A stretch of DNA of 46,565 nucleotides. Source: Agathobacter sp. Lineage in GTDB: Bacteria > Bacillota > Clostridia > Lachnospirales > Lachnospiraceae. The translations under genes and the position numbers were made by a program. Below are positions 1-46,565 of this stretch, piece by piece; the stretch's first letter is position 1, and the number at the start of each line of letters is the position of its first letter. The stretch covers positions 1 through 46,565 of the forward strand of contig JALFLB010000015.1 in assembly GCA_022775045.1 (NCBI GenBank), read 5' to 3'. Under the pieces are notes generated by a model, which worked only from the letters and a program-made list of their open reading frames with translations, did no database searches and was not told the origin of the DNA.

Positions 1-138
<138 letters not shown>

Positions 139-342
139 TGATGTTAATCCCAACCAGTTAAACTGGCTTTTATTCAGATATAATCTGAGTTTACTGTTTT
201 AAGGTTTGTTCTTATTTAAAAGAATTGACCGATAACTCGAAATGTCACTTGGTTCCACTTCTCGTTATCTACTCGTTAAATCTTTCAAGGTTTTTCACTG
301 TTCAGTTATCAAGGTTCTCTGTTGTCCGCTCACGCGGTCAGC
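139..342 (-). other. rRNA operon leader
   Basis: Stretch between the predicted rRNA transcription start (near 342) and 16S. It has no ORF. It contains small stem-loops (CCGCGTGAGCGG at about 331-342; CCAGTTTAACTGG at about 153-165) of the sort expected in an rRNA leader. I do not see an unambiguous boxA. Confidence 0.6.
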
Positions 343-348
343 TTGATT

Positions 349-377
349 ATATTACCATGATGTAAAGCTCTTGTCAA
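349..377 (-). promoter_or_regulatory. rRNA operon sigma-A promoter
   Basis: On the minus strand, -35 TTGACA (377-372), a 17-base spacer and -10 TAATAT (354-349). The -35 is perfect and the site lies directly upstream of the 16S leader and downstream of the tRNA-Ser genes, so the rRNA operon need not depend on the tRNA promoter. Confidence 0.85.
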
Positions 378-414
378 CACTTTTTTACATCTTTTTTAAT
401 ATTTTTCAAGCAAG

Positions 415-504
415 CGGAGAAGGAGGGATTTGAACCCTCGCGCCGCTGTTAACGACCTGCACCCTTTCCAGGGGTGTCCCTTCGGCCAGCTTGGGTACTT
501 CTCC
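415..504 (-). tRNA. tRNA-Ser (anticodon GGA)
   Basis: Class II tRNA with a long variable arm. The acceptor stem GGAGAAG (504-498) pairs with CTTCTCC, with discriminator G at 415. The anticodon loop CTGGAAA gives anticodon GGA, reading UCC/UCU. The T-loop GTTCAAATC is present. The 3' CCA is not encoded and must be added post-transcriptionally. It lies about 105 bases from the next tRNA-Ser and upstream of the rRNA promoter. Confidence 0.96.
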
Positions 505-609
505 GAATAACAAATCTTTATTTTAATATTGCAGTCAAGCTCGGATGCAGAAGCATTACATGAAGAAAAGAATTCTTACGAATTCTTTTCCATCGGCTTA
601 ACCATAAAG

Positions 610-695
610 CGGAGAGGATGGGATTCGAACCCATGTGCCCTTGCGGACAAACGGTTTTCAAGACCGCCTCGTTATGACCACTTCGATACCTCTCC
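610..695 (-). tRNA. tRNA-Ser (anticodon TGA)
   Basis: Class II tRNA with a long variable arm. The acceptor stem GGAGAGG (695-689) pairs with CCTCTCC, discriminator G at 610. The anticodon loop CTTGAAA gives TGA, reading UCA and related serine codons. The T-loop GTTCGAATC is present, and CCA is not encoded. First gene of the tRNA-Ser pair and probably co-transcribed with tRNA-Ser(GGA). Confidence 0.96.
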
Positions 696-734
696 GTACT
701 GATTGTTATGCGCATCTGAATCAGCGCAAGTCAT

Positions 735-763
735 ATATTACCATCAATGTTGATCAGTGTCAA
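735..763 (-). promoter_or_regulatory. tRNA-Ser cluster sigma-A promoter
   Basis: Minus-strand -35 TTGACA (763-758), 17-base spacer, -10 TAATAT (740-735), about 40 bases upstream of tRNA-Ser(TGA). Same hexamers and spacing as the rRNA promoter at 349-377, suggesting matched growth-rate control. Confidence 0.85.
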
Positions 764-773
764 GCTATTATTT

Positions 774-1472
774 TTATTTTTTTAAAAACATTTTTGCTAT
801 CTCAAGATCTTCTGGTGTTGTAATTTTTATATTGCTATATTTTCCAGGCAAAATTTTTACTTTTTTGTTTGTCATCTGTTCCACAAGCATTGCATCATCA
901 GTGATTATCGGTAGCTCCCCACCCTTACTTTGCTCATTAAAAAATCTGCTGTAAGCCTCCACAAGTAATTCTCTATCAAAACTCTGCGGAGTCTGCACAG
1001 CCCAAAGGCTGTTACGTCTTGGAGTATCAACTGCATATCCCGATTCATTTACCACTTTAATGGTATCTTTTACCATTGTTGCCAAAACACATGCCTTTTC
1101 CAACGGTACCATTTTCATCGACAAATCAATGCTTTCCTCATCAATCATTGGTCTCGCACCATCATGAACAAGAACATAATCCGCATCAGATGCCGCTTTC
1201 AGTCCTTCATATACAGATAAGTAGCGTTCTGCTCCACCTGCAACAACAGCCCTTACCTTTTTGATTTCATATCTATTAACAATTTCCTCCTGGCAAAACT
1301 CCACATCATCTGCACCTGCCACCAGAACAATTTCATCCACCGCACTTTTTTCAAAAGCCTTCAGACTATAATATATCACAGGATTCCCACAAAGATTCAT
1401 ATATTGTTTAGGAATATCACTGCACATACGATTTCCTTTTCCTGCCGCCAGAATAATCGCTGCAAATTTCAT
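774..1472 (-). CDS. ispD: 2-C-methyl-D-erythritol 4-phosphate cytidylyltransferase
   Basis: IspD converts MEP plus CTP to CDP-ME in the non-mevalonate isoprenoid pathway (cytosolic). The 232-residue product has the N-terminal nucleotide-binding loop AAGKGNRM (residues 9-16), HDGARP (103-108) and the C-terminal TTPEDLEIA segment typical of the family; length is normal. I place the start at the ATG at 1472 (MKFAAI) rather than an upstream TTG at 1493, because the TTG lies inside tsaD and family members begin at this ATG; AGGGTG sits just upstream. Last gene of the tsaE-to-ispD operon, 10 bases after tsaD. No clear hairpin terminator follows it before the tRNA promoter. Confidence 0.95.
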   Translation of the reverse strand: MKFAAIILAAGKGNRMCSDIPKQYMNLCGNPVIYYSLKAFEKSAVDEIVLVAGADDVEFCQEEIVNRYEIKKVRAVVAGGAERYLSVYEGLKAASDADYVLVHDGARPMIDEESIDLSMKMVPLEKACVLATMVKDTIKVVNESGYAVDTPRRNSLWAVQTPQSFDRELLVEAYSRFFNEQSKGGELPIITDDAMLVEQMTNKKVKILPGKYSNIKITTPEDLEIAKMFLKK

Positions 1473-1482
1473 CTGTTTCACC

Positions 1483-2520
1483 CTATTCTCCAAGTTTTAA
1501 ATTGGGCACCGCATTCAAATCCAATCCTGCCCTTTTGCCCGCAATAAAATCATAATATGCCGCTGCACCAATCATTGCCGCATTATCTGTACACAAAATC
1601 GGTGAAGGATGGAAAAAGCGAACCCCCTCTTCCATACACATTTGCTCCATCGCAGCTCGTATCACTCCATTCGATGCTACTCCCCCAGCAATTGCAAACT
1701 GCTGCATTTTATATTCTCGAATTGCATGTCTGGCATGTTCCACAAGAACATCTGTTACCGACTGTTGAAAAGACGCTGCTACATCTGCTTGATTAATTGG
1801 AATATCCTTCATCCGACATCCGTTCAAATAATTCAACACAGCCGACTTTAATCCACTAAAACTAAAATCATACTCACCATCAGCAATTTTAGCCCGTGGA
1901 AATAAAATTGCATTTGGATTTCCTTCATGCGATACTTTTTCTATCTTCGGTCCCCCAGGATATCCAAGTCCGATTGCACGTGCCACTTTATCAAAGGCCT
2001 CACCCGCAGCATCATCCCTTGTGCGTCCTAAAATTTCGTAGCAGCCATAATCTACCACTTTCACCAAATGCGTATGTCCGCCCGATACGACAAGACATAA
2101 AAAAGGTGGTTTCAATTTGGGATTTTCAATATAATTGGCGCTAATGTGTCCCTCAATATGATGTACTCCAACAAGCGGAATGTTTTTCGCATAGCTGATT
2201 GCTTTCGCTTCCGCAACTCCAACAAGAAGTGCACCAACAAGTCCAGGACCATAAGTTACACCGATTGCATCAATTTCATCAAGAGTTACAGCCGCATCCG
2301 AAAGTGCCTGCTCAATTACCTGATTAATTTTCTCAATATGCTTACGAGATGCTATCTCCGGAACCACACCTCCATAAAGAGTGTGGAGAGCAATCTGAGA
2401 AGAGATTACATTCGATCGCATATCACGACCATTGACCACAACAGCCGCCGCTGTCTCATCACACGAACTTTCAATCGCAAGTATTTTCACTTCACGTTCA
2501 TTCTCTTTACTAATCATCAT
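1483..2520 (-). CDS. tsaD: tRNA N6-threonylcarbamoyladenosine synthase TsaD
   Basis: TsaD is the catalytic ASKHA-fold subunit that transfers threonylcarbamoyl onto A37 of ANN-decoding tRNAs, working with TsaB and TsaE, both encoded in the same operon. Visible motifs are the N-terminal phosphate loop [11 protein letters not shown] (17-27), the metal-binding HIEGH (121-125) and the C-terminal GGVASN/TDNAAM segments. At 345 residues the length is normal. The ATG at 2520 overlaps the end of the upstream gene by 11 bases. A GTG at 2490 (VKILAIESS) is an alternative start closer to the usual family N-terminus. Confidence 0.97.
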
Positions 2521-3100
2521 CTTCCTCTGACGGGCTACCTTCTATCTGATAATAATTCAGAATTTTCCAGTTTCCCTCGTCATCCTTCCTTAGGACATAC
2601 TTTTGGTATGTTTTATCAAACTTTTTCTTCTCCTGTACAAAATAAGAGGCTGTCACATAAGCAAGTTCATCTCCATTATTCTTGTCTGTCAGGTAGAGAA
2701 CCTCATTCGTATCACACACACTGGTCTGACGAATTGTGCGTGAACGTTCCTTATAGTTTGCAACATCTTTGCGAACCGCCTCTTTGTAGTCTGTTTCCGG
2801 ATTATTTTCCAACAGTTCTTTATCCATAACCTGCCTTGCCTGTAATACAAGCGAAGAAAATTCCTCATCTGTATAATCCTCTCCATAATATACCGTAATA
2901 ATCTGATTGTAAAATTTTACGACCTCACGCGGAGTTGCCGGGTAGTCATTTTCAAGATCACGCATAATTATCTTCTGTACCTTCGTCAACTGTACATTCT
3001 CTCCGGAATGTGTTTCCGCATGATTTTTTGCCAGATAAAAGCCACTACACACCAAAGCAACACAGAGCAATGCTGCAACTACAATACCAACTTTTTTCAT
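2510..3100 (-). CDS. Exported or membrane-anchored protein of unknown function
   Basis: 196 residues. Residues 1-24 form a Lys-Lys start plus hydrophobic segment with a Cys around 19, i.e. a signal peptide or N-terminal anchor; the Cys context is not a clear lipobox. The rest is hydrophilic and helical, with an acidic tail ending EEDDD. The C-terminal part (roughly 120-190: [21 protein letters not shown], then NWKILNYY) resembles the small cone-shaped DUF4878/lumazine-binding-like fold seen in many exported Lachnospiraceae proteins, but I do not recognise the family with certainty. It lies 3 bases after rnz and overlaps tsaD by 11 bases, so it is translated as part of the t6A operon. Its relation to tRNA metabolism is unknown. 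Confidence 0.8.
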
Positions 3101-3103
3101 ATG

Positions 3104-4015
3104 CTATCCCTCCTGAAATATAAGTTCCACGCTCTTTCCGTCTTTCCCTAAATATGCATTTGAAAATATTTTACGAACCTCAGGCATATAATCCTCCGCA
3201 TGAACCAGTGAAGGCGAAAAATGTGTCAACCATAATTCTGCCACCTGCGCTTGTCTTGCCATCTCTGCCGCCTCATAAAATGTCATATGTTTATATTGTT
3301 TTGCTTTCACGAGCTTTTCTTTTTCTGCGTACATACCCTCACAAATAAAAAGATCTGACCCTTTCGCAGCATCCACAATTGCATTCAGCGGTCTGCTATC
3401 TGTACAGTAGGTCACCTTCAAACCTTTTCTTGCTGGTCCCAGCACCATCTCCGGAGTGTAAGTATTCCCATCATTCTCAATGGTTTCTCCCTTTTGCAAA
3501 AGGCTCCACAACTTCATCGGAACATTCTGCTCCTTTGCACGCTCCACCGAGAACTTGCCAGCACGCTTAATCTCCACCGAATAGCCATAACATACCACAT
3601 TATGTTTTACACGAAATGCATGGATATGGTATCCATTCACTTCCAGACACTCATCAGCGCCTTCAAGCTCTATACACCGAATTTCGAAAGGAAGTTCCGG
3701 CGCAATCGTTCGAAGTGCATTCACCACACGGGTAAGTCCTTTGGGCCCAATGATTGTAAATGGCTCCGTTCGTTCCGCATTTCCCATTGTCAGAAGAAGG
3801 CCCGGAAGACCACTGATATGATCCGCATGAAAATGTGTCACACATAAAACATCAATAGGTTTAAAACTAAGTCCAGCCTCCTTGATTGCAATCTGTGTTC
3901 CTTCCCCGCAATCAATCAACATACTGCTGCCGTTATACCGAAGCATAAGTGATGTCAGCCATCGATACGGCAGCGGCATCATCCCTGCAGTTCCTAATAA
4001 ACATACATCTAACAT
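3104..4015 (-). CDS. rnz: Ribonuclease Z
   Basis: Metallo-beta-lactamase-fold endonuclease that cuts tRNA precursors 3' of the discriminator base. The metal site THFHADH (60-66, HxHxDH) is intact, with GTAGMMP near the N-terminus and further metal-ligand segments KHNV, TDSRP and LTHFSPS. This processing fits the neighbouring tRNA genes, which lack an encoded CCA. The protein is 303 residues from the ATG at 4015, chosen because GGTGGG lies 6 bases upstream and the family starts at MLDVCLLGT; an upstream ATG at 4105 would overlap rimI. Operon member between rimI (22 bases away) and the exported protein. Confidence 0.94.
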   Translation of the reverse strand: MLDVCLLGTAGMMPLPYRWLTSLMLRYNGSSMLIDCGEGTQIAIKEAGLSFKPIDVLCVTHFHADHISGLPGLLLTMGNAERTEPFTIIGPKGLTRVVNALRTIAPELPFEIRCIELEGADECLEVNGYHIHAFRVKHNVVCYGYSVEIKRAGKFSVERAKEQNVPMKLWSLLQKGETIENDGNTYTPEMVLGPARKGLKVTYCTDSRPLNAIVDAAKGSDLFICEGMYAEKEKLVKAKQYKHMTFYEAAEMARQAQVAELWLTHFSPSLVHAEDYMPEVRKIFSNAYLGKDGKSVELIFQEG

Positions 4016-4037
4016 CTCAATCCCACCTATATTCCGA

Positions 4038-4466
4038 TTACTGAGTAAATTCCATAATGTCAGCATCCTCCTCCGGAAACTGATAAAAATTTCTACGAAC
4101 ACCAAGCTTCACAAACCCCATCTTTTCATAAAGACGAATTGCCGCCACATTACTGGAACGCACTTCTAAAACAATTCTTGTGATGCCATGTTCGCTGGCC
4201 CATTCCTGCATTGCACAAATCAGTGCCTTCCCACAGCCTCTGCGACGTGCGCTTTTCGCAACTGCAACATTGGTAATCTCTCCCTCTGGGGCTGAAACAT
4301 ACATACCAATATAACCAGTAACTGCTTCTTCCTCTGCAACCAAAAATACAGCAGGTGCATTCATTCCATCCATAAATCCCTGCTCGCTCCACGGTTGAGA
4401 AAAGCACTGTTTCTCAATTGCAGTGACCTCTGGGATATCTTCCCGAACCATATCTCGAATTATCAT
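4038..4466 (-). CDS. rimI: Ribosomal protein S18-alanine N-acetyltransferase RimI
   Basis: GNAT-fold acetyltransferase of 142 residues. The acetyl-CoA binding loop is visible as RRRGCGKAL (about 74-82), followed by LEVRSSNVAAIRLYEKMGF, the family hallmark. In bacteria RimI acetylates the N-terminal Ala of S18, and it is very often encoded beside tsaB as here. It overlaps tsaB by 4 bases (ATGA), implying coupled translation. The substrate in this organism is inferred from family and position. Confidence 0.93.
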   Translation of the reverse strand: MIIRDMVREDIPEVTAIEKQCFSQPWSEQGFMDGMNAPAVFLVAEEEAVTGYIGMYVSAPEGEITNVAVAKSARRRGCGKALICAMQEWASEHGITRIVLEVRSSNVAAIRLYEKMGFVKLGVRRNFYQFPEEDADIMEFTQ

Positions 4467-5176
4467 ATGCGAAAATCCCGCTCCTTTTCCTGCCTTTCAC
4501 GTTCCGCCTGAGAAAGTCGCAAATATTCCGGCCGGTGAACCGCCGCATCCTCTTCCTTTCCCTGTGCAAAAAGGATCTCCCCGAGAACGGCCACGCTTGC
4601 TGCACGCTGCTTATTGCAGTGTGCAGGAGCCAAAAGATATGGCACCGTAAGATGTTGCTTCAGATAATCTGCAAAAACCGGGACTCCATCTCCGAGAAAA
4701 GCACAGCGACGTCCGATGTTATTTACCTTTTCCACAATCTCTCCAATTCCAATCGCACATTCCTGCAGAATCGTTTTCATCTCTCCGTCACAAAATTCGT
4801 AAAGTCCTGTGTATGCCTGCTGCCTTCTTGCATCCATCAACGGGCATACCACATCAGGACTCCCCCACAGATTAAAAGCAAGCGCATCCACTGTCGGCAC
4901 AGAAACAATCGGCTTCTTCAGCGCAAGGCCAAGCCCCTTTGCCGTCGCCGACCCTATACGAAGACCTGTAAATGACCCAGGTCCTGCTGATACTGCAATC
5001 GCATCCACAGAATCCAAATCCAATTCAATCATTCGAGCAACTTCATCCAGCATCGGAAGTAACGTCTGTGAATGTGTCTTTTTATAGTTAATGGTGTATT
5101 CACCAAGCAAATTGTCATCCTCTACGACAGCCACGCTCGCCACAAGCCCAGAACTGTCCAGTCCAAGTATCTTCAT
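4463..5176 (-). CDS. tsaB: tRNA threonylcarbamoyladenosine biosynthesis protein TsaB
   Basis: Inactive TsaD paralogue that forms the TsaB-TsaD-TsaE complex for t6A synthesis. The N-terminal MKILGLDSSG phosphate-loop-like segment and the AGPGSFTGLRIG signature (about 64-75) are clear. 237 residues, normal length. It lies 19 bases after tsaE and overlaps rimI by 4 bases. The C-terminal half is divergent, as is normal for TsaB. Confidence 0.96.
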   Translation of the reverse strand: MKILGLDSSGLVASVAVVEDDNLLGEYTINYKKTHSQTLLPMLDEVARMIELDLDSVDAIAVSAGPGSFTGLRIGSATAKGLGLALKKPIVSVPTVDALAFNLWGSPDVVCPLMDARRQQAYTGLYEFCDGEMKTILQECAIGIGEIVEKVNNIGRRCAFLGDGVPVFADYLKQHLTVPYLLAPAHCNKQRAASVAVLGEILFAQGKEEDAAVHRPEYLRLSQAERERQEKERDFRI

Positions 5177-5195
5177 TCCTTCAACCTCTTAACCG

Positions 5196-5639
5196 CTATC
5201 TATCCTTAATCGTTATTCTCCGGTAATCAAACCCTCTTTGCAAATCCTTCTCAATCGTGATTTCCCGATAATGTTCTGGTAAAATCTCTTCGATCAGATT
5301 GGCCCATTCGATCATACAGAGTCCATTCCCATAAAAATAATCCTCATATCCAATCTCGTCCATCTCCTCAATATCCCCAATCCGATAGACGTCAAAATGG
5401 TAAAACGGCATACGTCCCTCATCATAGACCTGTACAATGGTAAAAGTCGGGCTACAGATTGGCTCGGTAATATCAAGTCCCTGCGCAATTCCCTGCGTCA
5501 AAACAGTCTTACCAACGCCCAAATCTCCAAGCAATGTATATACTTCGCCCGGTTTCGCCTCCTGTCCCAGCTTCTGTCCCAAAGCAAGTGTCTCCTCTGC
5601 CGAAAACGTCTCAATTGTTGTAGTATTCTGCTCCTGCAT
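5196..5639 (-). CDS. tsaE: tRNA threonylcarbamoyladenosine biosynthesis protein TsaE
   Basis: P-loop ATPase of 147 residues needed to recycle the TsaB-TsaD complex. The Walker A GDLGVGKT (38-45) is followed by the TsaE-specific SPTFTIVQVY and FDVYRI segments. The start is fixed by AGGAG six bases before the ATG. It follows the ycxB-like gene by 12 bases. The threonylcarbamoyl-AMP synthase TsaC/Sua5 is not in this window. Confidence 0.96.
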   Translation of the reverse strand: MQEQNTTTIETFSAEETLALGQKLGQEAKPGEVYTLLGDLGVGKTVLTQGIAQGLDITEPICSPTFTIVQVYDEGRMPFYHFDVYRIGDIEEMDEIGYEDYFYGNGLCMIEWANLIEEILPEHYREITIEKDLQRGFDYRRITIKDR

Positions 5640-5651
5640 TTTCTGCTCCTG

Positions 5652-6152
5652 TTATTTTTTTAGCCGCAAACGGAAAGACTCCAGCTTTTTTCTTGCAACC
5701 TCGCAAAAGCTATCGTACTGATCCCCAATCTGTTCTCTTGGAATAATATAGGCATTGATGCGGCTACTATAAATCAAAATCTGCTTCTTATTGGAAATCA
5801 CTTTATAGATTGCATCCCATGGCAATTCTCCGCAATCCTCTCCCTGTGTAACATGAATACTGTCCTCCGACACCTCATAATGAAGTTTTCCTGCCAACAC
5901 CTTGTTGGTCTTCATTGTCGCCTTGGCTCGAAGCCAGAGTGACACCGGAATATAAAACCAAAACAGCAATCCTACCACAATATACATAATTGTATAAGGT
6001 ACTTCTGCCTCCCCAAAGGTAATTCCTGCCATGACAAATCCGAGGATTCCCAATATAATCGATACAAACCCCTGCAATCCTGTATATGTCTGATACATAT
6101 TGAACCGATACAGATCCTTCGCCTGTAATTGTACATCAAATGAAACACTCAT
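5652..6152 (-). CDS. YcxB-like membrane protein
   Basis: 166 residues with two predicted membrane helices (about 27-45 and 53-73) and a cytoplasmic C-terminal domain of alternating strands (YEVSEDSIHV, LPWDAIYKVISNKKQILIYSS). This is the layout of YcxB-like family proteins, whose function is unknown. First gene of the t6A operon, with CAGGAG eight bases before the ATG and a plausible promoter at about 6187. Family call is from pattern only. Confidence 0.82.
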   Translation of the reverse strand: MSVSFDVQLQAKDLYRFNMYQTYTGLQGFVSIILGILGFVMAGITFGEAEVPYTIMYIVVGLLFWFYIPVSLWLRAKATMKTNKVLAGKLHYEVSEDSIHVTQGEDCGELPWDAIYKVISNKKQILIYSSRINAYIIPREQIGDQYDSFCEVARKKLESFRLRLKK

Positions 6153-6186
6153 ATTTTTCTCCTGATTTCTTCCTTCAATTTAATCC

Positions 6187-6210
6187 ATTATAACAGTTCC
6201 TATCCAAAAA
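6187..6210 (-). promoter_or_regulatory. Possible promoter of the ycxB-like/tsaE/ispD operon
   Basis: Perfect -10 TATAAT (6192-6187) about 35 bases upstream of the first gene. The -35 is poor and falls in the T-rich tail of the ribU terminator, so only the -10 is well supported. Confidence 0.45.
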
Positions 6211-6243
6211 AGAAAGACAAAAACGCACCGCCGCAGCGGTGCG
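6205..6243 (-). terminator. Intrinsic terminator of ribU
   Basis: Eight-base perfect stem CGCACCGC/GCGGTGCG (6224-6231 with 6236-6243), 4-base loop, then TTTTTGTCTTTC on the minus strand. It lies 18 bases after the ribU stop. Confidence 0.93.
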
Positions 6244-6261
6244 CATGGAAAACCAGTCTCT

Positions 6262-6885
6262 TTATTCGTTACGTCCCTTCAGGATTGGGGACAATGGCTT
6301 ATAGATCAACATTGAAAGTGCAACTGCAATCAGTCCCTTTATAATCGTAAACGGAAGATTAAAGCAGATCAAGCACTGAAAAATAGACTTCATTGACGGA
6401 AGGATTGCCTGATAAGCGCCGAGAATGACCTCCTTTGGCATTACCTGATAATAAACCGGATATACAAGGTACAGATTTGATACAATGCTGAACAGTCCCA
6501 TCGCAACTGCACCAATAAGTCCACCAACCAATGCACCTGTCTTTGTCTTTTTTTTCTTATAAATGATTCCGGCTACTGCTACAAATACAGCGCCAAGGAT
6601 AAAGTTCGATAATTCTCCGACAAACATACTGTTGGAGAATGCAAGATGTAATACATTCTTTACCAGGCAAATCAGCACTCCACATACCGGTCCAAGTGCA
6701 AAACTTCCAAGAAGCGCCGGCAAATCCGAGAAATCAAACTTGATAAACGTCGGCATAATCGGAATCGAAATCTCGATGTACTGCAAAATAAAAGAGACTG
6801 CGGCAAGCATAGCCGTAACCGTAATATAGCGTACACTTTTGTTCATTCCTCTGGTTGTCTTTGTTATTTTTGTTTCATTGTTCAT
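6262..6885 (-). CDS. ribU: Riboflavin ECF transporter substrate-binding subunit RibU
   Basis: Integral membrane S component that captures riboflavin and docks on the shared EcfA/EcfA'/EcfT module, which is not in this window. About six hydrophobic helices in 207 residues, with the early TAMLAAVSFILQYIEI and FDFSDLPALLGSFALGP segments characteristic of RibU. The identification is strengthened by the FMN riboswitch directly upstream. I start at the ATG at 6885 because AAAGGAG lies 8 bases upstream; an ATG at 6906 would place that ribosome binding site inside the gene. Monocistronic, with its own promoter and terminator. Confidence 0.95.
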   Translation of the reverse strand: MNNETKITKTTRGMNKSVRYITVTAMLAAVSFILQYIEISIPIMPTFIKFDFSDLPALLGSFALGPVCGVLICLVKNVLHLAFSNSMFVGELSNFILGAVFVAVAGIIYKKKKTKTGALVGGLIGAVAMGLFSIVSNLYLVYPVYYQVMPKEVILGAYQAILPSMKSIFQCLICFNLPFTIIKGLIAVALSMLIYKPLSPILKGRNE

Positions 6886-6932
6886 AATGTGTTCTCCTTT
6901 TCTCATGTCAGGAATTCCAAGTTTTTGAAAGG

Positions 6933-6964
6933 AAAAAACCCCGACTGCACAACAGCAACCGGGG
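6933..6964 (-). terminator. FMN riboswitch expression-platform terminator
   Basis: Minus-strand stem CCCCGGTTGC with GCAGTCGGGG (6964-6955 with 6948-6939; 10 pairs, two of them G-U), then six T (6938-6933). It lies between the FMN aptamer and the ribU start, the expected place for transcription attenuation on FMN binding. Confidence 0.92.
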
Positions 6965-7007
6965 CACTCATCACATTTTTACAAGCCTGCCAGCGCAGAC
7001 TTCATGA

Positions 7008-7139
7008 CGCTTTCTTCTCTCATCCAGACTATACTGTCGGTACCGGAATCTCACCGGTTCGGCTGCCTAAGCAGTTCACGGACTATACCGTCGGTCGGGA
7101 ATCTATGAATTTCTCATATCACCCTGCCCCGAAGAATTC
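7008..7139 (-). promoter_or_regulatory. FMN riboswitch (RFN element) aptamer
   Basis: Reading the minus strand, the conserved RFN blocks occur in order: CTTCGGGGCAGGGTG near 7134, TTCCCGACCG near 7100, CGGTATAGTCCGTGAAC, then GGTGAGATTCCGGTACCGAC and AGTATAGTCTGGATGAGAG near 7015. This is the six-stem FMN aptamer. It sits between a strong promoter and a terminator ahead of ribU, so riboflavin import should be shut off when FMN is plentiful. Confidence 0.97.
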
Positions 7140-7159
7140 CTATTTATTTTTACTTCTAC

Positions 7160-7188
7160 ATTGTATGCATATAAAAGTGATCTGTCAA
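7160..7188 (-). promoter_or_regulatory. Promoter of the FMN riboswitch/ribU transcript
   Basis: Minus-strand -35 TTGACA (7188-7183), 17-base spacer, -10 TACAAT (7165-7160), about 20 bases before the aptamer. Confidence 0.88.
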
Positions 7189-7467
7189 CACAAAATCAAC
7201 TTTTTCAACTTTTTTATTTTCTCATCTGCTATCCGACTACCTACATTTATCACATTTTCCGTCCCATTATCATCAAAGGGGAACCTTCATAAAGATTCCC
7301 CTTGATAAACTGCTACTTCCTACTATACCCCGATAACATATATCATTTTCAAACATAATAAATATTACCATAGTTTTTAATATGTCACTGATAAAAGAGG
7401 AACGCAGGAAAATGCGATCTTAAGCCCGCTTCCAATAATGTACCAACCATCGCAACTAAATATGTTT
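7189..7467. other. Intergenic region between tex and the ribU promoter
   Basis: No ORF with a credible start and ribosome binding site. The only structure seen is an inverted repeat at 7272-7306 (ATCAA-A-GGGGAA against TTCCCCTTGAT, 12-base loop). It has no T-run and could be a weak tex terminator. The remainder is AT-rich and featureless to me. Confidence 0.5.
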
Positions 7468-9753
7468 TTATCGATTTCGCATAAAATTCCTGAGTCCTGA
7501 CAGATTCAGCTCTCCATCTTCCGACGTCTTACGCTTTTCCCTGCTTTTTCCGCCTTTCCCCTGCTTCGATTTACTGCCAGAACTTCCGGATGGCTTTCTA
7601 ACCTGATTGGTTCCCGTCTTCATCGACAGTTGGATTCTCTCCTTCTTTTCATCAACAGAGAGTACCTTGACATCCACAATATCTCCCACACTGACAGCCT
7701 CAAGCGGATGCTTGATAAAATGATCACAGATTTCGGAAATATGAACCAGGCCATCCTGATGCACACCAATATCGACAAATGCACCGAAGTCAATAACATT
7801 GCGCACGGTTCCCTTAAGAATCATACCTGGTTTTAAATCTTTAATTTCCAACACATCGCTCCGCAAAATCGGCTTTGGCATATCTTCACGGGGATCGCGG
7901 GCCGGTTTCTCCAATTCTTTTACAATATCACGAAGTGTCAGTTCTCCAACCCCAAGTTCCCCTGCAAGGGTCTTGTAATCAGATATTTTTCTAGAAATTC
8001 CAACAACTGCACGACTGCTGACATCCTCTAAGGAGTATCCAAGTCTGGCAAGAAGTTCCTTTGTTGCTGCATAGGATTCCGGATGAACTCCTGTCGCATC
8101 AAGCGGGTTTTTACCACCTGTGATCCGCATGAATCCGGCACACTGCTCATAAGCTTTCGGTCCGAGCTTGGCAACTTTTAATAATTGGGCACGTGAAGAA
8201 AACTCGCCGTTCTCTTCACGGTAGCAAACAATATTTTTTGCAATAGTCCTACTGATTCCAGAAATATATTCCAAAAGTGAAGCCGATGCCGTATTTAAAT
8301 CCACGCCAACACGATTCACACAGTCCTCAACCACTCCTGACAAAGCCTCGCTTAGCTTTTTCTGATTCATATCATGCTGATACTGTCCAACACCGATGGA
8401 TTTCGGATCAATCTTTACCAGCTCCGCAAGTGGATCCTGCAAACGCCGTGCCATGGATGTTGCACTTCTCTGCCCCACATCGAAATTCGGGAACTCCTCC
8501 GTTGCGAGTTTGCTGGCCGAATAGACAGACGCTCCCGCCTCATTGACAATGACATACTGTACCGGCACCGGAATCTCCTTCAAAAGGTCCACAATAATCT
8601 GCTCCGACTCACGGGATGCTGTGCCATTTCCCAGAGAAATCAGGGTAATGTGATACTTTGCAATCAATTTCTTTACGACAGTCTTGGACTCTTCCACTTT
8701 ATTCTGGGGAGCCGTCGGATAAATGACCGTAGTATCCAGCACCTTTCCCGTGGCATCCACCACAGCAAGCTTACAGCCGGTACGGAAAGCCGGATCCCAC
8801 CCCAGCACTACCTGTCCTTTGATTGGAGGCTGCATTAGAAGCTGCTCTAAATTTTTGCCAAAGACTTTGATGGCACCATCCTCGGCCTTCTCTGTAAGAT
8901 CATTTCGAATTTCACGCTCGATTGCCGGTGCGATGAGACGGTCATAAGCATCCACTACTACCTCATGCAAAATTGGCGCTGTCTGCGCTCCCGGTTCTGT
9001 AATCACCTGCTTGTCCAGATACTGGATGATATCCTCTACCGGAGCCTCTACCTTGACGGTCAGAATCTTCTCTTTTTCTCCACGATTAAGAGCAAGGGTT
9101 CTATGTCCTGCCACACTGGAAAGTGCCTCATCATAGTCATAGTACATCTCATAGACAGACTCAGTCTCCAAATCTTTTGCATTTGAAACAAGACGTCCCT
9201 TTTTCATAGTTATTTCACGAATACGAGTCCGGTAATCTGCATGATCCGATATAAGTTCCGCAAGAATATCCTTTGCCCCGGCAAGTGCATCCTTAGCATC
9301 CTCAACTTCCTTCTCCGGATCAATATACTTCGCAGCCTCTTCCTCAATTGACGTTGTCAAATCCTGCTGTAAAAGGGTGTTTGCCAGTGGTTCAAGACCT
9401 TTCTCCTTTGCAATTGTCGCACGGGTACGCCTCTTTGGGCGGAACGGCCGATAGAGATCATCCACTGCTACCTGTGTCTCCGCTGCAAGAATCTGTGTCT
9501 TCAATTCTTCCGTCAGCTTTCCCTGCTCCTCAATCGAAGCAAGTACAGTTTGTTTTTTATCTTCAAGATTTCTTAGATAGGTCAATCGGTCGTATAGATT
9601 TCGCAACACCTCATCATTAAGTGCTCCAGTTGCTTCTTTTCGATATCTGGCAATAAACGGAATTGTACATCCCTCATCAATCAACTGTACCGCTGCCTTT
9701 ACCTGTCCTGCACCAATCTCAAGTTCCTCTGCAATTTTCTCTATTACATCCAT
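7468..9753 (-). CDS. tex: Tex-family RNA-binding protein (S1 domain)
   Basis: Tex/YhgF-type nucleic-acid-binding protein of 761 residues, normal for the family. Visible in order: N-terminal helical Tex region beginning MDVIEKIAEELE, central YqgF/RNase-H-like core (VVLGWDPAFRTGCKLAVVD), helix-hairpin-helix region (LLEYISGISRTIAKNIV, then a second around LLKVAKLGPKAYEQCAGF), and a C-terminal S1 domain (LKPGMILKGTVRNVIDFGAF onward). The last about 45 residues are Lys/Ser/Gly-rich. Homologues affect transcription or RNA quality control; the exact role here is unknown. The start at 9753 is chosen for AAGGAA just upstream; an ATG at 9774 adds seven residues. Single gene with its own promoter. Confidence 0.95.
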   Translation of the reverse strand: MDVIEKIAEELEIGAGQVKAAVQLIDEGCTIPFIARYRKEATGALNDEVLRNLYDRLTYLRNLEDKKQTVLASIEEQGKLTEELKTQILAAETQVAVDDLYRPFRPKRRTRATIAKEKGLEPLANTLLQQDLTTSIEEEAAKYIDPEKEVEDAKDALAGAKDILAELISDHADYRTRIREITMKKGRLVSNAKDLETESVYEMYYDYDEALSSVAGHRTLALNRGEKEKILTVKVEAPVEDIIQYLDKQVITEPGAQTAPILHEVVVDAYDRLIAPAIEREIRNDLTEKAEDGAIKVFGKNLEQLLMQPPIKGQVVLGWDPAFRTGCKLAVVDATGKVLDTTVIYPTAPQNKVEESKTVVKKLIAKYHITLISLGNGTASRESEQIIVDLLKEIPVPVQYVIVNEAGASVYSASKLATEEFPNFDVGQRSATSMARRLQDPLAELVKIDPKSIGVGQYQHDMNQKKLSEALSGVVEDCVNRVGVDLNTASASLLEYISGISRTIAKNIVCYREENGEFSSRAQLLKVAKLGPKAYEQCAGFMRITGGKNPLDATGVHPESYAATKELLARLGYSLEDVSSRAVVGISRKISDYKTLAGELGVGELTLRDIVKELEKPARDPREDMPKPILRSDVLEIKDLKPGMILKGTVRNVIDFGAFVDIGVHQDGLVHISEICDHFIKHPLEAVSVGDIVDVKVLSVDEKKERIQLSMKTGTNQVRKPSGSSGSKSKQGKGGKSREKRKTSEDGELNLSGLRNFMRNR

Positions 9754-9788
9754 AAAAAATTCCTTTCGATACATTTTTTTCTTTTCCT

Positions 9789-9818
9789 ATTATATATGAA
9801 GTGATAAAATGAAATCAA
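9789..9818 (-). promoter_or_regulatory. tex promoter
   Basis: Minus-strand -35 TTGATT (9818-9813), 18-base spacer, -10 TATAAT (9794-9789), 36 bases upstream of the tex start. Confidence 0.75.
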
Positions 9819-9838
9819 CACCAATTGGAGGTAATCAC

Positions 9839-10234
9839 ATGGATATGTATCAACAATCTTATAACTACACCTACGAACAGTCCAACTCCAACCGTCGTTC
9901 TGAACGCATGGAAATTGCTGCTCTGACGCTAGGCATCATCGCATTGGTAAGCTGCACATGCCTTTACCTTTCCATTCCCTGTGGCGCACTTGCCATTATT
10001 TTCGCCTCATTATCTCGGGGTGGTGGAATGAGCTACGGTTCCAAAGCACAGATGGGGATGATTCTAGGAATTCTCGCCCTCGTATTTACGATTACATTAT
10101 ATGCAGTCTTCTTTGGGGCGGCCCTGTATCAGTACGGCAGTATTGAAGGAATCCTGAAGGCCTATTCCGAAATGTATAACATGGATTACAATGATCTGAT
10201 ACAGCAGCTTATGCCATCCACACAAATCCAGTAA
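9839..10234 (+). CDS. DUF4190-like small membrane protein
   Basis: 131 residues. A Tyr/Gln/Asn-rich N-terminus (1-25) is followed by two hydrophobic helices (about 24-56 and 70-95) separated by a short Gly-rich loop SRGGGMSYGSKAQ. This matches DUF4190-type membrane proteins of unknown function. The start at 9839 has TTGGAGG seven bases upstream; an upstream ATG at 9809 would include this site. Divergent from tex, with the last 26 bases overlapping the DUF2752 gene tail to tail. Confidence 0.82.
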   Translation: MDMYQQSYNYTYEQSNSNRRSERMEIAALTLGIIALVSCTCLYLSIPCGALAIIFASLSRGGGMSYGSKAQMGMILGILALVFTITLYAVFFGAALYQYGSIEGILKAYSEMYNMDYNDLIQQLMPSTQIQ

Positions 10235-10652
10235 AACGAAGCAGCAAATTTTTGATGAGGCAATTCAGAATAATGATCGCCAGTGCAATCCAAAGATAAA
10301 GATCCCGATAATGCAGGCCAATCTGCAATTTTCCGTTGGACAAGCGCTCAATCGTCTGTGAAAGCATGAACCATCCTCCCAATACCGCTGTATAGACTAC
10401 GATTGGATGAAAATAAAGAGAAGTCAGGATTTTTCCTCTAAACAATGCAATCACTGCGCGGGTTCCCCCACAGCCCGGACAATAATAGCCTGTCAGCCGG
10501 TGAAACATACAGGGGGGAAATCCTCCAAGCTTTTGAAAGAGTCCAAATTTTGCACTCAAAAATACGATTCCTGCAATGCCGATACATACCCAGCCAATGA
10601 TATAAAAACACTTGTCCAATACAGGACTGATTTTGCAAATGTGATATTTCAT
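10209..10652 (-). CDS. DUF2752 membrane protein
   Basis: 147 residues with three or four hydrophobic helices and the family signature CPGCGGTRAV (58-67) just after a short hydrophobic loop. DUF2752 proteins have no established function. AAGGATACAAGT precedes the ATG. It converges on and overlaps by 26 bases with the DUF4190-like gene, so the two transcripts are complementary at their 3' ends. Confidence 0.87.
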   Translation of the reverse strand: MKYHICKISPVLDKCFYIIGWVCIGIAGIVFLSAKFGLFQKLGGFPPCMFHRLTGYYCPGCGGTRAVIALFRGKILTSLYFHPIVVYTAVLGGWFMLSQTIERLSNGKLQIGLHYRDLYLWIALAIIILNCLIKNLLLRFTGFVWMA

Positions 10653-10683
10653 ACTTGTATCCTTTTTTACCTATCTCTTTGGG

Positions 10684-10712
10684 TTACGATTTACAATAAA
10701 TTACAGTATAAT
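10684..10712 (+). promoter_or_regulatory. Possible promoter of the 10766-14129 plus-strand genes
   Basis: -10 TATAAT (10707-10712) with a weak -35 TTACGA (10684-10689) at 17 bases, about 50 bases before the SprA-like gene. Confidence 0.45.
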
Positions 10713-10765
10713 CATTATCTGCTCTACTGTCAAAACGAACAGCACCAGAGAAAGGAGAGTCCTTT

Positions 10766-11230
10766 ATGAATATTAATACCGGATACCTATCCTACACAAA
10801 TAGTATCTATCAACCGAACCAAAGCAGATTTGCCGATTCCGTTCCAAACACAGATCCTGACGAGCAGAAAAAAACAGAATGCCAAACCTGCAAAAGGCGC
10901 AAATATCAGGATGGTTCAGATGAAAATAATGTTTCCTTTAAGGCAGCTGCCCATATTTCTCCGGAATCTGCTGGAGCTGCAGTCCGCGCTCACGAAGGAG
11001 AACATGTTAGTAATGCATACAAGAAAGCTTCACAAAAAAATGGTGAAGTTCTTTCTGCAACGGTATCCATCCACACTGCTGTCTGCCCGGAATGTGGAAG
11101 AAGTTACATTTCCGGCGGCACAACCCACACTATGATCAAATACAAAAACGAAAGCAATCCTTATCAGCAGGAATTGAAATCTGCTGACGCAGCTCGTCTG
11201 CGGGGTGCAAACATCGATCTTGCTGTCTAA
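10766..11230 (+). CDS. SprA-related protein with HExxH motif (putative metallopeptidase)
   Basis: 154 residues, no signal peptide. Features are a CQTCKRRKYQDGSDE block (39-53), VSFKAAAHISP (56-66), the zinc-peptidase-like HEGEH (76-80) followed by VSNA, and a second CPEC pair (107-110). The combination CxxC / YQDGSD / HISP / HExEH matches the SprA-related family, annotated as putative metalloproteases without demonstrated activity. The two Cys pairs could hold a structural zinc. AAAGGAG precedes the ATG. It lies 15 bases before the DUF975 gene, probably co-transcribed. Catalysis is inferred from HExxH only. Confidence 0.85.
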   Translation: MNINTGYLSYTNSIYQPNQSRFADSVPNTDPDEQKKTECQTCKRRKYQDGSDENNVSFKAAAHISPESAGAAVRAHEGEHVSNAYKKASQKNGEVLSATVSIHTAVCPECGRSYISGGTTHTMIKYKNESNPYQQELKSADAARLRGANIDLAV

Positions 11231-11245
11231 GGAGTATAAAGTATT

Positions 11246-11971
11246 ATGAACAGACCTTGTAAAGAACTAAAAAGAATTGCACGACTAAACTTAAGCGGAC
11301 GCTACGGTACACCGATGTCTGCCTTGCTACTTGCCGGAATTATCCCTCTGATGACCGAACTGCCATTTTCCATGTTGCAGCAATCCTCACAACCTTTATC
11401 ACAGACCATTATTTTTTATATTGCTGACTTTCTGATTTCCCTGCTCTCCATTGTCTTATCCGTTGGGTTACTGCGTCTGCATCTGTCGCTCTCAAGAGGA
11501 GAGCAATATCAAACGGGAATGGTTTTCTGGGCATTCAAAAACCATCCTGACCGCTGTATTGTAATCGGACTTCTCATGTTTATCATCGAGCTTGTAGCAT
11601 TGCTTCCTATGATTGCCAGCTTGATCCTTTTGAATGTATCCCATGGAATAAACTTGGGAAAAATAGCAATCGTAATTTTTGCCTCGCTGATTAGTGTCGT
11701 TATGGTCACTCTCGTACAGCTATGGTATGCGCTCGCCTTTTTTCTTCTGCTTGATCATCCGCAGATGCGTGCACCTGAGACACTCAAAGTCAGCCGAAGC
11801 CTTATGAAAGGGCATAAAGGACAGCTTTTCTACATTTATTTAAGCTTTTTGGGAATGCACCTTCTTTGCATCCTCACATTGGGAATTGGCTATCTTTGGG
11901 TTATGCCATATCAGTCACAGACAATTACAACCTTTTACCGGGATATTATTGGTGAACTTCCGCCGCAATAG
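11246..11971 (+). CDS. DUF975 family membrane protein
   Basis: 241 residues with about five to six membrane helices. The N-terminus (CKELKRIARLNLSGRYG) and the later FFLLLDHPQMRAPETLKVSR-type region, with SRSLMKGHKGQLFYIYLSFLG, are those of DUF975 integral membrane proteins, whose function is not known. The ribosome binding site AAGGAG overlaps the stop codon of the SprA-like gene, indicating coupled expression. Confidence 0.88.
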   Translation: MNRPCKELKRIARLNLSGRYGTPMSALLLAGIIPLMTELPFSMLQQSSQPLSQTIIFYIADFLISLLSIVLSVGLLRLHLSLSRGEQYQTGMVFWAFKNHPDRCIVIGLLMFIIELVALLPMIASLILLNVSHGINLGKIAIVIFASLISVVMVTLVQLWYALAFFLLLDHPQMRAPETLKVSRSLMKGHKGQLFYIYLSFLGMHLLCILTLGIGYLWVMPYQSQTITTFYRDIIGELPPQ

Positions 11972-12010
11972 CGGCAGATGATACAAAACAAATTAAGGAG
12001 GATTTTACAA

Positions 12011-13408
12011 ATGAACCAAAACAAAGACATCATTAAGGACGCAAAAGTCTTAGGTGTCCCAAAAATGCTGCTGCTCGGTCTTCAACACATGTTTGCCATG
12101 TTCGGGGCAACCATTCTTGTCCCGATTCTGGTCAACAGCTACTTTGGCAGCAAAGGACAGGTATTGTCCGTACAAGTAACACTTTTCTGTGCCGGACTCG
12201 GAACTCTCTTCTTCCACCTATGCTCAAAATTTAAGGTGCCGGCCTTTCTCGGATCATCCTTCGCCTTTCTCGGGGGATTTGCCAGTGTCGCAAGCTTAGA
12301 CAGCGGTATCTTCCAGAATATGCCGGACTCGGAAAAACTGCAGTACGCCTGCGGCGGTATCCTGATTGCCGGTCTTCTTTATCTTGTTCTCGCCCTGATC
12401 ATAAAACTGATCGGTGTAAAACGCGTCATGCGTTTTCTCCCACCGGTTGTTACTGGTCCAATCATCATCTGCATCGGCTTAAGCCTTGCACCATCGGCTG
12501 TCAGCAATGCATCAACCAACTGGCTGATTGCATTGGTCGCACTTACAGTGATTATTATATTTAACATTTGGGGCAAAGGCATGTTCAAAATTATTCCGAT
12601 TCTGCTTGGTGTCATCATTTCTTATGTATTTGCACTCTGCCTGCACGGACTTGGATTTACTAATCCGGACGGTTCTGCAATTTTTGATTTTGCTGGTGTC
12701 GGATCTGCTTCCTTTATCGGGCTTCCGCCATTCCAGCTTCCAAAATTTAATATCACCGCCATTCTCATTATGGCACCGATTGCGATTGCAACCATGATGG
12801 AACATATTGGTGATATGTCTGCAATTTCCGCTACAGTTGGTGAAAACTTCCTGGAGGATCCAGGACTCCACCGTACCTTGATTGGAGATGGTATTGCCAC
12901 CTCCCTTTCCGCTTTGATCGGCGGACCGGCCAACACCACCTATGGTGAGAACACAGGTGTCCTCGAACTGTCCTGCGTACACGACCCAAGAGTTGTTCGT
13001 CTTGCCGCTGTATACGCCATTATTTTAAGCTTTATTCCAAAGGTTTCCGAGATTATCGGTTCTATGCCGGCATCTATCATTGGTGGGGTCAGCTTTATCC
13101 TCTACGGAATGATTTCCGCTATTGGTGTACGAAATGTCGTTGAGAACCATGTAGACTTCACCAAATCACGTAATCTGATTATCGCAGGCGTAATTCTTGT
13201 ATGCGGCCTCGGCTTCACCAACGGTCTTACCTTTACCATAGCAGGAACCTCCATTACCCTCACCTCACTTGCCATAGCTGCAATTGCAGGTATCCTGCTG
13301 AACCTCATTCTGCCAGGCAATGATTATCATTTCGGTGATGATCCTGATGCAGACTCTTCCAGAGGCATGGATTTCCGCCCTAGAGAACTGGAAAAAGAAC
13401 TGAAATAA
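12011..13408 (+). CDS. uraA: Uracil permease (NCS2 family)
   Basis: Proton-coupled uracil transporter of the NCS2/UraA family in the cytoplasmic membrane. 465 residues and about 14 helices. Family marks are LGLQHMFAMFGATILVP near the N-terminus (the QH pair), MEHIGDMSA (substrate-site Glu in the ExxGD-like segment) and GGPANTTYGENTG with the second Glu. The start at 12011 is fixed by AAGGAGG nine bases upstream; an ATG at 11978 would include that site. No pyr-type attenuator fits the 39-base gap after DUF975, so control is likely from upstream. Uracil rather than xanthine specificity is inferred from closest family features. Confidence 0.92.
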   Translation: MNQNKDIIKDAKVLGVPKMLLLGLQHMFAMFGATILVPILVNSYFGSKGQVLSVQVTLFCAGLGTLFFHLCSKFKVPAFLGSSFAFLGGFASVASLDSGIFQNMPDSEKLQYACGGILIAGLLYLVLALIIKLIGVKRVMRFLPPVVTGPIIICIGLSLAPSAVSNASTNWLIALVALTVIIIFNIWGKGMFKIIPILLGVIISYVFALCLHGLGFTNPDGSAIFDFAGVGSASFIGLPPFQLPKFNITAILIMAPIAIATMMEHIGDMSAISATVGENFLEDPGLHRTLIGDGIATSLSALIGGPANTTYGENTGVLELSCVHDPRVVRLAAVYAIILSFIPKVSEIIGSMPASIIGGVSFILYGMISAIGVRNVVENHVDFTKSRNLIIAGVILVCGLGFTNGLTFTIAGTSITLTSLAIAAIAGILLNLILPGNDYHFGDDPDADSSRGMDFRPRELEKELK

Positions 13409-13442
13409 AGTCAAAAATAAGAAATTGTAAATGGAGGTTCCC

Positions 13443-14129
13443 ATGCACAGCACATACAAAGGACAAATTTCGGAATCCCGCAGGCTTGCCGTCATCCTCG
13501 CCATTTCTGGAGGACTGATGGATGCCTACACCTACATTTTCCGTGGCGGTGTCTTTGCAAATGCCCAGACTGGAAACATTCTTCTTTTCGGAGTAAAGCT
13601 GTCTGAGGGAAATTGGGGGGAAGCACTGCGTTACTTCTTCCCAGTACTTGCCTTTGCGCTTGGCATTATTCTTGCGGAGATTGCACGGCATTTTTGCACG
13701 GAAGGCAGTATTTTCCACTGGAGGCAGTTGTCTGTTTTACTGGAATGTATCATTTTATTTGCAGTTGGCTTCATTCCAACAACCTATAATCTGCCAGCCA
13801 ACGCACTAGTCTCTTTTGCCTGCGGAATTCAAGTGGAAAGCTTCCGTAAAGTAAAGGGAAATGCCTCAGCCACCACCATGTGTATTGGAAATCTGCGTTC
13901 TGGAACACAGGCAATATTTGATTTTGCCTTCTCTAAAAAAAAGAAATTTTTGCATAAAGGACTTACCTATTATGGAATTATTTTATCTTTTATAATCGGT
14001 GCCATAATTGGCAATGTACTCATTAAATATTCCTCTCAACGTGCCATATGGTGCAGCAGCATTCTTTTGTTTATAGGATTTCTCTTAATGTTTATTCAAA
14101 GTGAAGAAAATTCTTCGGGGCCATCATAG
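13443..14129 (+). CDS. YoaK/DUF1275 family membrane protein
   Basis: 228 residues with about six membrane helices. The N-terminal ISGGLMDAYTYIFRGGVFANAQTGNILLF block and the later GIQVESFRKVKGNASATTMCIGNLRSG segment are diagnostic of DUF1275 (YoaK-like) proteins; function unknown. GGAGG lies five bases before the ATG at 13443, preferred over the ATG at 13431 that contains it. It follows uraA by 34 bases and ends inside a shared terminator hairpin. Confidence 0.88.
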   Translation: MHSTYKGQISESRRLAVILAISGGLMDAYTYIFRGGVFANAQTGNILLFGVKLSEGNWGEALRYFFPVLAFALGIILAEIARHFCTEGSIFHWRQLSVLLECIILFAVGFIPTTYNLPANALVSFACGIQVESFRKVKGNASATTMCIGNLRSGTQAIFDFAFSKKKKFLHKGLTYYGIILSFIIGAIIGNVLIKYSSQRAIWCSSILLFIGFLLMFIQSEENSSGPS

Positions 14130-14136
14130 CCCCGAA
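14114..14136. terminator. Convergent terminator hairpin (DUF1275 gene / pepD)
   Basis: Perfect 8-base stem TTCGGGGC/GCCCCGAA with a 7-base loop. It straddles the 3' end of the DUF1275 gene and lies five bases after the pepD stop. On the minus strand it is followed by TTTTCTTC, so it fits best as the pepD terminator. Confidence 0.72.
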
Positions 14137-14140
14137 AATC

Positions 14141-15625
14141 CTACGCATCCGATCGGGAATAGGCATTTTTCATCTGACTGCTCAGTTCAAAGAGTACCTG
14201 ATTCAGCACCGTACTCGTTTCCTTCTTCAACATATCTGCAATCTTCCGGTTTGCCTCCTGCTTAAGTACCAGACGCTTTTCCTCATCCAGTTCCTTTTCC
14301 AGCAATACATCATAACGGTTAATCAGTTCATGCCCCTTCGACATCACATGCTCCTGAAAGCGCTCAATATGGAAAATAGATTTCTGATAAGAAGCATCTG
14401 CCATCGCCGCAATCAACCGGCTCGACCAGTAAAAATTGTCCGTAGAAACCTCCCCCGTTGTATTGGAAAGGTATTCCGGTATCTCTTCCACATCCGCATA
14501 AAATGGGACCAGTGCATTGAATGCATTAGAAGCATATGCAATCCACTCAATGGTATTATAATCGCAAACATGATCCGGACGTATCTGAATCAAAGCCATA
14601 AAATCATTCCGGTTAACACCAATGGAACGATATGCCCCCCGCATAAGTTTCTCTCCATAAGATCCGTATGGATCATACGGTGTTCCCTGGAAATGAGAAG
14701 AGAGCACATACTTGACATCCTCTACCGTAATTTTCTTTTCCGGGACCATGCACCACGGCAAATCATCAGAAGTCGGCGTAAGCTCTGCTGCCGGACCTTC
14801 CCACACCTTGGTATGTGGGTTCAGATATCGTTCCATAAACCATGCACGGGGCGTATTGTACACATGATCTGCATCGTCATGACTGCCAAAGGCATCCCTC
14901 GGATTAATTCTTCCGTCCATGGAGAGATTTAAGTGATTTTTTTCAATAAACTCCCGCATATCCACAGAACACATATATTCCTTGCGTTCCGAAAGTGCAT
15001 CTTCAAGATCAAATTGATCAAGCCCTAACTGGTTCGGCATCACAACATAGACATCATCCGGAACTCTCCTGGCAATCCAATGATGCCCACCGATGGTCTC
15101 CAGCCACCAGATTTCATCGGCATCCTGAAAAGCAATTCCATTCATCTCGTATGTACCATACTGCTCCAGAAGACTTCCCAGCCGCTGCACCCCCTCCCTG
15201 GCACTGTGAATATACGGAAGAACCAGACATACAATGTCCTCCTCCCCGATTCCTCCGGCAACCTCTTCCTTTCCTTCTTCCTCTGGCTGATATTCCACCA
15301 GCGGGTCTGCCCCCAGCACCCTGGGATTGGACGTAATCGTCTCTGTTGCCGTCATTGCGACATGCGCCTCATTGACTCCACTGGCTGCCCAGATTCCCTC
15401 TCCCTTCACCGCATTCGGCATCGCTGTATAACGCATCGGATTGTCCGGAAGCGTTATCTCCACATGGGAGAGAACCGATTTATACTTCCGCGGCTGTTCC
15501 TCCGGTTTCACCACAACAAATTTCTTCGGGGTAAAATGGCCCGCAGAGGAATCATCATTTCTTGCAATCATTGTTGAACCATCATAAGATGCTTTTTTTC
15601 CTACTAATATTGTTGTACACCCCAT
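14141..15625 (-). CDS. pepD: C69 family dipeptidase
   Basis: Ntn-hydrolase dipeptidase of the C69 family, 494 residues. Cys3 of MGCTTILVGKKASYDGST is the expected N-terminal nucleophile after processing, and ARNDDSSAGHF is the adjacent conserved block. Other family segments are GVNEAHVAMTATETI and WWLETIGGHHWIARRVPDD. Predicted to hydrolyse a range of dipeptides in the cytosol; specificity cannot be read. GGGAGAACAGGATA precedes the ATG, and TATAAT at 15697-15692 is a plausible -10 without a good -35. Single gene with a downstream hairpin. Confidence 0.93.
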   Translation of the reverse strand: MGCTTILVGKKASYDGSTMIARNDDSSAGHFTPKKFVVVKPEEQPRKYKSVLSHVEITLPDNPMRYTAMPNAVKGEGIWAASGVNEAHVAMTATETITSNPRVLGADPLVEYQPEEEGKEEVAGGIGEEDIVCLVLPYIHSAREGVQRLGSLLEQYGTYEMNGIAFQDADEIWWLETIGGHHWIARRVPDDVYVVMPNQLGLDQFDLEDALSERKEYMCSVDMREFIEKNHLNLSMDGRINPRDAFGSHDDADHVYNTPRAWFMERYLNPHTKVWEGPAAELTPTSDDLPWCMVPEKKITVEDVKYVLSSHFQGTPYDPYGSYGEKLMRGAYRSIGVNRNDFMALIQIRPDHVCDYNTIEWIAYASNAFNALVPFYADVEEIPEYLSNTTGEVSTDNFYWSSRLIAAMADASYQKSIFHIERFQEHVMSKGHELINRYDVLLEKELDEEKRLVLKQEANRKIADMLKKETSTVLNQVLFELSSQMKNAYSRSDA

Positions 15626-15810
15626 TATCCTGTTCTCCCTTCATTTCCAACTCATTTTGGCGATTATGACACTCAATAAAATCGATAATTTATTATACGC
15701 CTTTTTATTAGAGAATAAAACCTACGAATTTTTCCGAAAACGTCTCCTTGAAATTTTCCTATGATACAAGTAGTAATATCTTAAACAATAATCAGGAGAA
15801 AGCATTTTGA

Positions 15811-15927
15811 AATCTTGGCTTTGAAGCATTGGACTATGATAACATCGTCCTGATCAATGCTCCTTTTACCGGAGAGGTTCATGACGAAACTTTTCTGAAA
15901 AACTTTTGTACAAAACTGGAAGAATAA
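15811..15927 (+). pseudogene. C-terminal remnant of an unidentified gene
   Basis: A 38-codon open stretch directly after a TGA, reading LDYDNIVLINAPFTGEVHDE and ending KLEE plus stop. It has coding character (hydrophobic strand, then acidic loop) but no start. Just upstream, AGGAG at 15794-15798 precedes a TTG frame that stops after five codons, as if an internal deletion fused the gene's 5' and 3' ends out of frame. The strand-loop pattern faintly recalls flavodoxin-like proteins, but the match is too short to name. Confidence 0.5.
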
Positions 15928-15952
15928 AAATTACCGGCACTATTGTGCCGGT
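15925..15952 (-). terminator. MATE gene terminator
   Basis: Perfect 8-base stem ACCGGCAC/GTGCCGGT (15933-15940 with 15945-15952), followed on the minus strand by AATTTTTA. It overlaps the MATE stop codon and, on the other strand, the end of the 15811-15927 remnant. Confidence 0.85.
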
Positions 15953-17322
15953 TCTTTCATTATAATGCTCCTATGCACTTTCCTGCGCACAAAGAAAAAG
16001 CAGATTACCTGCATCACAATGGTAATCAGCCATGATGCAGGATAAGAGATAAAGAGCACTTTCAGCGAACGATACTGCGGAAAAACTCCGTAAATCCACA
16101 CAATCCGCATCCCCACCGTTCCAATCACCGACAGAATCATCGGTACCGTGGAGCGCCCCATTCCCCGCAAAGCTCCTGGGAAGAGATCCATCAGTCCGCA
16201 GAGGAAATAGGTTGCTGTGGTATAAAAAAGAATCTCCATTCCACAGGCAATCACCTCCGGTTCCTTCGTGTAAATACGCAGGAGCTGCTTTCCAAATATG
16301 CAGGCTCCTCCTCCCAGCAGCAGGGTAACCACAACCGATAAAATGATGCAGTCGATCAGCACCCTGTCCATCCTCTTCCACTTTCCTACACCATAATTCT
16401 GACTGGTGAAGCTCATACATGTCTGGGAAATAGAATTGACGGAGACATACAAAAATCCGAAAATATTATTCGCCGCCGTATATCCCGCCATAGCGATGGA
16501 ACCGAAGGAGTTCACCGATGACTGCAGCAGCACGTTGGAAAAGGTAATCACGGTACTCTGAATGCCCGCCGGGATTCCCACCTGGAAAATCTGCTTTAAA
16601 TACACACCTTTTATCATCAGTTTGGAGAAGCGCAGCTGATAGCATCCCTCTGTACGATAGAGGCAACGAAGTACCAGAATGCAGGAAACCATCTGGGAAA
16701 TTACCGTAGCAATCGCTACACCGGCAACCCCAAGTCCAAACACGATCACCAGAAACAGATTCAGTGCAGTATTGAGCACACCTGAAATCAGCAGAAAATA
16801 TAACGGCCGTCTGGTATCTCCCACTGCCCGAAGAATTGCCGCCCCGTAATTATACAGCATAAAAAATGGCATCCCGAGAAAATAAATCCGCATATATAAG
16901 GTGGACTGGTCAATAACATCCGCCGGAGTATCCATCAGTTCCAATGCTCCCTTTGAAAAAAAGAGGCCAACAAAAAGCATTACAACGCCGCTGATCAGTG
17001 CAAAGGCAATGGCTGTGTGGACAGTCTCAGACATTTCTTTCTCCCGTCCGGAAGCATAAAAACGCGCCGCCAGAACGTTTGCCCCTAATGACACTCCGAT
17101 AAAAAGATTGATAAACATATTGATCAACGCGGTGGTGGCTCCCACTGCTGCCAAAGCATCGCTACCACTGAATTTGCCCACCACAACAAGATCCACTGCA
17201 TTAAACAAAAGCTGCAAAATCCCGGACAGCATCAAGGGCATGGAAAATGCAATCAGCTTATCCATGATGGAGCCGTTACACATATCAATCTCATATTTAC
17301 TTCTTTTAATTGCCACACTCAT
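15940..17322 (-). CDS. MATE family multidrug efflux transporter
   Basis: Twelve-helix MATE exporter, 460 residues from the ATG at 17322. The two MatE halves are visible: N-half LMLSGILQLLFNAVDLVVVG and C-half VGIPAGIQSTVITFSNVLLQ, each starting a six-helix bundle, with ILRAVGDTRRPLYFLLISG between. It presumably exports cationic compounds using a sodium or proton gradient; the substrate is unknown. The start is uncertain: ATGs at 17337 (MGERAM) and 17391 are also in frame, and none has a strong ribosome binding site. The region just upstream is degraded sequence, so the native promoter may have been disrupted. Confidence 0.9.
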   Translation of the reverse strand: MSVAIKRSKYEIDMCNGSIMDKLIAFSMPLMLSGILQLLFNAVDLVVVGKFSGSDALAAVGATTALINMFINLFIGVSLGANVLAARFYASGREKEMSETVHTAIAFALISGVVMLFVGLFFSKGALELMDTPADVIDQSTLYMRIYFLGMPFFMLYNYGAAILRAVGDTRRPLYFLLISGVLNTALNLFLVIVFGLGVAGVAIATVISQMVSCILVLRCLYRTEGCYQLRFSKLMIKGVYLKQIFQVGIPAGIQSTVITFSNVLLQSSVNSFGSIAMAGYTAANNIFGFLYVSVNSISQTCMSFTSQNYGVGKWKRMDRVLIDCIILSVVVTLLLGGGACIFGKQLLRIYTKEPEVIACGMEILFYTTATYFLCGLMDLFPGALRGMGRSTVPMILSVIGTVGMRIVWIYGVFPQYRSLKVLFISYPASWLITIVMQVICFFFVRRKVHRSIIMKEPAQ

Positions 17323-17359
17323 TGCTCTTTCACCCATTTCTATGTATAATCCTTTTCCA

Positions 17360-17530
17360 TTATACTCCTTTCTCCCCTCGCAGTCCATCAAACACCGGGT
17401 TATTCAGATTTTCTCTTGCACTTAACAAGACCAGCTTTTTACTGTGGGGCATCTGGTAATTATTTTTTGTAGTGACTGCATGAACTGCTGCACATATTTT
17501 CAGGGACTCTGCCAGACTTTTATGCCGCAT
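17360..17530 (-). CDS. Doubtful 56-codon ORF
   Basis: Open frame from ATG at 17530 (MRHKSLAES) to TAA at 17360, in the gap between the ABC-transporter remnant and the MATE gene. No good ribosome binding site and no recognised family. It may simply be an open stretch within decayed DNA. Listed because it is the longest frame in this gap. Confidence 0.15.
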   Translation of the reverse strand: MRHKSLAESLKICAAVHAVTTKNNYQMPHSKKLVLLSARENLNNPVFDGLRGEKGV

Positions 17531-17781
17531 GCGTGAGCTTACCGCCGTGATGACTGCCCCCCAGAATCGATGAGATTGTCAGCGGTAACAGCGGCGTAAT
17601 CTCGCCCTCATCAAAATCGTGGATTCAGACAATACACTTGATGGTGATGGCCTTTCCGGCGCCATTGTATATCTTGGTTAAATTTTTGATTTCCAGCATC
17701 GGTATCCTCCATTCTCCGTTCCTGAGTATAATTTAAGTTTACCTGACAATAATTCTGTTTTCAATGGAAGCTCTCGATACT
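17361..17781. other. Decayed intergenic region between MFS and MATE genes
   Basis: About 420 bases without an intact gene. It holds the ABC ATPase remnant at 17625-17699 and a further minus-strand open stretch (about 17525-17612, ITPLLPLTISSILGG then stop) that may be another piece of the same lost locus. No strong hairpin or repeat was seen. Confidence 0.5.
17625..17699 (-). pseudogene. ABC transporter ATP-binding subunit remnant (N-terminus)
   Basis: GGAGG precedes an ATG at 17699 that reads MLEIKNLTKIYNGAGKAIT, the standard N-terminus of LolD/MacB-type ABC ATPases, up to just before where the Walker A region would begin. The frame then hits TGA after 24 codons. No Walker A, signature or Walker B motif follows in any frame in the next 250 bases, so most of the gene is lost. 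This is a 5' remnant left by deletion, near the MATE and MFS genes. Confidence 0.75.
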
Positions 17782-18984
17782 TTACGATACAAAATCAACT
17801 TTATGGAAACAATACCTTGTAACACACTTTGCAATAAAAAACAACCCCATACCTGCAAGAATAATCGTCCACAACAGCATTCCCTGAACACCATTGTGCT
17901 CGATGACGATGCCGCCAAATACGTTTCCCAGCGCTCCCCCAAGTCCCAACGAAAAAGCCCCAAGCAAAGCCTGACCAATACTTGAGTCCTCCCTGTCCAT
18001 AGCAGTATTGATAAAATATACCGATGCCGGTGTAAATAAACCGAATGCACCAATCTGAAGCACCTGTGCCAGATAGATTGTCGCAAGATTTCCGGACAGG
18101 AATGTTAACAGACATTTTGCCAGAAAACAAGTGGCAGAAAAAATCAATAACTTGCTAATCTTTATCCTCTTAACCAGTTTGTTAAAAAGTGCCATTACCG
18201 GCAATTCTAATATAGCAGCGATGGCTAGTGCCATACCCAAGTTTTCGGATGCACCTCCGGCTTTTTCAATCACTCTTACCAGAAACATATTAATCATGTT
18301 ATGTCCCATAAACAGCATTACGGTTCCTAATAGAAAATAAATCAAAAACGGATACTTTTTCATAATCCCCATTTGGTCATGTCTCCCTTTTCCCGACGTC
18401 AACTGTGAAACATTTTCCCTATGTTCTAACGGATCTTTTAAAAAGACACAAAATATAATCACAAACAATGATAACACAGCATAGAGCAAAGCCAGCCATT
18501 TAATATCAACTTGCTTCAGAATGTATCCGAGTATAAAAGAAAACGCTGCATACGCGACGGAACCAACACCTCTGGCAACACCATAATTCATGGTATTGCC
18601 TGAATTCACATACTCCATAGCCAATGTTGACAGCATCGCTGGTATAGTTACATCTATGGTCGCCAATATCATAAATAGCAGTGCCACTGTCCATTTTCCT
18701 ACCGGTTCCAGACACATTCCAATAGAAAATACAATTGCTGCCAACTTCAGATAAATAATGATTTTTCTTGTTGTCAATCTCCTGCTTTTTTTGACAAACG
18801 ATGCTAATAACGGCTGTAAAAGTACAGAAATTATGGCTCCCATCCCCGTTACCATTCCAACTACAGTATTACTGTATTCATAGTGTTCAAGGTATACTGC
18901 CGTATAGCTCCAGGTCACAACATAAGTGCACCAAAAGATGATATGTATAAAATTATAAATTAATTGATTACGATCAATTCTCAT
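17782..18984 (-). CDS. MFS transporter
   Basis: Major facilitator of 400 residues with about 12 hydrophobic helices. Both six-helix halves are visible, with a charged central loop (about 190-210). The N-terminal layout (short basic start, FIHIIFWCTYVVTWSY, then YEYSNTVVGMVTGMGA) resembles the MFS_1-like/oligosaccharide-proton symporter branch, but no substrate can be assigned. Only a weak GGTGACAG precedes the ATG. It lies after the alcohol dehydrogenase terminator, so it is probably transcribed separately; no clear promoter was found in the short gap. Confidence 0.85.
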   Translation of the reverse strand: MRIDRNQLIYNFIHIIFWCTYVVTWSYTAVYLEHYEYSNTVVGMVTGMGAIISVLLQPLLASFVKKSRRLTTRKIIIYLKLAAIVFSIGMCLEPVGKWTVALLFMILATIDVTIPAMLSTLAMEYVNSGNTMNYGVARGVGSVAYAAFSFILGYILKQVDIKWLALLYAVLSLFVIIFCVFLKDPLEHRENVSQLTSGKGRHDQMGIMKKYPFLIYFLLGTVMLFMGHNMINMFLVRVIEKAGGASENLGMALAIAAILELPVMALFNKLVKRIKISKLLIFSATCFLAKCLLTFLSGNLATIYLAQVLQIGAFGLFTPASVYFINTAMDREDSSIGQALLGAFSLGLGGALGNVFGGIVIEHNGVQGMLLWTIILAGMGLFFIAKCVTRYCFHKVDFVS

Positions 18985-19011
18985 ATTCTGTCACCGTAAC
19001 TCTATATTCTT

Positions 19012-19044
19012 TATGGAAAACGAGACGGGAAAGCTTCCCGTCTC
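19012..19044 (-). terminator. Alcohol dehydrogenase terminator
   Basis: Perfect 10-base stem GAGACGGGAA/TTCCCGTCTC (19022-19031 with 19035-19044), followed on the minus strand by GTTTTCC. It lies 16 bases after the stop of the iron alcohol dehydrogenase. Confidence 0.85.
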
Positions 19045-19060
19045 AGATTCATGTTTATTG

Positions 19061-20278
19061 TTAAAAATCAACCTCTGTATCATAATAGCAACACTTTAAG
19101 AGCTTCTCCATCTCCTCCTGACTCGGCTGTCTAGGATTTGAGCCCGTGCATGCATCGAGAAGTGCATTTGCTGCGATATCATGCAGTCTCTCTAAGAATA
19201 CTTCCTCCGGTACAAATCCCTGCTCAGTCGGATAGCTGTCCGGACCGTAATTCTTAATACAGTGTGGAATGTTGAGATCGTCGTTCATCTTGCGCAGGTA
19301 GGCAATCAAAAGCTCCACCTTCTCATCAAGTGAATCTCCGCCCAACTTCATGAAATCTGCAATCTCTCCATATCGCTTCTTTGCAGTCTCATCCTTTGCA
19401 TTAAAGGCGATAACCTTAGGAAGATACATTGCATTGGCTGCACCGTGAATAATATGTGCACCGTAATCGGCAAAAACAGCACCTGTCTTGTGTGCCATTG
19501 AATGTACGATTCCAAGCAATGCATTGGAAAAAGCCATACCAGCCAGACACTGTGCGTTGTGCATGGAATCTCTCTTTTCCATATCACCATTGTAAGAATC
19601 CACCAGATCGTTCTGTATCATTTTGATTGCATGAAGTGCCAGAGGATCTGTAAAATCACAGTTTGCAGTGGATACATATGCCTCAATGGCATGTGTCATC
19701 GCATCCATACCAGTATGTGCCACCAGCTTCTGCGGCATGGTCTCTGCCAGATTGGGATCAACAATTGCCACATCTGGTGTAATCTCGAAGTCTGCAATCG
19801 GGTACTTGATTCCCTTCTCGTAATCCGTGATAATCGAGAATGCTGTCACCTCGGTAGCTGTCCCGGATGTAGAAGAAATCGCGCAGAAATGTGCCTTATT
19901 TCTAAGGGCTGGAATTCCAAACACCTTGCACATATCCTCGAATGTAATATCCGGATACTCATATTTAATCCACATTGCTTTTGCCGCATCAATCGGAGAA
20001 CCACCGCCCATTGCCACAATCCAATCCGGCTGGAATTCCTGCATTGCTGCTGCGCCCTTCATAACAGTGTCCACGGATGGATCCGGTTCAATCCCTTCAA
20101 ACAACTGAACCTCCATGCCCGCTTCTTCCAGATACTCCTGCGCCTTCTGCAAAAAGCCGAAGCGCTTCATAGATCCGCCTCCTACGCAGATCATCGCTCT
20201 CTTCCCCTTAAAAGTCTTAAGGGCCTCAAGCGCTCCTTTTCCGTGATACAAATCTCTCGGTAACGTAAATCTTGCCAT
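19061..20278 (-). CDS. Iron-containing alcohol dehydrogenase (class III)
   Basis: NAD(P)-dependent, Fe-dependent alcohol/aldehyde oxidoreductase, 405 residues. The nucleotide-binding GGGSPID (91-97) is intact, and the metal ligands lie in DPNLAETM (Asp region), AHTGMDAMTHAIEAY (His), SMAHKTGA (His) and DYGAHIIHGAANAMY (His). It resembles butanol-dehydrogenase-type enzymes; the physiological alcohol is not readable. The start at 20278 has GGAGG eight bases upstream; an upstream TTG was rejected because it contains this site. It lies 94 bases after the SDR gene, likely the same transcript, and ends at a strong terminator. Confidence 0.94.
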   Translation of the reverse strand: MARFTLPRDLYHGKGALEALKTFKGKRAMICVGGGSMKRFGFLQKAQEYLEEAGMEVQLFEGIEPDPSVDTVMKGAAAMQEFQPDWIVAMGGGSPIDAAKAMWIKYEYPDITFEDMCKVFGIPALRNKAHFCAISSTSGTATEVTAFSIITDYEKGIKYPIADFEITPDVAIVDPNLAETMPQKLVAHTGMDAMTHAIEAYVSTANCDFTDPLALHAIKMIQNDLVDSYNGDMEKRDSMHNAQCLAGMAFSNALLGIVHSMAHKTGAVFADYGAHIIHGAANAMYLPKVIAFNAKDETAKKRYGEIADFMKLGGDSLDEKVELLIAYLRKMNDDLNIPHCIKNYGPDSYPTEQGFVPEEVFLERLHDIAANALLDACTGSNPRQPSQEEMEKLLKCCYYDTEVDF

Positions 20279-20372
20279 GTAAAAAACCTCCAAATTATTC
20301 TGTCTCTATCTTATGACTTGTTACTCCCTAATCATACCATCTATAGTACTTAAATTCAATTGGAAAACACTG

Positions 20373-21137
20373 CTATAAAGTACTTCCAAAATCTGACACA
20401 ATTGCCTGACCGGTGATTGCGCGGGACTCGTCGGATGCGAGGAACAGTAAGATATTTGCAACATCCTCCGGCATACACGGTGGAACCTTGAGATCGCCAT
20501 GCTTTGCCATCTGGCCAAACATATCCGCATCCATATTGGCAGGATTCATGCCTGCAACCATCGGTGTCACAATCGTCCCCGGACAGATTGCATTACATCG
20601 AACTCCCGTGCCTGCAAAACGGAGTGCCGTATGTCTTGTAATCCCGATAATTGCTGCTTTCGATGCAACGTAAGCAGCTCCACCGCAGCCAATCACTCCG
20701 GCAGCCGAAGCAACATTGACAATGGAACCTGCTCCAGCCTCCGCCATCTTCGCGCTGGCAGCACGCATGCAATACATGGTACCTTTTGTATTGATGTCAA
20801 TAATTCGGTCCATATCCGCATCTTCAACACGGTCGATTGGCTTTAATCCTTCCTCCAATACCCCTGCACTATTGATCAAAATATCAACCTTACCATAAGT
20901 CTCTATTGTTTTCTCAACCAGGTGATCTGCATCCTCGTGCTTAGAAATGTCACATACAACCGGCAGTACCTCACCTCCTGCCTGACGAATCTTTTCTGCC
21001 ACTTCCTCAAGCTGTGGCTGGCGCCGCGCACTGATGATTACTTTCGCCCCTTCCTTTGCAAACAATAACGCTGTAGTAGCTCCTACACCTGAATTTCCCC
21101 CTGTAATAATTGCTACTTTGTCCTGCAAACGCCCCAT
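20373..21137 (-). CDS. Short-chain dehydrogenase/reductase (SDR)
   Basis: Classical SDR oxidoreductase of 254 residues. The cofactor motif TGGNSGVG (12-19), NSAG (89-92), catalytic Ser144 (NVASAAG), Tyr156 and Lys160 (YVASK) are all present; Arg38-39 after the second strand suggests NADP preference. Substrate unknown: many gut Lachnospiraceae SDRs act on ketones, sugars or steroids. The start at 21137 follows GGAGG by six bases; an ATG at 21170 was rejected. It sits 94 bases ahead of the iron alcohol dehydrogenase and behind a strong promoter, suggesting a two-gene redox unit. Confidence 0.93.
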   Translation of the reverse strand: MGRLQDKVAIITGGNSGVGATTALLFAKEGAKVIISARRQPQLEEVAEKIRQAGGEVLPVVCDISKHEDADHLVEKTIETYGKVDILINSAGVLEEGLKPIDRVEDADMDRIIDINTKGTMYCMRAASAKMAEAGAGSIVNVASAAGVIGCGGAAYVASKAAIIGITRHTALRFAGTGVRCNAICPGTIVTPMVAGMNPANMDADMFGQMAKHGDLKVPPCMPEDVANILLFLASDESRAITGQAIVSDFGSTL

Positions 21138-21183
21138 AAAATACCTCCTAATGCATAAGTTTTTATACAATTTTCACATATTT

Positions 21184-21212
21184 AGTGTATCGCATCTACA
21201 AATTCATGTCAA
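21184..21212 (-). promoter_or_regulatory. Promoter of the SDR-alcohol dehydrogenase unit
   Basis: Minus-strand -35 TTGACA (21212-21207), 17-base spacer, -10 TACACT (21189-21184), 47 bases before the SDR ATG. Confidence 0.83.
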
Positions 21213-21242
21213 ACATTATTGTATTCACACGCCTTTAACCAC

Positions 21243-21274
21243 ACAAAAAAGGAATCCTAAGATTCCTTTTTTGT
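21243..21274. terminator. Terminator of coaBC
   Basis: Perfect 14-base stem ACAAAAAAGGAATC/GATTCCTTTTTTGT with a 4-base loop, giving a T-run in either direction. It lies 7 bases after the coaBC stop; the plus-strand side faces no gene, so its job is to end the panT-coaBC transcript. Confidence 0.9.
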
Positions 21275-21280
21275 ATCATA

Positions 21281-22471
21281 TTATATTTTTTTAAGAATTG
21301 CAGAAACAATTGCCTCGGCAACGTCTGCCTTACTCATAATCTCTAGTTCTTTGCAATCCTCTCTTGTGATTAGTGTCACAACATTAGTATCAGTCCCAAA
21401 TCCTGCACCTGCCACTTTCAGATTGTTGGCCACAATCATATCTACATTCTTCTTTTCCAGCTTTGCTCGGGAATTCTCAAGCATGTTTTCTGTCTCCATC
21501 GAAAATCCACAGACAAACTGCCCCGGTCTTTTGTTTTTCCCAAGAAAAGCAAGAATATCCTCAGTGCGTTCCAGTTCAATGGTCGCCCCGCCATCCTTCT
21601 TCTTGACCTTCTCATTGGCTGGATGAAGCGGACGATAATCCGCCACTGCAGCAGACTTAATGATGATATCCTGTGCTTCATAGCAGGTTTTGACTGCCTC
21701 AGCCATATCAGCCGCAGAAACCACCGAAACCACCTTTACAAACGGCGGCGGTGTCAGCGCAACCGGCCCTGTAATCAATGTCACCTCCGCCCCACGCCTC
21801 ATACAGTTTTCCGCAATTGCATATCCCATCTTTCCAGTGGAATGATTGGTGATAAAACGGACCGGATCAATCTTTTCCTGCGTCGGTCCTGCTGTAATCA
21901 TCACCTTTTTCCCCCGCAGATCCTTTTTGCAGACAATTGTCCGCATAATATAGGCAAGAAGTGCCTCCGGCTCAGGCATCTTACCTGCTCCGGTATCACC
22001 ACAGGCCAGATATCCGCAAGCCGGATCAATCACTTCAAATCCATAGTTTTCCAGTATTTTCAGATTATCCTGCACAATCGCATTCTCATACATATTGGTA
22101 TTCATCGCTGGGGAAATCAACTTTGGACACTTACATGCTAAAATGGTTGTGGTCAGCATATCATCTGCGATTCCATGTGCAATCTTCCCAATCACGTTGG
22201 CAGAAGCAGGCGCCACAAGAACAATATCCGCTTTCTTTGCCAATGACACATGCTCCACGCTGTACTGAAAATTACGGTCAAAGGTATCCACCAGACATTT
22301 ATTGCCGGTTAGGGTTTCAAACGTTATCGGATTGATAAAATTGGTCGCATTTTTTGTCATGATTACTGTCACATCCGCATGAAGCTTCACAAGCGAACTG
22401 GCCAGACTTGCAATCTTATATGCTGCAATACTTCCGGTCACACCGAGTATCACGCATTTCCCTTTCAGCAT
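21281..22471 (-). CDS. coaBC: Bifunctional phosphopantothenoylcysteine decarboxylase/phosphopantothenate-cysteine ligase
   Basis: Two steps of coenzyme A synthesis. The N-terminal flavoprotein CoaC domain (1 to about 180) shows GVTGSIAAYK and PAMNTNMYEN; the C-terminal CoaB ligase domain (about 188-396) shows ITAGPTQEKIDPVRFITNHS-type sequence, TGKMGYAIA, and AAVADYRP with the KKK loop. 396 residues, normal. It lies 14 bases after an ECF S subunit with AGGAGG before its ATG. CoA supply links logically to the acyl-CoA butyrate pathway nearby, though the two operons are separate. Confidence 0.96.
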   Translation of the reverse strand: MLKGKCVILGVTGSIAAYKIASLASSLVKLHADVTVIMTKNATNFINPITFETLTGNKCLVDTFDRNFQYSVEHVSLAKKADIVLVAPASANVIGKIAHGIADDMLTTTILACKCPKLISPAMNTNMYENAIVQDNLKILENYGFEVIDPACGYLACGDTGAGKMPEPEALLAYIMRTIVCKKDLRGKKVMITAGPTQEKIDPVRFITNHSTGKMGYAIAENCMRRGAEVTLITGPVALTPPPFVKVVSVVSAADMAEAVKTCYEAQDIIIKSAAVADYRPLHPANEKVKKKDGGATIELERTEDILAFLGKNKRPGQFVCGFSMETENMLENSRAKLEKKNVDMIVANNLKVAGAGFGTDTNVVTLITREDCKELEIMSKADVAEAIVSAILKKI

Positions 22472-22485
22472 TGTAATTCCTCCTA

Positions 22486-23316
22486 CTACGCCTTCTTCGC
22501 AGCTATTGGCTTGATTTTATTCAATACAGCTCCAAGGGCTGCCACGATAATTGCTGCAACAATTGCCTCAATCACACCGTTAAAGCTGATGACACCACCA
22601 ATCGTTCCGAGCACTGTCCCCGGATCAATACTGAGTGCATCTGCATACGCATTTTTATACAACACAAAAATACTTCCCATAACCAGAATCGTGTTGACCA
22701 TCGCACCAATCACACCTGCATAAATAAACGCCAGTACATTTCCACTCTTTTTTAAAGTTGTCCACTCCAGTACTGCAAATACCAGCACACCAGCCACAAT
22801 ACTGATTACAAGAATGACCGGAGCAGAGATTGCTTTTTCGGCAAAAACTTTCAAAAGAAATGCACGTACACCAATCAAAAGAAACAATCCCATCATAATG
22901 TTAAAAACTGTTGTCCAAAGATTCTTTTGTTCCGATGTTACCGCCTTTTTTACACTAATGTATACAAAATATGGAACCACACCTACAAGAATCCTTGGTA
23001 CAAAGCAAATAAATGCACTCTTAAAAATTCCACTTGTACCAACCATATTTACCGCCAATACCGGTGAAAATACAAACGCTGATAAAGAGGTTGGCATAAC
23101 CGTATTTTTAATAAAACTTGTCAGGCCGAAAATGAATCCTAAAAAACCACCCTTTTTCGGTCCGCAAAATAGAGAACCTAAAATAACCGGAATATGAATA
23201 ATGGTTGCATTAATCACGACTAATGGAATATATCCCAGCGGTGTAAATGCCATAATGATAATAATAGCAGCAAATAACGCTGTAAGAACCAGCTCTGCAG
23301 TCTTGTTGTTACGCAT
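22486..23316 (-). CDS. ECF transporter S component, probably pantothenate-type
   Basis: Membrane S component of an energy-coupling-factor transporter, 276 residues, with a six-or-more-helix layout. It has the N-terminal AxxxA-type LTALFAAIIIIMAF and a long extracytoplasmic insertion compared with RibU. Co-transcription with coaBC (14-base gap) suggests pantothenate as the ligand (PanT-like); that is an inference from context. The start at 23316 has AGGAGG nine bases upstream, and an ATG at 23349 was rejected. The shared ECF module is not in this window. Confidence 0.82.
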   Translation of the reverse strand: MRNNKTAELVLTALFAAIIIIMAFTPLGYIPLVVINATIIHIPVILGSLFCGPKKGGFLGFIFGLTSFIKNTVMPTSLSAFVFSPVLAVNMVGTSGIFKSAFICFVPRILVGVVPYFVYISVKKAVTSEQKNLWTTVFNIMMGLFLLIGVRAFLLKVFAEKAISAPVILVISIVAGVLVFAVLEWTTLKKSGNVLAFIYAGVIGAMVNTILVMGSIFVLYKNAYADALSIDPGTVLGTIGGVISFNGVIEAIVAAIIVAALGAVLNKIKPIAAKKA

Positions 23317-23408
23317 GGTAAATTTCCTCCTATTCGGGTGAAAGCCCATCGGGTCTCTCCCCTTTTTATTCCTGTTGTATAACTGTTCACACGTAAAATA
23401 TTATGCGC

Positions 23409-23439
23409 AAAAACCCCGCCACGGAATTACGTGACGGGG
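23409..23439 (-). terminator. Terminator of the butyrate operon
   Basis: Ten-pair stem CCCCGTCACG/CGTGGCGGGG (23439-23430 with 23423-23414; one G-U) and 6-base loop, followed by TTTTTG on the minus strand. It lies 20 bases after the etfA stop. Confidence 0.93.
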
Positions 23440-23458
23440 ATATAAATAGAAATTCTGA

Positions 23459-24505
23459 TTACTTACCCATCTCAGCCTTTAATGCTGCTGTAAGCTGTGG
23501 AACAATCTTATTAAGATCTCCAACGATACCATAATCAGCCACATCAAAAATCGGAGCATCCTCATCCTTGTTGATTGCAATGATCAGATCAGACTCTTCC
23601 ATACCGGCTACATGCTGGATTGCTCCAGAGATACCGATTGCGAAGTAAATCTGTGGACGAACGGTCTTACCTGTCTGTCCAACCTGATAATCCTGTGCCA
23701 GCCAGCCATTCTCAACAACTGCACGAGAGCAGGAAACCATTCCACCGAATACATCTGCAAGATCCTTTAACATCTGGAAGTTCTCTTTGCTTCCAACTCC
23801 ACGGCCACCAGATACCAATACTTTAGCATCCATAATATTCTCTACATTGCCGACAGCCTTAACAACGTTCATAATCTCAACGTAACGATTGTTCTCCTCA
23901 AGCGGAGCAGCATACTCGATCACCTCTGCCTTGCGTCCAGCCTCTTTCGGAAGCTTCTGCATAACACCAGGACGAACAGTTGCCATCTGTGGACGGTTGT
24001 CCGGGCAAGCAATGGTAGCGATTGTGTTACCACCAAATGCAGGACGAGTCATAAGCAACTGGTTGTGCTTCTGCTCATCTTCCTTTCCCGGTACTGGCTG
24101 AAGTGGGAAATCTCCAATCTCAAGCTTTGTACAGTCAGCAGTAAGTCCTGTTGCAACTCTTGCAGAAACAGTAGGACCAAGATCACGTCCAATTGCTGTA
24201 GCGCCAACTAACATAATCTCAGGCTTGTACTCATTGATAACAGCGGTAAGTGCCTGTGCATATGGCTCTGTGCGGTATGTCTCCAGTAACGGATTATCAA
24301 CAACGATAACCTTATCGGCACCGTACTCGCCTAATTCATCAGCTAATCCTTTTACATTCGATCCAAGAAGGACAGCTGTAACATCGGTACCTAAATCATT
24401 TGCTAATTCTTTTGCTTTTCCAATCAACTCAAAAGCGATTGAGCTAAGCTTATTATCTACCTGTTGTGCGTAAATAAATACGCCCTTATATTCTTCTAAA
24501 CCCAT
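23459..24505 (-). CDS. etfA: Electron transfer flavoprotein subunit alpha
   Basis: FAD-binding alpha subunit of the Etf partner of butyryl-CoA dehydrogenase. 348 residues. The C-terminal FAD domain is clear: SGGRGVGSKENF (about 232-243), QVGQTGKTVRPQ, AIGISGAIQH and INKDEDAPIFDVADYG. In clostridial Bcd-Etf complexes it helps couple crotonyl-CoA reduction to ferredoxin reduction by electron bifurcation; that role is inferred from operon context. GGAGG precedes the ATG, and a 14-base palindrome TAAAGCATGCTTTA (24519-24532) sits in the gap to etfB. Last gene of the operon. Confidence 0.97.
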   Translation of the reverse strand: MGLEEYKGVFIYAQQVDNKLSSIAFELIGKAKELANDLGTDVTAVLLGSNVKGLADELGEYGADKVIVVDNPLLETYRTEPYAQALTAVINEYKPEIMLVGATAIGRDLGPTVSARVATGLTADCTKLEIGDFPLQPVPGKEDEQKHNQLLMTRPAFGGNTIATIACPDNRPQMATVRPGVMQKLPKEAGRKAEVIEYAAPLEENNRYVEIMNVVKAVGNVENIMDAKVLVSGGRGVGSKENFQMLKDLADVFGGMVSCSRAVVENGWLAQDYQVGQTGKTVRPQIYFAIGISGAIQHVAGMEESDLIIAINKDEDAPIFDVADYGIVGDLNKIVPQLTAALKAEMGK

Positions 24506-24534
24506 TTTATTCCTCCATTAAAGCATGCTTTATT

Positions 24535-25317
24535 CTAGATGATGTGCTTCTCTTTGAACTTACCGATCAGATAGTTTACAGACTCTGCCGGATCAAGGTT
24601 TACTTTCTCTCCTGCACCCTTCGGCACCTTGTCAGATGCCTTGGCAATCTTTGTCGGAGATCCCTTAAGTCCAAGGTTAGAATCATCAACATCCTTAAGA
24701 TCAGCTCTGCCCCATACGGTAACTTCCTTATCGCATGCTTCAAAGATTCCGCCCGGAGTCATATATCTAGGCTCATTTAACTCAGAAAGAGCAGTAATCA
24801 GACAAGGCATCTTAGCCTTCAACTCATGATATCTGTCCTCATACTGACGCTTAACAATCACAGAATCTCCCTCAACTTTGATATCCTCTGCATAGGAGAT
24901 AACCGGAAGTCCAAGATGCTCAGCAATCTGTGGTCCAACCTGTGCGGTATCACCATCGATAGCCTGACGTCCTGTGATGATCAGGTCATAATCAAGGTTA
25001 CGAAGTGCACCTGCGATTGTTGTGGAAGTAGCCCATGTATCAGCTCCACCTAATACTCTGTCTGTTACAAGAATTGCCTCGTCAGCGCCCATAGCCATAG
25101 CCTCACGAAGAACTGCATCTGCCTTTGGAAGTCCCATGGTAAGAACGGTAACCTTAGCACCTGTCTCATCCTTAATTCTAAGTGCTGCCTCAAGACCAGC
25201 CTTATCGTCCGGGTTCATGATGGCAAGCATTGCTGCTCTATCAAGTGTTCCATCCGGGTTAAACTTAACGCCACCCTTTGTATCAGGAACCTGTTTAATA
25301 CATACTACGATATTCAT
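24535..25317 (-). CDS. etfB: Electron transfer flavoprotein subunit beta
   Basis: Beta subunit of the Etf heterodimer, 260 residues. The N-terminal MNIVVCIKQVPDTKG, LTMGLPKADAVLREAMAMGADEA and the family block DLIITGRQAIDGDTAQVGPQ are all visible. The HLGLPVISYAEDI segment follows, as in Etfs of butyrate producers. Start at 25317 with AAGGAG ten bases upstream; an ATG at 25356 lies inside an intergenic stem-loop and was rejected. It is followed by etfA after 29 bases. Confidence 0.97.
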   Translation of the reverse strand: MNIVVCIKQVPDTKGGVKFNPDGTLDRAAMLAIMNPDDKAGLEAALRIKDETGAKVTVLTMGLPKADAVLREAMAMGADEAILVTDRVLGGADTWATSTTIAGALRNLDYDLIITGRQAIDGDTAQVGPQIAEHLGLPVISYAEDIKVEGDSVIVKRQYEDRYHELKAKMPCLITALSELNEPRYMTPGGIFEACDKEVTVWGRADLKDVDDSNLGLKGSPTKIAKASDKVPKGAGEKVNLDPAESVNYLIGKFKEKHII

Positions 25318-25343
25318 GTATTTTATTCTCCTTCCTTGAACTA

Positions 25344-25410
25344 CCAGCCCATGCATAATTTGCCTTCGGCAAATGGGCTGGAGCTACATGTTCAGTTTTC
25401 TGCGAAAACT
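25344..25410 (-). other. Two intergenic stem-loops between bcd and etfB
   Basis: On the minus strand, AGTTTTC-TGC-type stem-loop AGTTTTC/GAAAACT (25410-25394) is followed by a compound stem of CCAGCCCA/TGGGCTGG (outer) enclosing ATTTGCC/GGCAAAT (inner), 25381-25344. Neither has a T-run, so they do not look like terminators. They may stabilise or process the bcd mRNA end; etfB begins 27 bases later. Confidence 0.7.
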
Positions 25411-25421
25411 AAACACACTTC

Positions 25422-26576
25422 CTACTTAAGTAACGCACCAGAGATAACCATACGCTGAACCTCTGAAGTTCCCTCGTAGATCTCTGTGATCTTAGCATCA
25501 CGCATCATACGCTCTACGTCATACTCACGGATATATCCATAGCCACCGAATAACTGAACAACTTCTGTTGTAACAGCCATAGCAGTCTCAGCCGCGAACA
25601 GCTTAGCCTTTGCCGCTTCAACGGAGTAAACCTTCTGTGTAGCCTTAGCCATAGCAGCCTTGTATACCAGAAGCTGCGCAGCCTCAACTCTTGCAGCCAT
25701 ATCAGCCAGCTTGAACTGTGTATTCTGCTGCTGAGCAATAGTACGTCCGAACTGCTTTCTCTCCTTAGTGTATGCAATGCAACGCTCCAAAGCGCCCTCT
25801 GCAATACCCAGTGCCTGAGCAGCGATACCGATACGTCCACCATCAAGTGTATGCATTGCAATAGGGAAGCCCTTTCCTTCCGGTCCGAGTAATGCATCCT
25901 TCGGAATTCTGCAATCCTCAAAGATCAACTCATAAGTAGAAGAACCACGGATACCCATCTTCTTTTCCTTAGTACCAAATGAGAATCCTGGAGCGCCCTT
26001 CTCTACGATGAATGCTGAGAAGTTCTTCTTCTTTCTTCCTCTCTTATCCTCTGTAATGCTTGTAATAGCAATAACAATGTAAACATCTGCAACCTTACCA
26101 TTGGTAATGAAGCACTTAGATCCGTTGAGAACCCACTCGTCTCCATCCAATACGGCCTTTGTCTGTGCCCCCTGTGCATCAGTACCTGCACCTGGCTCAG
26201 TCAGTGCGAAAGCACCAAGCTTCTCACCCTTTGCAAGAGGTACAACAAACTTTTGCTTCTGCTCCTCTGTACCATATGTCATAATCGGATCGATACAAAG
26301 AGATGTATGCGCAGATACGATAACACCTGTTGTACCACATACCTTAGATAACTCCTCAACACACATTACATATGTAAGAGGATCGCAGCCCTGTCCGCCA
26401 TACTCCTTCGGAACCGGAATACCTAAGAATCCATACTTCGCCATCTTCTTAACTGTCTCTGCAGGAAACTGTTCTGTCTCATCAGTCTCCTGTGCAAGAG
26501 GTTTTACTTCTGTCTCAGCAAAATCTCTGAAGAGACCGCGAGCCATCTCATGTTTCTTGTCTAAAGTAAAATCCAT
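25422..26576 (-). CDS. bcd: Butyryl-CoA dehydrogenase (short-chain acyl-CoA dehydrogenase)
   Basis: FAD enzyme reducing crotonyl-CoA to butyryl-CoA with the Etf pair. 384 residues, standard. Visible blocks: [14 protein letters not shown] (FAD/substrate loop), [16 protein letters not shown], the [20 protein letters not shown] segment, and the C-terminal [10 protein letters not shown] carrying the catalytic Glu368. AAAGGAG precedes the ATG. It is 72 bases after hbd with a hairpin between, and ahead of etfB and etfA. Strong identity as the butyrate enzyme rests on the operon. Confidence 0.97.
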
Positions 26577-26611
26577 GATTTTAACACTCCTTTATTTTAT
26601 ATTATATTTTA

Positions 26612-26639
26612 GAAAAGCCCGATAAAAACCGGGCTTTTC
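26612..26639 (-). other. Hairpin between hbd and bcd
   Basis: Perfect 10-base stem GAAAAGCCCG/CGGGCTTTTC with an 8-base loop, 9 bases after the hbd stop. The descending arm ends in CTTTTC rather than a long T-run, so it may be a partial terminator or an mRNA-stability element setting the ratio of hbd to bcd. Confidence 0.65.
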
Positions 26640-26648
26640 GATTTGTTA

Positions 26649-27521
26649 TTACTGTGCGTCTACTGGTGTCTTTGTACGGTCAGCATTGTAGATATAGAAT
26701 CCCTTTCCACTCTTGCAGCCGAGGTTACCACCACGAACCATCTTACGAAGTAATGGACATGCACGATACTTGCTGTCACCTGTCTCGTTGTAAAGTACAT
26801 CCATGATTGCAAGACAGATATCAAGACCAATGAAATCACCTAACTCGAGAGGTCCCATTGGATGATTTGCACCAAGCTTCATAGCCGCATCAATACCAGC
26901 GATATCAGAAACACCCTCCATCTTAATGAAAGCAGCCTCATTGATCATTGGGATTAAGATACGGTTTACAACGAAACCGGCAGCCTCATTTACCTGTACA
27001 GGAGTCTTACCGATTTCCTCAGAAATCTTCTTAATTGCATCAACGGTCTCGCTTGGAGTATTTACACCAGCAATTACCTCAACCAGCTTCATACGGTCAG
27101 CAGGATTGAAGAAATGCATACCAATCATTGGACGGGTCAGTCCATTTCCAATCTCTGTAATGGAAAGACTTGATGTATTGGAAGCAAAAATACATTCTGG
27201 CTTTGCAATCTTGTCCAGCTCAGCAAATGTGGTCTTCTTAACTTCCATATTCTCGAATGCAGCTTCCACGATCAGGTCACAGTCTGCACAAAGGTCTTCC
27301 TTTAAACCAGGAGTGATCTTAGCAAGGATGCCATCAACCTTCTCCTGAGTCATTTTACCTTTCTCCACAAGCTTTGCATAGCCTTTTGCAATCTTGTCTT
27401 TTCCACCTTCAGCCCACTCCTGCTTAATATCGCAAAGAGCAACTTCATAACCATCTACCAAAGCAAATGCCTTTGCAATGCCCTGTCCCATGGTTCCTGC
27501 ACCGATAACACCAACCTTCAT
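26649..27521 (-). CDS. hbd: 3-hydroxybutyryl-CoA dehydrogenase
   Basis: NAD(H)-dependent reduction of acetoacetyl-CoA to 3-hydroxybutyryl-CoA. 290 residues. The Rossmann motif GVIGAGTMGQGIA (4-16), SNTSSLSITEI and catalytic-His segment MIGMHFFNPADRMKLVEV are intact, and the C-terminal domain begins GFVVNRILIPMINEA. AGGAGG precedes the ATG by 9 bases. It follows thl by 57 bases, too short for a crotonase gene, which is otherwise often found in such clusters. Confidence 0.97.
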   Translation of the reverse strand: MKVGVIGAGTMGQGIAKAFALVDGYEVALCDIKQEWAEGGKDKIAKGYAKLVEKGKMTQEKVDGILAKITPGLKEDLCADCDLIVEAAFENMEVKKTTFAELDKIAKPECIFASNTSSLSITEIGNGLTRPMIGMHFFNPADRMKLVEVIAGVNTPSETVDAIKKISEEIGKTPVQVNEAAGFVVNRILIPMINEAAFIKMEGVSDIAGIDAAMKLGANHPMGPLELGDFIGLDICLAIMDVLYNETGDSKYRACPLLRKMVRGGNLGCKSGKGFYIYNADRTKTPVDAQ

Positions 27522-27578
27522 TCGTCAGTACCTCCTAAATGTATTTATTTTTTTATATTGGCAAAGATTTCTCTTAAA

Positions 27579-28763
27579 TTAATACTTCTCTACAATTGTT
27601 GAGCAGCCCATACCACCGCCGATGCACAGAGTAGCAAGTCCACGGTTTACACCTGTCTTCTGCATCTCGTGGAGCAGTGTAACAAGAATACGGCAGCCAG
27701 ATGCTCCAACCGGATGTCCAAGTGCGATTGCACCACCATTTACATTAACCTTGGACATATCAAAATTCAAATCTCTTGCAACTGCGATTGACTGTGCAGC
27801 AAATGCCTCGTTTGCTTCAATCAAATCAATATCATCAATAGAGAGACCAGTCTTAGCAAGGACCTTCTTTGTAGAAGCAACCGGACCTACACCCATGATT
27901 TCCGGCTCAACTCCGCCAAGCGCTCCAGCTACCCATGTTGCCATAGGAGTAACACCAAGCTCCTTTGCCTTCTCTTCACTCATAACAACAACTGCTGCTG
28001 CACCATCGTTGATTCCGGATGCGTTACCAGCTGTAACCAGTCCGCCTTCCTTACCTGAGCAACACTTTAACTTTGACAATGACTCAGCTGTTGTACCAGC
28101 ACGAGGTCCCTCATCCTTTGTAAACTCAACGATTTCCTTTTTAACCTTAACCGGTACCGGAACAATTTCATCATCGAACTTACCTGCTGCAATTGCGGCT
28201 TCACACTTCTGCTGGCTGTTTGCAGAGAACTCATCAAGCTCTTCTCTTGTGATTCCATACTTATCGCAAACATTCTCAGCTGTAATCATCATATGATAAT
28301 GATTGAAAGCATCTGTTAATGCATCATTAACCATAGTATCAATAATGGTTGCATTGTTCATACGATATCCAAAACGAGCCTTTGTCATTGCATATGGAGC
28401 CATAGACATATTCTCCATACCACCGGCAACAACGATATCAGCCTCACCTGCAAGAATCATGGTTGCTGCATCATTGACACACTTAAGACCAGATCCACAA
28501 ACAACATTGATTGTGATTGCCGGAACCTCGATTGGTAAACCAGCCTTGATAGATGCCTGACGGGCAACATTCTGTCCCTGAGCTGCCTGAATGACACAAC
28601 CCATCTTAACCTCATCAACCATCTCCGGCTTAACACCAGCTCTGTTTAAAGCTTCTTTAATTACAATTGCTCCTAAATCTGCTGCCGGAGTATTACTTAA
28701 TGCTCCTCCCATCTTGCCGATTGCTGTACGGCAAGCGCCTGCTAATACAACTTTCTTTGCCAT
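27579..28763 (-). CDS. thl: Acetyl-CoA acetyltransferase (thiolase)
   Basis: Biosynthetic thiolase condensing two acetyl-CoA to acetoacetyl-CoA, the entry to butyrate synthesis. 394 residues, with catalytic Cys89 in [11 protein letters not shown], the [11 protein letters not shown] block, His in [10 protein letters not shown] (about 350) and the second Cys in CIGGGMG (about 380). AAAGGAG lies before the ATG. First gene of the butyrate operon, behind a consensus promoter with a Rex-type operator. Confidence 0.98.
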
Positions 28764-28803
28764 TTTTCGTTCTCCTTTAAGTCAAACTTGCGTCAAAATG
28801 ACG

Positions 28804-28821
28804 CTGTTAATTTTTTAACAA
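28804..28821 (-). promoter_or_regulatory. Rex operator at the butyrate operon promoter
   Basis: The 18-base site TTGTTAAAAAATTAACAG matches the Firmicute Rex consensus TTGTTAANNNNTTAACAA at 13 of 14 specified positions. It begins 5 bases downstream of the -10 and covers the predicted start point near 28820, an ideal repressor position. Rex releases DNA when NADH/NAD is high and is known to control butyrate/thl-crt-type genes in Clostridium. Control here is an inference from the site. A second stem GCGTCA/TGACGC follows (about 28790-28804). Confidence 0.85.
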
Positions 28822-28826
28822 TGTCT

Positions 28827-28855
28827 ATAATACCACATTTTACGCATAAAATCAA
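28827..28855 (-). promoter_or_regulatory. Butyrate operon promoter
   Basis: Minus-strand -35 TTGATT (28855-28850), 17-base spacer, -10 TATTAT (28832-28827). It leads into the Rex-like site and the thl ribosome binding site. Confidence 0.86.
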
Positions 28856-28908
28856 TCTAAATATGACACCTTTGTGAAAAAAGCATAAAGCTCTTCAACT
28901 TTCTTGTG

Positions 28909-28950
28909 CGGATTGCATAATCCGGAAATTTGTGCTATATTTGTGCTATA
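28909..28950 (+). promoter_or_regulatory. Control region of the HD-GYP-like gene
   Basis: Upstream of the plus-strand gene: a palindrome CGGATT-GCAT-AATCCG (28909-28924), then an exact 11-base tandem duplication TTTGTGCTATA (28929-28939, 28940-28950). TTGCAT (28913-28918) and TATATT (28936-28941) are 17 bases apart and could be a -35/-10 pair with an extended TGC. Regulator unknown. Confidence 0.5.
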
Positions 28951-28992
28951 TGGAAGGTTTTGGGAAATGTTTTCTTTTTGGGGGAATCAACT

Positions 28993-30210
28993 ATGCGATT
29001 TATTAAAACTGATGAATTGAAAGCTGGTATGCGTCTTGCAAAACCGATTTACAACAAGAATGGCGTACTTTTATATGAGCGGAACTCTGCACTAACAAAT
29101 CCGGGAATTGTCAGTATCAAAAACTTCGGACTGATTGGCATCTACATTCTGGAGCCTGCCGAGCCTGTACCTCCCCTTTCCCGGGAGGATTTGGAATTTG
29201 AGCAGCTTCAGACCGTTTATATGTTCAAACTGAGAGATTGTCTCGATCTCGTTGCCAAGCGTAAAAAGCTTGAACCACTCCCTATATTGTTAAATGATAT
29301 CCTCCGCCATTATGGTTCCTTAAAACATCGTGTCAACTTTAATCAGAACCTAAGAAGCGGAGAAGATTTTATGTACAAGCATGCCATCAGCACTGCAATT
29401 CTTGCCACCATGATGTCTGCCCGCCTCAAATATACACAGCAAAAACAACTGACCGTTGTCACGGCCGCTCTTCTCTATGGAATCGGCTATCGCAATGTTC
29501 CGAAAACAATCATGGAAAAAGGGCTCGAGCTGACTGCAAGCGATCAGGATGTGATTCAGCAGTCATTGGAACGCGGGCTGGAATCGCTCTCCATGTATCG
29601 CAATGACTTCGAGTTTTTCCCACGTGCACTGGCACTGATGCAAGCTTATGTCTACGCAGACCATCCGGAGCGTCTCACCGCCACCCCGGATGCCGAACTT
29701 CAGAATACAATCGACCTACTGCGTGTTGCAGATCAGTTTGATCAGATGACAGCTATGAATATCGGACATGAACCGGTTTCTGAAATTGCAGCCATGCGCC
29801 GTCTGTCTGCTGTTCCTGAACGTTTCCGTCCTGATATCGTCTCCGCCCTTGCAGAATGCATCCACATCGTGCCGCACGCGGCAAATGTCGATCTATCTAC
29901 AGGAGACAAAGGAATTGTACTCATAGAAAATACAAAGGATTACATGCGTCCGGTGATTCTGCGGCTTTCCGATAACAAAATCTATGATCTGAGTCAGGAT
30001 GATGTCTACAATAAACTTCAAATTTCAGATATCATGAAAACCATGGACAATCGGATTTCCGTAGACGAAGAGACAATTAAACAATTTGTTCCTGATCCAA
30101 AGCTGAAAGAACTGACCGCAAAGCTTCAAACTGGTTTCAAACGTGCAAATGCACATATGGAAACCATTGAAAGTACACCTGAAGCTGACTTTACTACCAC
30201 GCGCTTTTAA
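28993..30210 (+). CDS. Degenerate HD-GYP-like signalling protein
   Basis: 405 residues. The N-terminal about 60 residues (MRFIKTDELKAGMRLAKPIY, then NKNGVLLYERNSALT) are the DUF3391-like leader typical of HD-GYP proteins. The middle keeps the fold but not the catalytic ligands: YKHAISTAILATMMS (128-142) keeps one His, LYGIGYRNVP (161-170) stands where LHDIGK..IP should be, and YADHPERL replaces the HHExxDGxGYP loop. The VADQFDQMTA segment (245-254) is preserved. It therefore probably senses or binds a ligand or partner rather than degrading c-di-GMP. GGGGGAAT precedes the ATG at 28993. Divergent from the butyrate operon. Confidence 0.8.
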   Translation: MRFIKTDELKAGMRLAKPIYNKNGVLLYERNSALTNPGIVSIKNFGLIGIYILEPAEPVPPLSREDLEFEQLQTVYMFKLRDCLDLVAKRKKLEPLPILLNDILRHYGSLKHRVNFNQNLRSGEDFMYKHAISTAILATMMSARLKYTQQKQLTVVTAALLYGIGYRNVPKTIMEKGLELTASDQDVIQQSLERGLESLSMYRNDFEFFPRALALMQAYVYADHPERLTATPDAELQNTIDLLRVADQFDQMTAMNIGHEPVSEIAAMRRLSAVPERFRPDIVSALAECIHIVPHAANVDLSTGDKGIVLIENTKDYMRPVILRLSDNKIYDLSQDDVYNKLQISDIMKTMDNRISVDEETIKQFVPDPKLKELTAKLQTGFKRANAHMETIESTPEADFTTTRF

Positions 30211-30225
30211 ATATATCAGATGAAA

Positions 30226-30251
30226 AGAGCCAGAGCAATCGCTCTGGCTCT
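30226..30251. terminator. Terminator between carB and the HD-GYP-like gene
   Basis: Perfect 11-base stem AGAGCCAGAGC/GCTCTGGCTCT with a 4-base loop in a 43-base convergent gap. On the minus strand it is followed by TTTTC, so it serves carB best. Confidence 0.85.
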
Positions 30252-30253
30252 AT

Positions 30254-33200
30254 CTACATATTCTTCACTGTTGCAATATCCACCGGAGTAAGTGTTCCGT
30301 TTGCTGTCTCAAGGGAACGTGCCAGCGCATTAGCTGTATCCATTGCTGTGATACAGTAGACACCCGTCTCAATCGCATTACGGCGGATTAAGAATCCGTC
30401 TCTTGTCTTATCTCCGTTACCCTGGGTAGGAGTGTCAATGACCAGATCTATCTTATGTCCGAGAATCAGATCCATGACATTTGGAGATTCCTGCGAAATT
30501 TTATTAACGCGCAATGCATTCACGCCATGCTCCTGCAAATACTTTGCAGTACTTCTTGTCGCATAAATCTTGTATCCAAGTGCCTCGAAACGCTTTGCCA
30601 CATCCACAGCCTCCGGCTTGTCCGCATCCTTAACAGTCATGATCATCTGCTTATACTTCGGCAGTTCGACACCCGCTCCGAGGAATGCTTTGTACAGTGC
30701 CTCATTAAATGTCTTTGCAATCCCAAGGCACTCACCGGTAGATTTCATCTCCGGACCAAGGCTGATTTCTGCTCCACGCAGTTTCTCAAAAGAGAATACC
30801 GGCATCTTGATGGCAATATAATCTGCAGTCGGTGCGAGTCCCGGCTCGTAACCCATACCACGAATTGTCTCTCCCATAATAATCTTCGCTGCCAGATCCA
30901 CAATCGGAATTCCGGTAACCTTGCTGATATAAGGCACAGTTCTTGATGATCGAGGATTTACCTCAATTACATATATCTCGTCATCCATATCGATAAACTG
31001 AATGTTTATCATACCGACAACGTGAAGCGCCTGTGCAAGACGCTTTGTATACTCAACCAATGTATCCTTTGCCTTCTGTGAAATAGTATATGCCGGATAT
31101 ACCGAAATACTGTCTCCGGAATGGACACCTGTACGCTCGATATGCTCCATAATTCCCGGAATCAGAATATCTGTTCCATCACAGATTGCATCCACTTCAA
31201 TCTCAGTTCCCTGCAAATACTTATCAACAAGAATTGGATGATCCTGAGCAATAGTATTAATAATACCAATAAACTCTTCAATCTCTTCATCGTTAAAGGC
31301 AATTTTCATTCCCTGTCCACCAAGCACATAGGACGGACGAACCAATACCGGATAGCCAATCCGATTGGCAACCTCCTTTGCCTCCTCTGCAGTAAATACG
31401 GTTCCACCTGCTGCTCTCGGAATTCCCGTTTTCTCCAAAATCTCATCAAAAAGTTCGCGATCCTCTGCTGCGTCAACATCCTCTGCCTTTGTTCCCAAAA
31501 TGGGAACTCCCATCTTCATGAGTGCCTCTGTCAACTTAATTGCCGTCTGCCCACCAAACTGAACAACTGCACCATCCGGCTTCTCAATGTTGACAATACT
31601 CTCTACATCCTCAGCCGTCAGTGGCTCAAAATACAGTTTGTCAGCAATATCAAAGTCAGTAGATACCGTCTCCGGATTATTATTAACAATGACTGTCTCC
31701 CAGCCTTCTTTTGCAAATGCCCATGTACAATGTACAGAACAAAAATCGAACTCAATACCCTGACCAATACGGATTGGACCCGAACCAAGAACAAGAACCT
31801 TTTTCTGTGGGTGGGTCTCTGCTGCCTCATTCTCACTGCCATATACACTATAGTAATATGGAGTCTCTGCTGCAAACTCTGCCGCACAGGTATCTACCAT
31901 CTTATATGCAGCTACAATATTGTTTGCATAACGCATATTCTTTATCTCTTCCTCTGTTTTACCTGTCAGTCTTGCGATGACATTGTCCGGGAATTCAATG
32001 CGCTTTGCTTCCTTTAATAGATCTACAGAAAGCTCTTCCTTCTGAAGACGCTGCTCCATCTCCACAAGAATTGCGATTTTATCAATGAACCAGTGGTCGA
32101 TTCTGGTAATCTCATGAATATGGTCATACGATACACCGCGACGCAATGCTTCTGCAATGACCCAAATCCGACGATCATCCACCACATGAAGCTGCTCTTC
32201 CAGCTGCTCAGCCGAAAGTTCGGAAAAATCATAGGATTGCAGACAATCCACATGCTGTTCCAGCGAACGGATGGCCTTCATCAATGCCCCTTCGAAATTA
32301 TCACAGATACTCATCACCTCACCGGTGGCCTTCATCTGTGTACTTAGAGTTCTCTTGGCTGTCAGGAATTTATCAAATGGTAGTCTCGGGATTTTAACAA
32401 CACAGTAGTCAAGCATCGGCTCAAAGCTTGCATATGTCTTCTGTGTAATCGCATTCTTAATTTCATCAAGAGTATATCCGAGTGCAATCTTAGCAGTAAC
32501 CTTCGCAATCGGATAACCGGTAGCCTTGGACGCAAGAGCGGAAGATCGGGAAACACGAGGGTTTACTTCAATAACGCAATACTCAAAGGAATCCGGATTC
32601 AGCGCATACTGTACATTACATCCACCAGTAATTTTGAGTTCGTTGATAATGTTAAGCGCAGAGCTCCTAAGCATCTGGTACTCTTTATCTCCCAATGTCT
32701 GAGATGGAGCAACTACAATTGAATCTCCGGTATGCACACCCACCGGATCAATATTTTCCATATTACATACGGTAATGCAGTTACCATTCGCATCACGCAT
32801 TACCTCATACTCAATTTCCTTCCACCCTGCAATGCAGCGTTCCACAAGGACCTCACCCACACGGCTTAAACGGAGTCCATTGCTCAAGATATCAATCAAT
32901 TCCTGCTCATTATTTGCAATACCACCACCGCTTCCTCCAAGTGTAAACGCCGGACGAAGAACAACCGGATAACCGATCGTATTGGTAAAACGGATTCCCT
33001 CTTCAACCGAATGCACAACCTCCGAAGCAGCACACGGTTCACCAATCTTCTCCATCGTATCTTTGAATGCCTGCCGATCTTCTGCCTTAAAGATTGTCTC
33101 CGCTGTTGTACCAATCAATTTCACACCATGTTCTTCAAGGAATCCGGACTCCGCAAGTTCCATTCCGAGATTCAGACCAGCCTGTCCGCCAAGCGTTGGC

Positions 33201-33460
33201 AGAATGCTGTCCGGCTTTTCCTTCAGAATAATCTTCTCCAGAACCGGAAGTGTCAATGGCTCAATATATACCTGATCTGCAATCTGCTTATCAGTCATGA
33301 TGGTAGCCGGATTTGAATTGACCAGACATACCTCAACCCCCTCTTCCTTCAGGGAGCGGCAAGCCTGTGTTCCAGCATAATCGAACTCTGCTGCCTGTCC
33401 AATCACAATCGGACCGGAGCCGATCACTAATACTTTTTTAATATCCTGATTTCTTGGCAT
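30254..33460 (-). CDS. carB: Carbamoyl-phosphate synthase large subunit
   Basis: Makes carbamoyl phosphate from ammonia delivered by CarA, bicarbonate and 2 ATP, for pyrimidines and arginine. 1068 residues in the expected order: first ATP-grasp half (VLVIGSGPIVIGQAAEFDYAG-type start, GGSGGGIA loop), oligomerisation region, second ATP-grasp half (VLVLGSGPIRIGQGIEFD, LGGQGMKIA), and a C-terminal MGS-like allosteric domain (about 930-1068). Start at 33460, where TAATG joins the carA stop; an ATG at 33508 is inside carA and was rejected. GGGAGGAAA precedes it. Ends at a terminator. Confidence 0.98.
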   Translation of the reverse strand: MPRNQDIKKVLVIGSGPIVIGQAAEFDYAGTQACRSLKEEGVEVCLVNSNPATIMTDKQIADQVYIEPLTLPVLEKIILKEKPDSILPTLGGQAGLNLGMELAESGFLEEHGVKLIGTTAETIFKAEDRQAFKDTMEKIGEPCAASEVVHSVEEGIRFTNTIGYPVVLRPAFTLGGSGGGIANNEQELIDILSNGLRLSRVGEVLVERCIAGWKEIEYEVMRDANGNCITVCNMENIDPVGVHTGDSIVVAPSQTLGDKEYQMLRSSALNIINELKITGGCNVQYALNPDSFEYCVIEVNPRVSRSSALASKATGYPIAKVTAKIALGYTLDEIKNAITQKTYASFEPMLDYCVVKIPRLPFDKFLTAKRTLSTQMKATGEVMSICDNFEGALMKAIRSLEQHVDCLQSYDFSELSAEQLEEQLHVVDDRRIWVIAEALRRGVSYDHIHEITRIDHWFIDKIAILVEMEQRLQKEELSVDLLKEAKRIEFPDNVIARLTGKTEEEIKNMRYANNIVAAYKMVDTCAAEFAAETPYYYSVYGSENEAAETHPQKKVLVLGSGPIRIGQGIEFDFCSVHCTWAFAKEGWETVIVNNNPETVSTDFDIADKLYFEPLTAEDVESIVNIEKPDGAVVQFGGQTAIKLTEALMKMGVPILGTKAEDVDAAEDRELFDEILEKTGIPRAAGGTVFTAEEAKEVANRIGYPVLVRPSYVLGGQGMKIAFNDEEIEEFIGIINTIAQDHPILVDKYLQGTEIEVDAICDGTDILIPGIMEHIERTGVHSGDSISVYPAYTISQKAKDTLVEYTKRLAQALHVVGMINIQFIDMDDEIYVIEVNPRSSRTVPYISKVTGIPIVDLAAKIIMGETIRGMGYEPGLAPTADYIAIKMPVFSFEKLRGAEISLGPEMKSTGECLGIAKTFNEALYKAFLGAGVELPKYKQMIMTVKDADKPEAVDVAKRFEALGYKIYATRSTAKYLQEHGVNALRVNKISQESPNVMDLILGHKIDLVIDTPTQGNGDKTRDGFLIRRNAIETGVYCITAMDTANALARSLETANGTLTPVDIATVKNM

Positions 33461-34569
33461 TACTGATTTCCTCCCATCGTCTGTGATGTGCCTGTCTCGC
33501 CGGCACATTTCTCCATCATCTCAATAAAACGGTCAAACAGATACGCAGAATCCTGCGGTCCCGGACAAGCCTCCGGATGGAACTGCACCGTAAAAATATT
33601 CTTTCCAATATACTCAAGTCCCTCATTGGTTCCATCATTTACATTTACAAATGCCGGCTTTGCCACGGATGGGTCAAGGTTCTCGGTATCTACAACATAT
33701 CCATGATTCTGTGAAGAAATATAAACACGTCCTGTCTTTAAATCTTTGACCGGATGATTACCTCCACGGTGTCCATACTTCATCTTATGGGTATTGGCTC
33801 CATTGGCCAAAGCCATAAGCTGATGTCCAAGACAGATTGCAAAAATCGGCACATCGCTGGCATAAAGCTTTTTGATTTCCTCAATAATTGCCGTACACTC
33901 CTTCGGGTCTCCCGGTCCGTTGCTTAACATAATACCATCCGGATTGGTTGCAAGGATTTTCTCTGCCGGCGTATGAGCTGGATAAATCGTCACTTCACAA
34001 CCTCTCTGATTCAGGGACTTTGCAATATTGTTTTTTGCACCGAAATCCAGCAACGCAACTTTCTTTCCTGCACCTTTGAGTACTTTTTTCTCACTGCAGG
34101 TCACTTTATCTACAACATTTCCCGTAGTATATACTTTCAATTTTGGAAGAATCTCTTCTAAATTATAATTTTGATTTGTCGTAATCATTCCGTTCATGGT
34201 GCCCTTCTCCCTCAGAATTTTGGTAAGCGCACGGGTATCAATTCCTGCCACTCCCGGAATATCATGCTTCACCAGAAAATCCTGAATGCTTCCCTGACAC
34301 CGAAAGTTACTCGGCATGCGCGACAATTCCCTTACAATATATCCATCCGGCCATGGCTTTGCAGACTCCATATCCGGCGTGATTCCGTAATTACCAATCA
34401 AGGGATATGTCATAACCACTGCCTGTCCGGCATAAGAAGGATCCGTAAGCACCTCCAGATATCCCGTCATCGAAGTATTAAACACGATTTCGCTAATAAT
34501 TTCCCGTTTGGAACCAATGCTCTGTCCTGCAAAAACAGTTCCATCTTCAAGTATCAAAAAAGCTTTCAT
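33460..34569 (-). CDS. carA: Carbamoyl-phosphate synthase small (glutaminase) subunit
   Basis: Class I glutamine amidotransferase subunit, 369 residues. The N-terminal CPSase small-chain domain (MKAFLILEDGTVFAG, TSMTGYLEVLTDPSYAGQ) is followed by the glutaminase domain with nucleophile Cys in FAICLGHQLMA and the VQFHPEA His-Glu. GAGGA lies very close to the ATG; AGGGCGAGG may serve as the site. It shares one base with carB (TAATG). Transcription starts about 105 bases upstream and passes a leader hairpin. Confidence 0.98.
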   Translation of the reverse strand: MKAFLILEDGTVFAGQSIGSKREIISEIVFNTSMTGYLEVLTDPSYAGQAVVMTYPLIGNYGITPDMESAKPWPDGYIVRELSRMPSNFRCQGSIQDFLVKHDIPGVAGIDTRALTKILREKGTMNGMITTNQNYNLEEILPKLKVYTTGNVVDKVTCSEKKVLKGAGKKVALLDFGAKNNIAKSLNQRGCEVTIYPAHTPAEKILATNPDGIMLSNGPGDPKECTAIIEEIKKLYASDVPIFAICLGHQLMALANGANTHKMKYGHRGGNHPVKDLKTGRVYISSQNHGYVVDTENLDPSVAKPAFVNVNDGTNEGLEYIGKNIFTVQFHPEACPGPQDSAYLFDRFIEMMEKCAGETGTSQTMGGNQ

Positions 34570-34611
34570 TCCTCGCCCTGCCTTTCTGTTGCGTTTTCCT
34601 GCATCTTGGCA

Positions 34612-34638
34612 AAAAAAAAGAGAGAATCTCTTTTTTTT
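34612..34638 (-). promoter_or_regulatory. carAB leader hairpin, possible attenuator
   Basis: Self-complementary AAAAAAAAGAGA/TCTCTTTTTTTT arms (12 pairs, mostly A-T) with a 3-base loop, in the 105-base leader between the carAB promoter and carA. A run of nine T follows on the minus strand, so it could act as a weak terminator. Just upstream, a GTG at about 34650 (GTGAACAAAG) with GGGG ahead could start a short leader frame crossing the hairpin. Attenuation is a hypothesis; it might also be the terminator of the upstream GNAT gene if read-through occurs. Confidence 0.45.
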
Positions 34639-34681
34639 CTTTGTTCACGGCAGACTTACCCCATCTACCTAAATTGTAAAA

Positions 34682-34710
34682 AGTTTATCATAAGATGGCA
34701 TATTTTTCAA
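34682..34710 (-). promoter_or_regulatory. carAB promoter
   Basis: Minus-strand -35 TTGAAA (34710-34705), 17-base spacer, -10 TAAACT (34687-34682). It lies between the GNAT stop and the leader hairpin. Confidence 0.75.
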
Positions 34711-34737
34711 CCATTTTTCATAAGAAAAAATTGGCTG

Positions 34738-35325
34738 CTAACGTATTCCATTCATATAGCAAATCATAAATCCGATAGCTACTGCGGCACAGACTGCCAA
34801 ACCTCCCAGTGATGTTCCAATGATCCAGCCGGATGAAACTGATTTCGTCTCATAAGAAACCTCATGAATGGTTTTTGCTCGCATAGAAATATACGGACAC
34901 ATGCCCTGAAGCATGGACATTTGCTTAAACTTACGCTTAGCAAAATAAGATGTCGTCCACGCTGGCATGGCATTCAATGTAACATAGGAAAGCTGATACT
35001 TACTCTCTGCATATTTTCGCATTGCAAGAAGCAGCTCTTTTCCGCAACCTCTGCGCTGAAATACCGGCAAAACATAGAGCATGGTTATATGACCCTCTCT
35101 CTGCATTCCCGACATTGCAACCATCTGCCCCTCCTCAAAAGCCCCCCAAAGAGTCAGTGCTCCCTCCTGCATCATCCGGCGAAAGTTTTCCTCCGATGCG
35201 TATTCCATAAATCCGTTGACAAGCTGTCCATCTGAAATACTTTTTCTCAGGCAGAAATCAAACACTCCCCTCGCAATCCTCAATGCCTGCGGCATCTCAT
35301 TTTCCTGTAAGATTCTAATTTCCAT
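34738..35325 (-). CDS. GNAT acetyltransferase with predicted C-terminal membrane anchor
   Basis: 195 residues. The GNAT core runs to about 150, with acetyl-CoA loop FQRRGCGKELLLAM and the VTLNAMPAWTTSYFAKRKF segment. Residues about 166-191 form one hydrophobic, Gly/Ala-rich helix followed by only a few residues, so the protein should be tail-anchored, which is unusual for this family. I start at 35325, where TGGAGG is six bases upstream; this overlaps the recD2 end by 11 bases and implies translational coupling. An ATG at 35388 and one at 35331 are alternatives. Substrate unknown. Confidence 0.85.
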   Translation of the reverse strand: MEIRILQENEMPQALRIARGVFDFCLRKSISDGQLVNGFMEYASEENFRRMMQEGALTLWGAFEEGQMVAMSGMQREGHITMLYVLPVFQRRGCGKELLLAMRKYAESKYQLSYVTLNAMPAWTTSYFAKRKFKQMSMLQGMCPYISMRAKTIHEVSYETKSVSSGWIIGTSLGGLAVCAAVAIGFMICYMNGIR

Positions 35326-37540
35326 ATTCATCCTCCAATAACCGGTCTCTAAGACCGCTGTAACGTTTCTGCTGTGAATTATTTTCAATCATCTGTTGAA
35401 ACGTGATGTCATTTCCTACTATGGTAACACATTTTTTTGCTCTTGTAACAGCTGTATAAAGCAAATTCCGATTCATCAACATCCTCGGTCCCGTCAAAAG
35501 TGGAATCACAACCGCCGGATACTCTGACCCCTGTGACTTATGGATTGTCACTGCATAGGCCAGCTCTAATTCATCCAAAAGCTTATAGGGATATTCTACC
35601 ATACGGCCTTCATCAAAGGACACCGTCAAGGTTTCTGCAAAATCATTGATTTCTTCTATAATTCCCATATCTCCATTAAAAATACCAGTTCCTTTTTCAA
35701 TACACAATCCATATTTGCTGCGAATCTCCCACTCCAACTGATAATTGTTTTTAATCTGCATAACCTTATCCCCTTCACGGAATAAGGTTGTTCCATGCTC
35801 TTTTTCCTTCTTTCTCTCGCTTGCCGGATTCAGGTACATCTGCAGAATAGAATTCAAACGTTCTACCCCCAGCAGTCCTTTCCGCATCGGCGTCAAAACC
35901 TGAATATCATAGGTTGTGGCATTCACAAATTTCGGCAGCTTCTGCATAACCAACTGAAGAGTCACATTAATGATCTTATCCGCATCATATCGCTTCAGGA
36001 AAAAGAAATCCATGCTCTTATTATCCAGGCTTACCTCCTCCCCACGATTGATCTTATGAGCATTCACAATAATATCGCTGGTACTCGCCTGACGGAAAAT
36101 TTTCTTCAGCTCAACCGTATGAAAAATTTTTGAATCTATGATGTCTTTTAACACACTTCCTGCACCAACACTTGGCAGCTGATTGACATCCCCCACAAGG
36201 ATCAGCCTTGTCCCTGCCGGAATCGCTTTTAGCAGGGAATACATCAGAGAAATATCTACCATGGACATTTCATCAATAATGATCACATCCGTTTCAAGTG
36301 GATTCTGCTCATTTCTTTCAAATCCGGCACTTCCCTCCACACCTCCATTCAGTTCAAGCATACGGTGTATTGTGCGAGCTTCAAATCCGGTTGTCTCACT
36401 CATTCGTTTCGCCGCACGCCCCGTCGGCGCTGCCAGGAAAATATCCAGTCCTTCCATCTCAAAATACCGGATAATGGTATTAATCGTCGTCGTTTTACCT
36501 GTTCCTGGTCCTCCCGTAATGATCAGCAACCCATTTCTAACTGCCTCTTTCACAGCTTCTACCTGATGCTCTTCCAACTCCATCTTTGTCTGTTTTTCAA
36601 TCTGCCGGATGCGTGCTTCAATCTCAATATCCGGTACATCAAATCCCGCATCCAGCTGTCTTAACATGGTTGCAGAATTTGCTTCCATATAGAAAAAAGC
36701 ACTCGAATAAATCTGCGTAACTCCTTCTACCTCCCGCATTATAATCTTCCGATCCATCGCAAGATTCATGTACTGGGTCTCAATATATTCCGGCTCAATT
36801 TCCAATAATGTACTTGCCCGTGTCGTCAATTCCTCCATCGGGAGATAAGTATGTCCCTCTCCGGATGCCTGCAAAAGAGCATATTGAATTCCACTACGAA
36901 TTCGAAAATCTGAATCTGTCCGGATTCCTACGCGGGAGGCAATCTCATCTGCAGTCCGAAAACCAACCCCATCCACATCATCTGCCAATCGATAGGGATT
37001 TTCTTTTAAAATACCATATACTTCCTGCCCGTATGTATTATAAATTCTGACCGCCAGAGTTGTACTGATTCCATATTGCTGAAGAAAAATCATTGCCTGC
37101 CTGAGATCCCGCTTTTCATTAACCTGACTTGCGATCTCCATTGCTTTTCGTTCGCTTATCCCCTTTACTTCAGCAAGACGCTCCGGTTCTTCCTCTATAA
37201 TCCGAAAAGTATCTTCCTTGAATCTGCGTACAATTCTTGCCGCAAGCGCAATTCCAATCCCCTTAATCGCACCGGACCCCAGATAACGTTCAATTGCAAC
37301 CTCATCCTGCGGTGCCTTTTCCTCAAAGCCTTTCACTGAAAACTGGCGTCCATAGGTCGGATGATCCGTATATTCTCCATGCGCCTCAATATTTTCCCCC
37401 TCTGTAATATCAGAAAAAATACCCACACAGGTCAATTCCTCTTCCCCGCAGATTAAAACGAGCACTGTATATCCGTTCTCACTATTGCGATATATAATAT
37501 GATCCACATATCCATTAATTGTTTCTAATGTACTTTCCAA
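35315..37540 (-). CDS. recD2: RecD2-type ATP-dependent DNA helicase
   Basis: SF1B 5'-3' helicase of the RecD2/YrrC family, not part of RecBCD. 741 residues. The long N-terminal region holds helix-hairpin-helix repeats (about 85-205: GSGAIKGIGIALAARI, LAEVKGISERKA, VDGVGFRTADEI). The helicase core has Walker A GGPGTGKT (343-350), IIDEMSMVD (Walker B, 421-429) and the C-terminal UvrD-like YAVTIHKSQGSEYPAVVIP and YTAVTRAKK. Roles in DNA repair and recombination are known for the family. It overlaps the GNAT gene. Confidence 0.95.
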   Translation of the reverse strand: MESTLETINGYVDHIIYRNSENGYTVLVLICGEEELTCVGIFSDITEGENIEAHGEYTDHPTYGRQFSVKGFEEKAPQDEVAIERYLGSGAIKGIGIALAARIVRRFKEDTFRIIEEEPERLAEVKGISERKAMEIASQVNEKRDLRQAMIFLQQYGISTTLAVRIYNTYGQEVYGILKENPYRLADDVDGVGFRTADEIASRVGIRTDSDFRIRSGIQYALLQASGEGHTYLPMEELTTRASTLLEIEPEYIETQYMNLAMDRKIIMREVEGVTQIYSSAFFYMEANSATMLRQLDAGFDVPDIEIEARIRQIEKQTKMELEEHQVEAVKEAVRNGLLIITGGPGTGKTTTINTIIRYFEMEGLDIFLAAPTGRAAKRMSETTGFEARTIHRMLELNGGVEGSAGFERNEQNPLETDVIIIDEMSMVDISLMYSLLKAIPAGTRLILVGDVNQLPSVGAGSVLKDIIDSKIFHTVELKKIFRQASTSDIIVNAHKINRGEEVSLDNKSMDFFFLKRYDADKIINVTLQLVMQKLPKFVNATTYDIQVLTPMRKGLLGVERLNSILQMYLNPASERKKEKEHGTTLFREGDKVMQIKNNYQLEWEIRSKYGLCIEKGTGIFNGDMGIIEEINDFAETLTVSFDEGRMVEYPYKLLDELELAYAVTIHKSQGSEYPAVVIPLLTGPRMLMNRNLLYTAVTRAKKCVTIVGNDITFQQMIENNSQQKRYSGLRDRLLEDEYGN

Positions 37541-37554
37541 ATCCGATCCTTTCT

Positions 37555-37596
37555 ACCACAACAAAAGGAGATCATCCTCTTCGTCGGACAATCTCC
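37555..37596 (-). terminator. Likely terminator after the flagellar rod operon
   Basis: Minus-strand GGAGAT-TG-TCC paired with GGA-TG-ATCTCC (37596-37567; small internal mismatch), followed by TTTTGTTGT. It lies 23 bases after the rod-binding gene and before recD2. Confidence 0.65.
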
Positions 37597-37619
37597 TCTA
37601 CATCACATCACTTTGATTT

Positions 37620-37967
37620 TTATTCTATGCCAATATTGCGCTTCATCTGTTCATAAAGCTGCTGCGTAAAATTTTCTCCGACCTGATCCACCATCTCATC
37701 TGCCACCAGTTCAATCGCCTGATCCATATAAAGATCCCTGTACTGAGACATTGTTGTATCTTCATCTTCCTCTGATGTAAAGGTATCCTTCATCTCCTTT
37801 AACACCTGCTCCACAAAATAGGATTCAAAATCTTTAATCACGCTCTTCAATTCATCCTCAGAAGAATCCGAAGAAACTTTTTTGAGCGAATTCTGTAAGG
37901 AATCCGAAGCAGCGGATGATGCATCAGCTGCTGTATTATATATGGAACTAATTCCTGACATATCCAT
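37620..37967 (-). CDS. Rod-binding protein (FlgJ N-terminal domain type)
   Basis: 115 residues. The core VIKDFESYFVEQVLKEMKDT and the later MSQYRDLYMDQAIELVAD are the rod-binding (Rod-bind/FlgJ_N) domain that assists flagellar rod assembly. The muramidase domain of E. coli FlgJ is absent, as in many Firmicutes. The Ser/Ala/Asp-rich first 40 residues look unstructured. GAGGTG precedes the ATG. Third gene of a flgF-flgG-rod-binding unit, 24 bases after flgG. Confidence 0.9.
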   Translation of the reverse strand: MDMSGISSIYNTAADASSAASDSLQNSLKKVSSDSSEDELKSVIKDFESYFVEQVLKEMKDTFTSEEDEDTTMSQYRDLYMDQAIELVADEMVDQVGENFTQQLYEQMKRNIGIE

Positions 37968-37991
37968 ATTTACACCTCATTCTGACAAGTT

Positions 37992-38813
37992 CTAGCGTTT
38001 CAGGTTATTTGCCGTATCCAACATGGAATCTGCAGTTGTTATCGCTTTCGAATTCAGCTCATATGCCCTCTGTGCAATAATCATATTAACCATTTCATCT
38101 GCGACCTGAACGTTCGATCCTTCCAAATATCCCGCATGCACTTTACTAAGCTTTAACCCCTGTGCAGTTCCCTCCAATAATGGATTACCGGATGCAGCAG
38201 TTGCTGCCAATCTGCTGGAAGAAAGCTTCTCCAAACCTGCCGGATTATTGAACTGATAAATACCAAATGACTGATTCAACGGAAGCACATTGCCTGTGGT
38301 CACATCGCGATAGGAAATGCTTCCATCTTCACCAAACACCATGCTTTCTGAAGAAACACCATTCGGAACATAAATCTCATTTCCTTCGGTATCAAGAACC
38401 GGACAACCCTCATAATCCGTAAGCATTGTACGTCCATTGGCATCCAGACTCCATGTAAAATTACCGTTTCTCGTATAATATGTCTGTCCATCCACTCCCC
38501 GAACCGCAAAAAAACCGCTGCCTTCAATTGCAAAATCGGTATCACTGTCACTGTCCAACATGGACCCCTGCGTATACATGGATGTGGTTGCCGCCACTCT
38601 TGTACCCAGTCCAACCTGTGCACCAACCGGCTTCTGTTCTCCATTGGCCGAAGTAGTCTTCGTCTGGATTGTCTGATAAAGCAACGATTTAAACTCTGTC
38701 CTCTCCGTCTTGTACCCATATGTATTAACATTTGACAGATTGTTTGCAATCGTGTCCACATTGGTCTGCTCCGCAATCATCCCGGTTGCTGCAGTATAAA
38801 GTGCTCTCATCAT
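37992..38813 (-). CDS. flgG: Flagellar basal-body rod protein FlgG-type (FlhP-like)
   Basis: Distal rod-type protein, 273 residues. The N-terminal rod motif ALYTAATGMIAEQTNVDTIANNLSNVNTYG and C-terminal EMVNMIIAQRAYELNSKAI segment define the family; the central FAIEGSGFFAV marks the FlgG/FlhOP group. Ends TADSMLDTANNLKR. GGGGG lies before two adjacent ATGs (38813, 38810). In Bacillus the equivalent flhO-flhP pair also follows mbl. It lies 14 bases after flgF. Confidence 0.95.
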   Translation of the reverse strand: MMRALYTAATGMIAEQTNVDTIANNLSNVNTYGYKTERTEFKSLLYQTIQTKTTSANGEQKPVGAQVGLGTRVAATTSMYTQGSMLDSDSDTDFAIEGSGFFAVRGVDGQTYYTRNGNFTWSLDANGRTMLTDYEGCPVLDTEGNEIYVPNGVSSESMVFGEDGSISYRDVTTGNVLPLNQSFGIYQFNNPAGLEKLSSSRLAATAASGNPLLEGTAQGLKLSKVHAGYLEGSNVQVADEMVNMIIAQRAYELNSKAITTADSMLDTANNLKR

Positions 38814-38827
38814 AGAATCAATCCCCC

Positions 38828-39631
38828 TTACTGAACTCTTCCGACATTATTGACCGCACGATCCAATGTACTGTCAATAGAAGTAATTACCTTCTGTCCA
38901 GCTTCATATGCGCGCTGGATTGTAATCATATTGACCATTTCGTTAATCACATTCACATTCGAGGTTTCTAAAACCCCCTGCTCCACATTGGCATCTGTTG
39001 CTATCCGGTTTCCACCATCCAAAAGGTTATATAAATTCTCACCATACTTTTCCAGATAATCATAATTGTCAATATCGACCATTCCAAGAGTTCCTACAAT
39101 CTGATCATTCTGAAAAATATAACCAAGCTTATTCACTGCAATCGTCGCATTGGGATCCACACGAATAAAGTTCTCCTCATCCGGGTCTCCATTCATAGCA
39201 CCCGTAGCATTCAACACATAATCGCCATCCTTGGTAACAAGATACCCCTCCGCATTTACCGTAAACGAACCATCTCTGGTATACTTAACCGAAGTATTCC
39301 CCTGCTTATCTGTAAAGGCAATCGCAAAAAAGCCATTCCCATCAATTGCAAAATCAGTAGTATTATCAGTCACTTTAAAACTGCCCGAACTGTAATCCGT
39401 ATACACCTGTCCAAGATGCACACCATATGTAATTTCGCCCAGCTTTTTGGGGATTCCATAACTAGAGGTGTCCTTCAGACGGATGGACATCTCATCCGCA
39501 AATGTTCGCGAAGTCGTCCCTTCCTTCTTGTATCCGGTTGTATCCGCGTTCGCAAGATTATTTGCAAGAATATCCAAACGCTTCATCTCGTTTACCATCC
39601 CCGTATGGGCCGTATACAAACCTTTTACCAT
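38828..39631 (-). CDS. flgF: Flagellar basal-body rod protein FlgF-type (FlhO-like)
   Basis: Proximal rod-type protein, 267 residues, with LYTAHTGMVNEMKRLDILAN and LANADTTGYKKEG at the N-terminus, FAIDGNGFFAI in the middle, and EMVNMITIQRAYEAGQKVI near the C-terminus. GGAGGAGATACC precedes the ATG. First gene of the rod operon, behind a sigma-D-type promoter. Order mbl-flgF-flgG matches Bacillus mbl-flhO-flhP. Confidence 0.95.
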   Translation of the reverse strand: MVKGLYTAHTGMVNEMKRLDILANNLANADTTGYKKEGTTSRTFADEMSIRLKDTSSYGIPKKLGEITYGVHLGQVYTDYSSGSFKVTDNTTDFAIDGNGFFAIAFTDKQGNTSVKYTRDGSFTVNAEGYLVTKDGDYVLNATGAMNGDPDEENFIRVDPNATIAVNKLGYIFQNDQIVGTLGMVDIDNYDYLEKYGENLYNLLDGGNRIATDANVEQGVLETSNVNVINEMVNMITIQRAYEAGQKVITSIDSTLDRAVNNVGRVQ

Positions 39632-39689
39632 ATGGTATCTCCTCCGTCCTCAGTCACACATCACGTATGCAAACTCTATTACAATGATT

Positions 39690-39716
39690 ATATCGGTCAT
39701 ATTTTCCGATAGTTTA
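39690..39716 (-). promoter_or_regulatory. Sigma-D (FliA-type) promoter of the flagellar rod operon
   Basis: Minus-strand TAAA (39716-39713), 15-base spacer, ACCGATAT (39697-39690), against the Firmicute SigD consensus TAAA-N15-GCCGATAT: 11 of 12 specified positions. About 59 bases before the flgF ATG. Confidence 0.82.
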
Positions 39717-39722
39717 TAACAG

Positions 39723-39743
39723 GAGTGCGCTATTTGCGCACTC
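39723..39743 (-). terminator. Hairpin after mbl
   Basis: Perfect 8-base stem GAGTGCGC/GCGCACTC with a 5-base loop, 15 bases after the mbl stop and just ahead of the sigma-D promoter. It lacks a T-run, so it may be a weak terminator or an mRNA-end stabiliser separating mbl from the rod genes. Confidence 0.55.
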
Positions 39744-39757
39744 ACAACACCAATTAT

Positions 39758-40753
39758 CTAATCCTCATCTCTCTTGCCTGCAAGGAACTCAACATACTTT
39801 CCTGTCCCAATTGCAACACAAGTCATCGGATGCTCTGCCGTCATTGTATTGATTCCTGTCTTCTCCTCAATCAGCTGCTCCAGACCTCGAAGCAAAGAAC
39901 CTCCACCTGTCAGAACAATTCCCCGATCTGCAACGTCTGCTGCCAATTCCGGTGGAGTTTTCTCCAATACGGAATGTACTGCCTCCACAATCTGGAGCGT
40001 CGCTTCACGAAGAGCCTCTTCCGTCTCCTCAGAACTAACTGTAATCGTTCTTGGAAGCCCCGTAACCAGATTACGTCCGCGAACATCAATAGTCTCATTC
40101 TGGGCAAGTGGATAGCAGGTACCGATCTTAATCTTAATATCCTCGGCAGTACGCTCACCAATCAGCAGATTATGCTTTTTCCGCATATAACGAACCAGAG
40201 CCTCATCAAAATCATCCCCCGCAATCTTTACGGAAGTACTGACTACCGAGCCTCCAAGAGAAATAACTGCAATATCTGAAGTACCTCCTCCGATATCAAC
40301 AATCATATTACCACACGGTCTTGCAATATCAATTCCTGCACCAATTGCAGCTGCAATCGGCTCCTCAATAATCTCTACCTCGCGGGCACCAGCCTGATAA
40401 GTCGCATCCTCAACGGCCTTCTTCTCAACTTCCGTGACGCCACTCGGAACGCATACGCTGATGCGCGGCTTACGAAAACTCTTCTTACCAAGGGCTTTCT
40501 GAATAAAATACTTGATCATCTTCTCTGTTACCGTGTAATCCGAAATTACACCCTGACGAAGCGGTCGAACGGCAACAATATTGCCCGGAGTCCTTCCAAG
40601 CATAAGCCTTGCCTCTTCACCAATTGCTTTGATTTTATTTGTATCTCTGTCAAATGCAACAACCGAAGGTTCCTTTAATACAACACCCTTGCCTTTAATA
40701 TATACTAAAATACTTGCAGTACCTAAATCAATTCCGATATCTGATCCAATCAT
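39758..40753 (-). CDS. mbl: MreB/Mbl rod-shape actin homologue
   Basis: Actin-like ATPase that organises cell-wall synthesis along the membrane. 331 residues. Phosphate 1 loop DIGIDLGTASILVY (5-18), phosphate 2 GNMIVDIGGGTSDIAVISLG, and adenosine-motif LTGGGSLLRGL are intact, with the MreB mark PLRQGVISDYTVTEKM. I choose Mbl rather than MreB because it is alone without mreC/mreD and is followed by flgF-flgG, the Bacillus mbl-flhO-flhP arrangement. Start at 40753; GGAAGGGG lies upstream. Confidence 0.95.
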   Translation of the reverse strand: MIGSDIGIDLGTASILVYIKGKGVVLKEPSVVAFDRDTNKIKAIGEEARLMLGRTPGNIVAVRPLRQGVISDYTVTEKMIKYFIQKALGKKSFRKPRISVCVPSGVTEVEKKAVEDATYQAGAREVEIIEEPIAAAIGAGIDIARPCGNMIVDIGGGTSDIAVISLGGSVVSTSVKIAGDDFDEALVRYMRKKHNLLIGERTAEDIKIKIGTCYPLAQNETIDVRGRNLVTGLPRTITVSSEETEEALREATLQIVEAVHSVLEKTPPELAADVADRGIVLTGGGSLLRGLEQLIEEKTGINTMTAEHPMTCVAIGTGKYVEFLAGKRDED

Positions 40754-40883
40754 TCCAAAAATTGCCCCTTCCTGTTCATCTCATTCTATCTATGTCAGCT
40801 TGTCCTGCCGCTAACAGATTTTTCGTCATCAAACCTTAAGAGCCGCAAAACCGCAGTTAATCATATTTTATACATACAGTATC

Positions 40884-40911
40884 ATTATATACAATTAATT
40901 CCATTTTTCAA
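40884..40911 (-). promoter_or_regulatory. mbl promoter
   Basis: Minus-strand -35 TTGAAA (40911-40906), 16-base spacer, -10 TATAAT (40889-40884), leaving a 5' UTR of about 125 bases before mbl. The stretch 40754-40947 holds nothing else I can name. Confidence 0.72.
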
Positions 40912-40947
40912 ACATTTTTTTCGAAAGAGAAAGATTTTCATAAAAAT

Positions 40948-43785
40948 TTAAGAGAACAGGTATGGTTTTAAAAATTGCCCCGTATAGGATTGCTGCACAG
41001 CACACACTTCCTCCGGTGTTCCCTTTGCTATAACCGTTCCGCCTCCATCGCCTCCTTCCGGTCCCATATCGATAATATAATCAGCCGTTTTGATTACATC
41101 AAGATTATGTTCAATGACCACAACCGTATTTCCACCATCAGACAATTTCCGCAAAATTTCAACAAGTTTATGAACATCTGCGAAATGCAGCCCGGTAGTC
41201 GGCTCATCCAGCACATAAATGGTTTTGCCGGTTCCCCGCTTACTCAATTCTGTTGCCAGCTTTATTCTCTGCGCCTCGCCTCCTGAAAGTTCCGTGGATG
41301 GCTGACCAAGCTTGATATAAGAAAGACCCACATCATAAAGTGTCTGTATCTTACGGTGAATCGTTGGAACATTTTTAAAAAAGTCCAAAGCCTCCTCAAC
41401 CGTCATATCCAGCACATCATAAATGCTCTTTCCTTTATATTTTACCTCAAGCGTCTCCCGATTATAACGTTTTCCTCCGCATACCTCACAAGGCACATAT
41501 ACATCCGGCAGGAAGTGCATCTCAATCTTGATAATTCCATCTCCATTACATGCTTCGCAACGCCCTCCTTTTACATTAAAACTGAAACGCCCTTTTTTAT
41601 ATCCGCGCGCCTTTGCATCGGATGTTGCTGCAAACAGATCTCGGATCAAATCAAACACCCCCGTATAGGTTGCAGGGTTCGACCGCGGCGTCCTGCCAAT
41701 TGGTGACTGGTCAATATCGATGATCTTATCGAGCTGCTCCACTCCGAGTATATCATCATGTTCTCCAGGAATACATCTTGCACGGTTTAAAGTTCTGGCC
41801 AGATGCTTATACAGAATTTCATTCGTCAGAGAACTCTTTCCCGACCCTGAAACCCCTGTAATGCAGGTCATAATTCCCAATGGAATATCCACATCAATAT
41901 TCTTCAGATTATTCTCTCTTGCGCCTTTAATGGTGAGAAAACCAGTCGGTTTGCGACGCTCTGCCGGAACCGGAATCTTCTTTCGTCCGCTCAGATAATC
42001 TCCTGTGATTGATTTTTTACACTTCATGATTTCTGCTGCCGTTCCCGCCGCCACAACTTCTCCACCGTGCACACCTGCTGCCGGACCAATATCAACGATA
42101 AAATCGGCTGCACGCATCGTATCCTCATCATGTTCTACAACAATCAGCGTGTTGCCAAGTTTTTTTAAATTCATCAAAGCATTCAGCAGCTTATCATTAT
42201 CCCTCTGATGCAGGCCAATACTCGGTTCGTCCAAAATATATGCAACTCCAACCAATCCTGATCCAATCTGGGTTGCCAGACGGATTCTCTGAGCTTCGCC
42301 ACCAGACAAGGATGCCGTCGCGCGTGTCAAGGTTAGATACTCCAGACCGACCTCCTGAAGGAATCCGACACGAGCACGGATTTCCTTCAAAATCTGATTC
42401 CCAATATATTGCTGTTGCTCGGTCAGCTGCATCTGATTTAAAAATACCACAAGTTCCTTCACCGACATGGATGTAATCTCATAGATATTTTTATCGCATA
42501 CGGTTACAGCCAGTGAACTTTTCTTCAACCGCTGCCCATGACACTCTGCACATGGTGTTATCCGCATGAACTGCTCGTACTCCTGCTTCATTGTATCAGA
42601 ACCGGTCTCACGATAACGCCGCTCCACATTTTTTATCAGGCCTTCCCAGTTCAGATCATAAACACCTTCCCCTCGCTGACCTTTATAGCGCACCTTCAGG
42701 ACCCGACCGTCTCCTCCATGAATCAACATATGCCGAATATCTGCAGACAACTCCTGATAAGGCGTATCTAATGAAAAACCATACCCTTCTGCCAAAGCTC
42801 GAAGTGTAGCGTAGGTATAGCTGGAAGGATCAGTACAGGACTGCCATCCCATCACCTGAATTGCCCCTTCTGCAATAGACAGACTTTTGTCTGGAATCAT
42901 CAGATTCTCATCAAATTCCATCTTATATCCTAATCCGTAACACACCGGGCAGGCTCCAAACGGATTATTGAATGAGAAACTTCTCGGTTCTACTTCATCA
43001 ATGCTGATATTACAATCCGGACACGCGAAATTCTGGGAAAAATTTATCGATTCTCCATCTATCACATCGACGATTGCATTCCCCTCTGTAAGTTCAAACA
43101 CGTTCTCCAAAGAATCGGTCAGACGCTTCTCAATTCCTTCCTTAATCACAAGACGATCCACAACAATATCAATATTATGTTTGATATTCTTATCCATCGG
43201 AATCTCCTCTGACAATTCATACAGATTACCATCCACAATTACACGAACATATCCGCTCTTCTTCGCCTTTTCAAACAGCTTCTGGTGCTCACCTTTCCGT
43301 CCACGTACAACTGGAGCAAGCACCTGGATTTTCGTCCGTTCCGGAAGCTTCATAACCGTATCCACCATCTGGTCAATTGTCTGTTTCTCGATTGCCCTGC
43401 CGCACTTCGGACAATGCGGAATTCCAATACGAGCATAAAGCAGGCGGAAATAATCATAAATCTCCGTCACCGTACCTACCGTGGATCGCGGATTACGATT
43501 CGTAGACTTCTGATCGATAGAAATCGCTGGTGGGAGTCCTTCAATAGACTCCACATTCGGTTTCTCCATCTGTCCCAAAAATTGTCTGGCATAGGAAGAC
43601 AAAGACTCCATATACCGTCTCTGACCTTCCGCATAAATTGTATCAAAGGCAAGAGACGATTTACCAGACCCTGACAACCCGGTCAATACCACAAACTCAT
43701 CCCTTGGAATATCGATATCAATCGACTTTAAATTATGTTCGCTTGCTCCGCGAATCTTAATGTATTTTCTCTCCTTCTTTGCCAT
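40948..43785 (-). CDS. uvrA: Excinuclease ABC subunit A
   Basis: Damage-recognition ABC ATPase of nucleotide excision repair, 945 residues. Two ATPase halves, each with Walker A (GLSGSGKSS, 36-44; GVSGSGKSS about 640) and signature LSGGEAQRI. Zinc modules CPKCG, CPDC...CPVC and CEAC...CEVC are intact. Ends with a normal C-terminus. It lies 27 bases after uvrB and is very probably co-transcribed with it. Confidence 0.98.
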
Positions 43786-43812
43786 CTATCTCTACCTCTT
43801 ATAAATCCATTC

Positions 43813-45798
43813 CTATGATTCAATTTCTCTCAACATATTCTTAAGTGTAACCATCTTATCACGATATTCTGCCGCCGCCTCAAAATTGAGTTCCGCCGCC
43901 GCCTTTTTCATCTTTTTCTGGATATCTGCAATCAGTTTCTCGAGTTCTTTTCTGCTCATAGACTCCGGATCTTTAGTAAACTCCATCTCCTCCACTGCAA
44001 CCTTCTTGGAAATAGTAATCAGATCGCGAACAGATTTCTGAATTGTTGTCGGTGTAATACCGTGTTCTTCATTGTACGCCTGCTGTAGTTTGCGCCTGCG
44101 CTGCGTCTCATCGATTGCAACCCTCATAGAATCCGTAATCTTGTCTGCATACATAATCACATGGCCCTCACTGTTACGTGCAGCGCGCCCGATTGTCTGA
44201 ATCAGAGAAGTCTCCGAACGAAGAAATCCTTCTTTGTCCGCATCCAGAATAGCCACAAGAGTAATCTCCGGGATATCCAGTCCCTCTCGCAACAGATTGA
44301 TTCCCACCAGCACATCAAAAACATCCAGTCTCAAGTCCCTGATAATCTCCGCACGCTCAAGAGTATCAATATCCGAATGCAGATACTTAACCCGAATCCC
44401 CACTTCACTCATATACTGTGTCAGATCTTCCGCCATACGCTTGGTTAAGGTTGTAATCAACACCTTATGATGATTCGCAGTCTCCCTGTTCACCTCCCCA
44501 ATCAGATCATCAATCTGCCCTTCAACCGGACGAACCGATATTTCCGGATCAAGAAGTCCGGTGGGGCGGATAATCTGTTCTACCCGCAGCAGCTCATGCT
44601 CCTGCTCATAGACATTCGGTGTTGCTGAAACAAAGAGCATCTGATCAATCTTACTCTCAAATTCTTCAAAATTAAGCGGTCGGTTATCCAAAGCTGACGG
44701 AAGACGAAATCCATAATCCACAAGTGTCTGCTTACGGGATCGGTCTCCTGCATACATCCCGCGAACCTGTGGAATTGTAATATGTGATTCATCCACAATG
44801 ATCAAAAAGTCATCCGGAAAGAAATCCATCAACGTCAGCGGCGGAGCTCCTTCCGGCATAAAATTCAGATGTCTCGAATAATTCTCTATTCCAGAACAAA
44901 AGCCGGTCTCCCTCATCATCTCAATATCAAAATTTGTGCGTTCCGAAATACGCTGTGCTTCGATCAGCTTGTCCTCTCCTTTAAAATATCGAACCTGCTC
45001 CTCCAATTCTTTTTCAATGTTATTGCAGGCCTCATTAATCTTCTCCTGCGGCACAACGTAGTGAGATGCCGGGAAAATGATCGTATGTTCCAATGTGCAT
45101 TTGATTTCCCCTGTCAGAACATCAATCTCCGTAATACGGTCAATCTCATCTCCAAAAAATTCCACACGGATAGCCGTATCCGAATTGTTAGCCGGAAAAA
45201 TCTCAAGTACATCTCCGTGTACACGAAATGTACCGCGTTTAAAATCCATCTCATTCCTGTTATACTGCATATCAATCAACGCATGTACGACAACATCCCG
45301 ATCCTTTTCCATCCCAGGGCGCAGCGAAAGACTCATCCCCTTCCATTCATCCGGGCTTCCAAGTCCATAAATACAGGACACCGATGCCACAATAATAACA
45401 TCCCTGCGCTCTGTCAATGCTGCAGTTGCCGAAAGACGCAGTTTGTCAATCTCATCATTAACTGCCGAATCTTTCGCAATATAGGTATCCGACTGCGGCA
45501 CATACGCTTCTGGCTGATAGTAATCATAGTAGGACACAAAGTACTCAACTGCATTTTCGGGAAAAAACTCCTTAAATTCTGAGTACAATTGTCCTGCGAG
45601 GGTCTTATTATGACTTATGATAAGAGTAGGCTTATTCAGTGCTGCAATCACATTAGCCATAGTAAACGTCTTGCCCGAACCTGTAACGCCTAGTAAAGTC
45701 TGGAATTGATTGCCTTCCTTAAAGCCTTTTACAAGCTCCTCAATTGCCTGTGGCTGGTCTCCAGTAGGCTGATAGGGAGCATGAAGTTTAAACTCCAT
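43813..45798 (-). CDS. uvrB: Excinuclease ABC subunit B
   Basis: UvrB helicase of nucleotide excision repair, 661 residues. Walker A GVTGSGKT (37-44), the beta-hairpin region [16 protein letters not shown] (Walker B), helicase motif VI IGRAARN, and the C-terminal UVR domain (about 620-655: [26 protein letters not shown]) that contacts UvrC. Weak ribosome binding site AGAAAGAAG. The long 5' region carries a LexA box, a promoter within a hairpin, 9-bp repeats, and possibly a second promoter (TTGGCT-18-TATAGA, 45849-45820). Confidence 0.98.
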
Positions 45799-45929
45799 AA
45801 CATCATCTTCTTTCTATTTTCTATAGTAAAATTGACTTCTATAAGCCAACTCATTGTTACTCATGCATACTCAGCAAATTCGGAAATCAACTGAGAATCA
45901 CAATTGGATCACCAAATTCAGATGCCCAA

Positions 45930-45974
45930 ACTATACGGACTATATGGACTATATGAACTATATAGACAATATTT
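45930..45974. repeat. 9-bp tandem repeats upstream of uvrB
   Basis: Four consecutive units ACTATACGG, ACTATATGG, ACTATATGA, ACTATATAG (45930-45965) and a diverged fifth ACAATATTT (45966-45974). The unit length is close to one helical turn. It lies between uvrB and the integrase, within the likely 5' UTR of uvrB. Role unknown; could be integrase arm sites or simple-sequence expansion. Confidence 0.75.
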
Positions 45975-46008
45975 GTATTTTCCTATATAATTATCAGTAG
46001 TCAATGAC

Positions 46009-46086
46009 AAAAAAATAGACAAAATCAAGCATCTTTATAGTACGCACATACACTGAGATTATACTACAAAGCTTTGATTTTGTCTA
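46009..46086 (-). terminator. Long hairpin with T7 run downstream of the integrase
   Basis: Minus strand: TAGACAAAATCAAAGC (46086-46071) pairs with GCTTGATTTTGTCTA (46030-46016) with one bulged base, and the stem continues inward as TTTGTAGTA/TACTATAAA. Seven T follow the second arm (46015-46009). It should terminate transcripts coming from the integrase gene. Confidence 0.75.
46058..46086 (-). promoter_or_regulatory. uvrBA promoter inside the hairpin
   Basis: Minus-strand -35 TAGACA (46086-46081), 17-base spacer, -10 TATAAT (46063-46058). The -35 is the start of the hairpin's first arm, so RNA begun here lacks that arm and should escape termination, running into uvrB after about 250 bases. 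Confidence 0.75.
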
Positions 46087-46094
46087 TCCAGAAG

Positions 46095-46108
46095 CGAACG
46101 TTTGTTCC
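46095..46108 (-). promoter_or_regulatory. LexA (SOS) box
   Basis: CGAAC-GTTT-GTTC matches the Firmicute LexA/DinR box CGAACNNNNGTTCG at 9 of 10 specified positions. It ends 9 bases upstream of the -35 of the promoter that faces uvrB. UvrBA is a classical SOS target in Firmicutes, supporting function; LexA control of the integrase region is also possible. Confidence 0.8.
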
Positions 46109-46128
46109 TTTTCTTTTTAATATTACTC

Positions 46129-46565
46129 CTAAAAGAATTCACTCACATCAATGATAACCATGCTAAAATCTTTGTCCTCCTCTTCGCAATTAGTCTTTGG
46201 TACAACAGAATCAATAAAAGAATCCAGTTTATCCAACTTAATTACTGACAGCTTCGATTTATCTATATAATTGTCAACTGTAACAATCTCTGTCGAATGC
46301 CCTAAGTTCTTTGCAATTGCTTTTGGGCTTATCCCCTGCATAAGAAGAAGAGTCGCACATGTTCCTCTTAAATCATGCCATCTCACATCAGGTAAATCCA
46401 GTTCTTTAAGCAGTTGTTTGAAATGCTCATAATGATAATTTTTGCTTCTTGGTCTGCCATAAGAACTGCAACAAACGTACCCCAAATCTTGGAATGCAGT
46501 TTTTCTCCTGCTCTTACAAGCTTGATAGTACTTTCGTTGTTTGAGAATTGCTTCATATACAATAT
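46129..46565 (-). CDS. Tyrosine recombinase/integrase, C-terminal part (runs off the window)
   Basis: The open frame continues to the right edge, so only the last 144 or so residues are seen. The catalytic domain is intact: HDLRGTCATLLL gives the His-x-x-Arg, ISPKAIAKNLGHSTEIVT includes the LGHS box, and VDNYI holds the Tyr nucleophile. An acidic tail of about 30 residues (NCEEEDKD) follows. This is the type of integrase carried by conjugative elements and prophages; the element itself lies to the right of the window. Its 3' end 331 bases from uvrB implies an attachment site in or near 45799-46128. Confidence 0.9.
   Translation of the reverse strand, partial: IVYEAILKQRKYYQACKSRRKTAFQDLGYVCCSSYGRPRSKNYHYEHFKQLLKELDLPDVRWHDLRGTCATLLLMQGISPKAIAKNLGHSTEIVTVDNYIDKSKLSVIKLDKLDSFIDSVVPKTNCEEEDKDFSMVIIDVSEFF

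Follow-up and report, generated by a model that had tools for sequence, protein, structure and literature searches.

The window analysed here, a stretch of 46,565 nucleotides, ends with its contig inside a tyrosine recombinase gene. The 144 C-terminal residues that remain (46129–46565; minus strand, as for all features below unless stated otherwise) carry a PF00589 domain (Pfam, 2.7e-10) and are of the int2 type, with 58% identity over 142 aa to int2 of L034, an intact form of the element described below. The closest named contigs with the window's recombinase are Lachnospiraceae metagenome assemblies. The gene order 3′ of the recombinase is uvrB, uvrA, mreB. uvrB is an open frame of 661 aa with UvrB domains and consists of two parts: an element-borne replacement 5′ end of ~89 codons that includes the P-loop GVTGSGKT (45530–45798), recognized by its identity to the relative L035, and a host-derived remainder that continues in frame (43813–45529). 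uvrA, identified by its open reading frame and domains, occupies 40948–43785.

Upstream of uvrB and facing it lies a near-consensus promoter with TAGACA at 46086–46081, a 17-nt spacer and TATAAT at 46063–46058, which together match the consensus at 11 of 12 positions. A LexA box, GGAACAAACGTTCG, is located upstream of this promoter at 46108–46095, its inner edge 8–9 nt from the −35 element, and is a perfect match to GAACnnnnGTTC, the LexA (SOS) box consensus of the Gram-positive type. The promoter scan of 44000–46565 returned 13 hits, against 6.6 ± 2.5 expected. Because the LexA search across the window, with one mismatch allowed, gave 7 hits where 7.0 were expected, the box is not significant by the window search alone; the case for it rests on conservation among uvrB copies. 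The lexA gene of the same genome is separated from a divergently oriented LysM gene by a stretch with three 7/8 boxes.

The −35 element is located inside the first arm of a strong hairpin with a T7 tail (46009–46087). The arms, 46074–46087 and 46015–46028, form an inverted repeat with 14/14 complementary positions, the first of them covering TAGACA, and the T7 run follows the hairpin at 46015–46009. The fold of 46003–46092 has a free energy of −28.4 kcal/mol (z = −6.0), and none of 200 shuffles was as stable. A stable hairpin followed by a U-run has the form of an intrinsic terminator, and its position behind the recombinase gene makes it likely to end the leftward transcripts of that gene; a stricter, GC-based terminator scan passed over the hairpin, whose stem is rich in AT. 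RNA from the uvrB promoter itself, with a start near 46051–46056, would lack the first arm: the segment 45995–46056 folds no better than shuffles (z = +1.0), and the transcript should therefore be free of the hairpin, as had been claimed in a first-pass annotation of this DNA. The description of hairpin, promoter and LexA box given there is accurate to a base or two.

With a predicted start near 46051, uvrB would have a long mRNA leader of the element type (45799–46051). Within it lie GGTGATCCAATT (45902–45913), a form, recognized by eye, of an end motif GGTGACCnnATTCGT, and, on the plus strand, four repeats of the type ACTATAnGG with 9-bp spacing (45930–45974); both are candidate recombinase arm sites. 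A second 11/12 promoter-like site, TAGACA-17-TATAAT, on the plus strand at 45963–45991, overlaps the repeat array, is directed at the recombinase and away from uvrB, and may be a chance match. An Rfam search of 45500–46565 gave three hits, all far below the gathering score and taken as chance.

Element boundary inside uvrB

The first-pass annotation asked whether the element had supplied the uvrB promoter or had inserted just beyond a native one, and it placed the element boundary upstream of the gene. The boundary is not there: the element ends within uvrB, at an attachment core TTTGTnTCCTA in codons 87–90 (45530–45540), the probable crossover site and the element's right-hand boundary as judged from breakpoints and an identity step. 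Since the boundary lies inside uvrB, the promoter was supplied by the element, together with ~89 uvrB codons.

The breakpoints were compared in 25 5′ fragments of uvrB, 20 of them displaced and 5 immediately following a recombinase gene; the set was limited to one entry per locus and to hits that begin no later than residue 40 and reach at least residue 80. All 25 leave uvrB sequence at CDS nt 269–277, a span of 9 bp right after TTTGTnTCCTA that is common to more than ten genera. The site is thus fixed and has a short common core, found at both junctions. Sequence past the core is element-specific, and the left ends are common to related elements.

When the first 132 UvrB residues were searched in 98 genomes, the window's own included, 12 genomes, all of the window's genus, had a match confined below residue 95 (those in G002 and G016 lie at contig ends). 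The orphan 5′ end of the window's own genome is located on contig C42 (727–993) and has its own LexA box (L038). C42 carries secA, a polysaccharide deacetylase gene, the uvrB 5′ fragment and an element left end, and C30 of the same genome carries the recombinase, uvrB, uvrA and mreB. In four recombinase-free relatives (L054–L057; Pfam-tested in L056) secA, uvrB, uvrA and mreB stand together, with an extra gene after secA in L054. Joined by this synteny, C42 and C30 appear to be the two sides of one locus; fragmented assemblies are common among the genomes compared. Both element ends are found on one contig in G026, G032, G099, G115, G215 and G325, and in G054, G056 and G059 an orphan fragment is present with no recombinase beside uvrB. 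The joined copies with a readable head, 20 in number, are all free of stops in codons 3–88.

Sequence comparisons indicate that the 5′ end travels independently of the gene body. The window and L035 are identical over 268/268 positions of the uvrB 5′ end, with the first mismatch at nt 272, and over nt 276–1900 they agree at 1251/1624 positions (77%), so they represent different species. The window's element 5′ end and the native 5′ end displaced to C42 agree at 190/262 positions. L096 and L103, from different genera, share 97.3% of the uvrB 5′ end and 71% of the body, and in the alignment of the 330 bases before the gene no more than 245/405 positions agree. The genome's own displaced fragment tracks the uvrB body of relatives weakly (rho 0.38, p 0.003, n 58); for the element 5′ end no such tracking is seen (rho 0.08, p 0.53). 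In L054 and L055, which have no recombinase, identity to the window is 94.5% and 90.2% in the 5′ end and 76–77% in the body; these loci may be either donors or sites that once held an element. L033 is identical to the window at 329/330 intergenic and 431/435 recombinase bases, and its agreement in uvrB ends near nt 127 (123/127, then 105/141). From this mosaic 5′ end it follows that other recombination also reshuffles the uvrB 5′ stretch.

Two further arrangements were observed. On the single 6.9-Mb contig G148:C1, uvrB with recombinases lies at 1.457 Mb and two orphan 5′ fragments lie on the other strand at 5.450 and 5.453 Mb, which may reflect a rearrangement through the element or further copies. 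In L107, L109, L101, L102 and L106 a recombinase is followed by a uvrB head and then by another left end, an order that fits tandem or circular forms without proving them; the uvrB head of L101 contains a stop.

Recombinases and cargo of the element family

In its intact form (L034, genome G099) the element spans 12.6 kb between the orphan fragment and uvrB and carries two adjacent tyrosine recombinases, int1 and int2, of 398 and 433 aa. Both have PF00589 and SAM-like N-domains (Pfam), so that a tyrosine recombinase stands at one end of the element there as in the window. The pair is preceded by a 68-aa protein that is excisionase-like by eye and has no Pfam match, and the same order of small protein, int1 and int2 is found in L111. 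Xis–Int modules of the Tn916 type likewise place a small protein before a tyrosine integrase with a SAM-like domain; the uvrB elements differ from them in having two tandem recombinases and a single, fixed site within a coding sequence. A third, shorter tyrosine-recombinase-like gene lies inside the G099 element (L034:247–1194; PF00589, 5.9e-10).

Relatives of int2 (E ≤ 1e-25) occur in 24 of 299 genomes of the window's family, its own included, a sample with nearly one genome per genus. Thirty-three places matched, of which five int1 partners (26–29% identical, each directly before an int2) were left out. At 24 of the 28 remaining places, in 21 of the 24 genomes, uvrB or its 5′ fragment lies within 2 kb on the same strand, at 265–1550 bases. 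As for the other four, the contig of G161 ends 274 bases past the gene, the place in G278:C11 is 1.3 kb from a contig end, and those in G213 and G393 are weak matches. An order-wide sample outside the family gave hits in three f17 genomes (L116, L118, L119), all preceding uvrB. In a class-wide search at E ≤ 1e-60, 3 of 391 genomes had matches, and the only one outside the window's family was G792, whose int pair is 33% identical and has no uvrB match in the 1.5 kb of sequence available behind it. Searches of viral contigs with int2 and with the int2 alignment confirmed no relative, and phage and plasmid records gave 35 and 21 matches, all below 60% identity and at 25–30% among the 16 matches listed.

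The end motif GGTGACCnnATTCGT, identified by eye with variants, is present in 7/7 right ends and 6/7 left ends compared, where it lies ~125–145 bp inside the left end; the exception is the left end of G325. The window's 9-bp-spaced repeats have an inverted counterpart in the left end on C42, and inverted words of 12 and 16 bp are shared with L038. The leader motif and repeats would accordingly suit arm sites of the recombinase.

In L033, L040 and L041 the N-terminal part of int2 is absent, cut at different points, with other genes directly upstream (in L033, a type III methyltransferase gene). These three elements appear to be locked at their site, with their cargo replaced, so that some copies are probably stuck, and the window's copy may be immobile as well. 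The window's genome lacks the sequence that lies upstream of int in L033.

In the few elements whose cargo was examined, defence-type genes predominate: C5 methyltransferases of the type II kind, with which no partner endonuclease was recognized, AbiE, type III restriction–modification genes, and genes for a PIN and a Schlafen-type protein. A relaxase fragment lies in the G026 element, by coordinates, and a coupling protein in the G127 interval; the G099 element has neither. The G127 interval (G127:C33:77997–205403) places ~127 kb between the recombinase and the displaced fragment, with the type IV coupling protein at 170929, and is perhaps a conjugative version of the element.

LexA box and hairpin-promoter among uvrB copies

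A perfect LexA box was found upstream of 19/26 element copies, 7/19 displaced fragments and 18/38 recombinase-free copies, where dinucleotide shuffles predict 0.10, 0.04 and 0.07, respectively. Boxes matching at least 7/8 were found at 24/26, 12/19 and 25/38 (3.66, 1.26 and 2.15 expected); five of the element copies have a box at 7/8 only, and for L009 and L072 no LexA-like box was found upstream. Copies were called recombinase-free when no recombinase lay within 1.8 kb of the available stretch. Four of the 38 (L042, L043, L044, L050), whose genomes also contain an orphan fragment, were dropped, leaving 34, two of which have <1.4 kb upstream. A perfect box precedes 17 of these 34, and 10 have no LexA-type box within the 250 nt scanned. 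The possibility, raised in the first-pass annotation, that relatives without the integrase also lack the box fails for most of them, since 24/34 are preceded by a box with at least 7/8 matches.

The displaced native 5′ end of the window's own genome (L038) also has a perfect LexA box, and SOS control was therefore not added by the insertion. What the element brings appears to be its own version of an SOS-type uvrB promoter, which carries a LexA box and would drive uvrB. More generally, SOS regulation of uvrB is probable across much of this group, whether the element is present or not.

Where a perfect box is accompanied by a promoter-like site, the distance from box start to −35 start is 20–23 nt in 15/18 element, 6/6 displaced and 11/17 recombinase-free copies. 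From the box to the start-codon position, the leader measures 245–438 nt in the element group (18 copies with a perfect box) and 80–232 nt in the recombinase-free group (19 copies). L070, the 19th element copy with a perfect box, has an assembly gap in the uvrB head and was left out of the leader lengths; L048, a fragment at a contig end, was counted among the 19 displaced fragments and the 19 recombinase-free leader copies and not among the 25 breakpoints.

The hairpin has a narrower distribution. In the 24 element copies with a box to scan from, a strong hairpin (−35 in arm 1, z ≤ −5.0) was found in four: the window, L033 (L059), L035 (L058) and L034 (L100). A strong hairpin-promoter is also present in six recombinase-free copies (L020, L027, L042, L054, L056, L057), of which five, all except L042, belong to genomes without an orphan uvrB fragment. 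Weaker or doubtful folds, with z from −2.5 to +0.3, occur in L044, L096, L097, L098, L103 and L023, and the displaced native copy of the window's genome (L038) has no such hairpin. The comparison with recombinase-free relatives that had been proposed at the outset therefore indicates that the LexA box is native to uvrB and that the hairpin-promoter also occurs without a recombinase. An origin of the hairpin-promoter as an invention of the element was considered and dropped, given the strong form in the six recombinase-free copies.

On the most economical reading, the hairpin would terminate transcription of the upstream gene, and some of its bases also belong to the uvrB promoter. The arrangement would be characteristic of uvrB in part of the window's genus, and the element would have acquired it along with the gene's 5′ end. 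An inverted repeat that overlaps a −35 element and is kept in copies without an upstream recombinase could also be a protein-binding or DNA-structure element of the promoter, such as the operator of a second regulator. This is unlikely in view of the long pairing arms, the T-runs of 4–8 behind arm 2 in strongly folding copies, and the secA gene directly upstream of uvrB in L056 and L057 (Pfam-tested in L056), where a terminator is expected. In addition, across nine folded copies many of the paired positions vary in sequence, with pairing maintained. These copies were chosen because they fold and were anchored on GACA, so the comparison shows that differing arms still pair and not that pairing is under selection; pairs were counted from the individual folds because MAFFT misplaced the 3′ arms. 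The first-pass annotation had further held that the hairpin insulates uvrBA from the inserted element. This is half right: a hairpin of terminator form does stand behind the recombinase, but the promoter that it overlaps lies itself within the element.

Proposed mechanism, alternatives and known systems

We consider it about 90% probable that the site is the attR of a site-specific element whose core lies inside uvrB, and that recombination there rebuilds a chimeric uvrB under an element-borne, LexA-boxed promoter. This reading draws on features visible in the DNA: the boundary, the duplicated 5′ ends, the adjacent recombinase, the LexA box and 5′ ends that species have in common independently of the gene body. 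That uvrB is transcribed from this promoter, that LexA binds, that the hairpin terminates, that the recombinases act and that the resulting UvrB functions are predictions made from them.

A simple model would begin with an intact element that carries int1 and int2 (preceded in two examples by the small excisionase-like protein), the LexA box, an SOS-type promoter, the leader and ~89 uvrB codons. Recombination between the element core and the chromosomal core would split uvrB, leaving the host promoter with the first 89 codons at the opposite end of the element (attL) and joining the element 5′ end to the host's remaining codons in frame, which would result in a full-length chimeric gene. Excision would restore the original uvrB, so that either state would contain a full-length, LexA-boxed uvrB. 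In the lineage of the window, the captured promoter would have come with a native-type terminator hairpin, which would stop transcripts from the element.

Alternatively, the element could have inserted intergenically, upstream of an intact native promoter, leaving uvrB and its promoter wholly host DNA. The LexA box, and in some relatives also the hairpin-promoter, do occur at uvrB genes without a recombinase, which speaks for this reading. However, the same genome contains another uvrB 5′ end, on the side of secA and with a separate LexA box, the identity step with L035 falls at uvrB nt 268–272 and not upstream of the gene, and the uniform breakpoints of the 25 fragments contradict an intergenic insertion, which is thus very improbable. 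Equally improbable is that the 5′ ends were duplicated by ordinary homologous recombination, or as a partial duplication of the gene, next to which a recombinase gene happens to stand. Against it, all breakpoints from more than ten genera fall within 9 bp, the sequence directly past the core belongs to element-specific left ends, and at 24/28 int2 places a recombinase stands beside uvrB. Recombination of other kinds does act at this locus, as shown by the mosaic 5′ end of L033 and, in G054 and G055, by a second piece of the secA 3′ end behind the left end.

If the rebuilt uvrB were poorly expressed or inactive, the element would act as a repair-off switch. A precedent exists in SpyCI of Streptococcus pyogenes, an element in the 5′ end of another DNA-repair gene, mutL, for which silencing of mutL upon integration, resulting in a mutator state, has been described, as has a decayed copy in which a promoter inside an int pseudogene drives mutL (PMC3430984). 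Expression of a re-headed dusA was reduced and not lost (PMC8409611). At uvrB this outcome is improbable, given the open frame kept in 20/20 joined copies with a readable head and the perfect LexA box in 19/26 element copies. Unlike SpyCI, the uvrB element is predicted to give an intact LexA-boxed uvrB in both states.

The attR reading would make the element a 5′-end replacement of the SXT/prfC and dusA type at a new, SOS-type target: as in those cases, the element carries the target's 5′ coding end in frame. Insertion of SXT/R391 ICEs in prfC was reportedly described by Hochhut and Waldor in 1999. These ICEs and the dusA islands supply the promoter and N-terminus of their target (PMC8409611, PMC4482086). 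Compared with SXT at prfC, the target uvrB serves DNA repair and has a LexA box, the portion exchanged comprises ~89 codons together with a LexA box, and intact elements have two tandem recombinases. The dusA islands, found in many bacteria, include IMEVchUSA3 (PMC8409611) and are served by a dusA integrase family (PMC4482086). They resemble the uvrB elements in that the host 5′ remnant stays at the other side, and differ in their target, in the absence of LexA control from the parts of the descriptions covered, and in the ~89-codon head of the uvrB element. A description of uvrB as such an insertion site was not found in the open-access literature searched. The nearest case is an ICE of Streptococcus agalactiae between uvrB and secA, likewise an integrative element beside uvrB, and the passages available contain no mention of uvrB 5′ replacement (PMC12441131); PMC7466150, PMC10732058 and PMC6543542, to the extent covered, name UvrB only as cargo or helicase. 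On hairpin-embedded promoters, nothing on point was found in the open-access literature.

Re-heading of a host gene is already known at prfC and dusA; at uvrB, with an SOS switch, it would tie a core DNA-repair gene to mobile-element traffic in a large family of bacteria. The effects of exchanging the promoter and N-terminus of a repair helicase could then be studied in natural variants. Orphan 89-codon uvrB heads offer a simple marker for finding such elements. uvrB would be an insertion hotspot that carries restriction–modification, AbiE and other defence-type genes in the copies examined, and uvrB phylogenies and SOS regulon maps in this group would mix host and element sequence. We moderately favour the broader view that the SOS-type uvrB head is part of the element's attachment module and that each integration would exchange the promoter, the leader and the N-terminus with its P-loop for mobile versions, such that UvrB of many members of the family, probably Lachnospiraceae, would be chimeric, its SOS control the element's, and the head passed between genera.

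A last observation concerns the second secA piece of G054 and G055. In L042:7319–8072 (G054) and L047:1–395 (G055) the secA 3′ end occurs a second time, behind the element's left end and a short way past the motif GGTGACCCAATT; in G054 a gene and then a native-type uvrB promoter come next. The arrangement is possibly a snapshot of the capture of a native uvrB head.
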